Translations under genes and position numbers: made by a program
From: Roseateles sp. SL47
Lineage (GTDB): Bacteria > Pseudomonadota > Gammaproteobacteria > Burkholderiales > Burkholderiaceae_C
Assembly: GCF_026625885.1 (NCBI RefSeq)
Contig: NZ_CP113068.1
Location: 682,001-746,000 of the forward strand
Direction: 5' to 3'
DNA length: 64,000 nucleotides
The notes under the pieces: generated by a model
Database searches by the model: none
What the model saw: only the letters and a program-made list of their open reading frames with translations
What the model was told of the DNA's origin: nothing
Part shown: piece after piece, positions 1 to 64,000 of the stretch
Numbering within the stretch: position 1 is the first letter of the stretch
Layout: each line of letters begins with the position of its first letter

Positions 1-102
1 AACATGGCGCTGAAGACATTCAGCGGTATCTGGCAGCACGGCCTCGCAGGCCCGCCACAAGCGGGACCCGACGGTGCCGGCCACCAACAGGAGACACCCC
101 TC

Positions 103-3100
103 ATGAATGCCCCCTTGCCCGAACACATCCTGCGTGCACTGGAAACAGTCAGCCTGGACGACAAATACGCGTTGGACGAGGGCCGCGCCTTCATGAGCGG
201 CATCCAGGCGCTGGTGCGCCTGCCGATGCTGCAACGCACCCGCGACGCCATGGCCGGCCTGAACACCGCCGGTTTCATCTCCGGCTATCGCGGCTCGCCG
301 CTGGGCGGCTACGACCAGGCGCTGATGGCCGCGCGCAAGCATCTGGCCAAGCAGCACATCGTTTTCCAGCCGGGCGTGAACGAGGAACTGGGCGCCACGG
401 CCGTCTGGGGCACACAGCAGCTGGCCCTCTTCCCCGACAAGAAGAAGTTCGATGGCGTGTTCGGCATGTGGTACGGAAAAGGTCCCGGCGTGGACCGCTG
501 CATCGACGTGTTCAAACACGCCAACATGGCGGGCACCTCCCAACATGGCGGGGTGATTGCGATTGCCGGTGACGACCACATCGCCAAAAGCTCCACCGCC
601 GCGCACCAGAGCGACCACGTCTTCAAGGCGGTGGGCTTCCCGGTGTTCTTCCCGTCCAGCGTGCAGGACATCCTGGACATGGGCCTGCATGCCTTCGCCA
701 TGAGCCGCTTCTCCGGCCTGTGGTCCGGGCTGAAGACCATCCAGGAGATCGTGGAATCGTCCAGCAGCGTCAGCGTGGACCCGGACCGGGTGCAGATCCT
801 GCTGCCCGAGGACTTCCCGATGCCGGCCGGTGGCCTGCATATCCGCTGGCCGGACCCGCCGCTGGACCAGGAAGCCCGCATGATGGACCACAAGTGGTAC
901 GCGGCGCTGGCCTATGTACGGGCCAACCGCCTCAACCACAACGTCGTGTCCACGCCGAACGACCGCTTCGGCATCATCGCCAGCGGCAAGGCCTGGAACG
1001 ACACGCGCCAGGCCCTGCATGACCTCGGCCTGGATGACGACGCCTGCCGCCGCCTGGGCATCCGCCTGCACAAGGTCAATGTGGTGTGGCCGCTGGAAGC
1101 CACCATCACCCGCGACTTCGCCCAAGGCCTGCAGGAGATCCTGGTGGTGGAAGAGAAGCGCCAGATGATCGAATATCAGCTCAAGGAAGAGCTGTACAAC
1201 TGGCGTCCCGATGTGCGCCCCAATGTGCTGGGCAAGTTCGACGAAACCGAGGACGACCTCAGCGGCGGTGAATGGAGCCGCCCCAACCCGAGCAGCCACT
1301 GGCTGCTGCGCCCGCAGGCCGACCTGACCCCGGCCATCATTGCCCGCGCCATCTCCAAGCGCCTGCTCAAGCTGGGCGTGGATGCCGACACGGCCGAGCG
1401 CCTGCGTGCCCGCGTGGCCCTGATCGACGCCAAGGAGCAGTCGCTCAAGAGCGAAGAAAAGACCGCCGGCGGCGCCGACCGCACGCCGTGGTTCTGCTCC
1501 GGCTGCCCGCACAACACCAGCACCCGCGTGCCGGAAGGCTCCCGCGCAGTGGGGGGCATCGGCTGCCACTACATGGTGACCTGGATGCCGGGCCGCAACA
1601 CCGCCACCTTCACCCAGATGGGCGGTGAAGGCGTGCCGTGGGTCGGGCAGGCCCCGTTCACCGACGAGAAGCACATCTTCAGCAACCTGGGTGACGGCAC
1701 CTACTTCCACAGCGGCATTCTGGCCATCCGCCAGAGCATCGCGGCCGGGGTGAACATCACCTACAAGGTGCTCTACAACGATGCGGTGGCCATGACCGGC
1801 GGCCAGCAGGTGGGCGAACGTCCGGAAGGCCACAGCGTCTTCCAGATCATGAACAGCCTGATCTCCGAAGGCGTGGCCAAACTGGTGATCGTCACCGATG
1901 AACCACAGAAGTACGAAGGCAAGGCACTGGCCCCCGGCGTGACCGTGCATCACCGCGACGAGCTGGACGCGCTGCAGCGCCAGTTCCGCGAGATCACCGG
2001 CACCACCGTCATCATCTACGACCAGACCTGCGCCACCGAAAAGCGCCGCCGCCGCAAGCGCGGCAAGCTGGTGGACCCGGCCAAGCGCACGGTGATCAAT
2101 GAAGCGGTGTGCGAAGGCTGCGGCGACTGCTCGGTGCAGTCCAACTGCCTGTCGGTCGAGCCGCTGGAGACCGAATTCGGTCGCAAGCGCCAGATCAACC
2201 AGAACACCTGCAACAAGGACTTCTCCTGCGTGAAGGGCTTCTGCCCCAGCTTCGTCACCATTGAAGGCGGTGAACTGAAGAAGCCGAAGAAGGACAAGCG
2301 CCTGAACCCGTTCGACGCCAGCCTGCCGCCGGTGCCGCAGCCGCTGGTGCCCAATGCCGAGAAGGCCTGGGGCATTGTGGTGGCCGGGGTGGGGGGCACC
2401 GGTGTGATCACCATCGGCCAGTTGCTGGGCATGGCGGCGCATCTGGAAGGCAAGGGCGTCATCACGCAGGATGCGGCCGGCCTGGCGCAGAAGGGCGGTG
2501 CCACCTGGAGCCACATCCAGATCGCCAACAGCCCGTCGGCCATCTACTGCACCAAGGTCGGCACGGCCGAAGCGGACCTGGTGATCGCCTGCGACTCCAT
2601 CGTCGCAGCCAACAAGAGCACGCTGGCGGTGATGCGCGAAGGCCGCAGCTACGTGGCGCTCAACACCCACGGCTCGCCCACCGCCACCCTGGTCAACAAC
2701 CCGGACTGGAGCTTCCCCGGCGGCGCCTGCGAAGCCGCAATCGCCAAGGCGGTTGGCCAGGAGCATCTGGGCATGTTCGACGCCGAAGAAGTGGCCGTGA
2801 AGCTGCTGGGCGATTCGCTCTACACCAACCCGCTGATGCTGGGCTATGCCTGGCAGAAGGGCCGTGTGCCGCTGAGCCATGCCGCACTGATGCGTGCCAT
2901 CGAGCTGAACGGCGTGCAGATCGACAACAACAAGGCCGCGTTTGAATGGGGCCGTCGCTGCGCGCATGACCTGGCCGCCGTGCGTTCGCTCTATGCCACG
3001 CAGCAGGTCATCCAGATCGTCAAGCGTCAGGGCGTGGAAGAGCTGCTGAACCGCCGGGTGGAGTTCCTGACGGACTATCAGAACGCCGCTTATGCTGCGG

Positions 3101-3660
3101 ACTATCGCGCCTTCGTCGAGCGGGTGCGCGCGGTGGAAGCACCGCTGGGCAGCACCCGGCTGACCGAAGCGGTGGCGCGCTACCTTTTCAAACTGATGGC
3201 CTACAAGGACGAATACGAGGTCGCCCGTCTGCACACCGACCCGAAATTCCTGCAAAAGATCCAGGCCCAGTTCGAAGGTGATTACAAGGTGGTGCATCAC
3301 CTGGCCCCGCCCCTGTTCGCCAAGAAGGACGCACAGGGCCAGCCGGTGAAGTCCGCATTTGGCGGCTGGGTCCGCCCCGCCATGCGGGTGCTGGCCCGGT
3401 TGAAGGGCCTGCGGGGCACCGCCTTCGATCCGTTTGGCCGCACCGAAGAGCGCCGCACCGAGCGCCAGTTGATCCAGGACTACCGCGCCAGCATCGAGGC
3501 CATCCTGGCCAAGGGGCTGACTGCAGAACGCCTGCCGCTGGCGGTGGACATTGCCCGGCTGCCGGAAGACATCCGCGGGTATGGCCACGTCAAGGACCGC
3601 CACCTGGCCGCCGTGCGCACCCGCTGGGCGCAGCTCAGCGCGCAGTGGAGGGCTCAGTAA
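103..3660 (+). CDS. Indolepyruvate ferredoxin oxidoreductase family protein (fused alpha/beta subunits)
   Basis: A 1185-residue cytoplasmic 2-oxoacid oxidoreductase. The family oxidatively decarboxylates aryl-pyruvates such as indolepyruvate to acyl-CoA, using TPP and iron-sulfur clusters. The order is an N-terminal pyruvate-binding domain (GYRGSPLGGYD), a TPP-binding region (GCHYMVTWMPGRN, then GDGTYFHSG), a cysteine-rich ferredoxin-like segment near residues 669-715 (CEGCGDC and DFSCVKGFCP), and a C-terminal gamma domain opening with GVGGTGVITIG near residue 756. Subunits that are separate IorA and IorB in archaea are therefore one chain, as is usual in proteobacteria. I chose the ATG at 103 because AGGAG lies 9 bases upstream; the frame is open to position 4, but that extension looks non-coding. 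Exact substrate is inferred from the family. No operon partner is visible within the window. Confidence 0.93.
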   Translation: MNAPLPEHILRALETVSLDDKYALDEGRAFMSGIQALVRLPMLQRTRDAMAGLNTAGFISGYRGSPLGGYDQALMAARKHLAKQHIVFQPGVNEELGATAVWGTQQLALFPDKKKFDGVFGMWYGKGPGVDRCIDVFKHANMAGTSQHGGVIAIAGDDHIAKSSTAAHQSDHVFKAVGFPVFFPSSVQDILDMGLHAFAMSRFSGLWSGLKTIQEIVESSSSVSVDPDRVQILLPEDFPMPAGGLHIRWPDPPLDQEARMMDHKWYAALAYVRANRLNHNVVSTPNDRFGIIASGKAWNDTRQALHDLGLDDDACRRLGIRLHKVNVVWPLEATITRDFAQGLQEILVVEEKRQMIEYQLKEELYNWRPDVRPNVLGKFDETEDDLSGGEWSRPNPSSHWLLRPQADLTPAIIARAISKRLLKLGVDADTAERLRARVALIDAKEQSLKSEEKTAGGADRTPWFCSGCPHNTSTRVPEGSRAVGGIGCHYMVTWMPGRNTATFTQMGGEGVPWVGQAPFTDEKHIFSNLGDGTYFHSGILAIRQSIAAGVNITYKVLYNDAVAMTGGQQVGERPEGHSVFQIMNSLISEGVAKLVIVTDEPQKYEGKALAPGVTVHHRDELDALQRQFREITGTTVIIYDQTCATEKRRRRKRGKLVDPAKRTVINEAVCEGCGDCSVQSNCLSVEPLETEFGRKRQINQNTCNKDFSCVKGFCPSFVTIEGGELKKPKKDKRLNPFDASLPPVPQPLVPNAEKAWGIVVAGVGGTGVITIGQLLGMAAHLEGKGVITQDAAGLAQKGGATWSHIQIANSPSAIYCTKVGTAEADLVIACDSIVAANKSTLAVMREGRSYVALNTHGSPTATLVNNPDWSFPGGACEAAIAKAVGQEHLGMFDAEEVAVKLLGDSLYTNPLMLGYAWQKGRVPLSHAALMRAIELNGVQIDNNKAAFEWGRRCAHDLAAVRSLYATQQVIQIVKRQGVEELLNRRVEFLTDYQNAAYAADYRAFVERVRAVEAPLGSTRLTEAVARYLFKLMAYKDEYEVARLHTDPKFLQKIQAQFEGDYKVVHHLAPPLFAKKDAQGQPVKSAFGGWVRPAMRVLARLKGLRGTAFDPFGRTEERRTERQLIQDYRASIEAILAKGLTAERLPLAVDIARLPEDIRGYGHVKDRHLAAVRTRWAQLSAQWRAQ

Positions 3661-3712
3661 GCCCCAAGCCCGGATCGCTCCACAGGCCCCAGCGCCGGCA
3701 TCACCCTTCCAC

Positions 3713-3728
3713 TGGAGCTTCGGCTCCA
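3713..3728 (+). terminator. Hairpin with UUCG loop after the oxidoreductase gene
   Basis: A perfect 6-base stem (TGGAGC/GCTCCA) closes a TTCG tetraloop about 55 bases after the stop codon. No T-run follows, so it may be a processing or pausing hairpin rather than an intrinsic terminator. Confidence 0.3.
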
Positions 3729-3887
3729 CCCTGGACCGTGGCGCCGCCGCTGCACCTGTGCGATTGCCCCCACCTGCGCATCCCTCTCAAGGGGGGCGGT
3801 GCGGAAGTTCCTCAGAGAACTTCAGGCTGCACTCACTAGACTCTCGCCCTTCGGCCCGCTAGAGAGGCCGGTTTTCGGGAGGGATTC

Positions 3888-4865
3888 ATGAGTCACCACA
3901 TCTGGCGCGGCATCACCCGCGCGCTTCAGCAGCACATGGGCCTGGGCCAGCACCTTGGCCTCCATGCCGGCCGCATCGCTTCGGCTGCCCTGCTCGGCGC
4001 CTGCCTGCTCGGCACGTCGGCCCAGGTCCGGGCCCAAACGCCGGAGTCGCCCGCCCAGACAGAGGCCAAGACCGCTTGGGAAGAGGCCGGCAAGGCAGCG
4101 GTCAACGGTCCGCATGATGTGAAGCTGGCCAACCAGGCCACCCTGCATCTGTCCGAAGGCAAGGTGTTCATTCCCCAGCAGCAGGCGGCACGGTTGCTGC
4201 GGGTCATGGGCAACCCCGGCGACTATGCCGACCTGCAAGGTCTGGTGATGCCGCGTGGCGATGAAAACTGGATGGCCATCGTGCGGTACGAGAAGTCCGG
4301 CTACATCAAGGACGACGACGCCAAGAACTGGAACGCTGACGACCTGCTCAAGAGCTACCGCGAGGGCACCGAAGAGGCCAACCAGGAGCGCAGCAAGATG
4401 GGTGTGACGCCGATTGAAATCGTCGGCTGGGCCGAGCAGCCGCACTACACCGCCAGCAAGCATCAACTGGTCTGGGCCATGAGCACCCGCGACAAGGGCG
4501 CCCCCGCCGACCAGCCGCAAGGTGTCAACTACAACACCTACGCGCTGGGCCGTGAAGGGTATGTCAGCCTGAATCTGGTGACGGGTCTGAAGGATCTGCC
4601 CAAGGACAAGGTCGAGGCACAGAACATGCTGTCGGCCCTGGAATTCGACGAGGGCAAGCGCTACCAGGACTTCAACGCCTCGACCGACCATGTGGCGGAA
4701 TACGGCCTGGCAGCGCTGGTGCTGGGCGCAGGCGCGAAGAAGCTGGGCCTGCTGGCGATCATCGGCGCCTTTGTTGTCAAGTTCGCCAAGCTGTTCATCC
4801 TGGCTGCGGTGGGTTTTGGCGCCGCCATCCTGAAGTTCTTCCGGCGCGACAAGTCAGGCGCCTGA
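3888..4865 (+). CDS. DUF2167 family membrane-anchored periplasmic protein
   Basis: A 325-residue protein with an N-terminal signal or anchor segment (about residues 22-45, ending ...SAQVRAQ), a soluble central domain and a C-terminal hydrophobic hairpin (about residues 275-318) followed by the basic tail FFRRDKSGA. The middle carries features I associate with DUF2167: NWMAIVRYEKSGYIKDDDAK, ...VGWAEQPHYTASKHQLVWA... and NYNTYALGREGYVSLNLV. The family has no established biochemical function. The start is supported by GGGAGG seven bases upstream of the ATG. It stands alone, convergent with the CYTH-CHAD gene across a 53-base gap that holds a hairpin. Confidence 0.85.
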   Translation: MSHHIWRGITRALQQHMGLGQHLGLHAGRIASAALLGACLLGTSAQVRAQTPESPAQTEAKTAWEEAGKAAVNGPHDVKLANQATLHLSEGKVFIPQQQAARLLRVMGNPGDYADLQGLVMPRGDENWMAIVRYEKSGYIKDDDAKNWNADDLLKSYREGTEEANQERSKMGVTPIEIVGWAEQPHYTASKHQLVWAMSTRDKGAPADQPQGVNYNTYALGREGYVSLNLVTGLKDLPKDKVEAQNMLSALEFDEGKRYQDFNASTDHVAEYGLAALVLGAGAKKLGLLAIIGAFVVKFAKLFILAAVGFGAAILKFFRRDKSGA

Positions 4866-4884
4866 GCGTTTGAGGCCCGAGGCG

Positions 4885-4907
4885 CACAGGCCGTGCATCG
4901 GCCTGTG
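4885..4907. terminator. Bidirectional hairpin between convergent genes
   Basis: A perfect 9-base stem (CACAGGCCG/CGGCCTGTG) with a 5-base loop sits in the 53-base gap between the DUF2167 gene and the convergent CYTH-CHAD gene, where it could end transcription from both sides. There is no strong T-tract. Confidence 0.45.
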
Positions 4908-4918
4908 GGTGGTGGATC

Positions 4919-6634
4919 TCAGCGCTTCAGGCGCTTCACGCGCCGACGCATCCGCGTCAGCGCCTCATTGCGCAAGGGGGTGAGCCAGCCCAGCTCGAAC
5001 GCGGCGCGGGCCGCTTCACCGGCGGCCCCGGCCGCCACGGCGCGCACCAGCGAGGCGCGGGCCTGCGCCAGGCCCACTTCCAGGTCATTCAGTTCCCCGA
5101 GCGGTTTCTGCACCTCCTGCACCCGGGCCAATTGCCTGGCCACCCGTCGGGGAAGCTCCACCCGCGCAGCCTGGGCCTTGCTGCTCTTGTGGCCCTTGCC
5201 GCTGTGGGGAGCCGCTGACCGCGCCTCGCTCTCACGGCCTCCGCCCTGCAACTGGGCCGTCATCTCCAGCGCCATCTTCCAGCGACGCAAACGGCGCCGC
5301 AGGTGGTGGCGCCCTTCCACATCCAGCTTGTCGAAACGGCGGGCAAGATGCAAGGCCTTGTCGCCCATCTGTTCCACCACGCTCAGCACCGCTTCAGCGG
5401 GCGCCTGCGACGGCCAGCCGCGCACCAGCCAGGCGACGATGGAGAGCATCCAGTCCTGCCAGAGCGGCTCGGCCAGCAGTTGCCCCGGGGTGGGGCCGTC
5501 GACGGCAGCGGGGAGGACCGGTGTGGCGTCGGGCCGCGTTGGCATCGGCGCCTGCTGCCAGGCCCGCTCCAGATCCCTTCGCCAGCCGGCCAGTGCCTGG
5601 GCATCGGCATCACGCGCGGCAGTGAGCAGACGGCCCAGCTGCCGTGCGCCTTCACCGAGGCTGCGCAGGGCCAGGAGGTCCTCGTCCGTCACCGTCACCG
5701 CAACCGCCTCCACCTCCGCACCGGGCCCGCCCACGACGGCGTGATCCGGTTCACCGTGGGGAGCGGCCCCGCCACGGTCCGTCTGCACGGCCGCCACCAG
5801 CAGGTCCGCACCGACGCGCAGCCGGCGAAGCGCCACCCGCAGTTGATGCAGGTGCTCGGGCTGATGGATGCCGGTGATGATCTGCGAGGCATTGCCCAGC
5901 AGCGGCTCCACCACCGACTGCAGCAGCGTGGTCAGGGCCTGCGCCTGGGTCTGACCGGCACGCCAGGACGCCGGGCCACTGGCCTGCGCCGGGGCTGCGG
6001 CCTCACCACGGGCCAGCAGATCACCGCGCAGCGCCTTGGTACGCAGTTCCAGCGTGAGACCGAACCGATGCAAGGCCCATTCGCGGGCCACTTCCAGCAC
6101 GGCCCGGGGATCGCCCTGCTTCAGCTCGATCTCCAGTTCCGACACCGGGGTGCGCCGTTCTTCCGGAAATTCCCCCGCCAGCAGCGCCCCCTGGTCCAGC
6201 GCCAGTTCCACGTCGCCAAACGGGGTGGAGAACGCGCGGCTGAGCCGTTCGATGTCGGTGCGGAACAGCGCCTGCAAGGTGGGGGATCCGAGCCGGTCCA
6301 GCAAAACCTGCAACGCCTGGCCGGCCGGATGGTCGGCATGGCGGCCCAGATCCAGCACCGGCGCATCCCCCGCCACCGGCACGTTGTGCTCCAGGCGGGT
6401 CATGCCGTCCGGCGCCGCCCCCTTGAGCGTTTGCACCCAGGTGTCGCCTTCCAGACGCAGCCGCAGCGCAAAGCCAGCGCGGGCCAGGTCGCGGGTGGGG
6501 GTGTCGAAATAACTGGCGCGCAGCCGCTCGCGGTGAGCCCCAGCACCCGGGGCGTCCTCCTCCCCGTTCACCCAGCGGTGCACGGCGGCCCATTGCGACG
6601 GAGGGATCTGGAAGCGGAGTTCGATTTCTTTCAT
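4919..6634 (-). CDS. CYTH and CHAD domain protein
   Basis: A 571-residue protein with an N-terminal CYTH (triphosphate tunnel metalloenzyme) domain, about residues 1-200, and a C-terminal CHAD domain rich in His and Arg (HQPEHLHQLRVALRRLR, then HLRRRLRRWK). The CYTH signature near the start reads EIELR rather than the usual ExExK, so Arg replaces the Lys. Related proteins act on inorganic triphosphate, and CHAD domains bind polyphosphate. Its ATG overlaps the upstream phosphatase stop as ATGA, which implies translational coupling in one minus-strand unit. The frame is open to 6700, but the sequence before MKEIELRF belongs to the upstream gene. Function is inferred from domains. Confidence 0.88.
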   Translation of the reverse strand: MKEIELRFQIPPSQWAAVHRWVNGEEDAPGAGAHRERLRASYFDTPTRDLARAGFALRLRLEGDTWVQTLKGAAPDGMTRLEHNVPVAGDAPVLDLGRHADHPAGQALQVLLDRLGSPTLQALFRTDIERLSRAFSTPFGDVELALDQGALLAGEFPEERRTPVSELEIELKQGDPRAVLEVAREWALHRFGLTLELRTKALRGDLLARGEAAAPAQASGPASWRAGQTQAQALTTLLQSVVEPLLGNASQIITGIHQPEHLHQLRVALRRLRVGADLLVAAVQTDRGGAAPHGEPDHAVVGGPGAEVEAVAVTVTDEDLLALRSLGEGARQLGRLLTAARDADAQALAGWRRDLERAWQQAPMPTRPDATPVLPAAVDGPTPGQLLAEPLWQDWMLSIVAWLVRGWPSQAPAEAVLSVVEQMGDKALHLARRFDKLDVEGRHHLRRRLRRWKMALEMTAQLQGGGRESEARSAAPHSGKGHKSSKAQAARVELPRRVARQLARVQEVQKPLGELNDLEVGLAQARASLVRAVAAGAAGEAARAAFELGWLTPLRNEALTRMRRRVKRLKR

Positions 6635-8400
6635 GGCGACGGCAGTGTCGCATGGCCGCTCTGGAGGTCTTTGGCGAGCCCCAGCCGCAGCCGCGCGCAC
6701 GGGCTTGGCCGGTCCGCCCCGGCCCCCGCTTCATGGAGAGGGTGATGCGCCCGATCAAACCAGAGATGCAGCTCGCCACCCACCACCGACATCACGGCGG
6801 TGCCATCCCCCGGATGGTCCTGCCAGGCGCTGACTTCACAGCGCAAGCGGCGCCCTTGGGGGCCGTTGAACTCGAACACCTCGGGCGCGGCCAGCTCTTC
6901 CATCGCCGTCACGGCAAACGGCCAGGGTGCATACAGCGCCGAGCTGTGGATGGAATGCACCTCCACCACGTCGTTCTGCTCGCCGTGCCGGCCCGAGGGG
7001 TCACCACGGCCGCCGTCGCTGTCCACGGGTGAGATCCGTGCGCTGATCCAGCCGGAACGGTGCTCATCACCAGACAGAAAGACCAGTCCATCCGCCCGCT
7101 GCGCCCAGATCGCACCGAGCAGTTCATGCAGGCTGTGCGGATATCCGTCCCACGCGTCGGAGCGCAGGCAGCTCGCCGCATGCTCGGCCGTGGTGCGGCG
7201 GCGCGGCAGCGGCAGCGAGCCACACAGCATGAAGCGCGGACGGCCCCGGCTGCGGTCCAGCCATTCGGCAAACGCATCCCGTTGCGCCTCACTCCACAAA
7301 CGGGCCTGAGACCAGTTGGCCGCACGCCGGGCCTGCCGTTCGCAACGAGCATCCGCCACAAAGAAGGCGCCGCCCAACCACTCGAACTCATGCCAGAGGC
7401 AGCGCGGTCCGCCGGTCCGGGGGCCGGCCTCCCATCGGTGGTCCCAGGCCGCCTGCCGGGCAGCTTCGAACCAGGGCCCCACCCCGTCACGGTCCGGCTC
7501 CCAGTTGTCGACAATCTCGTGGTCATCCACGCTGTGCACCACACGCCCGACCGAAGGGGGCAAGTGCTTCACCGGCCCGGCCTTGAACTCGCCATAGGCA
7601 CCGGCATACCGTTCAACACCACTGCGGGAATCGGCGATGCCGCCGCTGGCATCGGCGTAGATCTGGTCCCCCGCCAGCAGCAGCAGGGAGAGCTCCCGCC
7701 CGTCCGGATGGTGACGGGCCCAGCGATGCAGACGGGCCATGGACGCCAGGGCCGGGGCGGCCTGTGAAGGGTCGATGTCGCAGCCAGGGCTCACATCCAG
7801 CAGGCCGGGTGGGTATTGGCAGGCGGCCAGGGCCAGTGTCAGGTTCTGATGGGCAGCGGGCCGGGGGCTGGCCACGAAGGCCTGCCGCCATCGCTGGTAC
7901 GGCAGGTCCAGCAGCTGCAGCAGCGCGCCTTCCAGCTGTGCCATCAGCTCGTCGCCGATCAGGGCGTGCATACAGCCTTGATGGAAGCCTTCGAGGGCCA
8001 CCACTCGGGGCTCCAGGTACACGGCCAGCAGCAGCAGGCCCGGCCAGGGCGCTGGCAGCGCAGGATCAGCGTTGTGCGTGGCCACCGGGAACTGGTCCAG
8101 CGCCACACTGGTCCGCCAGGGATCACCCGGCCGGCCCCGGCCCGGCGGCACCCAGGGCTCCACCTGCAAGGCGCCCGGCAAGCGCTCATAGACATCCCCG
8201 CCATGCCAGGCCATCGGCACCCGCAGCAACCAATGCGGCCATCCCAGGTCCGGACGGAAGGCCGTGAGCAGCGGTACCCGGCCGGCCTGCGGAACGCCCT
8301 GCTCCACCCGGTGCCACGGGGCCTCGGCGCTGATCAGCAGTTGGGTCGTCGGCAGGCCAGGGCCGGCTTTTGATGGGGGCGCGCAAACATCCTGGCTCAT
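6631..8400 (-). CDS. PhoD-like metallophosphoesterase (alkaline phosphatase D family)
   Basis: A 589-residue protein with the metal-binding blocks of the PhoD-like metallophosphatase family in order: LLLAGDQIYAD (mid-protein), HSVDDHEIVDNWEPDRDG, and near the C-terminus FLSGDEHRSGW. The N-terminal ~200 residues are a family-specific lead-in without a clear signal peptide or Tat motif, unlike exported PhoD, so a cytoplasmic role is likely. The start ATG overlaps the stop of the upstream oxidoreductase-hydrolase gene (ATGA), and the stop overlaps the next start in the same way. The substrate (phosphomonoester, phosphodiester or other) is unknown; the neighbouring triphosphate/polyphosphate-type protein is suggestive only. 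Confidence 0.87.
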   Translation of the reverse strand: MSQDVCAPPSKAGPGLPTTQLLISAEAPWHRVEQGVPQAGRVPLLTAFRPDLGWPHWLLRVPMAWHGGDVYERLPGALQVEPWVPPGRGRPGDPWRTSVALDQFPVATHNADPALPAPWPGLLLLAVYLEPRVVALEGFHQGCMHALIGDELMAQLEGALLQLLDLPYQRWRQAFVASPRPAAHQNLTLALAACQYPPGLLDVSPGCDIDPSQAAPALASMARLHRWARHHPDGRELSLLLLAGDQIYADASGGIADSRSGVERYAGAYGEFKAGPVKHLPPSVGRVVHSVDDHEIVDNWEPDRDGVGPWFEAARQAAWDHRWEAGPRTGGPRCLWHEFEWLGGAFFVADARCERQARRAANWSQARLWSEAQRDAFAEWLDRSRGRPRFMLCGSLPLPRRRTTAEHAASCLRSDAWDGYPHSLHELLGAIWAQRADGLVFLSGDEHRSGWISARISPVDSDGGRGDPSGRHGEQNDVVEVHSIHSSALYAPWPFAVTAMEELAAPEVFEFNGPQGRRLRCEVSAWQDHPGDGTAVMSVVGGELHLWFDRAHHPLHEAGAGADRPSPCARLRLGLAKDLQSGHATLPSP

Positions 8401-11400
8401 GCGGTCTCCTCGGACATCGGATGGCTCACTGCAGCGGCCTGGGCCGGATGCACGGCGGGCGACGTCGGTTGGGCCAGAAACTCCAGCACCGCCGGAAACA
8501 CACGGGTCTCGATGTCCCGGCCAATCAGGCAGTCCTGATGGCCATGGCCGGCGATGATGCGGTAGTGATAGCGCCCAGGCATGGCCTGGTCGTAATAGTC
8601 CTTGAGCAGCTCGGCACTTTCGGCGCTGCACAGACCGTTGTCCTCGCCATGCAGCGACAGCACGGGGAAGGCGCTCAGCAGGGCCAGGCTCTTGGCCAGG
8701 CTGTCGAGATAGAGGCTGGCGCCCTGCCAGTCGGTAATCTCATGGCAGCGGGCGAAATGCACCGCCTGCGCCACTGTGTCCATGTTGAGCGGGCCGAAGT
8801 GGTCATCGATGAAATCCAGCACCGGCTGCCCCACATTGGCCAGCGCGAAGTCCCGCCCGTAGAGCAGGTCCATCCGGTGGCGCGTGGCCGTCCAGGGCGT
8901 GCGGCGGATGCTGGGCGGCGGCGGATTCTCAAGATCAAATTCCGCGTCGGGATAGGGCAGGCTGGCCAGCAGCCGGTCCATCACCTGATCCATCAGCGTG
9001 GGCGGCCCTTCGGGACGGAAGGCAAACTCCTGCAGCGGCAGATAGGGCCTCAGGTACTGCATCAGGACGCCCCGCAGGCTGTTGGTGGGGGACATCACCA
9101 TCAACGGGGTCACCTGGGAGATCACCAGCTTGCTGATGCGCGACACCAGTTGCCGACGCAGCCCGTAGAAGTGCTCCCACGGCTGCTCCCGCTCTTCCAG
9201 CAAGGCCATGTGCAGCATGACCGAGCCCATGCAGTGCGCAAAGAGGCAGAGCTGCTCCCGCCCGGTCTCACGCAGCACCCGGTCGACCGCCAGGGGGATG
9301 TCGTTGAACGCGGCCTCCTCGAAGGTCCAGGGCAGACGCGCGGTGGCCATGCCGGCGCTGGTGCGCATGTCCGCGATCCACACGTCATACCCCGCATCCC
9401 ACAGGATCTTCGCCGGGCCCGGCTGCACCGCGTGGTGGGCAAAGGTGTTGCCGCTGGCACTGTAGCCATGCAGCATCAGGATCGGCATGCCACCGGGCCG
9501 GGCATATCGGGTCAGGCGCACCAGCACCGGCCGGTCATCGTCCGGCCCCGGCCGATGCCGCAGGTCCTCCCGCTGGCGGCCGGCATCGGCCCAGCGGCCG
9601 GTGGTCATCTCCAGCACGGCCGGGGTGGGCAAGCCTGGCACCGCCCCAGGCAGGCGGTCGATGTGCCGGTCCGGCGCCACATCCGGCTTGCGGAAGGTCC
9701 AGGCATGCAGGCCGATGGTCATGCGCGCGATGTAGGCCATCAAGGCACCCACATCTCGAATGGCGCTGGGGGAGTCCTGCGCCTGGCGGATGCGAAGCAG
9801 CGGCATGCGTTCGCGCGCCAGGTAGTGCAGGTCCAGCGACAGCACGATCTGCGACTGCCCGGGCGGGGGCAGCAGCCCCGCCACCGGCTCCATCACCAGG
9901 CGGCTCAGTTGCGTCCAGGGGTTGCCGCGCCGCGTGTAGCTGATGCGCTTGCGGCCGCGCAGTCTTGCACCGGCCAGACGGGCCGCCCAGTCCGGGAGCG
10001 GGAGATCATCCGCCACCTGCACGTCATACCGCATCAAGCGCACCTCGCCCGCATGGCCGGACAGGTGCCAGGCGTTGACGATGCGGGCCCACAACCCGGC
10101 CTTGGGATCGCCGGGTTTCTTGGGGGCACTGCGAGAGGACATCCAGTCCAAGCCGCCCTGCACCGCATCCCGAAAACCCCGGTTCATGAACCAGGCCGCG
10201 AGGCCGCGGGCATGGCGACGCAGCGAGCTGGAGGCCTCGCGCTGGAAGGGAACGAGGGTGGCTTCGGCCAGTGGCATGGACAGAATGGCGGCGCGCTCGC
10301 CTCGTTCCTGGTGCCACCACAACCGGCCGTCGCCGTCGCTCGGGCCGACCACTTCATAGTGGCCCGGTGAGGTTTCGCGGGCTTCATACAGGCGCAGGAA
10401 GCTGCCAGGTGCGGCCACCAGCTGACGCTGCGGCCCCGGGCGCAGCAGTTCCGTCAGCACCTTGGGCTGGTAGATGAAGCCCAGCTCCAGGTATTTCACC
10501 GCCGAGCCCGGCGCCCCCGGCCATTGCACGAAACCGCCCAGCCGTTCGCGCACCTCCACCACGGTGGGTGTTTCGGTCTGCGGTGATGGCGACGGCACCG
10601 CGCGGAACCGGGGCCGGAGGGGTTCCTGCCGGCACGGGCCGGCATCCGCATCCAGGCCCCACAGGCCGATCAAGCGGTCCAGCGCGCGCACTGCCAGGGC
10701 GGTGATGGTGAGCGCCGGATTGATGGCCAGCGAGCCGGGCACGATGGCGCCATCCAGCACCACCAGATCCTCGAACACGCCCTCGCCATGGCCATGAAAC
10801 ACCTGCCCCAGGTGGTTCACGACGCCGTCCGTGCCCCGGTCCCCCATGGCGCAGCCGCCCAGCGGATGGACGCTGATCATGGGGCCACGCGCATCGTTGA
10901 GCAGAAAGGCCATTTCCGGCGGCAGCAATTGCCACAGCGGATTGCGCAGCAGGCGTGCCTGGTCGCGCTGCAGCCGCCGCTCCACCCATTCGTGGCGCCG
11001 GGCAATGTCGGGCTCGGACTTCAGGCCGGGCCACACCACGCCCAGCACACCGGGCTCCTGACTGTGGGCCGGCAGTTGCAGCGTGCCGGTGCCGCTGTCC
11101 TTGCCAATGATCGCCAGCGGGAGATACCGCTCGGTCACCGTCGGACGCACCGCAAACGGGTCATCAAAATCGGCGCGTTCTTCATGGTCACCCGGATGGG
11201 CCCGACCCAGCGCATCCAGCGTGGCCGCCAAGGCAAAACTCTCTTCAAAGAGCGTGCGCAGAGCCCCGGGCACCGCCAGGTCTTCCACCACAAAGTCCGG
11301 CTCGCCTTGCATGACGGCGGTGATGGTGGGCCCCACCTGGCGGGCCGCATGGGGCTGCTGCTCATCGGCGACGGCATGCACCGGAGTGGACAGGCCCTGA

Positions 11401-12470
11401 CCGACCGCAATCACATCCCCATTGCCGGAGAAGCGTTGCCCCAGCAGCCGCGACAAGCGCAGGCCGCGGCGCTGGGAGCGCATCAGGATTTCGGTGGACC
11501 CCAGGCTGCCAGCGGCCAGAATCACGCGCCGGGCCCGCACCACAAACGGGTCGCCCTGACGACGGCGCAGCAGCTCGTCGGTGTGCTGCACAAACACCTG
11601 CCAGCCGTCGCCGGGCACCTGCTCCAGATGCTCGACGCTGGCGCCACAGACCATCTCGGCGCCCGCGCGCCAGGCCTGCAGCAGCAGGCTGGTGTCCAGC
11701 GACTGCTTGGCTTCATGGTTGCAGCCGGTGGCGCAGTCTCCGCAGGCCACGCAGGCGCGGTGTTGCCAGTGGGCGGCGCCCTGCGGGCGCTCATCCATGG
11801 CCACCTGCAGACGAGCGGGCCGGGTGGCCGCACCGCCCAGCGCCTGAAGCGTCTGCAGCCGACGGGGCTGGTGGCCGTGCAGACGGAGGATGGTGTTGTC
11901 CCCGGCGCCATCCCGCACGCCCAGCAGCCGCTCGGCCCGGTCGAACCAGGGGCTCAGGTCTTCCTCCAGGAAAGGGCGCGGCCAGCCCGGCTCACGGAAG
12001 CGGCTGGCGTCCGGACGTTCCATGACGCCCGCATTGATGAGGGAGCCGCCACCCAGTCCGTTGGCGAGGGCCACACAGACATCCGGCCCCAGGCGCAGAT
12101 CAAACAGGCCCTCACGTCGTCCGGTGGGTTCGCTGGCACCGGCCGTGGCCATGCGCACATGGCCCGCCAGGTCGGCAAAACGGCTGGGGAAGGCACCGGG
12201 CAGATATTCACGCCCCCGCTCCAGCACGACCACCGACAGCCGACGCCCCCGGGCATCACATCGACCGGCCAGCGCATGAGCGGCTGCCGCGCCGCCATAA
12301 CCACTGCCGACGACCAGCACGTCCACCGTCGGAACCGTCCCCGCCTCTCCCGAAGTGACCCAGTCCTCCAGCGGACGGGACAGCCAGCGGGTGCCCAAGG
12401 GGCGGCCGGCCGGCGTGTGGGAATGATCTTCAGACTGGGTTGGCGGTGCCTCCCCGGACAGTGTGGCCAT
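8397..12470 (-). CDS. GMC oxidoreductase fused to alpha/beta hydrolase
   Basis: A 1357-residue two-enzyme fusion. The N-terminal ~600 residues are an FAD-dependent GMC oxidoreductase of the cholesterol-oxidase type: dinucleotide-binding GSGYGG at 55-60, a cysteine cluster C240-x2-C243-x2-C246-x3-C250, HPLGGC at 535-540, and a C-terminal SLAINPALTITA near 580-591. The C-terminal part (about 985-1340) is an alpha/beta hydrolase with oxyanion motif LHGYSASG (1000-1007) and nucleophile elbow AHCMGS, so Cys1080 takes the usual Ser place; LHGEDNG and GHGHQD supply candidate acid and His. The middle (about 620-980) is unassigned. Family members act on sterols or other hydrophobic alcohols, but the substrate here is unknown. 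The start overlaps the upstream kinase gene by 41 bases. Confidence 0.88.
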   Translation of the reverse strand: MATLSGEAPPTQSEDHSHTPAGRPLGTRWLSRPLEDWVTSGEAGTVPTVDVLVVGSGYGGAAAAHALAGRCDARGRRLSVVVLERGREYLPGAFPSRFADLAGHVRMATAGASEPTGRREGLFDLRLGPDVCVALANGLGGGSLINAGVMERPDASRFREPGWPRPFLEEDLSPWFDRAERLLGVRDGAGDNTILRLHGHQPRRLQTLQALGGAATRPARLQVAMDERPQGAAHWQHRACVACGDCATGCNHEAKQSLDTSLLLQAWRAGAEMVCGASVEHLEQVPGDGWQVFVQHTDELLRRRQGDPFVVRARRVILAAGSLGSTEILMRSQRRGLRLSRLLGQRFSGNGDVIAVGQGLSTPVHAVADEQQPHAARQVGPTITAVMQGEPDFVVEDLAVPGALRTLFEESFALAATLDALGRAHPGDHEERADFDDPFAVRPTVTERYLPLAIIGKDSGTGTLQLPAHSQEPGVLGVVWPGLKSEPDIARRHEWVERRLQRDQARLLRNPLWQLLPPEMAFLLNDARGPMISVHPLGGCAMGDRGTDGVVNHLGQVFHGHGEGVFEDLVVLDGAIVPGSLAINPALTITALAVRALDRLIGLWGLDADAGPCRQEPLRPRFRAVPSPSPQTETPTVVEVRERLGGFVQWPGAPGSAVKYLELGFIYQPKVLTELLRPGPQRQLVAAPGSFLRLYEARETSPGHYEVVGPSDGDGRLWWHQERGERAAILSMPLAEATLVPFQREASSSLRRHARGLAAWFMNRGFRDAVQGGLDWMSSRSAPKKPGDPKAGLWARIVNAWHLSGHAGEVRLMRYDVQVADDLPLPDWAARLAGARLRGRKRISYTRRGNPWTQLSRLVMEPVAGLLPPPGQSQIVLSLDLHYLARERMPLLRIRQAQDSPSAIRDVGALMAYIARMTIGLHAWTFRKPDVAPDRHIDRLPGAVPGLPTPAVLEMTTGRWADAGRQREDLRHRPGPDDDRPVLVRLTRYARPGGMPILMLHGYSASGNTFAHHAVQPGPAKILWDAGYDVWIADMRTSAGMATARLPWTFEEAAFNDIPLAVDRVLRETGREQLCLFAHCMGSVMLHMALLEEREQPWEHFYGLRRQLVSRISKLVISQVTPLMVMSPTNSLRGVLMQYLRPYLPLQEFAFRPEGPPTLMDQVMDRLLASLPYPDAEFDLENPPPPSIRRTPWTATRHRMDLLYGRDFALANVGQPVLDFIDDHFGPLNMDTVAQAVHFARCHEITDWQGASLYLDSLAKSLALLSAFPVLSLHGEDNGLCSAESAELLKDYYDQAMPGRYHYRIIAGHGHQDCLIGRDIETRVFPAVLEFLAQPTSPAVHPAQAAAVSHPMSEETA

Positions 12471-14229
12471 CTGCTACCTCCCTGCGCTGCCCGGCCAGTG
12501 CGGCCTGCATTGCGCTGATCAATTGTTCTTCGCTCACAGGCTTGTGCAACAGGGTCAGCCCGGCCTCATGCGCTTCCCGCAACCGCTCCGGCGCGGTGTC
12601 GCCGCTCACCAGCAGGGCGGGCAGCCCGGGGAACGCGCTGCGCAGCGAGCGTACGGCGGAGATGCCGTCTTCGCCACCCCTTAAACGGAAATCCGTCAAC
12701 AACAGGTCGGGCGGATGGCCCATGCTCTTCAGCAGGCCTTCCCGGGTGGAGCCGGCCACCAGCACCTGGCAGCCATGGGCCATCAGCAGCGCATGCATGG
12801 CCACCCGCACCGGTTCTTCGTCGTCGATGACCAGCACCCGGATCGGCGGCAGCGACCCGCCCTTGCGGGCTTCCTGGCCCGGCTGGATCTCGGCCGGGTC
12901 GGCCGCCGTCACATTCAGCATGAAGCTGGACCCTTGGCCGGGCACGGAGCGCAGCGCCAGATGCAGGTCCAGCAGGTCCACCAGACGGGTGACGATGGAC
13001 AAGCCCAGGCCCAGTCCCTTGGCGCGGTCCCGTTCGGGGTTGCCGACCTGGTAGAACTCTTCAAAGATGCGCGACTGCTCGTGATCCGGAATGCCCATGC
13101 CGGTGTCACGCACCGACAGGCGCCACAGCCCTTCGTCCTGGCCCCGGCTCACCTCCACCGACACTTCGCCACGCTGGGTGTATTTGATGGCGTTGTCGAT
13201 CAGGTTGCGCACCACCCGTTCCAGCAACACCGGGTCGCTTTCGACGCAGGCATCCGGCGGGCAGTCCAGGCGCAGCATCAGGTGCTTGCGCTGAGCGGCC
13301 GGCTGGAATTCGCGCTGCAGGCGGGACAGCCAGGGCTGCAGGGCAAACACCTGGTTGTTCACCGGCACCACCTGGGCATCCAGCTTGGAGATGTCCAGCA
13401 GCGCATCCATCTGGGAGGACAGCGACTGCAGCGCCAGATTCATCTGCGTGACGATGACCGTCCCCTCGTCATCCAGCGGCCGTTTGGCCAGCGCCGCGCC
13501 GAAAAGCGACAGGGTGTGCATCGGCTGGCGCAGGTCATGGCTGGCAGATGCGAGGAAGCGGGTCTTGGCCGCCATGGCCGATTCGGCCTGCGAAAGCGCC
13601 TGACGCAACTGCTGGTTGTTCTTGATCTGCTGCTGACGGATGAGCACCGATTCCGCAAAGACGCGGTAGGTGTCCTTGGCCAGACTGATCAGGATGACGG
13701 CGTAAAAGACGATCAGCGCGGCCAGCAGCACATTCAGCCAGCGGTCCTCGGCCGCCACGCCGCCCAGCCCCCAGGCCAGCGCATTGGCGACCGTCACCGG
13801 CCAGAGGAAAGCCTGGAACACCAACCGGTGACCGGCCGTGGTGGCCACGGCGCCGGCACACAGGCCCAGCAGCACGATGGTCTGCACGGTGCGCTGGAAG
13901 TCGGTCAGCCAGGGGGCCACACCCAGGGACGTGGCAAACACCGTCCCGTTGAGCAGGCTCAGGCCCACCGCCCAGTTCAGCCGGTGCTGCAGCGGCTCCT
14001 CATGCATGTCCGGCAAACGGCCGAGCATCCACCAGCGCAGCGCCAGCACCGCATACACCGCCGCCAGCCAGCCAAAGGCCAGCCCGGCGGGCACCACCGA
14101 GGTGCTCATCGCCGCCAGCGCCAGCGCGGCCAGACCCACCGGGTAGGGCACCCGGCGCCCCTGCTTGGCGATCAGCCGCAGCAGTTCCAGGTCGACGCTG
14201 GACTGCGCGCCGCTACGTTCGGCCGGCAT
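12430..14229 (-). CDS. Hybrid sensor histidine kinase/response regulator
   Basis: A 599-residue inner-membrane sensor. About six hydrophobic segments occupy residues 30-185. A HisKA domain follows with phospho-acceptor motif SHDLRQPMH, then a HATPase with N box LIDNAIKYT, G1 DTGMGIP and G2 KGLGLGLSI. A receiver domain ends the chain, with IDDEEP acid pocket, phospho-Asp in LLLTDFRLRGG and the conserved Lys in LLHKPVS. This SHDLRQP-type HK-REC layout is common in Burkholderiales. The 3' end overlaps the start of the oxidoreductase-hydrolase gene by 41 bases, suggesting co-transcription. An AT-rich stretch at about 14260-14310 is the likely promoter area. The signal sensed is unknown. Confidence 0.92.
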   Translation of the reverse strand: MPAERSGAQSSVDLELLRLIAKQGRRVPYPVGLAALALAAMSTSVVPAGLAFGWLAAVYAVLALRWWMLGRLPDMHEEPLQHRLNWAVGLSLLNGTVFATSLGVAPWLTDFQRTVQTIVLLGLCAGAVATTAGHRLVFQAFLWPVTVANALAWGLGGVAAEDRWLNVLLAALIVFYAVILISLAKDTYRVFAESVLIRQQQIKNNQQLRQALSQAESAMAAKTRFLASASHDLRQPMHTLSLFGAALAKRPLDDEGTVIVTQMNLALQSLSSQMDALLDISKLDAQVVPVNNQVFALQPWLSRLQREFQPAAQRKHLMLRLDCPPDACVESDPVLLERVVRNLIDNAIKYTQRGEVSVEVSRGQDEGLWRLSVRDTGMGIPDHEQSRIFEEFYQVGNPERDRAKGLGLGLSIVTRLVDLLDLHLALRSVPGQGSSFMLNVTAADPAEIQPGQEARKGGSLPPIRVLVIDDEEPVRVAMHALLMAHGCQVLVAGSTREGLLKSMGHPPDLLLTDFRLRGGEDGISAVRSLRSAFPGLPALLVSGDTAPERLREAHEAGLTLLHKPVSEEQLISAMQAALAGQRREVADGHTVRGGTANPV

Positions 14230-14374
14230 GGTGGAGATGGGCAGTTCCTGGCCACTGCCTCACATAAATTTTCATACCGACTGCAATTTTTGGTAATGCT
14301 TGTCTAGGGCCGGCAATATATCGTGTGCTTGAGTTGGACCCAAGGACATTCCCGACCAATCTACGTTGCCGGCC

Positions 14375-16801
14375 TCACGGCGGCGCACCGGAGCGTGACA
14401 GGAGCACGGCGAATGCGTCGGCGGACATGGGCTGGTGGAAGAAATACCCCTGGGCATCCATGTCGGCCAGGGACAACAACCATTGCTGCTGATCAAGGGT
14501 TTCCACCCCCTCGGCCGTGATGCCCAGGTTCAGACCGCTGGCCAGGGCCACGATGCTGCGCACCACCGCCTGGGCCGACCCTTCCGGCGCCTGGCCATTG
14601 ATGAAGCTGCGGTCGATTTTCAGCCGGTCCATCGGCAAGGCAATCAGCTGGGCCAGGGAGGAAAAACCCGTGCCGAAGTCATCCAGTGACAGGCGCACGC
14701 CCAGCGCCCGCAGCCGGTGCAGCGCCTGTTCGGTGGACACTTCCTGCGCGATCAGGGATTCGGTCAGCTCCAGTTCCAGCAGCCCGGCCGGGAATCGATG
14801 GCGCATGAGTGTCTGCGCCACGCGGTTGGGCATGTCGTCCTGATCGAACTGGCGGACCGACACATTCACCGCCACCCGCAGCTCCTCCAGCCCCTGGGCC
14901 CGCCAGGCCGCCGCCTGGGCCACCGCCTCGTCCAGGACCCATGCGCCAATGGCCGTGATCAGGCCCGTGTCCTCAGCCACCGGAATAAAACGCGACGGCG
15001 GCACGTCTCCCATCTCCGGATGGATCCAGCGCAGCAGCACCTCGGCCCCGACCATGCGTCCGCTGCGCAGGTCCACCACCGGCTGCCAGGCCAGGCAGAA
15101 CTGCTTCTGCTCCAGCGCCACCCGCAGGCCCTGCTCCAGCTTCAGCCGATGGCTGGCCACATCCGCCATGGCCGATTCAAACACCACCGCACGGCAGCGG
15201 CCACGCGCCTTGGCCTGGTACATGGCCGCATCCGCCGCCCGCAGCAGGGTGTGAGGGTTGTCTACATGGAGCGGATACAGCGCCACCCCCATGCTGGCGG
15301 TGATCAACACCGATTGAAGGATCGGACCTTGGGGCCCGCTCAGTTCCAGCGTGACCGGCCGGGCGACGGCCGCCAGCAGCTTCCCTGCGATCTGCAGGGC
15401 GATGTCCTCCCGGGCCGTCTGCCGCAACAGCACCACGAATTCGTCGCCGCCCAGCCGCACCGCCACGTCGTCCTTGCGCAGCAGGCTGCGGACGCGGGTG
15501 GACACCTGCTTGAGCAGATCGTCACCCGCATCATGGCCCAGCGTGTCGTTGATCGTTTTGAAGCCGTCCAGGTCCATGAAGAACAGCGCCACCGGCCCGT
15601 CGATCCCCTGCAAGGCCTGCTGAAGAAGCGCCCGGTTGCCCAGGCCGGTCAGCGCGTCATGCATGGCCTGGTGATGCAGCGCATGCTGCGCCTGGCGGAT
15701 CTCGCTGATGTCGGCAAAGCTCAGCACGTGATGGCTGGCCCGCCCGTCCTCATCCACCACCGCCGCAAAATGCTGCAAGGCCGGAAAATAGCTGCCATCG
15801 CGGCGGCGGCAGGTGACTTCACCGTGCCATTGGCGTGTGTCAGCTTCCCGCACCGCATCGCCCTGGCGGCGGGCAAACAGGAACTCGTCGGGTTGATGGC
15901 CGATGACCTCCTGCACGCTCCAGCCGGTGAGCTGGGCAAAAGCGCTGTTGCAGCTCAGCACCCGCTGGTCCCCGTCCAGGAAAAGAATGGCCTCGTCGGT
16001 GGCATCAAAAGCCACCGACGCCTGGCGCAGGCGGTTTTCTCGCTCCACCCGCTCACTGACATCCCGCACCATGCCGATGACCAGGCCCTCCGGTTCGAAA
16101 TGCCGGGCATGGATCTCCAGCCACCGGGCGGGCTCGCCGTCGGAGGTCCAGGCGCAGGTGATGTCCACCGGTGTGCCCACCTGCAGCAGCGCCTGCAGCG
16201 CGGCCTGGCCCCGGGCATCCAGCCCGAGGCTCAACTCCATCAGGCTTGCGGCGCGGGTGAGCGACAGCAGTTCCGGCACCGCTTCCTGGCCCACCCAGCG
16301 CAGGTGGTGGCCGGACTGATCCGCCCGCAGCTCCAGCACGGCCAGCCGGGCCGATTCCAGCGCGAGGCGCAGGCGCCGCTCGCCCTCCTCCGTCTTGCGT
16401 TCCACCGCCCGCCGCACCATCGCCATCCGGACGGTGGCGTTGAGTTCGCGCAGTTCGTAGGGTTTGAGCAAATAGCCGTAGGGGGCCGCCTCAGCGGCTC
16501 GTTTCAGGGTTTCCGGCTCGCCATAGGCGCTGAGGAAGATGACAGGGACTGCCAGCATCTCCCGCAGCTTGCGCGCGGCACTGATGCCGTCGCTGCCACG
16601 GTCCAGGTGAATGTCCATCAGCACCAGGTCCGGCTCGGTATGCCGCGCCAGCCTCAGCGCGTCCGGCTCGTTGGAGGCGATGCCCACCACCTCATAACCC
16701 AGTTCTTCCAACCCGGCTCGCAGGTCCAGGGCCACGATTCGTTCGTCTTCCACGATCTGGATACGCACCGATCGTTCAGCCTTGATCGCTGATTCATGCA
16801 T
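14375..16801 (-). CDS. Response regulator with PAS, GGDEF and EAL domains (c-di-GMP turnover)
   Basis: An 808-residue protein. The N-terminal receiver domain has acid pocket VEDER and phospho-Asp63 in LVLMDIHL. PAS segments (about 140-370) are followed by a diguanylate cyclase domain with an intact RLGGDEF signature, and by a C-terminal EAL phosphodiesterase domain in which the signature reads EVLLRW instead of EALLRW, with DDFGTGFSSL and KIDRSFI intact. Both catalytic domains look potentially active. It overlaps the 3' end of the HWE-type kinase gene by 8 bases, so the kinase is the obvious partner: a sensor feeding a bifunctional cyclic-di-GMP enzyme. Confidence 0.93.
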   Translation of the reverse strand: MHESAIKAERSVRIQIVEDERIVALDLRAGLEELGYEVVGIASNEPDALRLARHTEPDLVLMDIHLDRGSDGISAARKLREMLAVPVIFLSAYGEPETLKRAAEAAPYGYLLKPYELRELNATVRMAMVRRAVERKTEEGERRLRLALESARLAVLELRADQSGHHLRWVGQEAVPELLSLTRAASLMELSLGLDARGQAALQALLQVGTPVDITCAWTSDGEPARWLEIHARHFEPEGLVIGMVRDVSERVERENRLRQASVAFDATDEAILFLDGDQRVLSCNSAFAQLTGWSVQEVIGHQPDEFLFARRQGDAVREADTRQWHGEVTCRRRDGSYFPALQHFAAVVDEDGRASHHVLSFADISEIRQAQHALHHQAMHDALTGLGNRALLQQALQGIDGPVALFFMDLDGFKTINDTLGHDAGDDLLKQVSTRVRSLLRKDDVAVRLGGDEFVVLLRQTAREDIALQIAGKLLAAVARPVTLELSGPQGPILQSVLITASMGVALYPLHVDNPHTLLRAADAAMYQAKARGRCRAVVFESAMADVASHRLKLEQGLRVALEQKQFCLAWQPVVDLRSGRMVGAEVLLRWIHPEMGDVPPSRFIPVAEDTGLITAIGAWVLDEAVAQAAAWRAQGLEELRVAVNVSVRQFDQDDMPNRVAQTLMRHRFPAGLLELELTESLIAQEVSTEQALHRLRALGVRLSLDDFGTGFSSLAQLIALPMDRLKIDRSFINGQAPEGSAQAVVRSIVALASGLNLGITAEGVETLDQQQWLLSLADMDAQGYFFHQPMSADAFAVLLSRSGAPP

Positions 16802-18329
16802 GAGGGTCTCCCGTGCCGTCGTCCAGCCCGTCCCGGGGCCAGCTCAGGCGGGCACAGGTGCCGCCACACCGCTCGATCGAAAACCGCGCGCCACATTGAC
16901 CCGCCAACAGCGGCAGCAGCTGGAACCCCAGGCTGCGGGCTGCGGAGACATCGATGCCGTCCGGCAGCCCCACACCGTCATCGGCCACCTCCAACCAGGG
17001 CAGCGGCTCACGCGGGCCGGTGGTGCCGCCATCCAACAGGCCTTCGGTACGACCGCCCAGCCGCACGCTGATGGAGCCGTTGCGCCCGTCCGGAAACGCA
17101 TGCTTGATGGCATTGGTCACCAGCTCGGTCACCACCAGGCCGCAGGGAATGGCGTGGGAGAGGTCCATGCGCCAGGGATGCCCGGCCGGCACCTCCACCG
17201 CCAGTTGGATCTGCTCGCTGGCCCCCAGGAAGGTGTGGCGCAGCAGGTGCACCAGCTGCCGCAGGTAAGGTCCCATGTCGAGCGCATTGAAATCCGAGCG
17301 CTCGTACAGCAGTTGGTGCATCAGCGCCATGGAATGCACGCGGCTCTGGCTGTCCCGCAAGGCGTCCTTCACCTGCTCGTCGGCATGTCGGGCCTGCAGG
17401 TTCAGCAGGCTGGAAATGACCTGGAGGTTGTTCTTGACGCGGTGGTGGACCTCATTGAGCAGCGCGGTTTTTTCTGTCAGGGCCCGTTCGATCTGGTCCT
17501 GGGTGGCTCGCCGTTCGGTCACATCGTTGATGGTGACCAGCACCTGCTGGCCGTCCGAATCCGGCAGGGGATTCAGGCCGATCTCCACCGAGAACTCGCT
17601 ACCGTCGCGGCGCAGGGCATACAGCTCCTGGCGCTCGGCCATGTAGCGCAGCGACGGCTGCCGCATGAAGCTGCGCACCAGCCCGTGATGGCCGGTGCGC
17701 TGCCGCTGCGGCACCAGTTCATGCACGGACAGCCCGGTCAGTTCGTCCTTGGTGTAGCCGAACATGCGGGCCATGCTTTCATTGGCCAGGGCAATACGCC
17801 CATCGGCATCGATCAGGCCCATGCCCACGGTGGCGCCTTCAAAGGCGCGGCGGAAGCGGTCTTCACTGCGGGCCAGCGCCCGCTCGCTATTGCGCCGCGC
17901 GCTGATGTCCATGCCCGAGGCGATGAGATGGGTGACCAGGCCCTGGTCGTCCACCAGCGGCGCGAGCATGAAGTCCACATCCATGCGGCTGTCGCCAGCC
18001 ATGCGGGCCACGACGTCGCGCCGCACGGTGTCCCCGCTGGCCACGCGCAGGACCGCGTCCTCCATCCAGTGGACCAGCAAGGGATCGTGAGTCCACCAGG
18101 CGGTCTGCCAGAAGGGGCGGCCGATGACATCGTCCTTGCTGAGGCCCCCGGCCTCCAGCGGTGCACGGTTGGTTTCGATGACACGGCCATCCGGCAGCAG
18201 CACCCCGACAAACACAAACAGGTTGTCCAACACCTGCCGCAAGCGCGACGCGTTGTCCTGTTCCAGCTCCTGGATGGCCGACAACGCGGACACGGCGGTC
18301 AGGGTGACCGAACTTGCATGGCCAGACAT
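16794..18329 (-). CDS. PAS sensor histidine kinase, HWE/HisKA_2 type
   Basis: A 511-residue kinase without membrane segments. Two PAS/PAC units (about 30-155 and 160-285) precede the phospho-acceptor motif EVHHRVKNNLQVISSLL, characteristic of HisKA_2/HWE-like kinases, and then a HATPase domain (VVTELVTNAIKHAF, DDGVGLPDG). I placed the start at 18329 because GGGAGGT lies just upstream of that ATG; an upstream in-frame ATG at 18428 lacks such a site. It overlaps the next gene, a REC-GGDEF-EAL protein, by 8 bases, and probably phosphorylates that receiver. Confidence 0.9.
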   Translation of the reverse strand: MSGHASSVTLTAVSALSAIQELEQDNASRLRQVLDNLFVFVGVLLPDGRVIETNRAPLEAGGLSKDDVIGRPFWQTAWWTHDPLLVHWMEDAVLRVASGDTVRRDVVARMAGDSRMDVDFMLAPLVDDQGLVTHLIASGMDISARRNSERALARSEDRFRRAFEGATVGMGLIDADGRIALANESMARMFGYTKDELTGLSVHELVPQRQRTGHHGLVRSFMRQPSLRYMAERQELYALRRDGSEFSVEIGLNPLPDSDGQQVLVTINDVTERRATQDQIERALTEKTALLNEVHHRVKNNLQVISSLLNLQARHADEQVKDALRDSQSRVHSMALMHQLLYERSDFNALDMGPYLRQLVHLLRHTFLGASEQIQLAVEVPAGHPWRMDLSHAIPCGLVVTELVTNAIKHAFPDGRNGSISVRLGGRTEGLLDGGTTGPREPLPWLEVADDGVGLPDGIDVSAARSLGFQLLPLLAGQCGARFSIERCGGTCARLSWPRDGLDDGTGDPHA

Positions 18330-18429
18330 CGGACCTCCCTGGCTGGCCAGCGATGCGCCGGCCGGTGAGCCTGTCTTCTCGAATCCATCGATTCTCAGCA
18401 TCATCTGCAATGCAGGGCTGCTTTGCAAT

Positions 18430-19501
18430 GGCTCTTGAATCCATCATCCAGTGCCACTCATTGCATTGGAATTGCAATGCCATCCACTTCATGACAGTGA
18501 CGGAAGCTTCACTGGTGCCGGGCCCACCAGAAAGGCTGGGATGGCTGGCCCGTTATACAAGCCGCAGACTCCCCTGTCATCGCTTGAATCAACGACAGAA
18601 AGCAGCGGAATTCCCGACGGGCCGCCGAAGATGAACACGGGATGAATACAGGGTGAGAGGGGACCGGGGCCGGCTCGGCATCGTCAGCCGCGTCTCCCGA
18701 GGCAGCTGATAGAAGCGATAAGACCGAATCGGCAATGTAGATAAAACTATGCCGACCCCCTCGGCCCCAACGGGCTCCGGCAGGTCGGCATAGCACTCCT
18801 CCCCTTGATCACAACGCTGAGGTCCAGGCAGCGCGCGATCGGAATTCAGTATGCGCAGCCAATTCGAGACGAACCATCCCCCTCAAGGGGGAATGAAATG
18901 AAATGGCCTTTGCGGCGGTCACCCGCCATTGGTGCAAGTGTGGTGTGAGTGTGGTGCGAGTGAATCCATACGGGGTCGCGTGAGCGGCGAATCAGGGCAT
19001 GGAAGGCACCGGGGAGCGCGCAAGGATTGAACCGGCGGGAAGCATCACCCCGGACAAAGCTGCCCGGCGGCTGGGGTCAGGCCGTGCCTGGACACCCGTC
19101 GCCCTGGCCACCGTCCAAGCCCGTCAGGCTCCACCCCGATGCAGCCCGGCCCCTCCGGCCGGCCGCAGAAGGTCCCCAAGACCTCCCGCTGCAAGTCAAT
19201 CGGGACAGCGCTATGCTTCGCGCCAATGTGTCCGGCCCTCGGAAGGCAAGGATTGCTGCGCGCACTTTCATGGCTTCAACCGTCTCCGTCCGTCCCCTTC
19301 ATGTCGGCCCTCTGAAGCAGCCGAGCCCGTGGCATTCAAATCCACTGAACAATGGCCTCAGTTCCGATGAACCGAAGCGGCCCGCCCAGGCAGGACACTG
19401 CGGGTCATGCACCCAGGAGGGCAGCCCGATGTCAATGACGACCATCAACATTGCATCCAGCCTCAGCCCCACCCTCGCACTTCACTTCAAGACATCCAGC
19501 C
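18430..19501. other. Gene-poor intergenic region of about 1.07 kb
   Basis: No convincing gene, tRNA or small-RNA signature is visible. The open frames here lack family motifs and ribosome binding sites. The segment holds the presumed promoters for the divergent kinase gene (left) and cytochrome b561 operon (right), plus a short degenerate GTGTGGTG/GAGTGTGGTG repeat around 18938-18962. Confidence 0.5.
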
Positions 19502-20062
19502 ATGACCACCGCCCGCCCTTCCTACCGGCCCGCCAAGCTCCGCTATGACGGCTTTGCCATGCTGCTGCACTGGGTGCTGGCCGTGGCCATCATCGGTGCC
19601 TTCAGCGTCGGGTTGTACATGACCGATCTACCGTTCTCGCCCACCCGGCTCAAGCTGTACAACTGGCACAAGTGGGCCGGGGTGACCATTCTGGCGCTGT
19701 CCGCCCTGCGCCTGCTGTGGCGCCTGATCAACCGCCCGCCGGCCGACCTGCCGATGCCGGCCTGGCAGGCCCGTGCGGCCCATCTGGTGCACGGCCTCCT
19801 GTATGTGGCTTTCTTCGCCGTGCCGCTGAGCGGCTGGGCCTACAGCTCGGCCGCCGGCTTCCCGGTGGTGTGGTTCGGTGTGTTGCCGCTGCCCAATCTG
19901 GTGGAAGCGGACAAGGCGCTGGCCCACACGCTCAAGGAAGTCCATGAACTGCTGGCCTATGGCCTGGCGGCCCTGGTGCTGGCCCACCTGGGCGCGGTGG
20001 TCAAGCATGTGGTGCTGGACCGCGACGGCCTGCTCAAGCGCATGTTGCCAGGCCGTGGCTGA
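19502..20062 (+). CDS. Cytochrome b561
   Basis: A 186-residue inner-membrane di-haem cytochrome with four hydrophobic helices. Candidate haem-ligand histidines lie in MLLHWVLA (helix 1), NWHKWAG (helix 2) and near the end in EVHELLAYG and LAHLGAVVKH. The family transfers electrons from quinol or superoxide chemistry at the membrane. I start at MTTARPSY because the cytochrome alignment begins there; an upstream ATG at 19451 is less likely. Two yceI genes follow, a pairing often seen as cybB-yceI, suggesting a role with small lipophilic or isoprenoid-type molecules. Both the grouping and role are inferred from family and context. Confidence 0.92.
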   Translation: MTTARPSYRPAKLRYDGFAMLLHWVLAVAIIGAFSVGLYMTDLPFSPTRLKLYNWHKWAGVTILALSALRLLWRLINRPPADLPMPAWQARAAHLVHGLLYVAFFAVPLSGWAYSSAAGFPVVWFGVLPLPNLVEADKALAHTLKEVHELLAYGLAALVLAHLGAVVKHVVLDRDGLLKRMLPGRG

Positions 20063-20149
20063 CCCCGTCCGGCCAAGTTCCCAGCCAGCTTCCCAGCCAC
20101 GTCCCCCAGCCTTCTCCCAAGACACCCCAACATTCCCAAGAGGTCTTTC

Positions 20150-20848
20150 ATGAATGCACAACTGAATTCGGGTCTGTCCGCCCGTGTGGCGTCCCGCCTG
20201 ACCACTTCCCTGTCCGTCACGGCCCTGTCGCTGGTCAGCGCCGCCCTGATGTTGTCCGCCGCCCCGGTGATGGCCCAGTCCAAGCCGGCCGCCAAGGCCG
20301 CTGCCAGCGCCGCAGCGCCCAGCACGGCTCCGGCCACTGCACCGGCCGCCGCCAAGCTGGTGCCGACCGGCAGCGACATCACCTTCACCTTCAAGCAGAT
20401 GGGTGTGCCGGTGGACGGCCACTTCAAGCGCTTTGATGCCCAGTTGGCCTTTGACCCGAAGAAGCCGGAAACCGGCAAGGTGTCGCTGGCCATCGACCTG
20501 TCGGCCGCCACGCTGGGAGATCCGGCCTTTGACGCCGAACTGTTGAAGCCGGAATGGTTCAACACCAAGAAGGTGCCGCAGGCCACCTTCCAGTCCACCT
20601 CCATCAAGGCGCTGGGCGGCGGCAAGTTCGAAGCCGCTGGCAAGCTGAGCATCAAGGGCCAGGTCCGTGATGTCGTGGTGCCGGTGACGCTGGCCCAGGC
20701 CGGCGGCACCACCACCGCCACCGGCGTGGTCGCCATCAAGCGGCTGGACTACAACATCGGCGACGGCGAATGGAAGGACACCTCCATGGTCGCCAACGAC
20801 GTGCAGGTGAAGTTCAAGCTGGCCTTCACCGGCGTGGCACCGCTCTGA
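20150..20848 (+). CDS. YceI family periplasmic protein
   Basis: A 232-residue exported protein. An unusually long N-terminal lead (about 40 residues, cleavage likely after APVMAQS) is followed by an Ala/Pro-rich linker (about 45-70) and the YceI beta-barrel (SDITFTFKQMGVPVDGHFKRFDAQ..., KGQVRDVVVPVTL, DYNIGDGEW). YceI proteins bind polyisoprenoid or amide-containing lipids in a lipocalin-like pocket. An AAGAGG site precedes the ATG. It lies 87 bases after cytochrome b561 and 83 bases before a second yceI gene, so the three probably form one operon. Confidence 0.92.
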   Translation: MNAQLNSGLSARVASRLTTSLSVTALSLVSAALMLSAAPVMAQSKPAAKAAASAAAPSTAPATAPAAAKLVPTGSDITFTFKQMGVPVDGHFKRFDAQLAFDPKKPETGKVSLAIDLSAATLGDPAFDAELLKPEWFNTKKVPQATFQSTSIKALGGGKFEAAGKLSIKGQVRDVVVPVTLAQAGGTTTATGVVAIKRLDYNIGDGEWKDTSMVANDVQVKFKLAFTGVAPL

Positions 20849-20931
20849 GTCCGCAGCCCCTGCGCTGAGGCCTCAACGGTCCCCTCCCCCCGATTTCATT
20901 TCCCCACCAACCCGTTCAACAACGACGCATC

Positions 20932-21501
20932 ATGAAAAAAGCACTGATCCTCGCTTCCCTGCTGGCCCTGGGCGCTGCTGCTCACGCAGAAACCGCCACC
21001 TACCAGATCGACCCGACCCACACCTACGCCACCTTCGAAATCCTGCACTTCGGCACCTCGACCAACCGTGCCCGTTTTGAGAAGAAGGAAGGCACCGTGC
21101 AGTTCGACCGCGCGGGCAAGACCGGCAAGGTGGACATCACCTTTGACATGACCGGCATCAGCAGCGGTTCCACCGCCTTCGACAAGCACCTGTCGGGCAA
21201 GGACTTCTTCGACGTGGCCAGCTTCCCGAGCGCCAAGTTCGTCGGCGACAAGTTCAGCTTCAACGGCGACAAGGTCACCACCGTGGGCGGCACGCTGACC
21301 CTGAAGGGCAAGACCGCTCCGGTGACCCTGAAGGCCACCAACTTCAACTGCTACCAGAACCCCATGCTCAAGCGTGAAGTCTGCGGTGGCGACTTCGAAA
21401 CCGTGATCGACCGCACGCAATGGGGCATCGACTACGGCCTGGCCTACGGCTTCTCCAAGGAAGTCAAGATCATCATCCAGGTCGAAGCCGTCAAGCAGTA
21501 A
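20932..21501 (+). CDS. YceI family periplasmic protein (second copy)
   Basis: A 189-residue protein with a compact signal peptide (MKKALILASLLALGAAAHA) and a YceI domain: TYQIDPTHTYATFEILHFGTS near the start, the FDMTGISSGS and LTLKGKTAPVTL strands, and a C-terminal QWGIDYGLAYGFSKEVKI. Two cysteines (FNCYQNP, REVCGGD) could form a disulfide. It diverges clearly from the preceding YceI protein, so this is not a recent duplication. A strong hairpin terminator lies about 100 bases downstream and closes the b561-yceI-yceI unit. Confidence 0.93.
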   Translation: MKKALILASLLALGAAAHAETATYQIDPTHTYATFEILHFGTSTNRARFEKKEGTVQFDRAGKTGKVDITFDMTGISSGSTAFDKHLSGKDFFDVASFPSAKFVGDKFSFNGDKVTTVGGTLTLKGKTAPVTLKATNFNCYQNPMLKREVCGGDFETVIDRTQWGIDYGLAYGFSKEVKIIIQVEAVKQ

Positions 21502-21597
21502 GACGCAGGGCTGACCGGCGGGTCCGGTTGGCCTGACCCCGGCCGCTTGAACAGCACCCGCCGCTGCGGCGGTTCATGCGGCTCAGGCTGCCCCCTT

Positions 21598-21626
21598 CCG
21601 ACGCCCCGGTCTCCCCGGGGCGTCGG
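21598..21626 (+). terminator. Strong GC-rich hairpin terminator
   Basis: A perfect 12-base stem (CCGACGCCCCGG/CCGGGGCGTCGG) with a 5-base loop is followed by CGTTTGT. It lies downstream of the second yceI gene and upstream of the LytS-like kinase gene. Confidence 0.7.
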
Positions 21627-21769
21627 CGTTTGTGGCCGGCCAGGTCCCGGTGGTGGCCGCTTTGTCGCGGATCTCTGCAGTTCATGCCGTCGGCCTCACC
21701 GTATGTCGCTGCTGCAGGCCGGGGCCCCTAGGACTTGCGTACAGTGCGAAGCATCAGACAGGTCCTCCC

Positions 21770-23317
21770 ATGAACGCCCCGATGCCCGCCTCCCTCACAG
21801 CCACCCAACGGTGGCAGCAGTTCTCGCGTAATGCCGAGCAGGGCTTCCATGCCTACGCCAGCTGGCTGGTTTCCATCACCTGGAGGCGGTTTGTGGTGTT
21901 GTCGGTGCTGCTGGTCCTGGGCGCCAATGTGCTGCAGGGCATCCCGCCCTTCTCCTTCAGCTGGCGGGTGGCCGAGGACGCCAGCGATGACAGCCCCCGC
22001 CGGATCGCCAAACCCGCCAAGCCTGCAAAGCCCGAAAAGCCCGCCAAGCAGGAAAAGCCCAGCACCAGCGACGACAGCAGCACCGCGCACCCCAGGTCTG
22101 GGTCCGATTCCGCCTCACCGGCCAGCGGTGCGGGAAGCGCCCCCTCCAGCAGCCATGACGACAGCCGCGACACCAAGGGCGAAGAGGGGCTGCGCTATGA
22201 GATCCAGATCGACAGCCGCGGCGTGCGCATCATGCCGCGCAGCAGCCCATCGGCGGCGGCTTCCAGCGCCTCGGCGGCGGCCAGCAGCAGCGCCGCCATC
22301 GACAACCCGAATGATCTTCCGTCGGTAGACATCCGCATTCCCAACAAGGAACAGCGCGAAGCCGTGCGGGAAGCCGTGGAGGACGCCCGCAGGGCCCTGC
22401 AGGAAGCCGCCGAAGACGCCCGGCAGGCCCAGGCCGATGCGGAAGAAGCCCGCCGCGAACTGGAGCAGGCCAGGGAAAACGCCAGCGAGGCCGTCCAGGA
22501 GGCCATGGAGCCCAAGGTCCGTTACCGCCGTGTGCATCTGGGCGATTTTCTGGACAAGCTGGCGGTGATCATTGTGCTGGCCTCCGCCCTGATCAAGGCC
22601 ACCTACAAGGGCCGCATCCAGGCCGAAGCCAAGGCTGCCCAGGCCACCGAAACCGCCGAGGCGGAATCGCTGCGCCGCCAGGTGGTGGAGGCCCGCATGG
22701 CCGCCATGCAGGCCCAGGTGGAGCCGCACTTCCTGTTCAACACGCTGGCCTCCATCGACCATCTGATTGAAACCGACCCGCCCCGGGCCTCGCAGATGCA
22801 GCGCAACCTCATCGCCCTGCTGCGTGCCTCCATGCCCACCATGCGGGAGGCCAATGCCAACGGCGGTGTGCGTGAACTGGGCCGCGAGATGGCGGTGATC
22901 CGCCCCTATCTCGACATCCTGCAGATGCGCATGGAAGAACGGCTGCAGCCCGAGATCCAGGTGCCGGACGGCCTGCTGTCGGCCGAGTTCCCCCCGATGA
23001 TGATCCAGGGCCTGGTGGAAAACGCCATCAAGCATGGCCTGGAACCCAAGGCCGAAGGCGGCAGCCTGAAGATCAAGGCCGAGGTGGTGCACGGCAAGCT
23101 GTCCGTCACCGTGGCCGACACGGGCCTGGGCTTTGGCCGCGCCGCGACCTCCGGCACCGGTGTGGGCCTGGCCAACATCCGCGAGCGGCTGTCGCTGCTG
23201 TATGGGAAGGCGGCCAGCGTCACCGTGGCCGAGAACCAGCCCAGCGGCACCGTCGTCACCATCACGGTCCCCTACAAGACCGCTCATTCTCATCAGGAAC
23301 AAGGAGTGCATGCATGA
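21770..23317 (+). CDS. LytS/YehU-type sensor histidine kinase
   Basis: A 515-residue membrane kinase. A transmembrane helix near residues 38-56 is followed by a Lys/Pro/Ala and Ser/Asp-rich extracytoplasmic stretch (about 75-180), a long Glu/Ala/Arg coiled coil (about 195-245, EAVREAVEDARRALQEAAEDA type) and a second helix (about 260-280). The His_kinase domain then carries VEPHFLFNTLASIDHLIE, with the HATPase motif VENAIKHGLEP and DTGLGFG/GVGLANIRERL. The 1.3 kb after it encode a small membrane protein (ATGA overlap) and a LytTR regulator, so the three form a signalling operon. I chose the start at 21770 because homology-like sequence begins there. Confidence 0.9.
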   Translation: MNAPMPASLTATQRWQQFSRNAEQGFHAYASWLVSITWRRFVVLSVLLVLGANVLQGIPPFSFSWRVAEDASDDSPRRIAKPAKPAKPEKPAKQEKPSTSDDSSTAHPRSGSDSASPASGAGSAPSSSHDDSRDTKGEEGLRYEIQIDSRGVRIMPRSSPSAAASSASAAASSSAAIDNPNDLPSVDIRIPNKEQREAVREAVEDARRALQEAAEDARQAQADAEEARRELEQARENASEAVQEAMEPKVRYRRVHLGDFLDKLAVIIVLASALIKATYKGRIQAEAKAAQATETAEAESLRRQVVEARMAAMQAQVEPHFLFNTLASIDHLIETDPPRASQMQRNLIALLRASMPTMREANANGGVRELGREMAVIRPYLDILQMRMEERLQPEIQVPDGLLSAEFPPMMIQGLVENAIKHGLEPKAEGGSLKIKAEVVHGKLSVTVADTGLGFGRAATSGTGVGLANIRERLSLLYGKAASVTVAENQPSGTVVTITVPYKTAHSHQEQGVHA

Positions 23318-23757
23318 AGACCTTCTTCAAGACGATGCTGGTCCTCGGACTGCTCATGGTGCTGGCCTCGATGGCGATCAGCCTGGTGGCCTTCGGCGCG
23401 CTGAGCGATGCGCCGGGCGTGCATATCCAGATCAATGGGGACGACTGGAGCGCCGCGTCCATGGGCGCCGGTGATCTGTTGGGCGCCTTCCTGGCCCTGG
23501 TGGTCTGCGGGCTGGTGCTGTGTGTGGTGGTGCCGCTGCTGCTCTTGCTGGGCATCGGGCTGCCGCTGCTGATCTTTGCCGGCCTGCTGGTGATCGGTCT
23601 GGCCGCCGTGCTGGGTGCGGGCGCGGTGCTGGGCTCGCCCATGCTGCTGATTGTGCTGATCGTCTGGCTGCTGGTGCGGGATCGCTCGCCGCGAGCCCGC
23701 CGGCAGGCGCGCCATGCGGGCCACAGCCCGTCGCCCGAGCCGACTCTGCCGGCCTGA
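23314..23757 (+). CDS. Small membrane protein between LytS-like kinase and LytTR regulator
   Basis: A 147-residue protein with an N-terminal hydrophobic segment (MKTFFKTMLVLGLLMVLASMAIS), a short polar region (about 35-55), two closely spaced hydrophobic helices (about 62-125) and a basic Arg/His tail. I recognise no family. Its ATG overlaps the kinase stop (ATGA), and the regulator gene begins 74 bases after it, so it is likely an accessory membrane component of that two-component system, for instance a signal or stability partner. That role is inference from context. Confidence 0.75.
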   Translation: MKTFFKTMLVLGLLMVLASMAISLVAFGALSDAPGVHIQINGDDWSAASMGAGDLLGAFLALVVCGLVLCVVVPLLLLLGIGLPLLIFAGLLVIGLAAVLGAGAVLGSPMLLIVLIVWLLVRDRSPRARRQARHAGHSPSPEPTLPA

Positions 23758-23830
23758 TCGGCCTGCTGAGCCGCCCAGGCTGGTAGTGCCCCGCTGTCGG
23801 CCCCCACAGACCTGCCCTAACATTCCCGCC

Positions 23831-24652
23831 ATGAGCACTATCACCGCCCCCCGCGCCGTCCTGGCCGACGATGAACGGCTGATGCGCGAGCAATTGCGCA
23901 GCCGGATTGCCGAAGTCTGGCCGGAGCTGCAGATCGTCGGCGAAGCCAAGAACGGCCTGGAGGCCGTGGAGCTGACCCGGGAACTCAAGCCCGACCTGGT
24001 GTTTCTGGATATCCGCATGCCGGGCCTGACCGGCGTGGAAGCCGCCCGGCAGATCGCCCAGCTCCCCGACGACGATGAATGGGTGATGCCTGAAATCGTC
24101 TTCATCACCGCTTACGACCAATATGCGGTGGAGGCCTTTGAGCAGGGCGCCTGCGACTACGTGCTGAAGCCGGCCGAACGGGACCGCCTGGCGGTGACGG
24201 TGGAACGCATCCGCAAGCGGCTGGCCCAGCGCAGTGGCGAGGCGGAGCCGGAGGGCCCGTCCCCGGGCACGCTGCAGCAGCTGCTGCACAAGCTCTCCGC
24301 CCGCATCAATCCGCAGTCGGCTCCGCGTTATCTGCAGTGGATCCAGGCCTCGGTCGGCCAGACCATCCAGATGATTCCGGTGGAAGAGGTGCTGTTCTTC
24401 ATCAGCGACGAGAAATACACCCGGGTGCAGACGCCCACGGTGGAGGCGCTGATCCGCAAGCCGATCAAGGAACTGGTGGACGAACTGGACCCGGCCGTGT
24501 TCTGGCAGATTCACCGGTCCACGCTGGTGAATGTGAAGGCCATCAACGGCATCACCCGCGATTTCCGTGGCCGCCAGTTGGTGGGGGTGCGCGGGCTGGA
24601 CGAGAAGCTGGAAGTCAGCCGCAGCTACACCCACCTGTTCAAGGGCATGTAA
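23831..24652 (+). CDS. LytTR-family response regulator
   Basis: A 273-residue regulator with an N-terminal receiver domain (acid pocket ADDERL, phospho-Asp in DLVFLDIRMPG, Lys in YVLKPAE), a linker, and a C-terminal LytTR DNA-binding domain (IPVEEVLFFISDEKYTRV, FWQIHRSTLVNVKAI, VSRSYTHLFKGM). It pairs with the LytS-like kinase encoded upstream. The start at 23831 precedes the receiver directly; an earlier in-frame ATG at 23714 lies within the previous gene and is not needed. Confidence 0.93.
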   Translation: MSTITAPRAVLADDERLMREQLRSRIAEVWPELQIVGEAKNGLEAVELTRELKPDLVFLDIRMPGLTGVEAARQIAQLPDDDEWVMPEIVFITAYDQYAVEAFEQGACDYVLKPAERDRLAVTVERIRKRLAQRSGEAEPEGPSPGTLQQLLHKLSARINPQSAPRYLQWIQASVGQTIQMIPVEEVLFFISDEKYTRVQTPTVEALIRKPIKELVDELDPAVFWQIHRSTLVNVKAINGITRDFRGRQLVGVRGLDEKLEVSRSYTHLFKGM

Positions 24653-24693
24653 CGCTGCGGGGTGCGGCGGGACGCTGCCGGTCTAGGGCCTGT

Positions 24694-24724
24694 GAGCACG
24701 ACGCGACCCCTTGTCGTAGTGCTC
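24694..24724. terminator. Imperfect inverted repeat between convergent genes
   Basis: GAGCACGAC and GTC-GTA-GTGCTC form an interrupted 9-base stem in the 70-base gap between the LytTR gene and the convergent ligase gene, partly overlapping the ligase stop. It is plausible as a shared terminator. Confidence 0.35.
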
Positions 24725-27389
24725 AAAGGTCCTGGTGTGCTGTCCCGAACCGGGACGGCAGATACGACCGGCGCGGCGGGGTGGGCCGGCGGTCGTCGTG
24801 CTCATGGTCATCACCGGCGAAGCGGGTTTCCAGCGCTTCCTCCTCATCCGGCTCCTCGCCCTTCTTCAGCTTCCTCGACGGCGTACGCAAGCCCAGGGCC
24901 AAGGCCAGCATCGCGTAGAACAGGAAGCCGATGCGGGGCGCATCAATGAGGCTGTCAAACAGGCCCACGATCACAAACCCCGCCAGCGCGCCGGCCGCAG
25001 CCGGCGCCAGCGGATGCCGGCGAGCCGCGCCCAGCGTGCAACGCCACAGGGCACTGGCCAGCAGCCCGCACCACAGCGCCAGGCCGAGCACGCCCTGCTC
25101 GAACAGCACATGCAAGGGCAGGCTCTTTTCATGGAAGGGCATGTGGATGCGATCGCTGGAGAAGAACCAGCGGGCCATGCCCTGGCTGAAGTCGCCATTG
25201 CGCAGCAGCGGGCCATGCTGGCTGTCGCTGATGTCGACGGAGCGCAGTTCCACCAGGGACCCGCGCCAGTTCAAGGCCACCGCCGCCGTGAGTTGCCGGG
25301 GGGCCCAGCGGCTGCCGCCGAAGTCGTCCGGTGCCTTGCCCAGGGGCAGACGCACCACCTGCCAGGCGCCGCCCTGCGGCTCGACCTCCACCTGACGGTC
25401 CACACAGCGCAGCGGGTAGAGCAGGTGCTTCTCGCACACCTCCACCCGCACCTGCGTGTGCTGGCGGGTGCGCAGCACCACGGCAGCCGCCACATCACCG
25501 CCGACCGCCGCCACCCGCTGGCTCAGGCGATACATCTCGCCCGTGCCCATGGTGTGCAGGCCGCTGGTGAGCGTCACCGTGGGATACGGCACTGCCGCAA
25601 AACCCGCGCTGTCGAGCGCCCCCGGCACCAGGTCGGTGGCCGGTGCGTTCCAGCGGTGGTCCCCCACACGTGCTTCAAAGGGCCCATGGTTGGCGAAACT
25701 GGCGGGGAACCGCCCGGTCCCCTGCCCCAGCAGCCAGGCATCCATGCCTTTGAGCAGCCCCAGGCTCATCGCCCAATGGTCCAGGCGGCCTTCCAGGTCC
25801 TGCTGTCCGGTCGAGAGCCGCTGCCCGATGTAGCCGCCACCGCCCAGCGAGGCCACCACGCCACACACCAGCAGGCAGGCCGTCCACAGCATGCCGCGCA
25901 CGCGCCAGCCGGCCTCACGCACCGTGTCTGCGGGGCGCACCGGCCATTGCATCGCCAGCCAGGCCACCGACAGCAACAGCAGCACCGCGCCGGTGCCCAA
26001 CAGGTCCTTCTTGCCGCCGCTCCATTGGGCCGCCACCAGCCAGGTGGCCGCGACCGAGCACAGCCAGCCCGTCTTCACCAGCAGGGCCTGCCCGGGACGG
26101 GAGACCCCTCGGCGCCAGATCCAGCACATGGTCAGGGTCGGCAGCAGCACCAGCAGATCGAGACCGTAGGAGAGCTTGGGGATCAGGTCAATCGCGAATG
26201 CGCCCACGGCAGCCAGGACCAGCGCCGCCAGCAAGGCCAGTCCCAGGAGCGTGCGCTGCTGGGCCACCGGCCACGAGGCCCGGCGAGGCGGCATGGCCAC
26301 CCAGACGCCGACACTGGCCAGCAGCGCCATCAGCGCGCGGTAGCCGCCAGCCGCAAATAGAACCCAGGCCGCCACCGCCACGCCCGCCAGCACCACCAGG
26401 GTGGAACGCAGCGGCAAGGCGGCATCACCTGGCAGCCAGCCAGCGGTGGCCGATGTCTCGTCCGGTTGACCCTGGCGGCGCTGTACCGACCACAACAACG
26501 CACACAGCGCCAGGCCGAATGGGACCGCCAGATAAACGCCCCGGGAGAAGGTGGTCAGGCAGGCATAAAAGCCCAGCAGCAGCACCAGCAGTGCAGCGCC
26601 GAAACGCCAGGGCCTGCGCTCCCGCAGCATCCACAGCAGCGCCATCGGCATGCTCAAGGCGAGGCAGCCATCCAGGGCCGCGCCGCCCACATGCATCTCC
26701 CAGAACCAGGAGGTGGTGCGGTAGTCGGTGGAGAAGTCCAGCAGCCCGGTATAGACCCAGCGCTCCCACACCGCACCGGCTGCAGCAAAGATCAACACCA
26801 GCACCCAGGCGCCGCGGCTCAACCGCTGCACGGCCGCCGGCCGCAGGTCTGCCGCCCGCTGCCACAACGGCAACAGCAGCAGTACCAGGCCCAGGCTCTT
26901 GCCCAGGCGCAGGCTGTTCATCGATTCCTGATACCCCTGGTAATAGCCGAACTGCAGCCCTCCCGCATGGTCCACCCCGCGCCAGATCGAAATCAGCATC
27001 GACAGCGTGAACACCGCCAGCAGCACACCCACGGCCGAGCGCCAGCGCAAGGTGCGGTAGCGCCACGGCACGGGCCGGCGTGTGGGTTCGGTGATGGCCA
27101 GGGCCATGTAACCGCCGGTGGCAATGGCCAGGACCAGCAGGTCGAGTTCTTCAAAGCTGATCCAGCCCGTCCACGGGGCCAGGCCGATCAGCGGCACCAG
27201 GGCCGGCAGCAGCATGGGCAGGACTTGCCAGCCCAGGAAGCCCAATGCGGCCACCATGGACCAGAGCGTGAGCATCCACTGCGGCTCGATCGGATAGTGG
27301 CGGACCAGGGTCACGCCCAGCGCGCCGCAGCCCAGAGAGGCGAACAGCGCCAGGATTGCGGAAGGCCGCAAGGGAATCATGAAGTTCAT
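24723..27389 (-). CDS. O-antigen ligase/polymerase-like polytopic membrane protein
   Basis: An 888-residue protein with roughly 14 or more hydrophobic helices (residues about 10-540), a large periplasmic C-terminal region (about 560-770) and two final helices before a charged tail. The segment DLEGRLDHWAMSLGLLKGMDAWLLGQG resembles the large periplasmic loop of the Wzy/O-antigen ligase (Wzy_C) superfamily, which joins or polymerises surface glycans. It is longer than classic WaaL because of the soluble C-terminal insert. Its ATG overlaps the stop of the lysoplasmalogenase gene (ATGA). No other glycan biosynthesis genes are nearby, so the substrate cannot be assigned. Confidence 0.72.
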   Translation of the reverse strand: MNFMIPLRPSAILALFASLGCGALGVTLVRHYPIEPQWMLTLWSMVAALGFLGWQVLPMLLPALVPLIGLAPWTGWISFEELDLLVLAIATGGYMALAITEPTRRPVPWRYRTLRWRSAVGVLLAVFTLSMLISIWRGVDHAGGLQFGYYQGYQESMNSLRLGKSLGLVLLLLPLWQRAADLRPAAVQRLSRGAWVLVLIFAAAGAVWERWVYTGLLDFSTDYRTTSWFWEMHVGGAALDGCLALSMPMALLWMLRERRPWRFGAALLVLLLGFYACLTTFSRGVYLAVPFGLALCALLWSVQRRQGQPDETSATAGWLPGDAALPLRSTLVVLAGVAVAAWVLFAAGGYRALMALLASVGVWVAMPPRRASWPVAQQRTLLGLALLAALVLAAVGAFAIDLIPKLSYGLDLLVLLPTLTMCWIWRRGVSRPGQALLVKTGWLCSVAATWLVAAQWSGGKKDLLGTGAVLLLLSVAWLAMQWPVRPADTVREAGWRVRGMLWTACLLVCGVVASLGGGGYIGQRLSTGQQDLEGRLDHWAMSLGLLKGMDAWLLGQGTGRFPASFANHGPFEARVGDHRWNAPATDLVPGALDSAGFAAVPYPTVTLTSGLHTMGTGEMYRLSQRVAAVGGDVAAAVVLRTRQHTQVRVEVCEKHLLYPLRCVDRQVEVEPQGGAWQVVRLPLGKAPDDFGGSRWAPRQLTAAVALNWRGSLVELRSVDISDSQHGPLLRNGDFSQGMARWFFSSDRIHMPFHEKSLPLHVLFEQGVLGLALWCGLLASALWRCTLGAARRHPLAPAAAGALAGFVIVGLFDSLIDAPRIGFLFYAMLALALGLRTPSRKLKKGEEPDEEEALETRFAGDDHEHDDRRPTPPRRSYLPSRFGTAHQDL

Positions 27390-28084
27390 GCGGCGCTCGA
27401 TTCGGCTGGACTACCCAGGCTTTGGGCCATGCACCATTGTGCCGGCCAATAGCTGGCCAGCACCCACAGGCTGGCCTGATCCACCGGACCGGCAAACCTG
27501 TCGATGGCCAGCATGGCGTCAGAAAACACAAACAGGGTCCCGCCCCAGGCGGCCCAACGGGCGCGGAGTTCCTCGGGATGGCGCACGCTGTGGCGCCACC
27601 AGGCCCAGGCTTGCGAGGCCATGATGGCCAAAGCGGCCACATAGACCACCACCGGCATCTGCAGCGCCGCAGGCACAAAGGCCCACAGACGGCCCAGCAC
27701 CACCGCCGCCACGGTTCCAAACAGCAGGAACGGCCAGCGGACGGCGCCCAGCCGCGCCCGGCTGCAAAAGCCGACGACATAACAGACATGGGCCGCGAGG
27801 AAGCTCAGCAGCCCGGGCAGAAAGCCCGACTCGGGCCAGAGCAGCGCCACATCGCCTGCCAGCGAGCACAGCAGGCCAGCCCGCAACCAGCGCGCCAGGG
27901 CTGGCTGCGCCGCGCCACGACGCCAGGCGTGCCAGACGATCAGCGCCGTGGTGAGCGGCTTGAAGACGAAGCCCCAGCCAGCCGGCACCTGCGGCGGCTG
28001 GGAGAGGGCCAGGATGGCCAGAGCGGCACTGACCAGGGTCAGTAAGGGAAGACTGAGGGAAGTCCGTTGGACGGCGGCTGTCAT
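27386..28084 (-). CDS. YhhN family protein (lysoplasmalogenase-like)
   Basis: A 232-residue inner-membrane protein with about eight helices and the YhhN/TMEM86 pattern FKPLTTALIVWHAW, GLLCSLAGDVALLWPE, FLAAHVCYVVGF and a late FVFSDAMLAIDRF followed by YWPAQWCMA. Characterised relatives hydrolyse the vinyl-ether bond of lysoplasmalogens. The frame extends to 28117, but I prefer the ATG at 28084, where the hydrophobic N-terminus begins. It overlaps the downstream ligase-like gene by four bases. Confidence 0.88.
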   Translation of the reverse strand: MTAAVQRTSLSLPLLTLVSAALAILALSQPPQVPAGWGFVFKPLTTALIVWHAWRRGAAQPALARWLRAGLLCSLAGDVALLWPESGFLPGLLSFLAAHVCYVVGFCSRARLGAVRWPFLLFGTVAAVVLGRLWAFVPAALQMPVVVYVAALAIMASQAWAWWRHSVRHPEELRARWAAWGGTLFVFSDAMLAIDRFAGPVDQASLWVLASYWPAQWCMAQSLGSPAESSAA

Positions 28085-28412
28085 GTGAACATTTTGCCGT
28101 CGGTCCTTCACAATCACCTTGGTGACATTCCTGGACTCTGTCAGCTATTACAGATTGATCCGGACTCTCGTGAAACGCTGACGAAACGCCGGGGAACGGC
28201 CGAGGGAGCGGCCGGGGAAACGCCTGACCCCCACAGCCGGGCGGTCGGACGGCCTCCCTGGTGCCGTTTTGGGCTGATTCAACCCACTTCGCCCCGAAGT
28301 GTCGCGGGCAGACCAACCCGCCCGCTCTGTTGGAAAATCGCCACCGGCGTGTGGCGCTCAGGCACCTGCGAAACGCGCGGCCCCACCGTCGATGGCTGCA
28401 GGGGCCGTGCCC

Positions 28413-30470
28413 TCAATCCTTGGCGTTCGCCGCAGCCGCCGCCGACGCCGCTGCCTTGGCGGCCAGTTGCTCGCGCATGCGTTTGAGCTTTTCGCGCGGG
28501 TCTTCCTTGATGCCGCTTTCGTGCAGTTTCATCTCGGCGATGAAGCGGCTGGGCACACCAATCACCGTCTCGCGGTTCTTCTTGCGCCGGCGCAGGGTGC
28601 TGACGGCCAGGGTGCGCCGGGCGCGGGTGATGCCCACATACATGAGGCGGCGCTCTTCTTCCACACGCGCGGGCGTCATGTCTTCATCTTCCGACTTGAA
28701 GGGCAGCAGCCCTTCATTCACACCGGCCAGGATGACATGCGGCCATTCCAGGCCCTTGGAGGCATGCAGGGTGGTGAGCACCACCTGGTCCTGCTCTTCC
28801 TTGCGCTCGGCCAGTGACAGGATGACGCTGATGGTCTGCGCCACTTCCAGCAGGGATTGGCGCGGGCTTTCCGTGGTGATGCCGCCCTCCGTGGAAATCT
28901 CGCCGCCGCAGCGCTTGGCCACCCAGTCCACAAAGTCCAGCACATTGCCCCAGCGGGCCGCCGCCACCTTCTCGTTCTCTTCGTTGTCCAGCAGGTGCTG
29001 CTCGTAGCCGATGTCCTTGAGCCATTCCAGCATCAGCGCCTTGCCCTCTTCCGCGCCGATGGTGTGCCGTGCGCGGTATTCCAGGTCGACGATGTAGCGG
29101 CCGAATTCGTGCAGGCCATGCAGCGCCTTGCTGGAGAGCGTGGCCTTGAGGGATTCAGCAAACAGCGACTCGAACATCGAGAGCTTCCACTTGGCGGAGA
29201 AGTCGCTCAGATGGCCCAGCGTCTGGTGGCCGATGCCGCGCTTGGGGGTGGTGACCGCGCGCAGGAAGGCCGGGTCGTCGTCCTGGTTCACCAGCAGCCG
29301 CAGCCAGGCACAGAGGTCCTTGATCTCGGATTTGTCGAAGAAGCTCTGCCCGCCGGAGACCTTGTAAGGGATCTCGGCACGCCGCAGCGCCTGTTCAAAC
29401 ACCCGCGCTTGATGGTTGGCCCGGTAGAGGATGGCGAAGTCCGAGAACTGGGCCGTGGGATGCTGCGCACGCAAGGACTGGATCCGCGCGACAGCCCGCT
29501 CCGCTTCATGTTCCTCGCCGTCGGCCTCGACCAGCACGATCGGGTCCCCCTCGCCAAACTCACTCCACAAGGTCTTGGGGAAGAGCTTGGGGTTGCTCCC
29601 GATCACATTGTTGGCCGCCCGCAGGATGGCGCTGGTGGAGCGGTAGTTCTGCTCCAGCGGAATGACCTTGAGCTGGGGAAAGTCCACCGGCAGCTTCTTC
29701 AGGTTCTCGATGGTGGCGCCACGCCAGCCGTAGATGCTCTGGTCATCGTCCCCCACCGCCGTGAACATGGCGCGTTCGCCCACCAGGCACTTGAGCAGTT
29801 CGTACTGCACGGCATTGGTGTCCTGGTATTCGTCCACCAGCACATAGCGCAGCGTCTCCTGCCACTTGCCGCGGGCTTCTTCGTTGGTCTGCAGCAGCTT
29901 GAGCGGCAGGCCGATAAGGTCGTCGAAATCCACGGCCTGGTAAGCCGTCAACCGTTCCTGATAGCGCTGCATCACCACCGCCGCCGCACGCTCCATGTCG
30001 TCCTTGGCATAGGCCAGCGCCTGCTGCGGGCTGAGGTTCTGGTTCTTCCACAAGGAGATGGTCCATTGCCAGCTCTTGGCCGTGGCCGCATCCGTGGTGC
30101 CGCCCGCATCCCGCAGCACCGACAGCACATCATCCGAGTCCAGGATGGAGAACTGTTCCTTCAGCCCCAGGTGCCGGCCGTCTTCCCGCAGGATGCGCAC
30201 GCCCAGCGAGTGGAACGTGGAAATCACCAGCTCCTGCCCCGCCTTGTTGCCCACCATGTGCCGCGCACGCTCCCGCATTTCCTGCGAGGCCTTGTTGGTG
30301 AAGGTGATGGCAGCAATGTTCTTCGGCCGGTAGCCCTCCGACAGCAGCTTGGCAATCTTCTGGGTGATCACCCGCGTCTTGCCCGAGCCCGCTCCGGCAA
30401 TCACCAGGCAAGGGCCGGCCAGATGGTGCACGGCAGCCAGCTGGGCAGGGTTGAGCAGGAACTCGGACAT
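28413..30470 (-). CDS. rep: ATP-dependent DNA helicase Rep
   Basis: A 685-residue UvrD/Rep superfamily 1 helicase. Walker A GAGSGKT lies at residues 26-32, motif Ia ITFTNKASQEM follows, motif II is VDEYQDTN, motif III GDDDQSIYGWRGA, motif IV LEQNYRST, and motif V/VI HASKGLEWPHV and MYVGITRAR. Length and motif set match Rep rather than UvrD or PcrA. Rep helps forks pass protein roadblocks. The C-terminus ends in a Lys/Ala-rich tail. It is divergently arranged from the DUF1304 gene, with a 65-base gap. Confidence 0.95.
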   Translation of the reverse strand: MSEFLLNPAQLAAVHHLAGPCLVIAGAGSGKTRVITQKIAKLLSEGYRPKNIAAITFTNKASQEMRERARHMVGNKAGQELVISTFHSLGVRILREDGRHLGLKEQFSILDSDDVLSVLRDAGGTTDAATAKSWQWTISLWKNQNLSPQQALAYAKDDMERAAAVVMQRYQERLTAYQAVDFDDLIGLPLKLLQTNEEARGKWQETLRYVLVDEYQDTNAVQYELLKCLVGERAMFTAVGDDDQSIYGWRGATIENLKKLPVDFPQLKVIPLEQNYRSTSAILRAANNVIGSNPKLFPKTLWSEFGEGDPIVLVEADGEEHEAERAVARIQSLRAQHPTAQFSDFAILYRANHQARVFEQALRRAEIPYKVSGGQSFFDKSEIKDLCAWLRLLVNQDDDPAFLRAVTTPKRGIGHQTLGHLSDFSAKWKLSMFESLFAESLKATLSSKALHGLHEFGRYIVDLEYRARHTIGAEEGKALMLEWLKDIGYEQHLLDNEENEKVAAARWGNVLDFVDWVAKRCGGEISTEGGITTESPRQSLLEVAQTISVILSLAERKEEQDQVVLTTLHASKGLEWPHVILAGVNEGLLPFKSEDEDMTPARVEEERRLMYVGITRARRTLAVSTLRRRKKNRETVIGVPSRFIAEMKLHESGIKEDPREKLKRMREQLAAKAAASAAAAANAKD

Positions 30471-30535
30471 GGTGGAATTCAGGGGGAAGGAACTTCAGCG
30501 GGCCAGGGATGATAGCGGGGGGTAAAGTGCGGAGC

Positions 30536-30916
30536 ATGAACGTGACCATCCTTCTTGCCAATGTCGTCACCGGTCTGGTGGCTTTGATCCATGTCTACAT
30601 CCTGGTGCTGGAGATGTTTCTCTGGACCACGCCCAAGGGGCGCAAGGCCTTTGGGCTGACGCCGGAATTCGCTCAGGCGTCGAAGGTGCTGGCCGCCAAC
30701 CAGGGGCTCTACAACGGCTTCCTGGCAGCGGGGCTGATCTGGGGTCTGCTGCTGGGGGCGTCCGGCTTGCCGGTCAAGCTGTTCTTCCTGGGCTGCGTGC
30801 TGGTCGCCGGCTTGTATGGGGCCGCCACCGCCAGCCGCAAGATCCTCTTCATCCAGGCCCTGCCGGCGGCGGTGGGTCTGCTGTTGTTCGGGCTGGGCAG
30901 CACGCTGGCGGGTTGA
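30536..30916 (+). CDS. DUF1304 family membrane protein
   Basis: A 126-residue protein with four hydrophobic helices. The N-terminal helix contains VALIHVYILVLEMFLW, and the second block reads NQGLYNGFLAAGLIWG, both typical of DUF1304. Function is unknown. The ATG at 30536 has a GCGGAG site just upstream. It is monocistronic and convergent with the substrate-binding protein gene. Confidence 0.88.
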   Translation: MNVTILLANVVTGLVALIHVYILVLEMFLWTTPKGRKAFGLTPEFAQASKVLAANQGLYNGFLAAGLIWGLLLGASGLPVKLFFLGCVLVAGLYGAATASRKILFIQALPAAVGLLLFGLGSTLAG

Positions 30917-30968
30917 GGTTGAAGTGCAGGCGGTGGGCTCTGGCCGACCGCTGCAGGGCCATTGCCGC

Positions 30969-31841
30969 TTAATCCGGTAGCGCCACTCCGCGTCTTGCGG
31001 CCATGCGGGCCAGTTCGCCGCTGGCCCGCAGGCGCTGCATGCCTGCGTCCACCACCACCTGCCATCCAGCACCGGCGGCATCATTGCTGAACGCAAAATG
31101 ACCGCGCATCCGCGCAAACGGTGGGTGGCAAAGCTGCACGGCATCGGCGAGGCCCAGTTCCTGAATCACCGGGTCTGAATTGCGCTGGTTGGCAGCAATC
31201 AGATCCAGCCGCCCCAGTTGCAGCATGCGCAGGGCGGTGGAGAGATCCCGCACCACCGTGACATTGAGCAGTCGTCGCGCTTCCTCAAAGCGGTCCCCGT
31301 AGACCCAGCCCTGCACCGCCCCGATCTGCAGGTTGCGCACGGCAGCGAAGTCGTCCCGCCAGAGTTCCCGCTCACGCTGCCGGGCATAAAACACCAAGGC
31401 ATCTTCGTAAAACGGCTGGCGTGAGAACCGCATGCGAAGTTCGCGCTCGCGAGTGCGGTAGGGACCCACCAGGATCTGCGCCGGCCCATGCTCGATCATG
31501 GCCTGGGCCCGCAGCCAGGGATAGAACTCATAAGACGGCGTAAAACCGGCCGGTGGGAGGATGGCGTCGAGGATGTCTACTGCGAGCCCTGTGGGCCGTG
31601 CATCGGTGCCGGGCGTGGTTCCGGACGTGGTGCCGGACGAATGGCCAGAGGACGTGCTGGATGCGGGCTCGAAGAGGCGGGCGAAGCGGGTACCGGCCAC
31701 GAGCACGGTGCGCGACGCGCTTTTGGCCTCCTGCGCCCATCCGTCCACCGCCGACCATGCCAATGCCGGGACGGCAGTGAGCGGAAGGAGGTGGCGGCGG
31801 CGCAGCATGTGAGCGGATGATAGGGGCGCCGTATCGCTCAC
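30969..31841 (-). CDS. Periplasmic substrate-binding protein-like (SBP_bac_3 type)
   Basis: A 290-residue protein if it starts at the GTG at 31841, or 279 residues from the ATG at 31808, which gives a clean signal peptide MLRRRHLLPLTAVPALAWSAVDGWA. The mature part resembles extracellular solute-binding family 3 (GLAVDILDAILPPAGF, FYEDALVFYARQ, ALRMLQLGRLDLIAANQ), which binds polar amino acids or acts as a sensor domain. A Ser/Gly/Thr-rich repeat (SSTSSGHSSGTTSGTTPG) interrupts the first lobe and is unusual. No permease or ATPase genes are adjacent, so it is an orphan binding protein. The GTG overlaps the upstream stop (GTGA). Confidence 0.75.
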   Translation of the reverse strand: MSDTAPLSSAHMLRRRHLLPLTAVPALAWSAVDGWAQEAKSASRTVLVAGTRFARLFEPASSTSSGHSSGTTSGTTPGTDARPTGLAVDILDAILPPAGFTPSYEFYPWLRAQAMIEHGPAQILVGPYRTRERELRMRFSRQPFYEDALVFYARQRERELWRDDFAAVRNLQIGAVQGWVYGDRFEEARRLLNVTVVRDLSTALRMLQLGRLDLIAANQRNSDPVIQELGLADAVQLCHPPFARMRGHFAFSNDAAGAGWQVVVDAGMQRLRASGELARMAARRGVALPD

Positions 31842-32287
31842 AGCAATGCCGCATCCGGGGCCGGAACGAGCAGAGCGTCACGCAAGGCGTCGCCCGGCCA
31901 GGGGATGCCGGTGGCCCCATGCACCGCAAAGGCCGCCCCCAGCACTTGCTGCACCTGCAGCAACTCCGCACCGCTGACATCCGCCCCCACCAGAAACACC
32001 CGACGGTCCCCGATGGCCTGCGACCGCAGCCCATACAGCCGCGGCTTGACCCGCATGCAGTAGCGGTCGGCCAGTTCCTGGCCCATCAGCGCGGGCAGTC
32101 GCATCAGGTAGTGGCCGGCCCGTCGGTCCTGCGCCCAGAAGCGCGGCAGCGGCCGACCTTCCCGGGCCGCCTCGGCACAGTGCGACAGCGCCTGCGCCAC
32201 CCAGGGGGCGCAGCGATCGTCCTGCCGCGCGTCCCGGTCACAGCGAGCCCAGTCCCGGCCGGACATCGGTTTGATTTTGAACACCAT
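31838..32287 (-). CDS. Hypothetical protein
   Basis: A 149-residue soluble protein that I do not recognise. I chose the ATG at 32287 because AAGGA lies seven bases upstream; the frame stays open to 32377. It is rich in Arg, Asp and Ala and has no signal peptide or membrane segment. Segments such as HYLMRLPALMGQELADRYCMRV and RRVFLVGADVSGAELLQVQQVL suggest a mixed alpha/beta fold. It overlaps the start of the orphan binding-protein gene by four bases, so the two are probably expressed together. Confidence 0.6.
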   Translation of the reverse strand: MVFKIKPMSGRDWARCDRDARQDDRCAPWVAQALSHCAEAAREGRPLPRFWAQDRRAGHYLMRLPALMGQELADRYCMRVKPRLYGLRSQAIGDRRVFLVGADVSGAELLQVQQVLGAAFAVHGATGIPWPGDALRDALLVPAPDAALL

Positions 32288-32546
32288 GGATTTTCCTTCG
32301 TCGCGGCCGGGGGTCTGATCCATCAGCCCGGCCACCTTGATCGCTGGAGACCGGGCCCATGACAGGCCTCGATCCATCAGGAAAATCGTAGGTTCAGGGA
32401 TGCACCTCGCGCAATTCGCTACAAGAGGTGGATCGACTGCCTGTCAGCACTAGCAGGAATAAGGCAGTCAACACCAATCCGACAAGGTGTCTCACGACAA
32501 CTTAGAGGGTTCAACAGGGGTCCGAAAGAGCCCCTGCGGCGGCGAA

Positions 32547-33641
32547 TCAGTGGGTTCGCATCAGCAACCAGACCAGCAGCACCGCCACCGCCAGCACAGC
32601 AACCAGGCCGGCGATGCGCTCGGCCCAGGACGTGCCGGGTGGCTTGAGCGCGGGGGGCGGTTCCGGGGCCAGCGGCATGGAGGATGAGGGGCGGGCGCCC
32701 GAGCCTGGCAGCGGCACAACGATGCGGCTCATTCCTCCGGGATGCGGCGACGCCGTGTCGGCCAGCCAGTCGCTGACAGCGCGGGCCAGCGCGGCCCGGT
32801 CCGGGAAGGTGTGGCCGTCGGTCATGGCCCGGTCGAGCAACCGGTCCAGGCTTTCGCGATGCGCCGCCGACAGCGACAGCCACGACTGCAGCGACGCCAC
32901 CGGCGTGGCCGCCGCCTCGATGGCCACGCTGTCCACCCGCCCGTCGGGCAGGCCGTCCTTGCGAGGCAGGCGTCCGTTGATCAGCAGGCCGAGCAGTCGG
33001 CCCAGGGCATGGGCCTCGCTGCGTGCATCCGGGCGGGCCCCCTGGCGCTGGCGCGGGTCCGCCAGCGGCTCGGCCGCGCGCACCAGCGTGGCGGGTGCTT
33101 CGGACCCCCTGGGCGCCAGGCCCTGGCCCAGCCAGCACAGTTGCTGGGTGGGGCTGAGCCACAACATGCCGGGGTCCAGTTCATGCAGCACCAGCCCGTG
33201 CGCCTGCGCCGCATCCAGCAGGGTCACCAGCTCCAGCAGCAGCTCCATGCGTCGTCGCAGCGGCAAGGCCATCGCCACGCGCATCAGCGGGGCGCCTTCC
33301 ATGGCGGGCACCACCAGATAGGGGCTGCCCGACGGGCTCAGCCCGCAATCCATCGGCGCCCCCCAGCCGGGAACTGTCAGCCGGGCCAGGGCATCTGAAT
33401 CCTCGGCGAATCGCATGAGCACCGCCTGGGCATCCGCCTCGCTGCGGTAAACAAGGGCCAGGCCCGCTTCCCCCGCCGCCAGGGCATGTTCCACCCGGAA
33501 CCAGTGGCCGGAACCGACCTCAAACAGCGGCGCCGTCACCCGCCAGACGCCCAGGCGTTCGCCCACGGCCGGCAGGGCCGCAGCCATGCGCGAGGCGGGG
33601 TCCGGCGGCACAGCCCGGGAATGTGGGGTGGGGTCGGTCAT
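32547..33641 (-). CDS. Degenerate serine/threonine-kinase-like protein with C-terminal membrane anchor
   Basis: A 364-residue protein laid out like a bacterial Ser/Thr kinase: N-lobe (residues about 30-100), hinge (LVVPAMEGAPLMRVA), C-lobe (about 120-290), Pro-rich linker and one C-terminal helix (WAERIAGLVAVLAVAVLLVWLLM). Key catalytic residues appear lost. The catalytic loop reads LHELDPGMLWLS where an active kinase has HRDxKPxN, and no DFG is found after it (CWLGQG instead). I infer a pseudokinase with a sensing or scaffold role facing the cytoplasm. The ATG at 33641 is preceded by AGGAT. Its 5' end abuts the divergent S9 peptidase gene. Confidence 0.65.
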   Translation of the reverse strand: MTDPTPHSRAVPPDPASRMAAALPAVGERLGVWRVTAPLFEVGSGHWFRVEHALAAGEAGLALVYRSEADAQAVLMRFAEDSDALARLTVPGWGAPMDCGLSPSGSPYLVVPAMEGAPLMRVAMALPLRRRMELLLELVTLLDAAQAHGLVLHELDPGMLWLSPTQQLCWLGQGLAPRGSEAPATLVRAAEPLADPRQRQGARPDARSEAHALGRLLGLLINGRLPRKDGLPDGRVDSVAIEAAATPVASLQSWLSLSAAHRESLDRLLDRAMTDGHTFPDRAALARAVSDWLADTASPHPGGMSRIVVPLPGSGARPSSSMPLAPEPPPALKPPGTSWAERIAGLVAVLAVAVLLVWLLMRTH

Positions 33642-33744
33642 GGGCAGGGATCCTAGCGCAGCGATACTTGAGGGCATGCCCCCGTTTCGGGGCCTGCCGC
33701 CGCCCTTGCGGGCTGGCGCCGACTGCCATCGCTATCGTCTGGTC

Positions 33745-36333
33745 ATGCTGCCGTTGCCTTGCCTGCATCTTCGCGCCCCCTCTCCCGCCCCGAAGGACGG
33801 TGCCCGCCTGCTCCGATGGCCCCTGCCCGGCTGGCCGAGGCGTCTGGTGGTGTCGGCCCTGAAGAGGCTATCGACGCTCTCTGCACTGCTGGCCCTCAGC
33901 ATCGGCCCCGCCGCTGCACAGGCGGCGCCCTCCACCTACAAACAGCCATCGCCAGCCATCCGGGAGCTGCTGGATGCACCGCTGCCCCCCCGCTTGCTGC
34001 CCTCACCGGACCGGCAGTCGGTAGCGCTGATCGAGCAACGCCGCTACACGCCGCTGGAGGAACTGGCGCGCCCGGTGATGCGCCTGGCCGGTGCCCGCTT
34101 CGACCCACGCAGCGCCACGCCGCAGAACATCGTGGGCATCCTGCATCTGAAGCTGCGCCCCTTGCTGGAACCGGATGCGGTGGAACGGGTGGTGGAGCTG
34201 CCGGCCGGGGGCTTGTGGCACAGTTTTGCCTGGGCCCCGGACGGCCAGCGCTTTGTGCTGGCGCGCCGCACCGAGACCGGCGACGAGTTGTGGGCCGGTG
34301 CCACGAGCAACGGCCAGCTCTGGCGCATCTACAACGTGCGGCTGAACAATTCGATCGACCCGGACGATCTGGCCTGGCTGAGCGCCCGCGAAGTGGTGGT
34401 GCTGACGGTGCCGGACCAGCGCGGCACCCCGCCCTCCCGCCAGCAGACCGGGCCGGTGATCCAGGAAAACCACGGCAAGGCATCACCCGAGCGGACCTAT
34501 CCGGACCTGCTGCGCAACCCCGCCGATGAAGACACCTTCGAGTACTACGCCCGCTCCCAGCTGACGCTGGTCGACATCTCCACCGGGCAGAGCCGCGACC
34601 TGGACAAGCCCGGGCTGTTCACCAGTATTTCGGCGGTGGGCAACGGCCAGGCGCTGCTGACCGAACGGGTGAGCCGCCCCTTCAGCTACAGCCTGACCTT
34701 CGATGACTTCCCGACCGTGGTGGAGATCCGCCAGCGCGACGGCAAGCTCATCCGCGAACTGGCCCGCATGCCGCTGAAGCAGGGCGTGGCCATCGACGGT
34801 GCGCTGCCTGGTCCGCGGGTGTTTTATGCCTCCCCCACCAAAGATGCAGCGGTCTACTGGGTGGAAGCGCTGGATGGCGGCAATCCGGCCGCCAAGGCCG
34901 CCTTCCGGGACCGGGTGATGCGGCTGGACCCGCCCTACACCGGCGAGCCGTTTGAGGTGCAGCGCATGCCCTACCGCTTTACCCGGCTGCGCTTCCTGGA
35001 CGACGGACAGCATGCCTTGCTGACCGAAGAGGACCGCAGCCGGGGCTGGACCCGCACCTACCTGCTGCCCTTGCGCGGCACCCAGAGCCGGCCGCTTTTT
35101 GAGCATTCGGTGCGGGAGCGCTACCGGCATCCGGGCGTGCCGCTGATGCGCACGCTGCCCAACGGACAGCAGGCGGTGCAGACCCTGGGCGGCGACCTGC
35201 TGCTGGTGGGCCAGGGCGCCAGCCCGCGCGGGGATCGCCCCTTCCTGGACAAGATCTCCCTGCGCGACCTGAGCGTGCAGCGTTTGTTCCAATCCGCCGA
35301 CGGGGTGTATGAGCTGCCGCTGGCCGTGCTGGACGACAAGCGCCTGCTGACCCAGCGCGAGGCCGAGCATGAGCCGCCAAACCTGCTGCTGCGGGAGGCC
35401 GGCAACAGCACGGGGGGTGGCAATCGCGTGGTGGCCCTGACGCGACTGAAGGACCCCACACCGCAGCTGAAGGCCGTGCGCCGCGAACTGGTGACCTTCA
35501 AGCGCAGCGACGGCGTGGAGCTGTCGTTCTGGATGTACCTGCCGCCCGACCTGAAGGAGGGTGAAAAGCGCCCGGCCCTGGTGTGGGCTTACCCACTGGA
35601 ATTCAACGACGCCGCCCTGGCCAGCCAGCTCAGCGGGTCCCCGGGCCGGTACATGAGCTTTTCCTCCATCAGCCCGCTCAACCTGCTGATGGATGGGTAT
35701 GTGGTGCTGATGGACGCCACCATGCCGGTGGTGGGAGATGCCCGCACGATGAATGACAACTTCATCGAGCAAATGACCATGAATGCGCGGGCCGTCCTGG
35801 ACAAGGCAGAAGAGTTGGGCGCGGTGGACCCGCGCCGGGTGGCCATCGGCGGCCACAGCTACGGCGCCTTCATGACGGCCAACCTGCTGGCGCATACGCG
35901 GCTCTTCCGCTGCGGCATTGCCCGCAGCGGGGCCTACAACCGCACGCTGACGCCCTTTGGTTTCCAGAGCGAGCGCCGGTCCCTGTGGGACGCCAAGGAC
36001 GTCTATCTCAAGCTTTCACCGCTGCTGTTTGCGCAGCAGATCAAGGAGCCGCTGCTGCTGATCCACGGCGAGGCGGACAACAATTCCGGCACCTTCCCGG
36101 CGCAGAGCGAGCGGCTGTACCAGGCCATGGCCGGCCTGGGCGGCACGGTGCGGTATGTGCTGCTGCCGTATGAGGCCCACGGCTATGCGGCGCGGGAATC
36201 CGCCGGGCAGGTGCAGTGGGAGATGAGCCAGTGGCTCAAGGGCTGCGTGGGCGACCCCAGGCCCGGCGTGGCCGGCAGCGTTGCAGTGCAGGCAGAAGAC
36301 CGGGCGTCGGTGGCCAAGGGCGGTACGCGCTGA
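33745..36333 (+). CDS. S9 family prolyl oligopeptidase-like serine peptidase
   Basis: An 862-residue exported peptidase. A signal peptide ends near ...LALSIGPAAAQA, a seven-blade propeller region covers about 60-590, and a C-terminal alpha/beta hydrolase domain carries the nucleophile in GGHSYGAFM, the acid in HGEADNNSGTF and the His in YEAHGY. The N-terminal mature sequence (PSPAIRELLDAPLPP, QSVALIEQRRYTPLEELARP) resembles the glutamyl-endopeptidase (S9D) branch. Start is uncertain: ATG 33745, ATG 33676 and a GTG at 33847 (which would give a neat signal peptide) are all possible. It is convergent with the zinc peptidase gene. Confidence 0.88.
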   Translation: MLPLPCLHLRAPSPAPKDGARLLRWPLPGWPRRLVVSALKRLSTLSALLALSIGPAAAQAAPSTYKQPSPAIRELLDAPLPPRLLPSPDRQSVALIEQRRYTPLEELARPVMRLAGARFDPRSATPQNIVGILHLKLRPLLEPDAVERVVELPAGGLWHSFAWAPDGQRFVLARRTETGDELWAGATSNGQLWRIYNVRLNNSIDPDDLAWLSAREVVVLTVPDQRGTPPSRQQTGPVIQENHGKASPERTYPDLLRNPADEDTFEYYARSQLTLVDISTGQSRDLDKPGLFTSISAVGNGQALLTERVSRPFSYSLTFDDFPTVVEIRQRDGKLIRELARMPLKQGVAIDGALPGPRVFYASPTKDAAVYWVEALDGGNPAAKAAFRDRVMRLDPPYTGEPFEVQRMPYRFTRLRFLDDGQHALLTEEDRSRGWTRTYLLPLRGTQSRPLFEHSVRERYRHPGVPLMRTLPNGQQAVQTLGGDLLLVGQGASPRGDRPFLDKISLRDLSVQRLFQSADGVYELPLAVLDDKRLLTQREAEHEPPNLLLREAGNSTGGGNRVVALTRLKDPTPQLKAVRRELVTFKRSDGVELSFWMYLPPDLKEGEKRPALVWAYPLEFNDAALASQLSGSPGRYMSFSSISPLNLLMDGYVVLMDATMPVVGDARTMNDNFIEQMTMNARAVLDKAEELGAVDPRRVAIGGHSYGAFMTANLLAHTRLFRCGIARSGAYNRTLTPFGFQSERRSLWDAKDVYLKLSPLLFAQQIKEPLLLIHGEADNNSGTFPAQSERLYQAMAGLGGTVRYVLLPYEAHGYAARESAGQVQWEMSQWLKGCVGDPRPGVAGSVAVQAEDRASVAKGGTR

Positions 36334-36350
36334 GGTCTGGCTTCTCCCCG

Positions 36351-37268
36351 TCAGAGCGACCGCGTCTGGAAGGTGTCGCAGTCGCGGATGCTGCCCTGCG
36401 CCAGCCCCCGCTTGAACCAGCGCTGACGCTGCTCACTGGTGCCATGGGTGAAGCTCTCCGGCACCACATCACCACCGGACCGGCGTTGCAGCGTGTCGTC
36501 GCCGATCTGCGACGCCGCATTCAGTGCTTCGTCGATGTCGCCCGCCTCCAGCCAGCCCTTGGACTGCTGTGAGTGATAGGCCCACACCCCCGCCAGGCAG
36601 TCCGCCTGCAGTTCCACCCGCACGCTGGTGGCATTGGCTTCGCGCTCGGACTGGCGGCGACGCAGCGCATCCACCTTGTCGGTCACACCCAGCAGGTGCT
36701 GCACATGGTGGCCCACCTCGTGGGCGATCACATACGCCTGCGCAAAGTCGCCGGGGGCGCCCAGCCGTTCCCGCAGGGTGCGATAGAAGCTCAGGTCGAT
36801 GTAGACCTTGCTGTCGCCAGGGCAGTAGAAGGGCCCCATGGACGACGCCCCTCGGCCGCACGCCGTCTGGATGCGGCCGGGGAACAGCACCAGTCGAGGC
36901 GGCTGATAGGCCTGACCCGCCGCCTGGAACAGCCGGCTCCAGACGTCCTCGGTATCGGCCAGCACGATGGAGACGAACTTGGCGCCCGCGTCCTGCGGGT
37001 GGGCGGCCGGTCCTGTCGTCCCTGCAGGGTTGGCCGGGTGGGTGCGGCTGTGCTGCGGCGCCGGCGACCCATGGCCACCGCTGGTCAGCCCCAGCAGGGT
37101 CATCGGATTGATGCCGAAGATCCAGCCCGCCACCAGCGCAATCACCACGCCGCCCAGGCTGAGCCCGCCGCCGATGGAGAAACCGCCCCCGCCCCCGCCC
37201 CCGCCGCCGCCGTCACTGCCGCGCATGTCTTCAACGTTGTCGCTTTCGCGCTGTCCTTCCCACTTCAT
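36351..37268 (-). CDS. Neutral zinc metallopeptidase (YpfJ family)
   Basis: A 305-residue protein of the Zn_peptidase family (PF04228 type). A cytoplasmic N-terminus with a run of 11 glycines (about residues 18-28) precedes one membrane helix (about 38-58, [18 protein letters not shown]), then the predicted periplasmic catalytic domain with [12 protein letters not shown] and, further on, [15 protein letters not shown]. The start at 37268 has AGGAG nine bases upstream. Substrates are unknown for the family. The glycine run is encoded by an almost pure GCC/CCC-type tract near 37183-37212, a site prone to slippage. Confidence 0.9.
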
Positions 37269-37349
37269 CGTGCACTCCTGGACCGGGCCGAAGGGCCGGC
37301 ACATTGATTCATCCGCCGCGGCCAGGGCAGCGATCGTGCCTGACAACGG

Positions 37350-39518
37350 TCACGCGATTGTGGCGTGACCGGCCCCCGGCGGCGGCAACACCAGATGGAA
37401 TTCCGCACCGCCCCCCGGGCGGTTGGCCGCATAGAGGCGTCCGCCATGCAGATCCACGATGCGGCGGCTGATGGCCAGGCCCAGCCCGGTGCCGCCCGAG
37501 CCGTCCTTGGTGGCGCTGGACTGCACAAACGGGTCGAAGATCCGGTCCAGCTCATCGGCTGGAATGCCCGGTCCTCGGTCGGCGACGCAGAGATGCAGAT
37601 CCTGCGAGGAGGCGTCCACCCAGCCGGTGATGTCGATGGTGGAGCCCGGCGGCGAGAACTTGATGGCGTTGGCCAACAGGTTGCGCAAGGTCTGCTGCAG
37701 GCGCACCGGGTCCACCCGGACCGGCAGCGGCTGCGGCATCTGCTGCGCCAGCTCCAAATAGCGATTCACCCACAGCGGCTCCAGTTCATGCGCCACATCG
37801 CGGACCAATTCCCGCAGGTCCGCCGGTACCAGCTCAAAAGCGCCGAGCGAACTCTCCAGCTTGGACACGTCCAGCAGGTTGTTGACCATGGACAGCATGC
37901 GCTGCCCGGATGCATGAATGTCTTCGAACATCGCCTGCAGCCGGGCCGTCTCGCGGCTGCGGCCCATGCCAAGTTCGGAGAACCCGAGAATCGACTGCAG
38001 CGGCGTGCGCAGCTCATGGCCGATGTTGGCCAGGAATTCGGTTTTCAGCCGTGAGGCTTCCTGCGCCGCATCGCGGGCCTCTCGTGCCAACCGTTCGGCA
38101 CGGGCATGTTCGGTGACATCCACCGCGCTGCCCGCATAGCCGTCCTGGCCACTGTCCCGCTGCAAGGGCACGATGGCAATCAGATAACGGCGCGGTTCAC
38201 CGTCGCCGTTGCGCAAGGTGGCTTCGACGCTGCGGGGGCCGTCCTCGGCCGGCTGGAACAACGCATCGATGGCGGCACGGTCGCCGGGCTCCGCCAGTTC
38301 GGACAGACAGCGGCCCAGCGCATCGTTCACCTGGCCGCGATGCAGCGTGGTCCAGCGGGCATTCACGAAGGTGATGCGGCCGTCCCGGTCGGTGCGGAAG
38401 ATCAGTTCCTGCACACTGCGCAGCAGCACCCGAAGGTCCCGCTCCCGCTCGGCCAACTGGGCATGCGCCTGCTGCAGCGCGTCCAAGGCATCCGCCCGCG
38501 CCTGCAGGCTGCGCCGCACGATGATGGTGGAGGCAGTGATGAGACACAGGGCCAGCACACCGGTCATCACCGGCCCCCACAGCCCGGCCCGCCAAGGCCC
38601 CAGCACCTCCGCCTGCGACTGCTCCACCGCCACCACCAAGCCGCGCCGGGGCGAGGTGCGGTAGCTCACCAGCAGATCACCGGGCAAGGCGCCGAAGCCG
38701 GCATAGCTGCCGTTGTCAGCCCCCGCCTGCAGCCGCGCAAACACCGGATGGCCTGCCATCGACTGCCCCGGCATCTGCGGCAAGGTGTCCAGGCCCGCGA
38801 GCAACTGGCCGGAACGCGAGGCCAGCCAGACCGCGCTGTTGCTCAGCGGTAGCGCCTGTTGCTGGATCTGGGCCAGCGCTTCCGGATTGATCAACGCCAG
38901 CACCCAGCCGGGCGCCTGGGGCTCGGATGGGTGCGGCGCCGGAGACGCCTTCCCGCCGGGCAGTGATGCAGGCATGCGCAGCAGCAAGGGCAGCATGTTC
39001 ACCGACGCCGGGCGGACGGTACCGCCGTGAACCAGATCCGCCAGCGTGCGGCCGGGCTGGAGCGCCTGCAGCCGATCCTGCCCGGGCGGGGGCTGCCGGT
39101 CCAGGCGCTGCATGGGCACCACCAGGCCCACCTCCTCCGCATTGGTACTCACCAGCACCCGCCCGCGCGCATCCAGCACGGCGATGCTGCGCAAAAAGGG
39201 CAGACCGACCAGCACGTGATTCATCTGCGCCACCCAGAACGCCTCGGCTTCACGAGGGTGACGCGGGTCGGCCGCCAGCGCGTCACCCAGGGCATGCAGC
39301 GTGACGGACACACTGGCCACGGTACGGGAGGCATCCGCCTCCAGCACCTGTGCCAGCAACACCCCGCGCGAAGTGGCCTCCTCCAGCGCCGCCTGCCGAT
39401 GCCCCAGCACCGGCACCGCCACGGCCACCACCGAAGCAACGGCCAGCACCGCCCCGGCCACCAGCGTGGCGGTGCGGAGGCGTTGCAGCGATCGGACGGC
39501 AGGGGCCGGCTGGGTCAT
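37350..39518 (-). CDS. Membrane sensor histidine kinase with periplasmic sensor and PAS domain
   Basis: A 722-residue kinase. Helix one is at about residues 14-36, a periplasmic sensor region of about 260 residues follows (Cache-like, LDARGRVLVSTNAEEVG), and helix two is near 300-325. A PAS domain (ELIFRTDRDGRITFVNARW), HisKA (FLANIGHELRTPLQSILGF) and HATPase (NLLANAIKFSPPG, DRGPGIP, GTGLGLAI) complete it; there is no receiver. It is divergently arranged with an HTH-REC and a REC-Hpt gene, and a phosphorelay with them is likely. The ATG at 39518 is preferred over a TTG at 39554. Confidence 0.92.
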   Translation of the reverse strand: MTQPAPAVRSLQRLRTATLVAGAVLAVASVVAVAVPVLGHRQAALEEATSRGVLLAQVLEADASRTVASVSVTLHALGDALAADPRHPREAEAFWVAQMNHVLVGLPFLRSIAVLDARGRVLVSTNAEEVGLVVPMQRLDRQPPPGQDRLQALQPGRTLADLVHGGTVRPASVNMLPLLLRMPASLPGGKASPAPHPSEPQAPGWVLALINPEALAQIQQQALPLSNSAVWLASRSGQLLAGLDTLPQMPGQSMAGHPVFARLQAGADNGSYAGFGALPGDLLVSYRTSPRRGLVVAVEQSQAEVLGPWRAGLWGPVMTGVLALCLITASTIIVRRSLQARADALDALQQAHAQLAERERDLRVLLRSVQELIFRTDRDGRITFVNARWTTLHRGQVNDALGRCLSELAEPGDRAAIDALFQPAEDGPRSVEATLRNGDGEPRRYLIAIVPLQRDSGQDGYAGSAVDVTEHARAERLAREARDAAQEASRLKTEFLANIGHELRTPLQSILGFSELGMGRSRETARLQAMFEDIHASGQRMLSMVNNLLDVSKLESSLGAFELVPADLRELVRDVAHELEPLWVNRYLELAQQMPQPLPVRVDPVRLQQTLRNLLANAIKFSPPGSTIDITGWVDASSQDLHLCVADRGPGIPADELDRIFDPFVQSSATKDGSGGTGLGLAISRRIVDLHGGRLYAANRPGGGAEFHLVLPPPGAGHATIA

Positions 39519-39657
39519 TCCAAAGTTCCGGTGGCCCTTGACTGTATCGCCCAAGAAGATCGCCTATCGAACTGTTCCCGTCCAAATATCATTTTTAGCG
39601 CTTATAAATCGGAACTGTACCTCTCTACCTAGGGAGAAGATTCGGCAAAATCGGCTC

Positions 39658-40299
39658 ATGATTGCTATTGCACGCCCCCCGGAAGATTTGCAAGAGGACT
39701 TCAGCACCCGTGAAGTGGCTCAGCGATTGGGCATGGCCGTGCGGTCAGTCCAGTTAATGGTGGACCGCGGCGAATTGCAGGCCTGGCGCACGCCGGGCGG
39801 CCACCGCCGAATTCTGCGCAGTTCCCTGGATGCCTGGCTGACGGGCCGGGGGCTGGCCCCGACCAAGGGCGGCGAGACGCCCACGCCGGCCGAGGCACAG
39901 CGCAAGCTGCGGGTGCTGCTGATTGAGGACTCGGTCCACTATCAAAATCTTGTGGCCTTGCTGATTGCGCAGGAGTTTCCGGAGCTGGAACTGCACACGG
40001 CGAACGACGGCATCGGTGGCCTGGTGATGTATGGGCAATTGCAGCCGGACGTGCTGCTGGTGGACATTCTGCTGCCCGGCATCGATGGCGCGGCACTGGT
40101 GACCAGCCTGCGCTCGCAGCCGCTGTTTGCCCATTGTGAACTCATCTTTATCACCGCCCTGGATGACCAGCAGCGCGAGCCTTATGCGTTTGCACTGGCC
40201 AACCTGCCGGTGATCCACAAGCCCCGACTGGTGGCCGAGTTGCCACCGCTGCTGGCAGCCTCGTTGCAGCGACTGGGCTCCGCCGCCAATCCAGCCTGA
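39658..40299 (+). CDS. Response regulator with N-terminal excisionase/MerR-type HTH
   Basis: A 213-residue protein with reversed order: a helix-turn-helix DNA-binding domain first (FSTREVAQRLGMAVRSVQLMVDRGELQAWRTPGGHRRI, residues about 15-48) and a receiver domain second (LLIEDSVHY, phospho-Asp in DVLLVDILLPGIDG, Lys in VIHKPRL). The HTH is of the excisionase/BldC type. An AT-rich 139-base spacer separates it from the divergent kinase gene. It is followed after 2 bases by the REC-Hpt gene. A transcriptional output for the kinase is the natural inference. Confidence 0.88.
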   Translation: MIAIARPPEDLQEDFSTREVAQRLGMAVRSVQLMVDRGELQAWRTPGGHRRILRSSLDAWLTGRGLAPTKGGETPTPAEAQRKLRVLLIEDSVHYQNLVALLIAQEFPELELHTANDGIGGLVMYGQLQPDVLLVDILLPGIDGAALVTSLRSQPLFAHCELIFITALDDQQREPYAFALANLPVIHKPRLVAELPPLLAASLQRLGSAANPA

Positions 40300-40301
40300 C
40301 G

Positions 40302-41057
40302 ATGGGCGGGCGCTTGCGGGTCCTGTTGGTGGAGGATGACCCCTCGCTCCAGCGTTTTGTGGCCATGGCCCTGGAAGACGAAGACGTTCGGCTGCAGGGC
40401 TGCACTTCGGTGGATGAAGCGCTGCTTTCGCTGGCGACGCAGGCGTTTGATCTGGTGATCTCCGACCTGATGCTGCCCGGGCGGCATGGCAATGAACTGC
40501 TGGCGACGCTGAGTGAGCGCCCGGAACTTCGCGGGCAGGCGATGCTGGCTGTGTTCAGCGCGGGGTTGAATGGGCAGGTGAGGCAGCAACTGGAAGGTTT
40601 GGGCGTGAGCCGCTTTCTGGTGAAGCCCTGCTCCTTGGCAGATCTGCGGGCCTGTGTGCAGGATGCGCGGACGCTGAGGGATACCGCCAGCCCGGTGGCA
40701 CCGGCAGAGGACAGCGCACGCGCGACCGCGTCGGTGCATCAAACGGCCGTGGAAGAATTCTTTGGCGGCAATGCCGGGCTTTATCAGGCATTTTTGGCGC
40801 GGTGCCGCGCGCAGTTCCCGCAGGACATTGCGCGAGGGCGTGACGCCGCGCGATTGGGCCAGCATCAACCCCTGAGGCATCTGGCGCACAGCCTGAAGAG
40901 CGTGCTGCAGACGCTGGGGTATCCGGATGCGGCAGCGCTGGCGCGGGAATTGGAAGACTTGGCGCAGCAGGCTGGGGAACGGCAGGATGTGGACAGCACA
41001 GCCGCCATTCAGGACCGGTGGCTTCGGCTGGAGGCGGAGTTGAGTCGGTTGATTTAA
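40302..41057 (+). CDS. Receiver-Hpt phosphotransfer protein
   Basis: A 251-residue protein with an N-terminal receiver (LLVEDDPSLQRF, phospho-Asp in DLVISDLMLPGRHG, Lys in RFLVKPCS) and a C-terminal histidine phosphotransfer domain, whose active His is in HLAHSLKSVLQTLGY. A REC-Hpt protein would relay phosphate between the divergent kinase and the HTH-REC regulator encoded immediately upstream. The two genes are separated by only 2 bases, so they are co-transcribed. Confidence 0.9.
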   Translation: MGGRLRVLLVEDDPSLQRFVAMALEDEDVRLQGCTSVDEALLSLATQAFDLVISDLMLPGRHGNELLATLSERPELRGQAMLAVFSAGLNGQVRQQLEGLGVSRFLVKPCSLADLRACVQDARTLRDTASPVAPAEDSARATASVHQTAVEEFFGGNAGLYQAFLARCRAQFPQDIARGRDAARLGQHQPLRHLAHSLKSVLQTLGYPDAAALARELEDLAQQAGERQDVDSTAAIQDRWLRLEAELSRLI

Positions 41058-41185
41058 GTTCGCGGAGCTCGGGGGGAGTCGCCCGTTAGCGGGAGGCTGA
41101 TGGGGCGAGAGGTTGAGCGGGCATTGGCTCGAGAACGCCGATCAGGGGCTGGATTGGATGACGGTTTCAGGCTGGGAGCAGCGAC

Positions 41186-41521
41186 CTACAGCGGACGGCG
41201 AACACCGGCACGATATTCACTGAGGTAGTGCTCGATCGGCATGGCGGAGCCAGTGCCATAAAGCTTGCCTTCGTGCCGATCCACGATCAAAGGTGAATTT
41301 CCCGCTAGCGAGCAAAGGAAGTCGCCGGTCTCTGCGAACTCCTTGGAGTTGTAAAAATAAACCCAGCCAAAGTCGTGCTCTTCCACCTTGAGCACCACAA
41401 GCTGATGGGGCGGGCGATCCCTATTCTCCGGGAGTGCAGCCCCTAGCTGGTCCATCGCCTGCTCCATACCGCGCAAATGGGCGGACAAGGTCGCGTCTGC
41501 GGTCTGTTGAGTGATGCTCAT
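41186..41521 (-). CDS. YrhB/Imm35-like protein
   Basis: A 111-residue soluble protein. The segment GWVYFYNSKEFAETGDFLCSLAGNSPLIVDRHEGKLYGTGSAMPIEHYLSEY follows the YrhB / immunity-protein-35 pattern (aromatic YxxSxE, AGNxPLIVD, GT...). Such proteins often accompany polymorphic toxins or sit alone in accessory islands; no toxin gene is adjacent here. I start at MSITQQ, where the domain begins. Its last codons run into CTACAGCGGACGGC, a 14-base string that also occurs inside a clear attC site at 57794, hinting at a cassette origin. Confidence 0.72.
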   Translation of the reverse strand: MSITQQTADATLSAHLRGMEQAMDQLGAALPENRDRPPHQLVVLKVEEHDFGWVYFYNSKEFAETGDFLCSLAGNSPLIVDRHEGKLYGTGSAMPIEHYLSEYRAGVRRPL

Positions 41522-41713
41522 ACGGCGGGATTTTCCATCCTGGCGAGCCAAAGTTGGATCGGGCTGGGCCGCACCGTGAGCGTGGCCCAGTATGTCTGCG
41601 TCGCTGCGAAGGCGAAGTTCGGCTAAAGGCTGGGAGCGGTCGTCGCCCATCGCAGGGAATTCCACCAGTCCAACTGGGCGGCGCGCCTTCAGGTTCTAGG
41701 CAAGAATCGGCGA

Positions 41714-42088
41714 ATGGACGACCACGATTCAGTCCGCGCGAAAGTAGCGCAGATATTCATAGAAGCCTTTGGAGAGCGGGCTGCGCTGTTCAGAGGCGGA
41801 ATTCCAGCCCGCGCCGCCAACGACAAACTTGGCGTTGCGCTGGCGGACGAACTGGACCCGCTAGTGGCGGATGAGGTCGCGTTTCATCTGGTTGACTGGG
41901 AGACCGACGCCGCGTTTCTGGTCGCGCTCATGCTGTTTCCCGAACGGTTCACGTCGGCGGAGCTTCAAGCAGCGGTCGATATGTTCCTGGTGCATGTTCC
42001 CGCTCACGTTCAGGCGGCAGCTCGCTTGGCCGGCTATGAGGTGCCGAATACTTTCTCTGCAGGCGGGGCCGATGGTGTTGGGCATTAG
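41714..42088 (+). CDS. Hypothetical protein in accessory island
   Basis: A 124-residue acidic, mainly helical protein without signal peptide or membrane helix. It contains ALADELDPLVADEVAFHLVDWETDAAFLVALMLFPERFTSAEL. I do not recognise a family. It overlaps the next open frame by 17 bases, so the two were probably a coupled pair before the second was truncated. Base composition is more relaxed than in the flanking housekeeping genes. Confidence 0.6.
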   Translation: MDDHDSVRAKVAQIFIEAFGERAALFRGGIPARAANDKLGVALADELDPLVADEVAFHLVDWETDAAFLVALMLFPERFTSAELQAAVDMFLVHVPAHVQAAARLAGYEVPNTFSAGGADGVGH

Positions 42089-42353
42089 GTCCCACACATC
42101 TGGGAGCAACTCTCAGAGCCACACTGGACGAGAGCTGGAGCTGATGCTGGCAGGGGCAAGGCCCCTTGCCGCGTTTTGTGCTGAGGCAGACTCGTTGCCC
42201 TGGAAAGAACGAATTCCTGAGGAGGCATTCGCGGCGTACGTCGCGGCAGCTTCGGATGAACGACCGAGTCCAGTCAACAAGGGCACGGCCGGTATGCGGG
42301 GCTGTAATGCAGATATCGAATGCGCTAACCGCCCTGTTCGAACAGCTTGGTAG
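42072..42353 (+). pseudogene. Truncated hypothetical gene (N-terminal fragment)
   Basis: A 93-codon frame whose first ~60 residues read as a genuine protein start (MVLGIRSHTSGSNSQSHTGRE..., LMLAGARPLAAFCAEADSLPWKERIPEEAFAAYVA), after which the sequence becomes unlike protein (SDERPSPVNKGTAG...) and stops. I have an unsure memory of a longer accessory-island family with this beginning (ELMLAGxKPLAxF ... IPEEEFAPYV), so I treat this as a 3'-truncated copy. No continuation is found downstream in other frames. Confidence 0.45.
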
Positions 42354-42657
42354 CCTGCAAAGACGGCAATCGCACGACCAACGGCGGACGCAGGGTTTTG
42401 CGGGGTGGCAAGAGGCCAGAAAGCAATGGCAGCATACGACCTACCAGGGACCAATACGGCCACCAAAGCGACATGAAACAGAGTCCAGAAACGACCTGGA
42501 AATAATGCCGTACAAATATAAAGACGAACCGCCAAAAAGCGGGGGCTGCACAAGCACTTGAAGGTCTACCGCCCTGCGATGTGAGGGAGACAGCTCCGAT
42601 GTTATGCGGCAGCTTCTGTCGCCCTTTGACACGTTGAGCGGTCAGAGGAAAAGTCAA
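42354..42657. other. Gene-free stretch in accessory island
   Basis: No supported gene in about 300 bases. A GTTATGC string at 42601-42607 looks like an integron core site, but I find no matching left arm nearby, so it may be the decayed end of an attC. Confidence 0.35.
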
Positions 42658-42945
42658 ATGGAATCGAGCGACCGCGATTTGAAGAAGAACTGGAAGTTGC
42701 AGCAGCGCCAACTTGCGCGCGCGGCTTTTCCCGTTGCCGATCAACTCCTCGAATCACTATTTGACTCCGTCGAATCAAATGTGGATGTCCACGGCTGCGA
42801 TCACTCGCTGCGCTTCACGACGCAATGGATCAGTGAGCATGAGCAGCCCGAGCAACCAATTCTTGAGTGGCTCGCGGCCCATGGCGGTCATTGCGATTGC
42901 GAGGTGGTCACCAATGCTGCTGATCACTGGGAGCAGAACTGCTAA
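42658..42945 (+). CDS. DUF2695 family protein
   Basis: A 95-residue soluble protein matching DUF2695: CDHSLRFTTQWISEHEQPEQPILEWLAAHGGHCDCEVVTNA. The CDH and CDCEV motifs are typical and could bind a metal. I use the ATG at 42658, preceded by AGAGGAAA; an upstream ATG at 42604 overlaps a GTTATGC string. Function is unknown; the family is frequent in small accessory genes and integron cassettes. Confidence 0.8.
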   Translation: MESSDRDLKKNWKLQQRQLARAAFPVADQLLESLFDSVESNVDVHGCDHSLRFTTQWISEHEQPEQPILEWLAAHGGHCDCEVVTNAADHWEQNC

Positions 42946-43024
42946 TGGAAACTGCCGCCCACCATTTCATTGATCGGACCTGCGCCAGCAACGCTGGCTG
43001 GTTCGCTGAATGCACCCGTTAGGC
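42940..43024 (+). repeat. Possible degenerate attC site
   Basis: The stop of the DUF2695 gene lies in TGCTAAT (a weak left core). An internal hairpin GCCAGC-AAC-GCTGGC follows near the middle, and the right end reads TTCGCTGAATGCACCCGTTAGGC, closing with a good GTTRRRY core at 43018-43024. Arm complementarity is weak, so this may be a decayed site. Confidence 0.4.
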
Positions 43025-43030
43025 ATCACA

Positions 43031-43483
43031 GTGAAGCGCATCCTTGCAGCCTTTCTAGCCACCCTGGCTTGGAACTTGGCAAGCGCTGCTGAGACGCGGC
43101 CAACCGGCGCCAATTGCGACCTCGCGCAGCCACCCGCAGAGTCTGGGGAGGAAGGCGGGCACGGCTTTGTCCTTCTCGTCTTTCCGCGAACCGGCGACAT
43201 CGGCCCCAAGTACTCCGGTTGTCAGACGGTGTTTGTTACCGGTCGGAGCCAGGGCACCCGCTTCGCTTGGGTCGTGGAAGTGTCTCGCGGTGAGCCGATC
43301 CGCTTGTGGTCTGCCAGTAGCGAAATGCAAGCGGTTCTTCAATGCCGATACATGAATCGCCAACTTCAGCGGGGAAGTCCAGACGTCTGCCCGCCCGTGG
43401 AATCGCTACTGATGCCCACCCAGCCTGCCGGGTGCTTGACCGGAAAGTCTGCGGGTGCGAAATGCGACTACGACGTGGAGTGA
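43031..43483 (+). CDS. Secreted hypothetical protein
   Basis: A 150-residue protein with a signal peptide (KRILAAFLATLAWNLASAAE) and a mature domain containing five or six cysteines (ANCDLAQP, SGCQTVF, LQCRYM, VCPPVE, GCLTGK, KCDYD), suggesting disulfides in the periplasm. I place the start at a GTG just after a GTTAGGC core; an in-frame ATG at 43010 is an alternative that would lie inside the putative attC. No family recognised. Confidence 0.6.
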   Translation: MKRILAAFLATLAWNLASAAETRPTGANCDLAQPPAESGEEGGHGFVLLVFPRTGDIGPKYSGCQTVFVTGRSQGTRFAWVVEVSRGEPIRLWSASSEMQAVLQCRYMNRQLQRGSPDVCPPVESLLMPTQPAGCLTGKSAGAKCDYDVE

Positions 43484-43581
43484 CGCCCAAGCTTTCATTC
43501 CACTGGATGACCTTCTTCCGCCGGTGAATTCAAAGTCAGACCAAGCATTCACACTTTCCCACCCACTCCAACCTTTCGAAG

Positions 43582-44076
43582 ATGAATTCAAAGCTTTCTC
43601 TGCTCGCACTCCTTGCGCTGACCGGCTGCGCAAGTTTCTCGCCATCTATCCCAGACACGTACAAAGGTCCTGTCGCGTCGGTCGCAGACACTGGGAGGCA
43701 GGAGGACGGAACCAAGGGGCAGTTCTTCGTCTTGACTGAGATCGACGGCCGCTCCATCGAAAACTCGCTGCATGAGACTCGGGTGGCCAGTTCTGGCAAA
43801 GGCCTCGCGCTCACCTCGCGGTTTACGACCCGCAATGTCCCAGCCACGGCGCTGAAGGTCAAGCTGATCGGCACGCATCAGACCGCAGCCCCCATCCAGG
43901 AGATGGTCGGCAGAGCGGCGGGAACCTTCTTCAGCGTGGATGGAATCGTGGACTTCAAGCCTGTTGAGGGCAAGAACTACATTGTCACGGGAGAGTTGAA
44001 GAAGGAGCGCTCCTGCGTCTGGATCCAGGAAGACGGAACCGGGCAGCCTGCTACAGAGAAGGTGTGCTCCAAGTAA
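43582..44076 (+). CDS. Hypothetical lipoprotein
   Basis: A 164-residue protein with a lipoprotein signal: MNSKLSLLALLALTGCAS, lipobox LTGC, Cys15. The mature part (VASVADTGRQEDGTKGQFFVLTEIDGRSIENSLHETR..., VEGKNYIVTGELKKERSCVWIQED) looks like a small beta-rich periplasmic domain. I do not recognise a named family. A 267-base gap follows before the malonate regulator gene. Confidence 0.68.
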   Translation: MNSKLSLLALLALTGCASFSPSIPDTYKGPVASVADTGRQEDGTKGQFFVLTEIDGRSIENSLHETRVASSGKGLALTSRFTTRNVPATALKVKLIGTHQTAAPIQEMVGRAAGTFFSVDGIVDFKPVEGKNYIVTGELKKERSCVWIQEDGTGQPATEKVCSK

Positions 44077-44343
44077 CCTCAGGCGTGGCCGAACCCTTCG
44101 CTCAATCGGCGCGCCAACGTTGAAGGTCGGCCTTCCGGCGTCGAGTTCAAGGAAGTCAGGGACCGCAGTCGTGTCAATGCGGTCTCATGCGCGCTACTGA
44201 CCGATTCAGACTGACGCGACACTTCGTCTATGAAAGGGTCAGGACTGCTGGTGCAGAGAGCGATTCACCGCCCTCCGGGCGGGGTCGCTCGCAACGGAAT
44301 TAGCGCCCGGCCGCCTCATCCGCCAACGCTAAGATCCCCCCTT

Positions 44344-45270
44344 ATGGTCGCCCGCATCGACGAAGAGATTACCTTCCGCAAACTGGAGATCCTGCTGGCT
44401 TTCTTGGAGGCTGGCAGTCTGGCTCGAGCGGCGGAAGCATTGGGCGTCAGCGCAGTCAGCGTCCACCGCGCCCTCCATTCTCTTGAAACAGGCACGCGCT
44501 GCAGTTTGTTCCGTCTGGAAGGACGCAATCTTCAGCCCAACGATGCCGCACATGCCCTGGCCGACGTCGCCCGCGAGGTGCTGCAGACGATGGCGCAAGG
44601 CATCCGATCCACGCGGGAGATCGCAGGTTATGCGGCTGACCGCATCCGCATCGGATCGCTTTACTCACTCACCAGCGGTACCGTCCCGGCTCTGATCATG
44701 GCGCTCCGCCTGCGCAAGCCCGACATTCAAACCGAGCTGGTGCTGGGTTCCAACCATGAGTTGTTGCGCAAGCTGCGCGAAGGTGAATTGGACGCGGCGG
44801 TCATGGGGCAGCCCGAGGGTGCCGCAGACATTGAGTCGCAATTGTTGTTTGAGGACGAGATCTTCTTTGCTGCACCTGTGGATTCGTCGTACGCGGCGCA
44901 GTCCCAGATCGACCTGGCGCAGTGCAGCGACGAACGATTCGTGTCGCTCAACGAAGGTTACGTCACCTATGACCGCTTCCGGGACGCCTTCCGCGTCGCT
45001 GGCTTCGAGCCCAACGTGGTGATGACGACCAATGACATCTTTTCGCTGATGAACCTGGTCGGCGGCCGCATCGGCTGCACCCTGTTGCCGGGCCGGACCC
45101 GCAGCGTGCTGCCGCGCAGCGTGTGTCTCGTGCCGCTCCTGCCCGAGTTCCAGATGCGGCAGAAGATCAGCGTCAGTTTTCTGCGCACCCGCGAGCGCGA
45201 CCCCAACCTGCTGTCGCTGCTGGCCGCCTGCCGGAGCTACTCGGCTGAACACACAGCGGCTCAGGGTTAA
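44344..45270 (+). CDS. mdcR: LysR-type regulator of malonate utilisation
   Basis: A 308-residue LysR-type regulator. The N-terminal winged HTH (FRKLEILLAFLEAGSLARAAEALGVSAVSVHRALHSLE) is followed by a substrate-binding domain with MdcR-like features (RIRIGSLYSLTSGTVPALIMALRLRKPDIQTELVLGSNHELLRKL). It is transcribed in the same direction as the TRAP transporter and mdc genes, 117 bases upstream of dctP, and probably activates them with malonate as co-inducer, as described for other MdcR proteins. The symbol rests on the family resemblance and context. Confidence 0.85.
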   Translation: MVARIDEEITFRKLEILLAFLEAGSLARAAEALGVSAVSVHRALHSLETGTRCSLFRLEGRNLQPNDAAHALADVAREVLQTMAQGIRSTREIAGYAADRIRIGSLYSLTSGTVPALIMALRLRKPDIQTELVLGSNHELLRKLREGELDAAVMGQPEGAADIESQLLFEDEIFFAAPVDSSYAAQSQIDLAQCSDERFVSLNEGYVTYDRFRDAFRVAGFEPNVVMTTNDIFSLMNLVGGRIGCTLLPGRTRSVLPRSVCLVPLLPEFQMRQKISVSFLRTRERDPNLLSLLAACRSYSAEHTAAQG

Positions 45271-45387
45271 CCCACGATCTTTGCGGCCAGCGTAATGGTC
45301 GCCGATGGAGGTTGATTGATCGTCCCGGACGGCGCTTTGACACTGCGCCGCATACCGCCACCACAAGGCGGACCCCGGAGACAAGCC

Positions 45388-46398
45388 ATGAACCTCACCC
45401 GCCGCCAGTGGCTGGCCGCCACCGCTGCCGCCAGTTGCCTGCCCGCCGCCCAGGCCCAGGCCGGCTCGCTCAAGATCTCGCACCAGTTCCCGAGCGGATC
45501 GCTCACCGAGGGCGACTTCCGCGACCGCCTCTGCCGCCGGTTCGCCGCCGAGGTGGAGAAGCGCACCAGCGGCGCCTTGAAGGCTTCGGTCTACCCAGGC
45601 TCTTCTCTGATGAAGACCAACGCCCAGTTCTCCGCGATGCGCAAGGGCGCGCTGGACATGAGCCTCGTGCCGCTCTCCTACGCGGGGGGCGAAGTCGCCG
45701 AGACCAATGCCGGCCTGATGCCCGCCTTGGTACCCAGTTATGAGCAGGGCGCAGCCTGGAAGACCGCTGAAGTGGGCAAGCTGCTGTCCAAGGTACTGGA
45801 TGACAAGGGCGTCATCATCGTCAGCTGGGTCTGGCAGGCCGGCGGCGTCGCCAGCCGCGCCCGGCCGCTCGTCACGCCCGACGACGCGAAGGGACTGAAG
45901 GTCCGCGGCGGCAGCCGCGAGATGGACATGATGCTCAAGACTGCGGGCGCCTCCGTCATCACGCTGCCATCCAACGAAATCTACGCCGCCATGCAGACCG
46001 GCGCCATGGACGCCGCCATGACGTCCTCCACGAGCTTCATGTCCTTCAAGCTGGAGGAGATCGCCAAGCACCTGACCTCCGGTCGCCAGCGTACCTATTG
46101 GTTCATGTTGGAGCCGCTGATGATCTCCAAGGAGGTTTTCAGCAAGCTGCCGAAGGCCCAGCAGGACATCATCATGGCCGTCGGGGCCGAGATGGAGGTC
46201 TTCGCACGGGACGCCGCCAAGGCGGACGACCAGGCGGCCGCCACCATCTACGCCAAGGCAGGCGCCAAGGTCTACGACATGGACGAACCCACGCTCAAGA
46301 AGTGGCAGGCCATCGCGCGCGACACCGCGTGGAAGGATTTCGGCGAGAAGAACGACTCCTGCGCCGCCATCCTCAAGGCCGCCCAAAAACTGCTCTGA
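45388..46398 (+). CDS. TRAP transporter substrate-binding protein (DctP family)
   Basis: A 336-residue periplasmic binding protein. The N-terminus (MNLTRRQWLAATAAASCLPAAQAQA) looks like a Tat-type signal. The mature chain has DctP features: KISHQFPSGSLTEGDFRDRLCRRFAAEVEKRTSGALK, then GLKVRGGSREMDMMLKTAGASVITLPSNEIYAAMQTGAMDAA. It opens a three-gene TRAP set with dctQ (8 bases on) and dctM, directly before mdcA, so malonate is the likely cargo. That is inferred from position, by analogy with known TRAP-type malonate carriers. Confidence 0.92.
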   Translation: MNLTRRQWLAATAAASCLPAAQAQAGSLKISHQFPSGSLTEGDFRDRLCRRFAAEVEKRTSGALKASVYPGSSLMKTNAQFSAMRKGALDMSLVPLSYAGGEVAETNAGLMPALVPSYEQGAAWKTAEVGKLLSKVLDDKGVIIVSWVWQAGGVASRARPLVTPDDAKGLKVRGGSREMDMMLKTAGASVITLPSNEIYAAMQTGAMDAAMTSSTSFMSFKLEEIAKHLTSGRQRTYWFMLEPLMISKEVFSKLPKAQQDIIMAVGAEMEVFARDAAKADDQAAATIYAKAGAKVYDMDEPTLKKWQAIARDTAWKDFGEKNDSCAAILKAAQKLL

Positions 46399-46405
46399 GG
46401 CCGCG

Positions 46406-46975
46406 ATGAGCCACGGTTTTGAACTCAAGCCGGCAGTGGCCGGCATCGACCCCCACACACCCGCCGTGCTGATGCCGGTGGCCCGCCTGCTGCACTGGGT
46501 CAATCACGCGATGGTGGTGCTGGGCATGCTGGCCTTGCTGATCGCCTCCTGCGTCCTGACCTACAGCGTGGTCTCGCGCTACGTCATGAAGGCCTCCACC
46601 GACTGGCAGGACGAGGCTGCGGTGTTCTGCCTGGTCGGTGCCACCTTCATGTGCGGCGCCTTCGTGCAGCAGTTACGGGGCCACGTGGGCATCGAGGCGG
46701 TCGCCAGCCTGATGCCGCGCGCCGTGAACCAGCTGCGCCTGATGCTGGTCGACCTGCTGTGCACCGCCTTCTGCGGCTTCTTTGCATGGAAGTCCTGGAC
46801 GCTCTTCCACGAGGCCTGGGCCGAAGGGCAGACGACCTCCTCCTCCTGGGCGCCGCCGCTGTGGATTCCCTACGGCCTGATGGCCGCTGGCATGACACTG
46901 CTCACGCTGCAGCTGCTCGTGCAGCTGACCGCCCGACTGAACGGGCTCTTCAAACCGCAAGGAGGCGCACGATGA
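46406..46975 (+). CDS. TRAP transporter small permease (DctQ family)
   Basis: A 189-residue inner-membrane protein with four hydrophobic helices and the DctQ pattern: TYSVVSRYVMKASTDWQDEAAVFCLVGATFMCGAFVQQLRGHVGIEAV. It forms the membrane unit with the large permease. Its stop overlaps the next start (ATGA), with an AAGGAGG site inside its last codons serving the large permease gene. Confidence 0.9.
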   Translation: MSHGFELKPAVAGIDPHTPAVLMPVARLLHWVNHAMVVLGMLALLIASCVLTYSVVSRYVMKASTDWQDEAAVFCLVGATFMCGAFVQQLRGHVGIEAVASLMPRAVNQLRLMLVDLLCTAFCGFFAWKSWTLFHEAWAEGQTTSSSWAPPLWIPYGLMAAGMTLLTLQLLVQLTARLNGLFKPQGGAR

Positions 46976-48333
46976 GCATGCTCGTCCTCGGAACGCTGTT
47001 CGGCATCGTCACGTTGTTGTTCATGTTCTCCGGCGCGCCGATCGCCTTCGCGCTCGGCAGCGTCGCCACCCTCTTCATGGCCTTCTTCATGCCTGCCTCC
47101 GCGCTGGACACGGTCACGCAGAACGTCTATGAGGAAATGGCCAGTATCACGCTGCTGTCCATTCCCCTGTTCATCCTGAAGGGGGCGGCCATTGGCAAGT
47201 CGCGTGCCGGCCAGGACCTGTACGCCGCCATGCATGTGTGGATGGGCCGCATCCCCGGTGGCCTGGGCATTGCCAACGTGTTCGCCTGCGCCCTCTTCGC
47301 GGCCATGGCCGGCTCCAGCCCGGCCACCTGCTCGGCCATCGGCAGCGCCGGTATCCCGGAGATGCGCAAGCGCGGCTACTCGCCGGGATTTGCGGCCGGC
47401 ATCATCGCTGCGGGCGGCACCCTGGGCATCCTGCTGCCGCCGTCCATCACGATGATCCTGTACGCAGTGGCGGCTGAGCAGTCGCTCGGGCGGTTGTTCC
47501 TCGCGGGCATCATGCCCGGCGTGCTGCTGGTGGTGCTGTTTGCGGTGTACGCCGCGCTGCGTTACCGCAAGGAGCATGCGCTGGCTGAAGCGGAATACCA
47601 GCGCAGCGGGGCAGCCTCCGCGCTGCTCGCCCAGGAGACCTTCACCAGCCGCCAGAAGTTCGAGATGCTGCCGCGCGTGGTGCCTTTTGTGCTGCTGCTG
47701 ATCGGCGTGATGGTGGCGCTGTATGGCGGCTTCGCCACGCCCTCCGAGACGGCGGGCCTGGGCGCCCTGCTGGCGCTGCTGCTGATCGCCACCATCTACG
47801 GCGTCTGGCGGCCCCGCGACGTGGCGCCCATCCTCACCTCCACGCTGAAGGAGTCGACGATGCTGATGTTCATCATCGGCATGTCGCTGCTGTTCTCCTA
47901 CGTGATGAGTTATCTGCACATCAGCCAGGCGGCCGCCGAGTGGATCGTGGGCATGCATCTGTCCAAGTGGGTGCTGCTGGCTGCGGTGCTGTTGATGGTC
48001 ATCCTGCTCGGCTTCTTCCTGCCGCCGGTCAGCATCATCCTGATGACCGCGCCCATCATCCTGCCGCCGCTCAAGGCTGCGGGGTTCGATCTGATCTGGT
48101 TCGGCATCCTGATGACGATCGTGATGGAGACAGGCCTCATCCACCCGCCGGTCGGCCTGAACATCTTCGTCATCAAGAACATCGCGCCCGACATCGAGTT
48201 GCGCGACATCATCTGGGGCGTGCTACCGTTCGTCGTGCTGATGCTGCTTGCAGTGCTCTTGATCTGCATCTTCCCTGGCATCGCCACCGGCCTGCCGAAC
48301 GCCGTCATGGGTGCGCTGGCAGCCGCGCATTGA
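46972..48333 (+). CDS. TRAP transporter large permease (DctM family)
   Basis: A 453-residue protein with about 12 helices and DctM signatures: SGAPIAFALGSVATLFMAF, ANVFACALFAAMAGSSPATCSAIGSAGIPEMRKRGYSPGFAAGIIAAGGTLGILLPPSI, and GLIHPPVGLNIFVIKNIAPD near the C-terminus. It is the ion-coupled transport subunit and completes the probable malonate importer. The start at 46972 follows AAGGAGG. The mdcA gene begins 10 bases after its stop. Confidence 0.95.
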   Translation: MSMLVLGTLFGIVTLLFMFSGAPIAFALGSVATLFMAFFMPASALDTVTQNVYEEMASITLLSIPLFILKGAAIGKSRAGQDLYAAMHVWMGRIPGGLGIANVFACALFAAMAGSSPATCSAIGSAGIPEMRKRGYSPGFAAGIIAAGGTLGILLPPSITMILYAVAAEQSLGRLFLAGIMPGVLLVVLFAVYAALRYRKEHALAEAEYQRSGAASALLAQETFTSRQKFEMLPRVVPFVLLLIGVMVALYGGFATPSETAGLGALLALLLIATIYGVWRPRDVAPILTSTLKESTMLMFIIGMSLLFSYVMSYLHISQAAAEWIVGMHLSKWVLLAAVLLMVILLGFFLPPVSIILMTAPIILPPLKAAGFDLIWFGILMTIVMETGLIHPPVGLNIFVIKNIAPDIELRDIIWGVLPFVVLMLLAVLLICIFPGIATGLPNAVMGALAAAH

Positions 48334-48343
48334 GGAGCCGCCA

Positions 48344-50014
48344 ATGAACGCCCCCGCCTGGAACCTGCGCGACCGCGAACGGCGCGAGCGCCTCGCCCGC
48401 GCCGCCACCGCGCTCGGCGCCCGCCTGCGCGGCCGACATGTGGCCACCGACGCCGCCGTCGCCCTGCTCGAAGCGGTACTGCAACCCGGCGACCGCGTCT
48501 GCCTCGAGGGCAACAACCAGAAGCAGGCCGACTTCCTTGCCGACACGCTGACGCAGCTGGACGTGCAGCGCGTACACGACCTGCACATGGTGCAATCAGT
48601 GCTGGCGCTGCCGGCCCACCTGGACGTGTTCGAGAGCGGCATCGCCCGGCGGCTGGACTTCTCCTTCTCCGGCCCGCAGGGCGCCCGGCTGGCGCGGCTG
48701 GTCAGCAGTGGCGGCATCGAGATCGGCGCCATCCACACCTACCTGGAGCTGTTCGCCCGCTACTTCGTTGACCTCACGCCCAAGGTCGCACTCGTGGCCG
48801 CCCAGGCGGCTGACCGCCACGGCAACCTCTACACCGGGCCCAACACCGAAGACACACCCGCCATCGTCGAGGCCACGGCCTTCTCGGGCGGCATCGTCAT
48901 CGCCCAGGTGAACGAGGTGTTAGACACCCTGCCCCGCATCGACATCCCCGCCGACTGGGTGGACTTCGTCGTGCCGGCGCCGCGCCCCAACCTGATCGAG
49001 CCTCTCTTCACCCGCGACCCGGCGCAGATCAGCGAGATCCAGGTGCTGATGGCCATGATGGCCATCAAGGGCATCTACGCCGAGTACGGCGTGCAGCGCC
49101 TGAACCACGGCATCGGTTTCGACACGGCCGCCATTGAGCTGCTGCTGCCCACCTACGGCGAGTCGCTCGGCCTGAAGGGCCGCATCTGCCAGCACTGGGC
49201 GCTGAACCCGCATCCTGCGCTCATCCCGGCCATCGAGGCGGGTTGGGTGCAGTCCGTGCATTCCTTCGGTTCGGAGCTTGGCATGGAGGACTACATCCGT
49301 GCCCGCTCCGACGTGTTCTTCACCGGCGCCGACGGCAGCCTGCGCAGCAACCGCGCCTTCTGCCAGGCCGCAGGCCACTACGCCTGCGACCTGTTCATCG
49401 GATCCACGCTGCAGATGGACCTGCAGGGCAACAGCTCCACCGCCACACTGGGCCGCATCACCGGCTTCGGCGGTGCGCCCAACATGGGCGCCGACGCCCG
49501 CGGCCGCCGCCACGCCAGCCCCGCCTGGCTCAAGGCGGGCGGCGAGGCTCGCGCAGGCCGGGGGGGTGCGGCTGGCACGCCCCGCGGCCAAAAGCTTGTT
49601 GTGCAGATGGTCGAAACCTTCCGTGAGCACATGCAGCCTGCCTTCGTTGAACGACTGGATGCGTGGACGCTGCAGGAGCAGGCCGGCATGGCGCTGCCGC
49701 CGATCATGATCTACGGCGAGGACGTGAGCCACGTGCTCACCGAGGAAGGCATTGCCAATCTGCTGCTGTGCCGCACCGACGAAGAGCGGGAGCAGGCCAT
49801 TCGCGGCGTGTCGGGCTACACGGCCGTGGGCCTGGCGCGGGACGCCCGCATGGTGGAGAACCTGCGTGACCGCGGCGTCATCCGCCGCCCGGCCGACCTC
49901 GGCATCGACCCGCGCGATGCGAACCGCAATCTGCTCGCCGCCCGCAGCATGCGCGACCTCGTGCGTGCCTCCGGCGGCCTGTACGCGCCCCCGAAGCGCT
50001 TTCGCAACTGGTGA
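48344..50014 (+). CDS. mdcA: Malonate decarboxylase subunit alpha
   Basis: A 556-residue subunit that transfers the ACP thiol from acetyl- to malonyl-carrier: acetyl-S-ACP:malonate ACP transferase. Recognisable stretches are LEGNNQKQADFLADTLTQL, PKVALVAAQAADRHGNLYTGPNTEDTPAIVEATAF, GRITGFGGAPNMGADARGRRHASPAWL and EDVSHVLTEEGIANLLLC. It has the expected family length. GAGGAG precedes the ATG. It heads the mdcACDEGBH series, all on the plus strand with minimal gaps. Confidence 0.96.
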   Translation: MNAPAWNLRDRERRERLARAATALGARLRGRHVATDAAVALLEAVLQPGDRVCLEGNNQKQADFLADTLTQLDVQRVHDLHMVQSVLALPAHLDVFESGIARRLDFSFSGPQGARLARLVSSGGIEIGAIHTYLELFARYFVDLTPKVALVAAQAADRHGNLYTGPNTEDTPAIVEATAFSGGIVIAQVNEVLDTLPRIDIPADWVDFVVPAPRPNLIEPLFTRDPAQISEIQVLMAMMAIKGIYAEYGVQRLNHGIGFDTAAIELLLPTYGESLGLKGRICQHWALNPHPALIPAIEAGWVQSVHSFGSELGMEDYIRARSDVFFTGADGSLRSNRAFCQAAGHYACDLFIGSTLQMDLQGNSSTATLGRITGFGGAPNMGADARGRRHASPAWLKAGGEARAGRGGAAGTPRGQKLVVQMVETFREHMQPAFVERLDAWTLQEQAGMALPPIMIYGEDVSHVLTEEGIANLLLCRTDEEREQAIRGVSGYTAVGLARDARMVENLRDRGVIRRPADLGIDPRDANRNLLAARSMRDLVRASGGLYAPPKRFRNW

Positions 50015-50025
50015 GGACCCGCGCC

Positions 50026-50340
50026 ATGCAACCCGGTCTCGAAACCCTGGACTACACCTTCCCCGGCACTCGCCCGGCCGGCAGCTTTGTGCCCGTGCTG
50101 GTGGGCGTGGTCGGATCCGGCAACCTGGAGGTGCTGCTGGAACCTGTGGCCGGCAACGACTGCCGCATTCACGTCGAGACCTCGGCGCGCGGCTTCGGCG
50201 CGATCTGGGCCGCGGTCGTGCGCGACTTCCACGCCCGCCATGCGCTGGCCGGTGTGCAGGTGTCCATCCACGACATGGGCGCCACGCCCGCAGTCGTCAG
50301 CCTGCGGCTTGATCAGGCCGTAGAGGAGCTCCAGCCATGA
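50026..50340 (+). CDS. mdcC: Malonate decarboxylase acyl carrier protein (delta subunit)
   Basis: A 104-residue carrier protein. Ser31 in VVGSGNLEVLLEP is the expected attachment site of 2'-(5''-phosphoribosyl)-3'-dephospho-CoA. The remainder (IHVETSARGFGAIWAAVVRDFH) fits the family. The ATG at 50026 lies 11 bases after mdcA; a GTG at 50011 overlapping the mdcA stop is an alternative. The stop overlaps the mdcD start. Confidence 0.93.
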   Translation: MQPGLETLDYTFPGTRPAGSFVPVLVGVVGSGNLEVLLEPVAGNDCRIHVETSARGFGAIWAAVVRDFHARHALAGVQVSIHDMGATPAVVSLRLDQAVEELQP

Positions 50341-51197
50341 TCTCTTTTGCCGAATGCAGTGCGCGCGAGCGCCTGGCCCTGCTGCTGGACGCGCACAGCT
50401 TCCACGAGTGGTTGCCCCCGGCACTCAAGCTCACCAGCCCGCACCTGGCCCAGTTGGGCGTGCCGTCCTCGTTCGACGACGGCGTGGCCATCGGGCGCGC
50501 CACGCTGGCGGGCCGGCCGGTTTTCGTGGCCGCGCAGGAAGGGCAGTTCATGGGCGGCGGCGTGGGCGAGGTCCACGGCGCCAAACTCGTCGGGCTGCTG
50601 CAGCGCGCGCTGCGCGACCGGCCCGATGCGGTGTTGATGCTGGCCGAGTCCGGTGGCGTGCGGCTGCACGAGGCCAATGCCGGGCTGATTGCCGTGTCGG
50701 AGGTGATGCGCGCGCTGCTAGACGTGCGCGCAGCAGGCATCCCGGTCGTGGTGCTCATCGGCGGCACGGGCGGCTGCTTCGGCGGCATGGGCATCGTGGC
50801 GCGCTGTGCGGACCACATCGTCATGAGCGACATCGGCCGGCTGGCCATGTCGGGCCCCGAGGTCATTGAGGCCTCGCATGGCGTGGAGGAGTTCGACAGC
50901 CGCGACCGCGCGCTGGTGTGGCGCACCACCGGCGGCAAGCACCGCTGGCTCACTGGCGATTGCGACGTGCTGGTGGAGGACGATGTGGCTGCCTTCCGCG
51001 ATGCTGCCATCGCGGCACTTGACCTCAGCCGGCCTGTGACGCTGGAACGGCTGGAGGCCGAACACGCCCTGCTCGCCGCACGGCTGGGCTTTGACGGCGC
51101 CGAGGCGCTGGACCTCTGGGCCTCCCTCGGCCTGCCCGGCGCCGCCCGCATCCCCGACCTTGACGTGGCGGACGTGACCGCCCTGGGAGCCCGCTGA
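50337..51197 (+). CDS. mdcD: Malonate decarboxylase subunit beta
   Basis: A 286-residue carboxyltransferase-fold subunit that decarboxylates malonyl-S-ACP together with MdcE. Motifs include FVAAQEGQFMGGGVGEVHGAKLVGLLQRA, GGTGGCFGGMGIVARCADHIVMSDIGRLAMSGPEVIE and the later RALVWRTTGGKHRWLTGD. It overlaps mdcC by four bases and mdcE by one base (TGATG). Confidence 0.96.
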   Translation: MISFAECSARERLALLLDAHSFHEWLPPALKLTSPHLAQLGVPSSFDDGVAIGRATLAGRPVFVAAQEGQFMGGGVGEVHGAKLVGLLQRALRDRPDAVLMLAESGGVRLHEANAGLIAVSEVMRALLDVRAAGIPVVVLIGGTGGCFGGMGIVARCADHIVMSDIGRLAMSGPEVIEASHGVEEFDSRDRALVWRTTGGKHRWLTGDCDVLVEDDVAAFRDAAIAALDLSRPVTLERLEAEHALLAARLGFDGAEALDLWASLGLPGAARIPDLDVADVTALGAR

Positions 51198-51898
51198 TGG
51201 ACTGGCAGAACCTGGCCACTCAGCTCTTCGGTGCTGACCATGGCATTCGCCGCGACGGCGACTTCCTGCACGGCGACGTGACGTTCGACGGCGAACCGAT
51301 CACCGTCCTCGGCACGACCGAGCATGCCCCCATCGGCGTGCAGCTAGCGCTGGCGCAGGCTCGCGTGGTGCTGGACACCCTCGCGCGCCACCCCGGCCGA
51401 TCCATCCTGCTGCTGATCGACACCCAAGGCCAGCAGCTGCGCCGCCGTGACGAGCTGCTCGGCATCAACCGCGCGATGGCTCATCTGGGCATGTGCCTGG
51501 ACCTGGCTCGCCGTCGCGGACACCGCGTCCTTGGTCTTGTGTACGACCAGGCGCTCTCAGGCGGCTTCATCACGTCGGGCCTCATCGCGGATGCGTGCGA
51601 CGCCTTGCCGGAGGCCGAGATCCGCGTCATGCGGTTACCGGCGATGGCGCGTGTCACGAAGCTGCCGGAGTCACTGCTGGCCGAGCTATCCGAGGCCAAC
51701 CCGGTGTTCGCACCAGGTGTGGGCAACTATGTCGCGATGGGCGGCGTGCGCCGCTTGTGGGAAGGCGACTTCCAGGCAGCCTTGCGCGAGGCGCTCGCCC
51801 ATGCCCCGACAGTGGACCAGCGCGCCGCCGACGGTGCGGCGCGTGGCGGCCGGCGTCACGCCGCTGCGGTGATCGAGCTTGTCCTGCAGGCGGGCTGA
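51197..51898 (+). CDS. mdcE: Malonate decarboxylase subunit gamma
   Basis: A 233-residue crotonase-fold partner of MdcD. Typical segments are DTQGQQLRRRDELLGINRAMAHLGMCLDLARRRGHRVLGLVYDQALSGGFI and AMARVTKLPESLLAELSEANPVFAPGVGNYVAMGGV. Its ATG shares the last base of the mdcD stop, so the two subunits are translationally coupled and likely made in equal amounts. Confidence 0.95.
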   Translation: MDWQNLATQLFGADHGIRRDGDFLHGDVTFDGEPITVLGTTEHAPIGVQLALAQARVVLDTLARHPGRSILLLIDTQGQQLRRRDELLGINRAMAHLGMCLDLARRRGHRVLGLVYDQALSGGFITSGLIADACDALPEAEIRVMRLPAMARVTKLPESLLAELSEANPVFAPGVGNYVAMGGVRRLWEGDFQAALREALAHAPTVDQRAADGAARGGRRHAAAVIELVLQAG

Positions 51899-51901
51899 AT
51901 A

Positions 51902-52570
51902 ATGGTTCCGCTGCACCGACACCAGATCGCGTGGCTGTCCGACGACGGCTGGCGACGGGTGCTGGGACGATGCTGGGAGGGTGATGCCCAGGAGTGCGTG
52001 GAGCACTGGGCCAAGCGCAGGCTGCCCTTGGTCGTGACGCGACAGCCCGAGTATCTGAGTGAGGGCTGCCTGGCTTTGGGCCTGAGCGCGCCGGCTCGCT
52101 GGTCGCGGCGACGACTCATGCTGCAGGTGCCGAGGTCGGAAGTCGCCTACTTCGACGAATTCCCGTTGCTGGATCGGATCGCTCCGCAACTCCCCGGAAC
52201 GGCGCGTGCCAGCGCCATCGCCCTGGCGGAGGCCTTGGCGCGTGAGGGCATCACCACCCGCGCCTACGGCAGCTTCGGCTGGCAGGCGATGACTGGGCTG
52301 GCTTACGCACGCGCCGGATCGGATCTGGATCTGTGGATGAACGTGAGCGGGACGGCCGAGGCCGACGCGGCAGTCACCTGTCTGGCGGGGTGGAGCGGCT
52401 CTGTAAGGCTCGACGGAGAGCTTGTCTTTCCCGGTGAAGGCGCTGTCGCCTGGCGCGAATGGCAGGCGTGGCGTGAAGGGCGCACCCGTGGCTTGCTCGT
52501 CAAGCGCCTGCATGGGGTCGCCACCGTGCAGACCATGAATGCCTTTGACCGTCAGCCGGAGGACGCATGA
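51902..52570 (+). CDS. mdcG: Malonate decarboxylase holo-ACP synthase (phosphoribosyl-dephospho-CoA transferase)
   Basis: A 222-residue nucleotidyltransferase-like enzyme that attaches the prosthetic group to MdcC. N-terminal HRHQIAWLSDDGWRRVL and LVVTRQPEYLSEGCLALGLSAP are family hallmarks, and the nucleotidyltransferase motif is YGSFGWQAMTGLAYARAGSDLDLWM, with acidic pair DLD. It starts three bases after mdcE and overlaps mdcB by four bases. Confidence 0.94.
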   Translation: MVPLHRHQIAWLSDDGWRRVLGRCWEGDAQECVEHWAKRRLPLVVTRQPEYLSEGCLALGLSAPARWSRRRLMLQVPRSEVAYFDEFPLLDRIAPQLPGTARASAIALAEALAREGITTRAYGSFGWQAMTGLAYARAGSDLDLWMNVSGTAEADAAVTCLAGWSGSVRLDGELVFPGEGAVAWREWQAWREGRTRGLLVKRLHGVATVQTMNAFDRQPEDA

Positions 52571-53403
52571 AGGCGCAGGCAGCCCTTGCTCCCGAAGCAC
52601 TGACAGCGCAAGACATCGGACGCGCTGCCGTGCTGTCGCTCTATGAAGAGCTGGCGCTGTCGCCCAAGCCGGGGCTGGTCACGCTGACCTGTCGCGGCAG
52701 CCACGACGATATGGATGCGAAGACGTTCATGCGCAGCATTCTTGCGCTGCGCAGCTATTTCGTGAGCATCGCGGCGCTGGGTGCCGTTGGCGCCCCCTTC
52801 GATGCGCTGGAGCGCTGCGGCATCGCCGCCGAGGCCCGCATGCTCGTCGCGACCGGCGGCGTCAACACGCACCGCGGCGCCATCTTCATGCTCGGCTTGC
52901 TATGCGCGGCAGCGGGTGCCGTCGGGCGACGTGTGTCGCCTGCGGAGTTGCGTGCCACGCTCCGCATGCGTTGGGGTGACGCCCTATCCAAGCGGGCAGA
53001 GCGGCCTTCCTTGCTGCCGGGCGGCATGGCCGCGCAACGGTACCAGTTGCGCAGCGCCTCTGCCGAGGCGGCGCTCGGCTTTCCAACGCTGTTCGAGACT
53101 GCTGCGCCTTCGTTGCGCGACGGGCTGGCTCGTGGGCTCAGCCGTACACAGGCTCAATTGAACACGCTATTCACCACCATGGCGGTTCTGGATGACAGCA
53201 ACCTGGCGCATCGCGGCGGTCTGGCGGGATTGCGTCATGCGCAGGAAGCGGCGCGCGAATTTCTCGCAGCAGGCGGTGCAGGACGCCCTGATGGGCCAGC
53301 AGCAGCCGCTGCGATTGGCGGGGAGTTCATGCGCCGACGTCTCTCGCCGGGCGGGTCTGCCGACACACTGGCGGCCGCCTGCTGGCTACAGCGCATGGGT
53401 TGA
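52567..53403 (+). CDS. mdcB: Triphosphoribosyl-dephospho-CoA synthase
   Basis: A 278-residue CitG-family enzyme making the prosthetic-group precursor from ATP and dephospho-CoA. Motifs: EELALSPKPGLVTLTCRGSHDDMDAKTFMRSI, TGGVNTHRGAIFMLGLLCAAAG and DDSNLAHRGGLAGLR. It overlaps mdcG (ATGA) and abuts mdcH directly. Confidence 0.95.
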   Translation: MKAQAALAPEALTAQDIGRAAVLSLYEELALSPKPGLVTLTCRGSHDDMDAKTFMRSILALRSYFVSIAALGAVGAPFDALERCGIAAEARMLVATGGVNTHRGAIFMLGLLCAAAGAVGRRVSPAELRATLRMRWGDALSKRAERPSLLPGGMAAQRYQLRSASAEAALGFPTLFETAAPSLRDGLARGLSRTQAQLNTLFTTMAVLDDSNLAHRGGLAGLRHAQEAAREFLAAGGAGRPDGPAAAAAIGGEFMRRRLSPGGSADTLAAACWLQRMG

Positions 53404-54315
53404 ATGAGCCTCGGCCTTCTCTTTCCCGGCCAGGGCGCACAACACGCCCAGATGCTGTCGTGGCTGGAGGACACAACAGCGGCGGCACCCGCGCTGGCGT
53501 CACTGTTGAAGCAAATAGGCCCTGACTGGCGAGCGCGTGCCGCTGATCCGCAATGGCTTCATGCCAATTCGATTGCGCAGCCGCTGTTGACGGGTGTGAG
53601 TCTGGCCGCGTGGCAGGCGGTGGCTGGACATTTGCCAACACCGGTCGCGATAGCAGGCTATAGCGTCGGTGAAATCGCAGCGTTCTCGGCGGCTGGGGTG
53701 TACGACCTGGACACCGCGCTGGACCTGGCGGCTCGGCGCGCCGAAGCCATGAATGCCGCTGCGCAGGGCCATCATGGCGGACTACTGTCGGTGCAGGGAC
53801 CTTCTGCGGAAACACTCGCGGCCGCTGACGCCGAGCTGAAGCTGGCCATCCGTATCAGCACGGAACACGTGATCGTCGGTGGTCCGACTTCCGAGCTGCA
53901 CAGCGCTGCCGCGCGCTGGACAGCCGCTGGCTTGCGCTGCAAACAGTTGCCGATTGCAGTGGCTTCGCATACGCCATGGATGACGGATGCAGCGCACGCT
54001 TTCGCCGGACACCTCGCCACGCTGGCGCTCAAGCCACCGACGGTTGCGCTGATCAGCAACCTCACCGGCATGCCCAGCAGGCAACTGCCGGTGCTGACAT
54101 CCGCCCTCTCAGGCCAGATCGCCGCCACGGTCCGCTGGGACGATTGTCTCGACAGCCTCGCCGAGCGAGGCGTGCGCTGCGTGCTTGAAGTGGGTGCAGG
54201 GAGCACGTTGACCACGATGTGGCGTGATCGCTACCCCGATATTCCCGCACGGTCGGCGGACGAATTTCGTAGCGCCACCGGGCTTGTGGACTGGGTGTTG
54301 CAGCGCCTGGCATAA
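53404..54315 (+). CDS. mdcH: Malonate decarboxylase malonyl-CoA:ACP transferase (epsilon subunit)
   Basis: A 303-residue acyltransferase of the FabD family that loads malonyl onto MdcC. LLFPGQGAQHAQMLSWL opens the chain, the active Ser87 is in GYSVGEIAAFSAAGV, the conserved Arg in ARRAEAMNAAA, and the His in VASHTPWMTDAA. It is the last gene of the operon; LysR-remnant sequence begins just after its stop. Confidence 0.95.
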   Translation: MSLGLLFPGQGAQHAQMLSWLEDTTAAAPALASLLKQIGPDWRARAADPQWLHANSIAQPLLTGVSLAAWQAVAGHLPTPVAIAGYSVGEIAAFSAAGVYDLDTALDLAARRAEAMNAAAQGHHGGLLSVQGPSAETLAAADAELKLAIRISTEHVIVGGPTSELHSAAARWTAAGLRCKQLPIAVASHTPWMTDAAHAFAGHLATLALKPPTVALISNLTGMPSRQLPVLTSALSGQIAATVRWDDCLDSLAERGVRCVLEVGAGSTLTTMWRDRYPDIPARSADEFRSATGLVDWVLQRLA

Positions 54316-54327
54316 AGGGCAGCTCGC

Positions 54328-54490
54328 GTCGTTCGATTGAGCAAGCGCGCCCAGCCTGCGCTTCAGCCCAGCAATCTGCTTGCTCACGGCACTCTGCGTC
54401 GCTTGGGTCTCGCGGGCGACCGCCAAGAAGCTGCAGCTTTCGACCACCCGCACGAAGGCCTGCATCGCGGCCAGATCGGTCGATCTTCGC
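54328..54490 (-). pseudogene. LysR-family regulator remnant (HTH part only)
   Basis: On the minus strand the sequence encodes a LysR N-terminal HTH: DLAAMQAFVRVVESCSFLAVARETQATQSAVSKQIAGLKRRLGA. It then departs from the family (LAQSNDAS) where GARLLxRTTR would be expected. No effector-binding domain follows, because the mdcH gene ends there. Upstream of the HTH no good start codon or ribosome site is visible. I read it as the 5' stub of a regulator gene that once lay divergent from the peroxiredoxin gene and was cut at the mdc junction. Confidence 0.7.
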
Positions 54491-54501
54491 GGAGCGTTTC
54501 T

Positions 54502-55176
54502 ATGGAAAATCACAAGACATTGGCCGATCAACTGGCCGATTACAAGGCCGGTTTCAAGCAGCGCGTGGCGCCAGAACGCGTGGCGATGATGGAGGCCGCA
54601 ACCGCGGACCTGCGTGCCAGCGGTATCCAGGCCCGCGCGCTGCAGGTGGGGGCCCGCGTGCCAGACCTGACGCTGCCAGACGCCATGAACCACCCGGTCC
54701 GACTCTCCGATCTGTGGCGCCGCGGTCCTCTGGTGCTGATCTTCTACAGGGGCGGCTGGTGCCCGTACTGCAATCTGGAACTTCGTGCGTGGAACGAGCA
54801 TCTGCCATCGCTGAAGCACATGGGAGCACAACTCGTGGCAGTGTCCCCACAGACTCCCGACAATTCGTTGTCGACGTCACAGAAGAACGAACTGGCCTAC
54901 ACGGTTCTAAGCGATTCCGAGTTGCGAGCATCCGAGGCTTTTGGCGTGGCCTTCGAGTTGCCCCCACAGCTGATCGAGCTGTACAACCGCGTGGGCAACG
55001 ACCTGCCAGTGCTCAACGGCAATGGCCGCTGGGTGTTGCCGGTTCCCGCGACCTACGTCATCGACCGCGAAGGCCGCGTGATATTCGCTCATATCGAGGC
55101 GGACTATCGGGAACGCGCGGAACCCGTGCTGGTGCTCGATGCAGTGGCACTTGCGCACGACGCGAGCTTCAATTGA
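54502..55176 (+). CDS. Peroxiredoxin-like thiol-disulfide protein (AhpC/TSA family)
   Basis: A 224-residue cytoplasmic protein. The thioredoxin-like fold is indicated by VGARVPDLTLPDAMNHPVRLSDLWRRGPLVLIFYRGGWCPYCNLELRAW, in which WCPYC supplies a CxxC pair, and by LVAVSPQTPDNSLSTSQKNELAYTVLSD and the late ATYVIDREGRVIFAHIEADY. Such proteins reduce peroxides or disulfides. The ATG at 54502 follows GCGGAG. Its likely regulator survives only as the adjacent divergent LysR remnant. Confidence 0.88.
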   Translation: MENHKTLADQLADYKAGFKQRVAPERVAMMEAATADLRASGIQARALQVGARVPDLTLPDAMNHPVRLSDLWRRGPLVLIFYRGGWCPYCNLELRAWNEHLPSLKHMGAQLVAVSPQTPDNSLSTSQKNELAYTVLSDSELRASEAFGVAFELPPQLIELYNRVGNDLPVLNGNGRWVLPVPATYVIDREGRVIFAHIEADYRERAEPVLVLDAVALAHDASFN

Positions 55177-55476
55177 ACATGGTCGATGCACTGCCGACCT
55201 TGCTGAAAACGCGGGAGTGCCGGGATCAAGGCACTCTTGCGTATTGCGTCGATCGGCTCCGTGCTGCTTCGGTTCGATGAGCGTCTGCTCGCGACGAAGT
55301 CGGGGGCAGTACCGGGTCACCTGCGACATTGGGAGGCTGCATCGTGGTCGCGCCACCGAATGTCTCTTCATGGCCGACGGCCGCCGCTCCGGGTTGGAAG
55401 CTCGACCGTCTGCACCCGCTGCAAAGCGGCCCTCCATGGCGGGTGGCCGCTTCAGGCTGGAAGCGGGCAACGCGAA
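55177..55476. other. Gene-free stretch with inverted repeat
   Basis: No supported gene. Near 55427-55453 a perfect 7-base inverted repeat AGCGGCC/GGCCGCT flanks 13 bases and is followed by CTTCAGGCTG (55450-55459), a string repeated at three other boundaries in this cassette region. It may be a decayed attC, but no core GTTRRRY closes it. Confidence 0.35.
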
Positions 55477-55893
55477 CTAGCTCGGATTGGTCTCGCGGAA
55501 CTGCGCCAAAACTTCCTTGGCCAACCATCCAAGCGATGCACCGGTTCCCGGAACGTGCTTCGCGACGACCGTTTGCTCCGTGACATCCGTGACGTTTGAG
55601 TCTTGCAGGATTCCAGAGCCTTGGAGGAGCCGCTCGCCAAAGGCCTCGTCTGCCACAAACTTCAGGAAACTTCCCGAGGCTGTTAGCCACGTGCCATAGT
55701 GAACCCAGCAACCTTGGTCGGGAACGGAGCGAAGTTCAATCAGGATTCCATCTCGGGCACCCAAGCCGCGACTGGCGAGCAGCGCTCGCAGCCACTCGAA
55801 CCGTTCTGGCTGCGTCGCGAACGAGCGTGCGATGGCTACGATTTCGCCACGCCGGTCTCCAACCTGTATGTGTGTGTTCCGTTGCCGTCCCAT
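55477..55893 (-). CDS. Hypothetical protein
   Basis: A 138-residue soluble protein that I do not recognise. It contains VAIARSFATQPERFEWLRALLASRGLGARDGILIELRSVPDQGCWVHYGTWLTASGSFLKFVAD and ends ...LAQFRETNPS. The amino-acid make-up is protein-like, unlike the opposite-strand frame over the same bases. It lies immediately beyond the 3' end of the first integron integrase gene. Confidence 0.55.
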   Translation of the reverse strand: MGRQRNTHIQVGDRRGEIVAIARSFATQPERFEWLRALLASRGLGARDGILIELRSVPDQGCWVHYGTWLTASGSFLKFVADEAFGERLLQGSGILQDSNVTDVTEQTVVAKHVPGTGASLGWLAKEVLAQFRETNPS

Positions 55894-56065
55894 ACGTGCA
55901 ATCCGCGCAGACCATCGATTGAGTTCGCCGGTAGCCTACCCGAAATCCCTCGCCCACATCCTTCCGATAGTCGCCGACAGCGAGCATTGTGAGCACTGTG
56001 CCGATTGCCGCCTACGCTGCCTTGCTGACGCACAGATTCCGCAGCTTCAGGCTGAGAGCGGTCGC

Positions 56066-57149
56066 TCACCAACGACTGCTTTGCGGCTCCTCAGCTCCAG
56101 GCAGCGAGTCCAGGGGGCTGCGCACGGACTGCCGCCCATCCATGAGCACATGGGTGTAGATCATGCTCGTCGCCACATCGGCGTGCCCGAGCAACTCCTG
56201 CACGGTGCGGGTGTCGCAACCCGCCTGAAGCAGATGGGTCGCAAAACAGTGCCGCAGCGTGTGAGGCGTGGCGGGCTTGTCGATGCCTGCGGCCTGAACC
56301 GCGCGCTTAAACGCCCGCTGAAAGGTCTCGTCGTCGAGATGGTGCCGGCGAACGACGCCGCTGCGGGGATCGGCGGAATGATGGTCTTGAGGGAAGACCC
56401 AGAACCATCCCCAGCTGGCACCGGCCTGCGGGTATTTACGCTCAAGAGCATGCGGCAACTCCACCCCCGCATGCCCTGACTCCACATCGGCCGCCCAAAC
56501 CTGGCGAACCCGGCCCAATTGCTCTCGCAACGGCAATACCAAGGATTGGGGCAGCATCACCACCCGATCCTTGCCGCCCTTGCCCTGACGCACGCAGATC
56601 GCGCGTTGCGCGAAGTCGATGTCCTTGACCCACAGGCACAAGGCCTCGGCGACGCGCAACCCCGTGCCGTACAGCAGTCGCGCCAGCAATTGATGCTCGC
56701 CCCGCAGGCTGGCAAGCACCGCCAACATCTCTTCGACGCTGAGCTTCGACGCTGAGCACCACCGGCAGGCGCCGCTTGGGCACCGGGCGGCCGATCTCCT
56801 GCATCCAGGGCAACTGCAGCCCCAGCACCTTGCCGTAAAGGAACAGGAGTGCAGACAAGGCTCGGCGATGGCTAGACGGAGACAGCCCTCGGTCGGATGC
56901 CAGATAGGTCAGGAAGGCCTCGACCTCGGAGCCTCCCATCTGCGCCGGATGGCGCAGGCCGTGGAACCGGTTGAAGCCTCGAAACCAGTACAAGTACGCC
57001 TGCTCGGTCCGTCGGCTGTAGTGCAACATCCGAACGCGCTCATGCAACTGGTCGAGCAGCCTAACGGCACGCAACGGCGGTAAATTGACAGGGGTGGTCG
57101 GGCGCAAAGCCGCGCGAGGGATGGCTGGGCGTACGACGGCAGGCAGCAT
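56066..57149 (-). pseudogene. intI: Integron integrase, frameshifted (copy A)
   Basis: A tyrosine recombinase of the integron type. The N-terminal part ([29 protein letters not shown]) starts at the ATG at 57149, with GGAGG six bases upstream. The C-terminal part carries catalytic [22 protein letters not shown] and [13 protein letters not shown], plus the IntI-specific insert [20 protein letters not shown] that other tyrosine recombinases lack. The two halves are in different frames (57149-56757 and about 56728-56066) because CTTCGACGCTGAG occurs twice in tandem at 56731-56756; copy B has it once and reads through there. The enzyme is therefore probably inactive unless the frame is corrected. 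The gene diverges from attI and the cassettes, as in functional integrons. Confidence 0.93.
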
Positions 57150-57218
57150 GGCAGCCTCCACTTGGCGGTGCCGCGAACCGGCCAAGCAAGTTTGTAACGG
57201 ATGCGGCTTGTGGTCTGA

Positions 57219-57247
57219 AATTCAGTGCTGTATGAATGAACAGTCAA
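57219..57247 (-). promoter_or_regulatory. Integrase promoter PintI (copy A)
   Basis: On the minus strand, TTGACT (57247-57242) and TGAATT (57224-57219) are exactly 17 bases apart, placed about 70 bases before the integrase ATG. A LexA-type box sits between and over these elements. Copy B keeps only the -35. Confidence 0.6.
57228..57243. promoter_or_regulatory. LexA (SOS) operator CTGT-N8-ACAG
   Basis: The string CTGTATGAATGAACAG is a perfect match to the LexA box CTGT-N8-ACAG known in beta/gamma-proteobacteria. It overlaps the integrase promoter, as established for SOS-controlled integron integrases. In copy B the left half is deleted. Confidence 0.8.
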
Positions 57248-57359
57248 ATGGGATGAAAGTCCAGTCTCGACAAGCACTTGGATCGCGAGCGGGGCGACCC
57301 GTTACTGCGTGGCCTGCCGTGATAGGCCGCGCCGCCCGGCGGTCTACAACACGTTGAGC
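57241..57359 (+). other. attI recombination site region (copy A)
   Basis: About 113 bases conserved between the two copies run from the integrase promoter to ACAACAC-GTTGAGC. The terminal GTTGAGC (57353-57359) fits the GTTRRRY core, and the two copies diverge after GTT, marking the insertion point of the first cassette. Confidence 0.8.
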
Positions 57360-57371
57360 AGAAGGAATGGC

Positions 57372-57773
57372 ATGAGCTGCGATCACTCCGTCTGGTTTCC
57401 CCACAAGCGCCTGTCGAATGCTGAGGCAGGAGCGCTTCATTTGGCACTCTGCGAAGGTGATACCTCTGGAGTCCGTGATCACCCTGCCGTCGACGCGTTC
57501 TATGTGGAGCTTGTCGCCAAGCATCCGGAAATCGACGACATCGCCGACGATCAAGTGGATGACCAAGACCTTTGCCCATGGAGCATCGCCTTTGATCGCT
57601 CGGGCGGCCACATCATCATGTGCTGCGTTTGGTCGAAGGCGGACTACGTCAGCGCGTTGCTCAGGTCGTTAGCGGCGAAGCACCGTCTGGCGCTATATGA
57701 CCCCCAGTCCGAGCGAGTTCAGTACCCAGGCGATGGGATGACCGAATCTGAGCCATGGTGGAAGCTGTGGTGA
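57372..57773 (+). CDS. Integron cassette hypothetical protein
   Basis: First cassette after attI of copy A. The 133-residue soluble protein reads MSCDHSVWFPHKRLSNAEAG, then ALCEGDTSGVRDHPAVDAFYVELVAKHPEIDDI, DLCPWSIAFDRSGGHIIMCC and ends DGMTESEPWWKLW. I believe close relatives occur in other gammaproteobacterial and betaproteobacterial cassette arrays, but no function is known to me. The ATG follows AGAAGGAA, only 13 bases after the attI core, and the stop lies 7 bases before a clear attC, which is the standard cassette layout. Confidence 0.82.
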   Translation: MSCDHSVWFPHKRLSNAEAGALHLALCEGDTSGVRDHPAVDAFYVELVAKHPEIDDIADDQVDDQDLCPWSIAFDRSGGHIIMCCVWSKADYVSALLRSLAAKHRLALYDPQSERVQYPGDGMTESEPWWKLW

Positions 57774-57780
57774 CGCCTCT

Positions 57781-57838
57781 GCCCAACCTGTCGCTACAGC
57801 GGACGGCTTCGCCCCCCGCTGAGCTTTCACGTTATGCC
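57781..57838 (+). repeat. attC site (59-base element)
   Basis: Starts with GCCCAAC (a perfect RYYYAAC core), then AGCGGACGGCTTCGCCCC-CCGCT as the inner hairpin arms, and ends with GTTATGCC as the right core. Overall size is 58 bases. It shares AGCGGACGGCT.CGCC..CCGCTGAGC with the attC at 63618, so both belong to one attC family. Confidence 0.88.
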
Positions 57839-58235
57839 TCTTAGTACTGTCGCCATTGCACCCGCGCTGGTTGTCCCAAGTGAATCGGACATCGCTACCT
57901 TGCGGTTCGACGGCTAGAGCCTCTCCATAGTGGTTGCTCGCGAACAACTTTCGGGTGATCGGTTTCGGGGCCTTCGGATAGCGTTCCAAGCAGTCCAGGG
58001 CTTCCGCCTTCTCGATGAAGTGGACCTTGCACAATACTGGGCAGCCCCTGGTTTTGTGCGAGGTCATCATGTGCTGCTCGTTAAATCGGGGGGGTGGAGT
58101 GCCGAGGAGAATCTGAGGCAGGGCCACGAAGTTCGGCGTCGCGAATGGCTCGTGGTGACCGGAAACCACTGCCTGAGCGTCTTCGCAAGCGAAGACGCTC
58201 AAATTGACGAGGGCGCCTACGATGCCGAGGCATAA
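57834..58235 (+). pseudogene. Cassette gene interrupted by an in-frame TAG
   Basis: The frame opens at an ATG inside the attC right core (GTTATGCC) and reads MPLSTVAIAPALVVPSESDI..., reaches a TAG at 57915-57917, and continues in the same frame as SLSIVVAREQLSGDRFRGLRIAF to the stop at 58233. The continuous protein-like character on both sides (133 codons total) indicates a single point mutation rather than two genes. A GTG at 57930 could restart a 101-residue protein. I recognise no family. Confidence 0.7.
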
Positions 58236-58272
58236 CCATTCATTGCAGTGGACGCATTCGGCGCCCGCTGAA
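58229..58272 (+). repeat. Partial attC (left part)
   Basis: GGCATAACC (left core, overlapping the stop of the interrupted cassette gene) is followed by TGCAGTGGACGCATTCGGCGCCCGCTGA, matching the inner arms of the intact attC sites. The right core GTTRRRY is missing: the sequence goes on as AAAAAGTGGCCCC. The site appears truncated. Confidence 0.65.
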
Positions 58273-58400
58273 AAAGTGGCCCCGGCATTGCCGAGGCCTC
58301 AACATCTCATCGCGGTTTGACGTGCTGCATGCTCAGGGAGGGAAGAGCATGGAGCGTAAAGGCTCGGGTCGGATTCAAGACCGACGCTACCGAGCCGAAG

Positions 58401-58634
58401 TCAGAGAGGAGTTCGGTCGAAGACGAGGATCTGCTCGCCGAACTCGGCGACTGACTTCTCTTTAATCGAGTCCATCGCCATGCCGAGCTCAACGAGATCG
58501 TTCCCATAGTCGGCCTGGATGTCTTCGTCGGTGGTCGTGTTGCAGATGGTCCGCCACTTCTCTTTCAGCTCGGCCATCGCCAGTGGCACCAGCCTAGCCT
58601 CCCACTCCAGCAGCTCAACGGTTACCTTGCTCAT
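58401..58634 (-). CDS. Small hypothetical protein, reverse-oriented in cassette region
   Basis: A 77-residue acidic helical protein (MSKVTVELLEWEARLVPLAM, DEDIQADYGNDLVELGMAMDSIKEKSVAEFGEQ). The ATG at 58634 has GGTCGCAGGT upstream; an alternative start at 58748 would add a hydrophobic stretch. It lies against the direction of the other cassettes. No family recognised. Confidence 0.55.
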   Translation of the reverse strand: MSKVTVELLEWEARLVPLAMAELKEKWRTICNTTTDEDIQADYGNDLVELGMAMDSIKEKSVAEFGEQILVFDRTPL

Positions 58635-58774
58635 ACCTGCGACCCTTGCTTGTAAAACACTCTGGTGAGCGTATCCCACGAGGATGGCGCCACCGACCAA
58701 GTTGAGCTTCAGCAGTGCTCGGATCAGCTCACGCATGACGCGTCCCAATGGCGATGCTTATCTCTGTAGGTCGA

Positions 58775-58828
58775 GGCTTAATCTGTACAGGAAGCTGGCG
58801 CCGCAGGACCGCTTCAGGCTGTTAGCTG
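58775..58828 (+). repeat. Candidate attC site
   Basis: GGCTTAAT (left core with one mismatch), an arm ending in GAAGC, then GCTTCAGGCTGTTAGC as the right arm. The two arms can pair around GAAGC/GCTTC. The right core GTTAGCT deviates by one base from GTTRRRY. It contains the stop codon of the reverse-oriented gene at 58822. Confidence 0.5.
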
Positions 58829-59112
58829 ACGTTGACGCAACGCGTCGTGCGCCAAATGGCTTCGAACAGCCCGGCGGAGATGGCGCTCACAGTGCCGAAT
58901 TCCACCTGCGACGCCTCCAACTCATCCCACTGTCCTTCAGGTAACACACCAAATGTGTCTGCGGCATGCTCACGGTCGTATCGCAATGCAGTTCCGTCTG
59001 CCCGGACCTCGACATAGCGGAGCCAATGACCGTCAGCCTCAATCTCCGAATAACAGAGGAACTCATCGATTCCCACGGTGTTTCCGCTGGAGCAGTAGAG
59101 GCGATAGAGCAT
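58822..59112 (-). CDS. Hypothetical protein, reverse-oriented in cassette region
   Basis: A 96-residue soluble protein: MLYRLYCSSGNTVGIDEFLCYSEI, then HWLRYVEVRADGTALRYDREHAADTFGVLPEGQWDELEASQ. The sequence is well-formed and looks conserved, though I can name no function. Its TAA stop is part of the putative attC right core, so if it is a cassette gene it is inserted backwards and should carry its own promoter. Confidence 0.65.
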   Translation of the reverse strand: MLYRLYCSSGNTVGIDEFLCYSEIEADGHWLRYVEVRADGTALRYDREHAADTFGVLPEGQWDELEASQVEFGTVSAISAGLFEAIWRTTRCVNVS

Positions 59113-59341
59113 GTGTGTGATGGCAATGACCGTGCGAGTGCTGACTGCGGCCGTGGATATAGGCCCTGCCCATCATGGTACGTCCGCTTCCGCTGCAAGG
59201 CCGTCCTTGCGACTCCCATTCATCCGTCTCGGATGCATTCCACGCCGCTGCGCTGCGGCTTCGTCTCCTGGCGCTGGAGGGGCTGGTCGTCGATGACGAA
59301 ACTACATCCATCGACGCGACCAACCCCATGAGGAGATCGAC

Positions 59342-59590
59342 ATGACCCACCGCTTCCACCTCGAATCCGCCACGAGCCGCACCATCAAGGCGGTTGCTTT
59401 CGGCGCAGTCACCGCGGTGGTGATGGGGCTGGGTATCGCGCAAGTTGAAGGCCAACGCGAAGCACGCGCTCAGATCGTGACGCTGGACCCGGTGGTGATC
59501 ACCGTGAAGCGCCAGCAACTGCCGACCGTCTACATCACCGGTAAGCGCGACACGTCGGCCGACGGCGTCCAAGTCGCCTCGGCGCTGTGA
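59342..59590 (+). CDS. Small single-pass membrane protein
   Basis: An 82-residue protein with one hydrophobic helix (residues about 17-34, AVAFGAVTAVVMGLGIAQV) and a polar tail containing the near-repeat VVITVKRQQLPTVYITGKRD. A strong GAGGAG site lies 7 bases before the ATG, and a hairpin terminator follows about 70 bases after the stop. It is not flanked by attC sites, so it is probably resident or otherwise acquired DNA rather than a cassette. Function unknown. Confidence 0.68.
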   Translation: MTHRFHLESATSRTIKAVAFGAVTAVVMGLGIAQVEGQREARAQIVTLDPVVITVKRQQLPTVYITGKRDTSADGVQVASAL

Positions 59591-59660
59591 TCCCCGACGG
59601 TTGCGCTGCATCGATGGGGATGTCCATCGGCTGATGCCAAAGGATCCATGCCCCAACAAG

Positions 59661-59682
59661 ACGCCTGGCTCACGCCGGGCGT
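59661..59682. terminator. Hairpin terminator between convergent genes
   Basis: ACGCCTGGC and GCCGGGCGT form a 9-base stem with one G-U pair around TCAC, followed by TGCTTTC. It lies between the small membrane protein gene and the convergent DUF4124 gene. Confidence 0.55.
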
Positions 59683-59717
59683 TGCTTTCAAGGGCAGCCT
59701 CAGCCGCCCGCTCTTGA

Positions 59718-61217
59718 TCAAGCTTCCGTGGCCTTATAAGTCAGCCGCGCCTTGCGGGTGCTCAGGTCGTACGTCCAGATGTGGGTGACCGTGTTGTCGC
59801 GGATGTTGATGATGCTGACGATCGTTCCCTGAATGGCCACGGAGAGGCTGTCCAACCGCTCGTTTCCGCGGTCATAGACGCTGCCGAGGTCTGTGAGCTG
59901 ATCGCGCAGCGCAAGCACCTCGTCCACCTCCCCTCGCTCATTGAAGACGAGCAGTTCCGCCGCGTTCGAAATGCCGACGTAACGGCCCGTACGCGAATCG
60001 TGGGCGAGCCCCGTCAAGTCCCGATTTCTCAGGGAGGTGGCCCCCAGCCATTCGCGGCGGCGCGTGTCGTAGCGATAGAAATAGCCTTCGCCGCCGAATG
60101 ACACCAGGCTCAGCACCCCCTTTGTCTGATCCCAGGCCATTGCGGAGCCCCAGGACAGCGGCGGCAGCGACTTGGGGACCTCCACCTTCTGCTTCGGCCC
60201 GGAGAAACCCTTGGGGAGCCACACCAGATCGCCTCCGTTGCCGTCCAGCTCGTACGCCTCGGCGCCATCGTCGCGCACAGCTGCCGGTGCGCCCTTGCTC
60301 CGCGCCCAGACGCCGCCGCCACGCACGATGCCCGTGAATCGCTTGCCCTCACCTGGGCCAGTGTTGGTCCAGGGCAGCCGACGCCCGTCCACGCTCAGGA
60401 GCGCGAAGTTCATCTTCAGCGTGGTCGGCTGAGGCTTGGTGCCGACCAGGGTCAGCGAAGGATCAAGCACGAACGGTCCGCGCAGCGTGATCGTTCCCGG
60501 CATGCGATAGCTACCTCTCAAAGCCGTCACCTGCGTCACCCCATAGCGGACGTTCAGCCGGCGCATCAAGCTCCGGAACTTGATGTTGTCGGCTTCATAG
60601 GCATAGGGCACCTGATCCGTGACCACAGGCACCTGCGGCGGCCCGCTCACGACACTTTGATCTTCATACGAGCCCACGACGATCCCCAGCAGTCGGGTCC
60701 CCGGCTGAACCTGCACCTGCCAATGGGTCCCGTTGTAGCTGCTAAGGACCAACAGCACGGGACGTGCCGGATGGTCGACAACCACCTGCGTGGCTCTGGC
60801 GGTGAACTCGTAGGCCGAGACGACCAGTGTGTCCGCTTGAGCGCCCCATTGCGACATGTCGGTCGGCCCGCTGGCGGAAGCCGCCGATTGCGACGATCCC
60901 TGCGGTTTGAGCGCAGGCGCTGACATCACCGGCTTCGAATCGATCGTCCTGTTGTCGGACGGCGCGCTTCGTGTCTTCAAGCCGGAGGGCGCCGGCGCGC
61001 TTCCCAGCTCCGGCGAGATCAGACGAGGCGCCGCAGGCGAAGCTGCGGATCCATGGTGCGAATCAATCTCCAGCTTGCGGCTCGCATCCGTGTCGGCGCA
61101 AGGTTGCGACTGGTAGGCCACCGCGCCCTGGGCATTGGCGCATCGGTAGACGTTGGCGGATGCCAAGACGGGCAGACTCAGCCAAAGGCCGGCCACGAAG
61201 GCAGTGGTCGTTTTCAA
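59718..61217 (-). CDS. Exported DUF4124 domain protein
   Basis: A 499-residue periplasmic protein if translation begins at the TTG at 61217, which has GGGAGGG eight bases upstream and gives a clean signal peptide (KTTTAFVAGLWLSLPVLASA). DUF4124 follows (VYRCANAQGAVAYQSQPCADTD, a two-cysteine domain), then a Ser/Pro/Ala-rich linker (about 50-130) and a large beta-rich region with repeated SWGSAMAWDQTKG, LVSFGGEGYFYRYD and GLAHDSRTGRYVGIS elements suggestive of a propeller. ATG alternatives at 61262 and 61274 would add about 15-20 residues before the signal peptide. Function unknown; it sits between the two integron copies. Confidence 0.72.
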   Translation of the reverse strand: MKTTTAFVAGLWLSLPVLASANVYRCANAQGAVAYQSQPCADTDASRKLEIDSHHGSAASPAAPRLISPELGSAPAPSGLKTRSAPSDNRTIDSKPVMSAPALKPQGSSQSAASASGPTDMSQWGAQADTLVVSAYEFTARATQVVVDHPARPVLLVLSSYNGTHWQVQVQPGTRLLGIVVGSYEDQSVVSGPPQVPVVTDQVPYAYEADNIKFRSLMRRLNVRYGVTQVTALRGSYRMPGTITLRGPFVLDPSLTLVGTKPQPTTLKMNFALLSVDGRRLPWTNTGPGEGKRFTGIVRGGGVWARSKGAPAAVRDDGAEAYELDGNGGDLVWLPKGFSGPKQKVEVPKSLPPLSWGSAMAWDQTKGVLSLVSFGGEGYFYRYDTRRREWLGATSLRNRDLTGLAHDSRTGRYVGISNAAELLVFNERGEVDEVLALRDQLTDLGSVYDRGNERLDSLSVAIQGTIVSIINIRDNTVTHIWTYDLSTRKARLTYKATEA

Positions 61218-61429
61218 TGGAATGCCCTCCCTGGGCGAATCGGTTCTCGGAGGCGGAGCCATCTTTGCCCGCATTTTGCCCGCTGTCTCATGACTTCTTC
61301 GCAACGCGTTTGGGCGCCGGACTGCCGCGCAGACCCTTGGGACGAGGTAGCGCTTCACAGCACTGGGACGCTGTGCCACACGCTGGTATTCAAGCGACTT
61401 GGCTGAACAGGGCAAGTCTGTCTTGCGAG

Positions 61430-62633
61430 GTCCGCTTCAGGCTGATTGCTGTCGCTCACCAACGACTGCTTTGCGGCTCCTCAGCTCCAGGGAGCGAGTC
61501 CAGGGGGCTGCGCACGGCACTGCTGCCCATCCTGAGCACATGGGTGTAGATCATGCTCGTCGCCACATCGGCGTGCCCGAGCAACTCCTGCACGGTGCGG
61601 GTGTCGCAACCCGCCTGAAGCAGATGGGTCGCAAAACAGTGCCGCAGCGTGTGAGGCGTGGCGGGCTTGTCGATGCCTGCGGCCTGAACCGCGCGCTTAA
61701 ACGCCCGCTAAAAGGTCTCGTCGTCGAGATGGTGCCGGCGAACGACGCCGCTGCGGGGATCGGCGGAATGATGGTCTTGAGGGAAGACCCAGAACCATCC
61801 CAGCTGGCACCGGCCTGCGGGTATTTGCGCTCAAGAGCATGCGGCAACTCCACCCCCGCATGCCCTGACTCCACATCGGCCGCCCAAACCTGGCGAACCC
61901 GGCCCAATTGCTCTCGCAACGGCAATACCAAGGATTGGGGCAGCATCACACCACCCGATCCTTGCCTCCCTTGCCCTGACGCACGTAGATCGCGCGTCGC
62001 GCGAAGTCGATGTCCTTGACCCGCAGGCACAAGGCCTCGGTGATGCGCAACCCCGTGCCGTACAGCAGTCGCGCCAGCAATTGATGCTCGCCCTGCAGTC
62101 TGGCAAGCACCGCCAACACCTCTTCGACGCTGAGCACGACCGGGAAGCGCCGCTTGGGCCCCGGGCAGCCGATCTCCTGCATCCAGGGCAACTGCAGCCC
62201 CAGCACCTTGCCGTAAAGGAACAGGAGTGCAGACAAGGCTCGGCGATGGCTAGACGGAGACAGCCCTCGGTCGGATGCCAGATAGGTCAGGAAGGCCTCG
62301 ACCTCGGAGCCTCCCATCTGCGCCGGATGGCGCAGGCCGTGGAACCGGATGAAGGCTCGAAATCAGTACAAGTACGCCTGCTCGGTCCGCCGGCTGTAGT
62401 GCAACATCCGAACGGGTTCATGCAACTGGTCGAGCAGCCTAACGGCACGCAACGGCGGTAAATTGACAGGGGTGGTCGGGCGCAAAGCCGCACGAGGGAT
62501 GGCTGGACGCACGACGGACAGTCAAATGGGATGAAAGTCCAGTCTCGACAAGCACTTGGATCGCGAGCGGGGCGACCCGTTACTGCGTGGCCTGCCGTGA
62601 TAGGCCGCACCGCCCGGCGGTCTACAACACGTT
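61430..62633. repeat. Integron platform repeat, copy B
   Basis: Second direct copy of the integrase-attI block (see 56030-57355). Relative to copy A it lacks 100 bases at 62518/62519, lacks the extra 13-base unit, has an extra CA near 61948 and one C fewer near 61800, and carries scattered substitutions. The similarity starts around CTTCAGGCTG (61435) and ends at the attI core. Confidence 0.9.
61456..62518 (-). pseudogene. intI: Integron integrase, multiply disrupted (copy B)
   Basis: Same gene as copy A and still recognisable by [18 protein letters not shown]-type and [16 protein letters not shown] segments, now in three frames. Lesions seen by comparison with copy A: loss of the block holding the start codon and ribosome site; a TGA at 62365-62363 replacing the Trp codon of YWFRGF; a 2-base insertion in CATCACACCACCC near 61948; and a 1-base deletion near 61800. 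It lacks copy A's 13-base duplication, so the region around 62130 reads through ([20 protein letters not shown]). The protein cannot be made. Confidence 0.93.
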
Positions 62634-62637
62634 AGCC
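62519..62637 (+). other. attI recombination site region (copy B)
   Basis: Matches copy A base for base except one substitution, from CAGTCAAATGGG to ACAACACGTT, then GTTAGCC (62631-62637), a perfect GTTRRRY core that begins the first cassette of this array. Confidence 0.8.
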
Positions 62638-62665
62638 ACTTATCACACACAAGGGAGTCACTGCG

Positions 62666-63163
62666 ATGGGAATGGTTGGTTGTTTCGCCGCCGTAAGTCC
62701 AGAAAGTTTGGGCGAGCTCAAAGACAACCCGGATGAAATCGAGAGCTATATCTACCCGAACGATGGCGAAGACGAACCGCCGAACTACCTCGACGTCGAC
62801 AAAGCGTGGCACGGCATTCATTTCATGTTGACTGGTTCCGCCGACGGCGGAGAAGAGCCGCTTTCGTGGGCGGTTCTTGGCGGAGAGGAGGTCGGAGAGG
62901 ATATGGGTTATGGTCCTGTCCGCCTTCTCACGCCTCAGCAAGTAAAAGCAGTTGCGGCTGCGTTAGCCGCTCTAAGCGAGGACGGTTTTCGAAGCAGGTT
63001 CGCGCCCCAGGAAATGGAAGCAGCCGGAATTTACCCCGATGTAATCTGGGTTCGCGACGGCCAAGAGGCACTTGATTACGTTCTAGAAAATTATCGACAA
63101 CTGGTCGTGTTCTACTCGGAAGCGGCAGCGCGCGGCGACGGAGCGATTCTTTGGCTTTCCTGA
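62666..63163 (+). CDS. DUF1877 (YfbM-like) protein in integron cassette
   Basis: A 165-residue soluble protein of the DUF1877 family: MGMVGCFAAVSPESLGELKDNP, YLDVDKAWHGIHFMLTGSADGGEEPLSWAVLGGEEVGEDMGYGPVRLLTPQQVKAVAAAL and VLENYRQLVVFYSEAAARGDGAILWLS. It is full length. AAGGGAG precedes the ATG, 29 bases after the attI core. The family is widespread, of unknown function, and common in cassette arrays and toxin-immunity islands. Confidence 0.92.
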   Translation: MGMVGCFAAVSPESLGELKDNPDEIESYIYPNDGEDEPPNYLDVDKAWHGIHFMLTGSADGGEEPLSWAVLGGEEVGEDMGYGPVRLLTPQQVKAVAAALAALSEDGFRSRFAPQEMEAAGIYPDVIWVRDGQEALDYVLENYRQLVVFYSEAAARGDGAILWLS

Positions 63164-63170
63164 AGCCAGC

Positions 63171-63254
63171 GGCTAACCCTACGGTCAACACGGACCGCCC
63201 AACAACTGCGCTGTTGGGTTCCCTACGCGCTGCGCGCTTCGGCGGCCGGTTACC
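63171..63254 (+). repeat. attC site (degenerate, 84 bases)
   Basis: GGCTAACC at the left and GGTTACC at the right pair imperfectly; the centre forms CCCAACA-ACTGCGC-TGTTGGG. It starts 8 bases after the DUF1877 stop and ends before the next cassette gene, so position supports the call. Confidence 0.6.
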
Positions 63255-63290
63255 TTCACGTTTTTCCGCTTGGAGGAAGGTTGCGCCGCC

Positions 63291-63593
63291 ATGAACGTCT
63301 GCCCGAACTGCCACGCATCTCACGGCATTTCCGAGCTTCTGGTCCTGCTTTCTGGGTCGCTCTGGCCAGCAAGGTGCCGCATTTGCCGAACAAGCTTCTG
63401 TCCGGCGCCAGTACGGGGCGCTCTGTTCGCCGAGATTGCATTCTTTCCGTTCGGCTTGATGGCCTCCGCCGCTTCGTCAAGCGCGTGGGTCGTAGCGCTA
63501 TTCGCCCTGGGGTTTTTTGTCGCTTGCATCGCGGTGCGTGCTTGGGCGCCATTGGTGGTCTTGCCACAACGGCGCGAGGGGCGAGTTCAGTGA
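63291..63593 (+). CDS. Zinc-ribbon membrane protein in integron cassette
   Basis: A 100-residue protein with an N-terminal zinc-ribbon-like motif (MNVCPNCHASH, then ARCRICRTSFC; CxxC ... CxxC) and two adjacent hydrophobic helices (about residues 48-90). GGAGGAAGG lies 10 bases before the ATG. An attC follows 25 bases after the stop. I recognise the layout but no specific family. Confidence 0.75.
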   Translation: MNVCPNCHASHGISELLVLLSGSLWPARCRICRTSFCPAPVRGALFAEIAFFPFGLMASAASSSAWVVALFALGFFVACIAVRAWAPLVVLPQRREGRVQ

Positions 63594-63617
63594 GTCGGTC
63601 CGCTCAATGCGCGAATC

Positions 63618-63675
63618 GGCATAACCTTTCGCTTCAGCGGACGGCTCCGCCGCCCGCTGAGCGCGAATGTTAGCC
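63618..63675 (+). repeat. attC site (59-base element)
   Basis: Left core GCATAAC, inner arms AGCGGACGGCTCCGCCGCCCGCT, right core GTTAGCC (63669-63675). Size and internal sequence match the attC at 57781-57838, linking the two arrays to one cassette pool. Confidence 0.88.
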
Positions 63676-63685
63676 TTCGAAGATT

Positions 63686-64000
63686 ATGTCGCGCTTTATC
63701 GCCCCTGTGCTCGCATTACTCATTTCTGCACTTTGCTTCTCCGGAAGCGCAGGAGCAGAAGAACAGGAGTTGCCGCCTGAGAAGTGGCCGTTGACCGTGT
63801 CCGCGACTGTGAAAGACCTCTTAACTCGAATGTCGGCTGAATCCAAGGCTACGGTTAAGGACACGAAGAAGGAGGATTTGATCCTGTTCCATCATGGCTG
63901 GGGTACGGGCATTCGAAATTACTACGGCCTTTGGCGCGGCAATCAGAAACTCATCCAATCTGCCTGCGGGAAGCCGTGTCATCCGGATGATGCGTCAATG
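63686..64000 (+). CDS. DUF6794-like secreted protein in integron cassette (partial, runs off the window)
   Basis: The frame is open from the ATG at 63686 to the window end, 105 codons. A signal peptide (MSRFIAPVLALLISALCFSGSAGA) is followed by ELPPEKWPLTVSATVKDLL, KKEDLILFHHGWGTGIRNYY and SACGKPCHPDDASM, the pattern of DUF6794 proteins, in which the HHGWGxGIRNxYGLW motif is strongly conserved. Function is unknown. It begins 10 bases after the attC core, so it is the third cassette of array B. Confidence 0.85.
   Translation, partial: MSRFIAPVLALLISALCFSGSAGAEEQELPPEKWPLTVSATVKDLLTRMSAESKATVKDTKKEDLILFHHGWGTGIRNYYGLWRGNQKLIQSACGKPCHPDDASM

Follow-up and report, generated by a model that had tools for sequence, protein, structure and literature searches.

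Integrons of bacterial chromosomes are regarded as sedentary; the ways in which their platforms arrive, move and vanish are an open question. According to the part of the survey by Nemergut et al. (2008, PMC2426708) that was consulted, roughly one in five integron-bearing bacteria possesses more than one intI gene, about a third of all intI genes are pseudogenes, and many of these pseudogenes apparently stem from duplication within the genome. Inactivation of the integrase has been linked with loss of LexA control (PMC3108266, in part), and for the integrons of Shewanella the mechanism of insertion and deletion was called unknown by the authors (PMC9229058, in part). In view of the figures in PMC2426708, the rarity that an earlier note on the DNA described here had attributed to a second intI gene was overstated.

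The window analyzed, 64,000 nucleotides long, comprises bases 682001-746000 of the one-contig, 6,388,479-bp genome of Roseateles sp. SL47 (estimated completeness 100%). It harbors sedentary chromosomal integrons of a bacterium of the Roseateles/Pelomonas group (Table 1), among them two platform copies which probably arose by duplication.

Table 1. Features of the integron region. Coordinates are those of the window; features beyond position 64000 are given in continued window coordinates.
Feature	Position	Strand	Remarks
Regulator-priA stretch, part in window	41058-64000		about 27 kb in full
Third platform relic	42234 to about 42639	-	intI 5' end, intergenic stretch, attI with core GTTGAGC
Cassette behind third attI	42636-43024	+	ORF ending 42945; attC 42957-43024
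Next gene, third array	43010-43483	+	
Platform copy 1	56044-57355	-	intI pseudogene and attI; coding relic about 56066-57149
13-bp tandem duplication in intI of copy 1	56731-56757	-	shifts frame
LexA-box-like CTGT-N8-ACAG, intI to attI of copy 1	57228-57243		left half deleted in copy 2
attI 1	57240-57359	+	core GTTGAGC at 57353-57359
Cassette A	57356-57837	+	ORF 57372-57773, no Pfam match; attC 57781-57837
Cassette X	57838-58272	+	in both arrays; ends within truncated attC 58230-58282, right core lost
Anti-hemB-like sRNA (RF02837)	58270-58353	-	33.8 bits, below gathering score of 49.5; E 6e-5
Spacer	58273-61433		small ORFs (one DUF6881-like, below cut-off) and DUF4124 protein gene
DUF4124 protein gene	59718-61415	-	
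Platform copy 2	61434-62633	-	intI pseudogene (61456-62516) and attI
attI 2	62518-62637	+	core GTTAGCC at 62631-62637
Cassette B	62634-63260	+	DUF1877 protein 62666-63163 (167.8 bits); end placed by eye
Cassette C	63261-63675	+	ORF 63291-63593; attC 63619-63675
Cassette D	63676-64000 and beyond window	+	attC 64041-64109
Cassette X'	64110-64520, just outside window	+	follows D; attC 64478-64534

Two intI-attI blocks and their decay

Comparison by blastn revealed a direct repeat of a 1.3-kb block, 56044-57139 versus 61434-62517 (95.6% of 1099 columns, gaps counted), continued by the attI part, 57240-57355 versus 62518-62633, in which 115 of 116 positions are equal. Within the unit proper, the copies are identical at 1166 of 1197 ungapped positions (97.4%), with 31 substitutions and 6 gaps, and the offset between the copies changes from 5391 to 5278. 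The likeness stops at the GTT of the attI core (57353-57355 and 62631-62633), beyond which the cassettes differ. The alignment thus confirms what the earlier note had read from the letters, namely twin blocks in the same orientation 5.4 kb apart, whose likeness ends at the attI core, with a different cassette behind each. Near-identical repeats are a classic source of misassembly, and the pair is seen here in assembled sequence rather than in reads; that a single platform was assembled twice is nevertheless extremely unlikely, because the copies differ by these substitutions and gaps and have unlike flanks in a one-contig assembly of 100% completeness.

Both genes code for relics of IntI, as the earlier note had assumed, rather than of XerC/XerD. 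The TIGR02249 model (cut-off 265 bits) scored 316.6 bits on the C-terminal and 109.9 bits on the N-terminal frame of copy 1, and 149.3 and 44.2 bits on two pieces of copy 2; only the first of these passes the cut-off, the others lying below it, as broken genes would. Models of XerC and XerD reached about 120 bits on the C-terminal frame of copy 1 and stayed below TIGR02249 wherever they matched the copies at all, and elsewhere in the whole genome TIGR02249 matches attained at most 83.8 bits. The attI region adjoins intI and ends at ACAACACGTT in both copies and in the related platforms L050, L051 and L052, and at ACAACAAGTT in L083.

Besides the frame-shifting tandem duplication, the intI gene of copy 1 shows a 1-bp deletion and a 1-bp insertion about 15 bp apart near its 3' end (near 56127-56143), which cancel out and alter a few codons. 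Five lesions occur in copy 2: a 100-bp deletion in the start region, which takes the first codons and the left half of the LexA-box-like motif (consensus as quoted in the consulted part of PMC3108266), a 2-bp insertion, a 1-bp deletion, and two nonsense codons. Alignment of the copies disclosed no lesion common to both, and intI is open in the relatives L050, L051 and L052. The claim that both integrases are dead is borne out by these findings, and the unshared lesions support the view that they would have died independently. With the frameshift in copy 1, the five lesions in copy 2, and the third intI of the window nearly gone, the platforms are classed, judging from their sequences, as dead integrons.

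Ratios of nonsynonymous to synonymous coding changes, counted without those private to L052, were 11:9 on the branch shared by both copies, 8:5 on copy 1, and 7:4 plus 2 stops on copy 2, as compared to 5:7 for L050 alone and 8:24 for L051 alone. Constraint on the two intI genes looks relaxed, since their pooled branches differ from those of L050 and L051 (26:18 versus 13:31, p 0.010). The ratio of the shared branch alone (11:9 versus 13:31, p 0.09) hints that the enzyme may already have been failing at the time of duplication, which would weaken later capture.

Duplication and cassette arrays

In a tree of nine platforms, the two copies are sisters (support 100/99), with L050 next (100/99); the platforms closest to them occur in Pelomonas and Roseateles. 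At sites where L051 and L052 agree, 16 polarised changes are common to both copies, 13 are private to copy 1, 14 to copy 2 (one of them just past the attI core) and 12 to L050, and one is shared by copy 2 and L050. The sister relation supports a duplication which would have arisen within the lineage itself, and the idea of a duplicated platform put forward in the earlier note fits both the tree and the 16 shared changes. The two copies might instead have been acquired separately and horizontally from related donors, landing in the same hotspot; a third relic of another lineage in the same stretch demonstrates that separate arrivals happen here, and the left flanks of both copies and of L050, L051 and L052 are unrelated. 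However, among the platforms compared the two copies are mutually closest, they have the 16 polarised changes in common, and one cassette is present in both arrays at 98.1% identity, which makes separate acquisition improbable as compared to duplication.

Differences between the copies are spread unevenly along the gene (2 in 431 bp versus 23 in 557 bp, p 1e-4, for regions chosen after looking), and gene conversion or recombination with another copy therefore probably occurred, as far as the alignment can tell; part of the sister signal may stem from such events. Because the spacer and the flanks to the left of either copy are unrelated to each other, a simple tandem duplication is not visible.

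To locate the cassettes, we used three attC covariance models, R1 (20 sites, three from the genome itself), R2 (nine sites, one of its own) and R3 (six sites, none of its own). Sites used to build a model match it by construction, and R3 is free of sites from this genome. The drawn structure keeps 90.3% of the cells of the R1 alignment paired, as compared to 26.5-42.6% when slid, and includes six pairs in which both partners have changed. In a search of the window and the 40 kb to its right, R1 matched 57781-57837 (70.6 bits), 63619-63675 (73.0), 64478-64534 (65.0) and the truncated site 58230-58282 (36.3), and R2 matched 64041-64109 (94.7 bits). All strong matches are on the plus strand, oriented away from intI, and the same sites reversed score at most 22.8 bits. 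R3 gave 39.0 bits at 63619, 35.5 at 57781, 34.8 at 64478 and 23.7 at 64042, as well as 50.1 bits at 42957-43024; R1 and R2 hence find attC sites on arrays 1 and 2, and R3 on arrays 1, 2 and 3. Single-strand folds beat shuffled sequences in two of six stretches, 57781 (z -3.7) and 63619 (z -4.9), the other four being no better. The attC-like stretch of cassette B (63171-63258) was identified by eye only: the attC models did not recover it, and its fold is no better than shuffles (z -0.5). A home-made attC finder, which listed 33 candidates on one strand of 80 kb and 22 on the other, was abandoned; it missed visible sites because it demanded near-perfect core pairing. With sites placed behind both copies by the covariance models, each block does possess its own attI and cassettes, as the earlier note had stated.

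Array 1 reads attI-A-X, with X cut, and array 2 reads attI-B-C-D-X', followed by a further cassette with an IS21-like element, up to priA. The cassette after X' encodes a DUF2199 protein; the element, presumably of the IS21 type from the look of its ORFs, lies inside array 2 and brackets no platform, and no inverted repeats of at least 25 bp were found at 50-64 kb. The earlier proposal that each copy captured different cassettes agrees with the contents next to each attI, but further out cassette X is common to both arrays. X and X' agree at 403 of 411 ungapped positions (98.1%), with one 23-bp and one 1-bp gap. An initial value of 91.8%, which made X appear more diverged than the platform, was rejected, as it counts the 23-bp gap. 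Eight substitutions in 411 positions of X as compared to 31 in 1197 of the platform give no sign of different ages (Fisher p 0.58), and for this reason X was most likely already located behind attI at the time of copying and would have been inside the duplicated segment. A suggestion of the earlier note, that a recombination split one array in two, finds no support, as both arrays come with an integrase and an attI of their own and have no more than a single cassette in common.

The content from attI to X differs between the arrays, with core sites as its limits. As integrons take up new cassettes at attI, a plain reading of the arrays, in which IntI would be the cause of their differences, is that A was captured at copy 1 and B, C and D at copy 2 after copying, and this reading fits the observed order. 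The differences may include cassette losses, and separate capture would require that an integrase, encoded by either copy, was still active once the duplication had taken place.

At the start of the spacer between the copies lies the anti-hemB-like sRNA, with its terminator directly next to the cut attC of X; at gathering scores, Rfam gave no match across the window. In keeping with the non-cassette DNA presumed in the earlier note, the covariance models detected no attC at 58283-61433, the best R3 score in the spacer being 8.5 bits (E 4.2). The DUF4124 protein gene was not found, at E <= 1e-20, in any of the 15 other same-genus genomes searched. A protein search that scored 7995 candidates matched 41 proteins, its own included; a relative (63%) is encoded in Roseateles sp. 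BYS87W.

A further explanation for the tandem arrangement would be that a circle bearing the core integrated at a resident attI or attC and thereby added a platform of like orientation downstream of the resident one. The common orientation of all three platforms, the termination of the copy 1 array inside an attC, and array differences that start at core sites would all agree with such integrase-mediated stacking; neither R1 nor R3, however, detects an attC at the left ends (about 20 bp past the intI stop), and no GTT core is common to all of them, so that we regard stacking as rather doubtful, albeit less so than separate acquisition. We favor duplication of a chromosomal core, and consider the following account, taken as a whole, to be probable. 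A core with at least intI, attI and cassette X would have been duplicated in the lineage to give two platforms in the same orientation. An integrase active at both attI sites would then have brought A into copy 1 and B, C and D into copy 2, the newcomers taking their place between attI and the old cassette X in both arrays, until each intI gene was disrupted on its own and the arrays could no longer change. Nearby, an older third platform, belonging to a different intI lineage, would by then already have decayed. This order of duplication, capture at both attI sites and independent death is suggested by the locus because a cassette seems to have accompanied the platform when it was copied.

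A third relic and a common left end

The earlier note was right about both platforms, but its count is incomplete. A DNA profile built from eight platforms detected a third relic (96.9 bits, E 1.8e-29, model positions 896-1301, from the intI 5' end to the attI core), which lies in the same orientation as the two copies. It is nearer to L042 (226 of 402 positions) than to copy 1 (203 of 402) and is, on this evidence, assigned to another intI lineage rather than to a third copy of the same duplication. The attC of the cassette behind it is recovered by R3 with an E-value of 7e-13, its own fold being no better than shuffles, and the next gene of this array is related to the first cassette after attI in a genome of the same genus, G001 (65.6% DNA identity over 418 bp).

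All three platforms sit inside the stretch of about 27 kb between a response-regulator gene (40302-41057) and priA, the 3' end of which is at window coordinate 68475; the names priA, hemE, glmS, dusC and lipA are assumed from the look of the ORFs. In four of five same-genus genomes examined (G001, G009, G012 and G015), the regulator-priA gap measures about 0.1-0.9 kb, and in G003 it measures about 9 kb; a search of these five stretches for platform relics gave nothing below E 0.28. The third array is now separated from copy 1 by genes at 48.2-54.3 kb, which we take to be malonate decarboxylase genes and which occur elsewhere in G003 and G009 at 87 and 91%. Relics are also present at other places. 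In the genome itself, an intI 3' end (2,996,884-2,997,138, 122 bits) lies beside dusC, and a 51-bp intI tail (24.4 bits) beside glmS at 474.8 kb. An attI relic of G003 (44 bits) is about 3 kb from dusC, R. asaccharophilus (L053) has an open intI at the glmS site, and in G001 the intI beside lipA is open and the array contains two fragments of intI 3' ends.

The two copies, L050, L051 and L052 are 92-97% identical inside, and their left flanks show no mutual likeness at E <= 1e-6 over the 3 to 10 kb compared; in these close platforms from four species, the likeness breaks off, to within a few bases, at a common point about 20 bp beyond the intI stop. The left terminus contains CAGCCT at +12 to +17, within the imperfect palindrome GCnnnAGGCTGnnnGC on the other strand. 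A survey covered 51 intI ends with at least 45% identity, E-values up to 1e-10 and an alignment reaching the C-terminus, one further end being too short. In seven of them (both copies, L050, L052, L053, L063 and L079), CAGCCT has its first base at position 12 after the stop, and L051 has a variant of the motif; a tail motif general to intI was rejected on account of this count. Within 150 bp of the stop, CAGCCT occurs in 14 of the 51 ends, which are not independent of each other, as compared to 5.6% of random stretches. The sequence GCTTCAGGCTG has 11 exact copies in 1.29 Mb of integron-rich DNA, six altered 11-mer controls giving 0 to 9; four of the copies are at or near the platforms of the window, three are within 120 bp of intI ends in other genomes, and four are elsewhere.

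The common left end suggests, from these alignments, a unit with a fixed end, although a conserved left end would also be expected if the intI 3' end is functional. That intI and attI (about 1.3 kb) form a discrete unit that moves and multiplies within this group, its left terminus fixed and its right end open, is a tentative idea that we hold to be possible at best; the searches for signs of a moving unit revealed neither an enzyme nor a target duplication nor an empty site. An empty-site test with the flank of L050 was uninformative, as none of 16 same-genus genomes matched. A likeness of the left end to the local IS21 ends was dropped (9.1 bits, E 1.3), and a match of the L051 flank to G003 was rejected as a shared site, since the flank ORFs presumably represent a transposase gene.

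Comparison with known integrons

In a family survey of 399 genomes, IntI was present at E <= 1e-26 in 214; among about the best 150 IntI matches listed, below which those of the genome itself rank, no pair on the same contig was closer than about 90 kb, a survey which does not establish that tandem platforms are rare. Among the best-ranked titles and abstract openings, tandem chromosomal platforms on the same strand were not found described, and papers treating Roseateles and integrons together did not turn up in a search that most subscription papers lay outside. Second intI genes and dead intI genes are already well documented; new in relation to these literature listings are the same-strand pair, the shared cassette that orders duplication, capture and death, and the third relic close by.

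The genomes with multiple intI genes in the consulted part of PMC2426708 likewise show duplication of intI inside the genome followed by decay. Those cases concern intI genes, with a functional gene beside a pseudogene, whereas the unit described here comprises attI, too, and probably a cassette, both integrases are dead, and the arrays would preserve a record of activity later than the duplication. The dead integrons of Xanthomonas resemble the present platforms in consisting of an IntI pseudogene, attI and an array, and in their repeated, independent inactivation; in the parts of PMC12444791 and PMC3108266 consulted, intI of Xanthomonas, where retained, lies beside ilvD, whereas here three platforms occupy one stretch and relics occur elsewhere.

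A moving core, if true, would leave stacks of platforms as well as small relics, in this genome at three chromosomal sites, and would answer how "sedentary" platforms change place. In Shewanella, one intI group occurs in many contexts, so that related platforms are likewise found in varied chromosomal settings (PMC9229058, in part). In contrast to what that part of the paper describes, the common left end of the unit is placed here within a few bases in several species, and would provide a concrete border for a moving unit.

Genes and a shared stretch beside the dusC relic

The relic of an intI 3' end near dusC is immediately adjoined by a DarT-like gene (Pfam, 46.6 bits) and a gene for a DarT1-associated NADAR antitoxin (299.5 bits). 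Since this toxin-antitoxin pair lies directly behind the relic, it may have arrived as integron cassettes. A 56-bp stretch beside the relic (G000:C1:2995339-2995394, G000 being the genome of the window) is 89% identical to one beside copy 1 of the platform (55402-55457), and these two are its only strong copies in the genome. The attI relic of the same-genus genome G003 is adjoined by a stretch overlapping the 56-bp one.

Regulator-priA gap and spacer

Array 2 contains an element which we take to be IS21-like from features of its ORFs. In G003 (L106, G003:C3), the response regulator gene and priA are roughly 9 kb apart with other genes in between, and the gap therefore looks like an insertion hotspot. 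Where the spacer between the arrays begins, the cut attC of cassette X is fused to the terminator of an anti-hemB-like sRNA. The stretch with the 82-aa ORF has relatives in many same-genus genomes, frequently several per genome (66-88% DNA identity), and belongs to a small repeated family.

Features near the platforms and the dusC relic (window coordinates unless a locus is named)
Feature	Position	Context	Basis
DarT-like and DarT1-associated NADAR antitoxin genes	L104:3508-4840 (in G000:C1:2992001-3002000)	behind dusC relic	Pfam
Presumed IS21-like element	64900-67430 (L011:900-3430, right of window)	within array 2	ORF features
Anti-hemB-like sRNA	58270-58353	spacer	RF02837, score below gathering
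Stretch with 82-aa ORF (59342-59590)	59213-59693	spacer	DNA relatives in same-genus genomes

Comparison with related genomes

Two IntI loci on different contigs occur in Roseateles cellulosilyticus P8 (L054, L067) and in Inhella proteolytica (L065, L066), where both contigs end close to the platform. Three near-identical attC sites spaced 313 bp apart in R. cellulosilyticus (L067:8353-9035) probably represent a tandemly repeated cassette.
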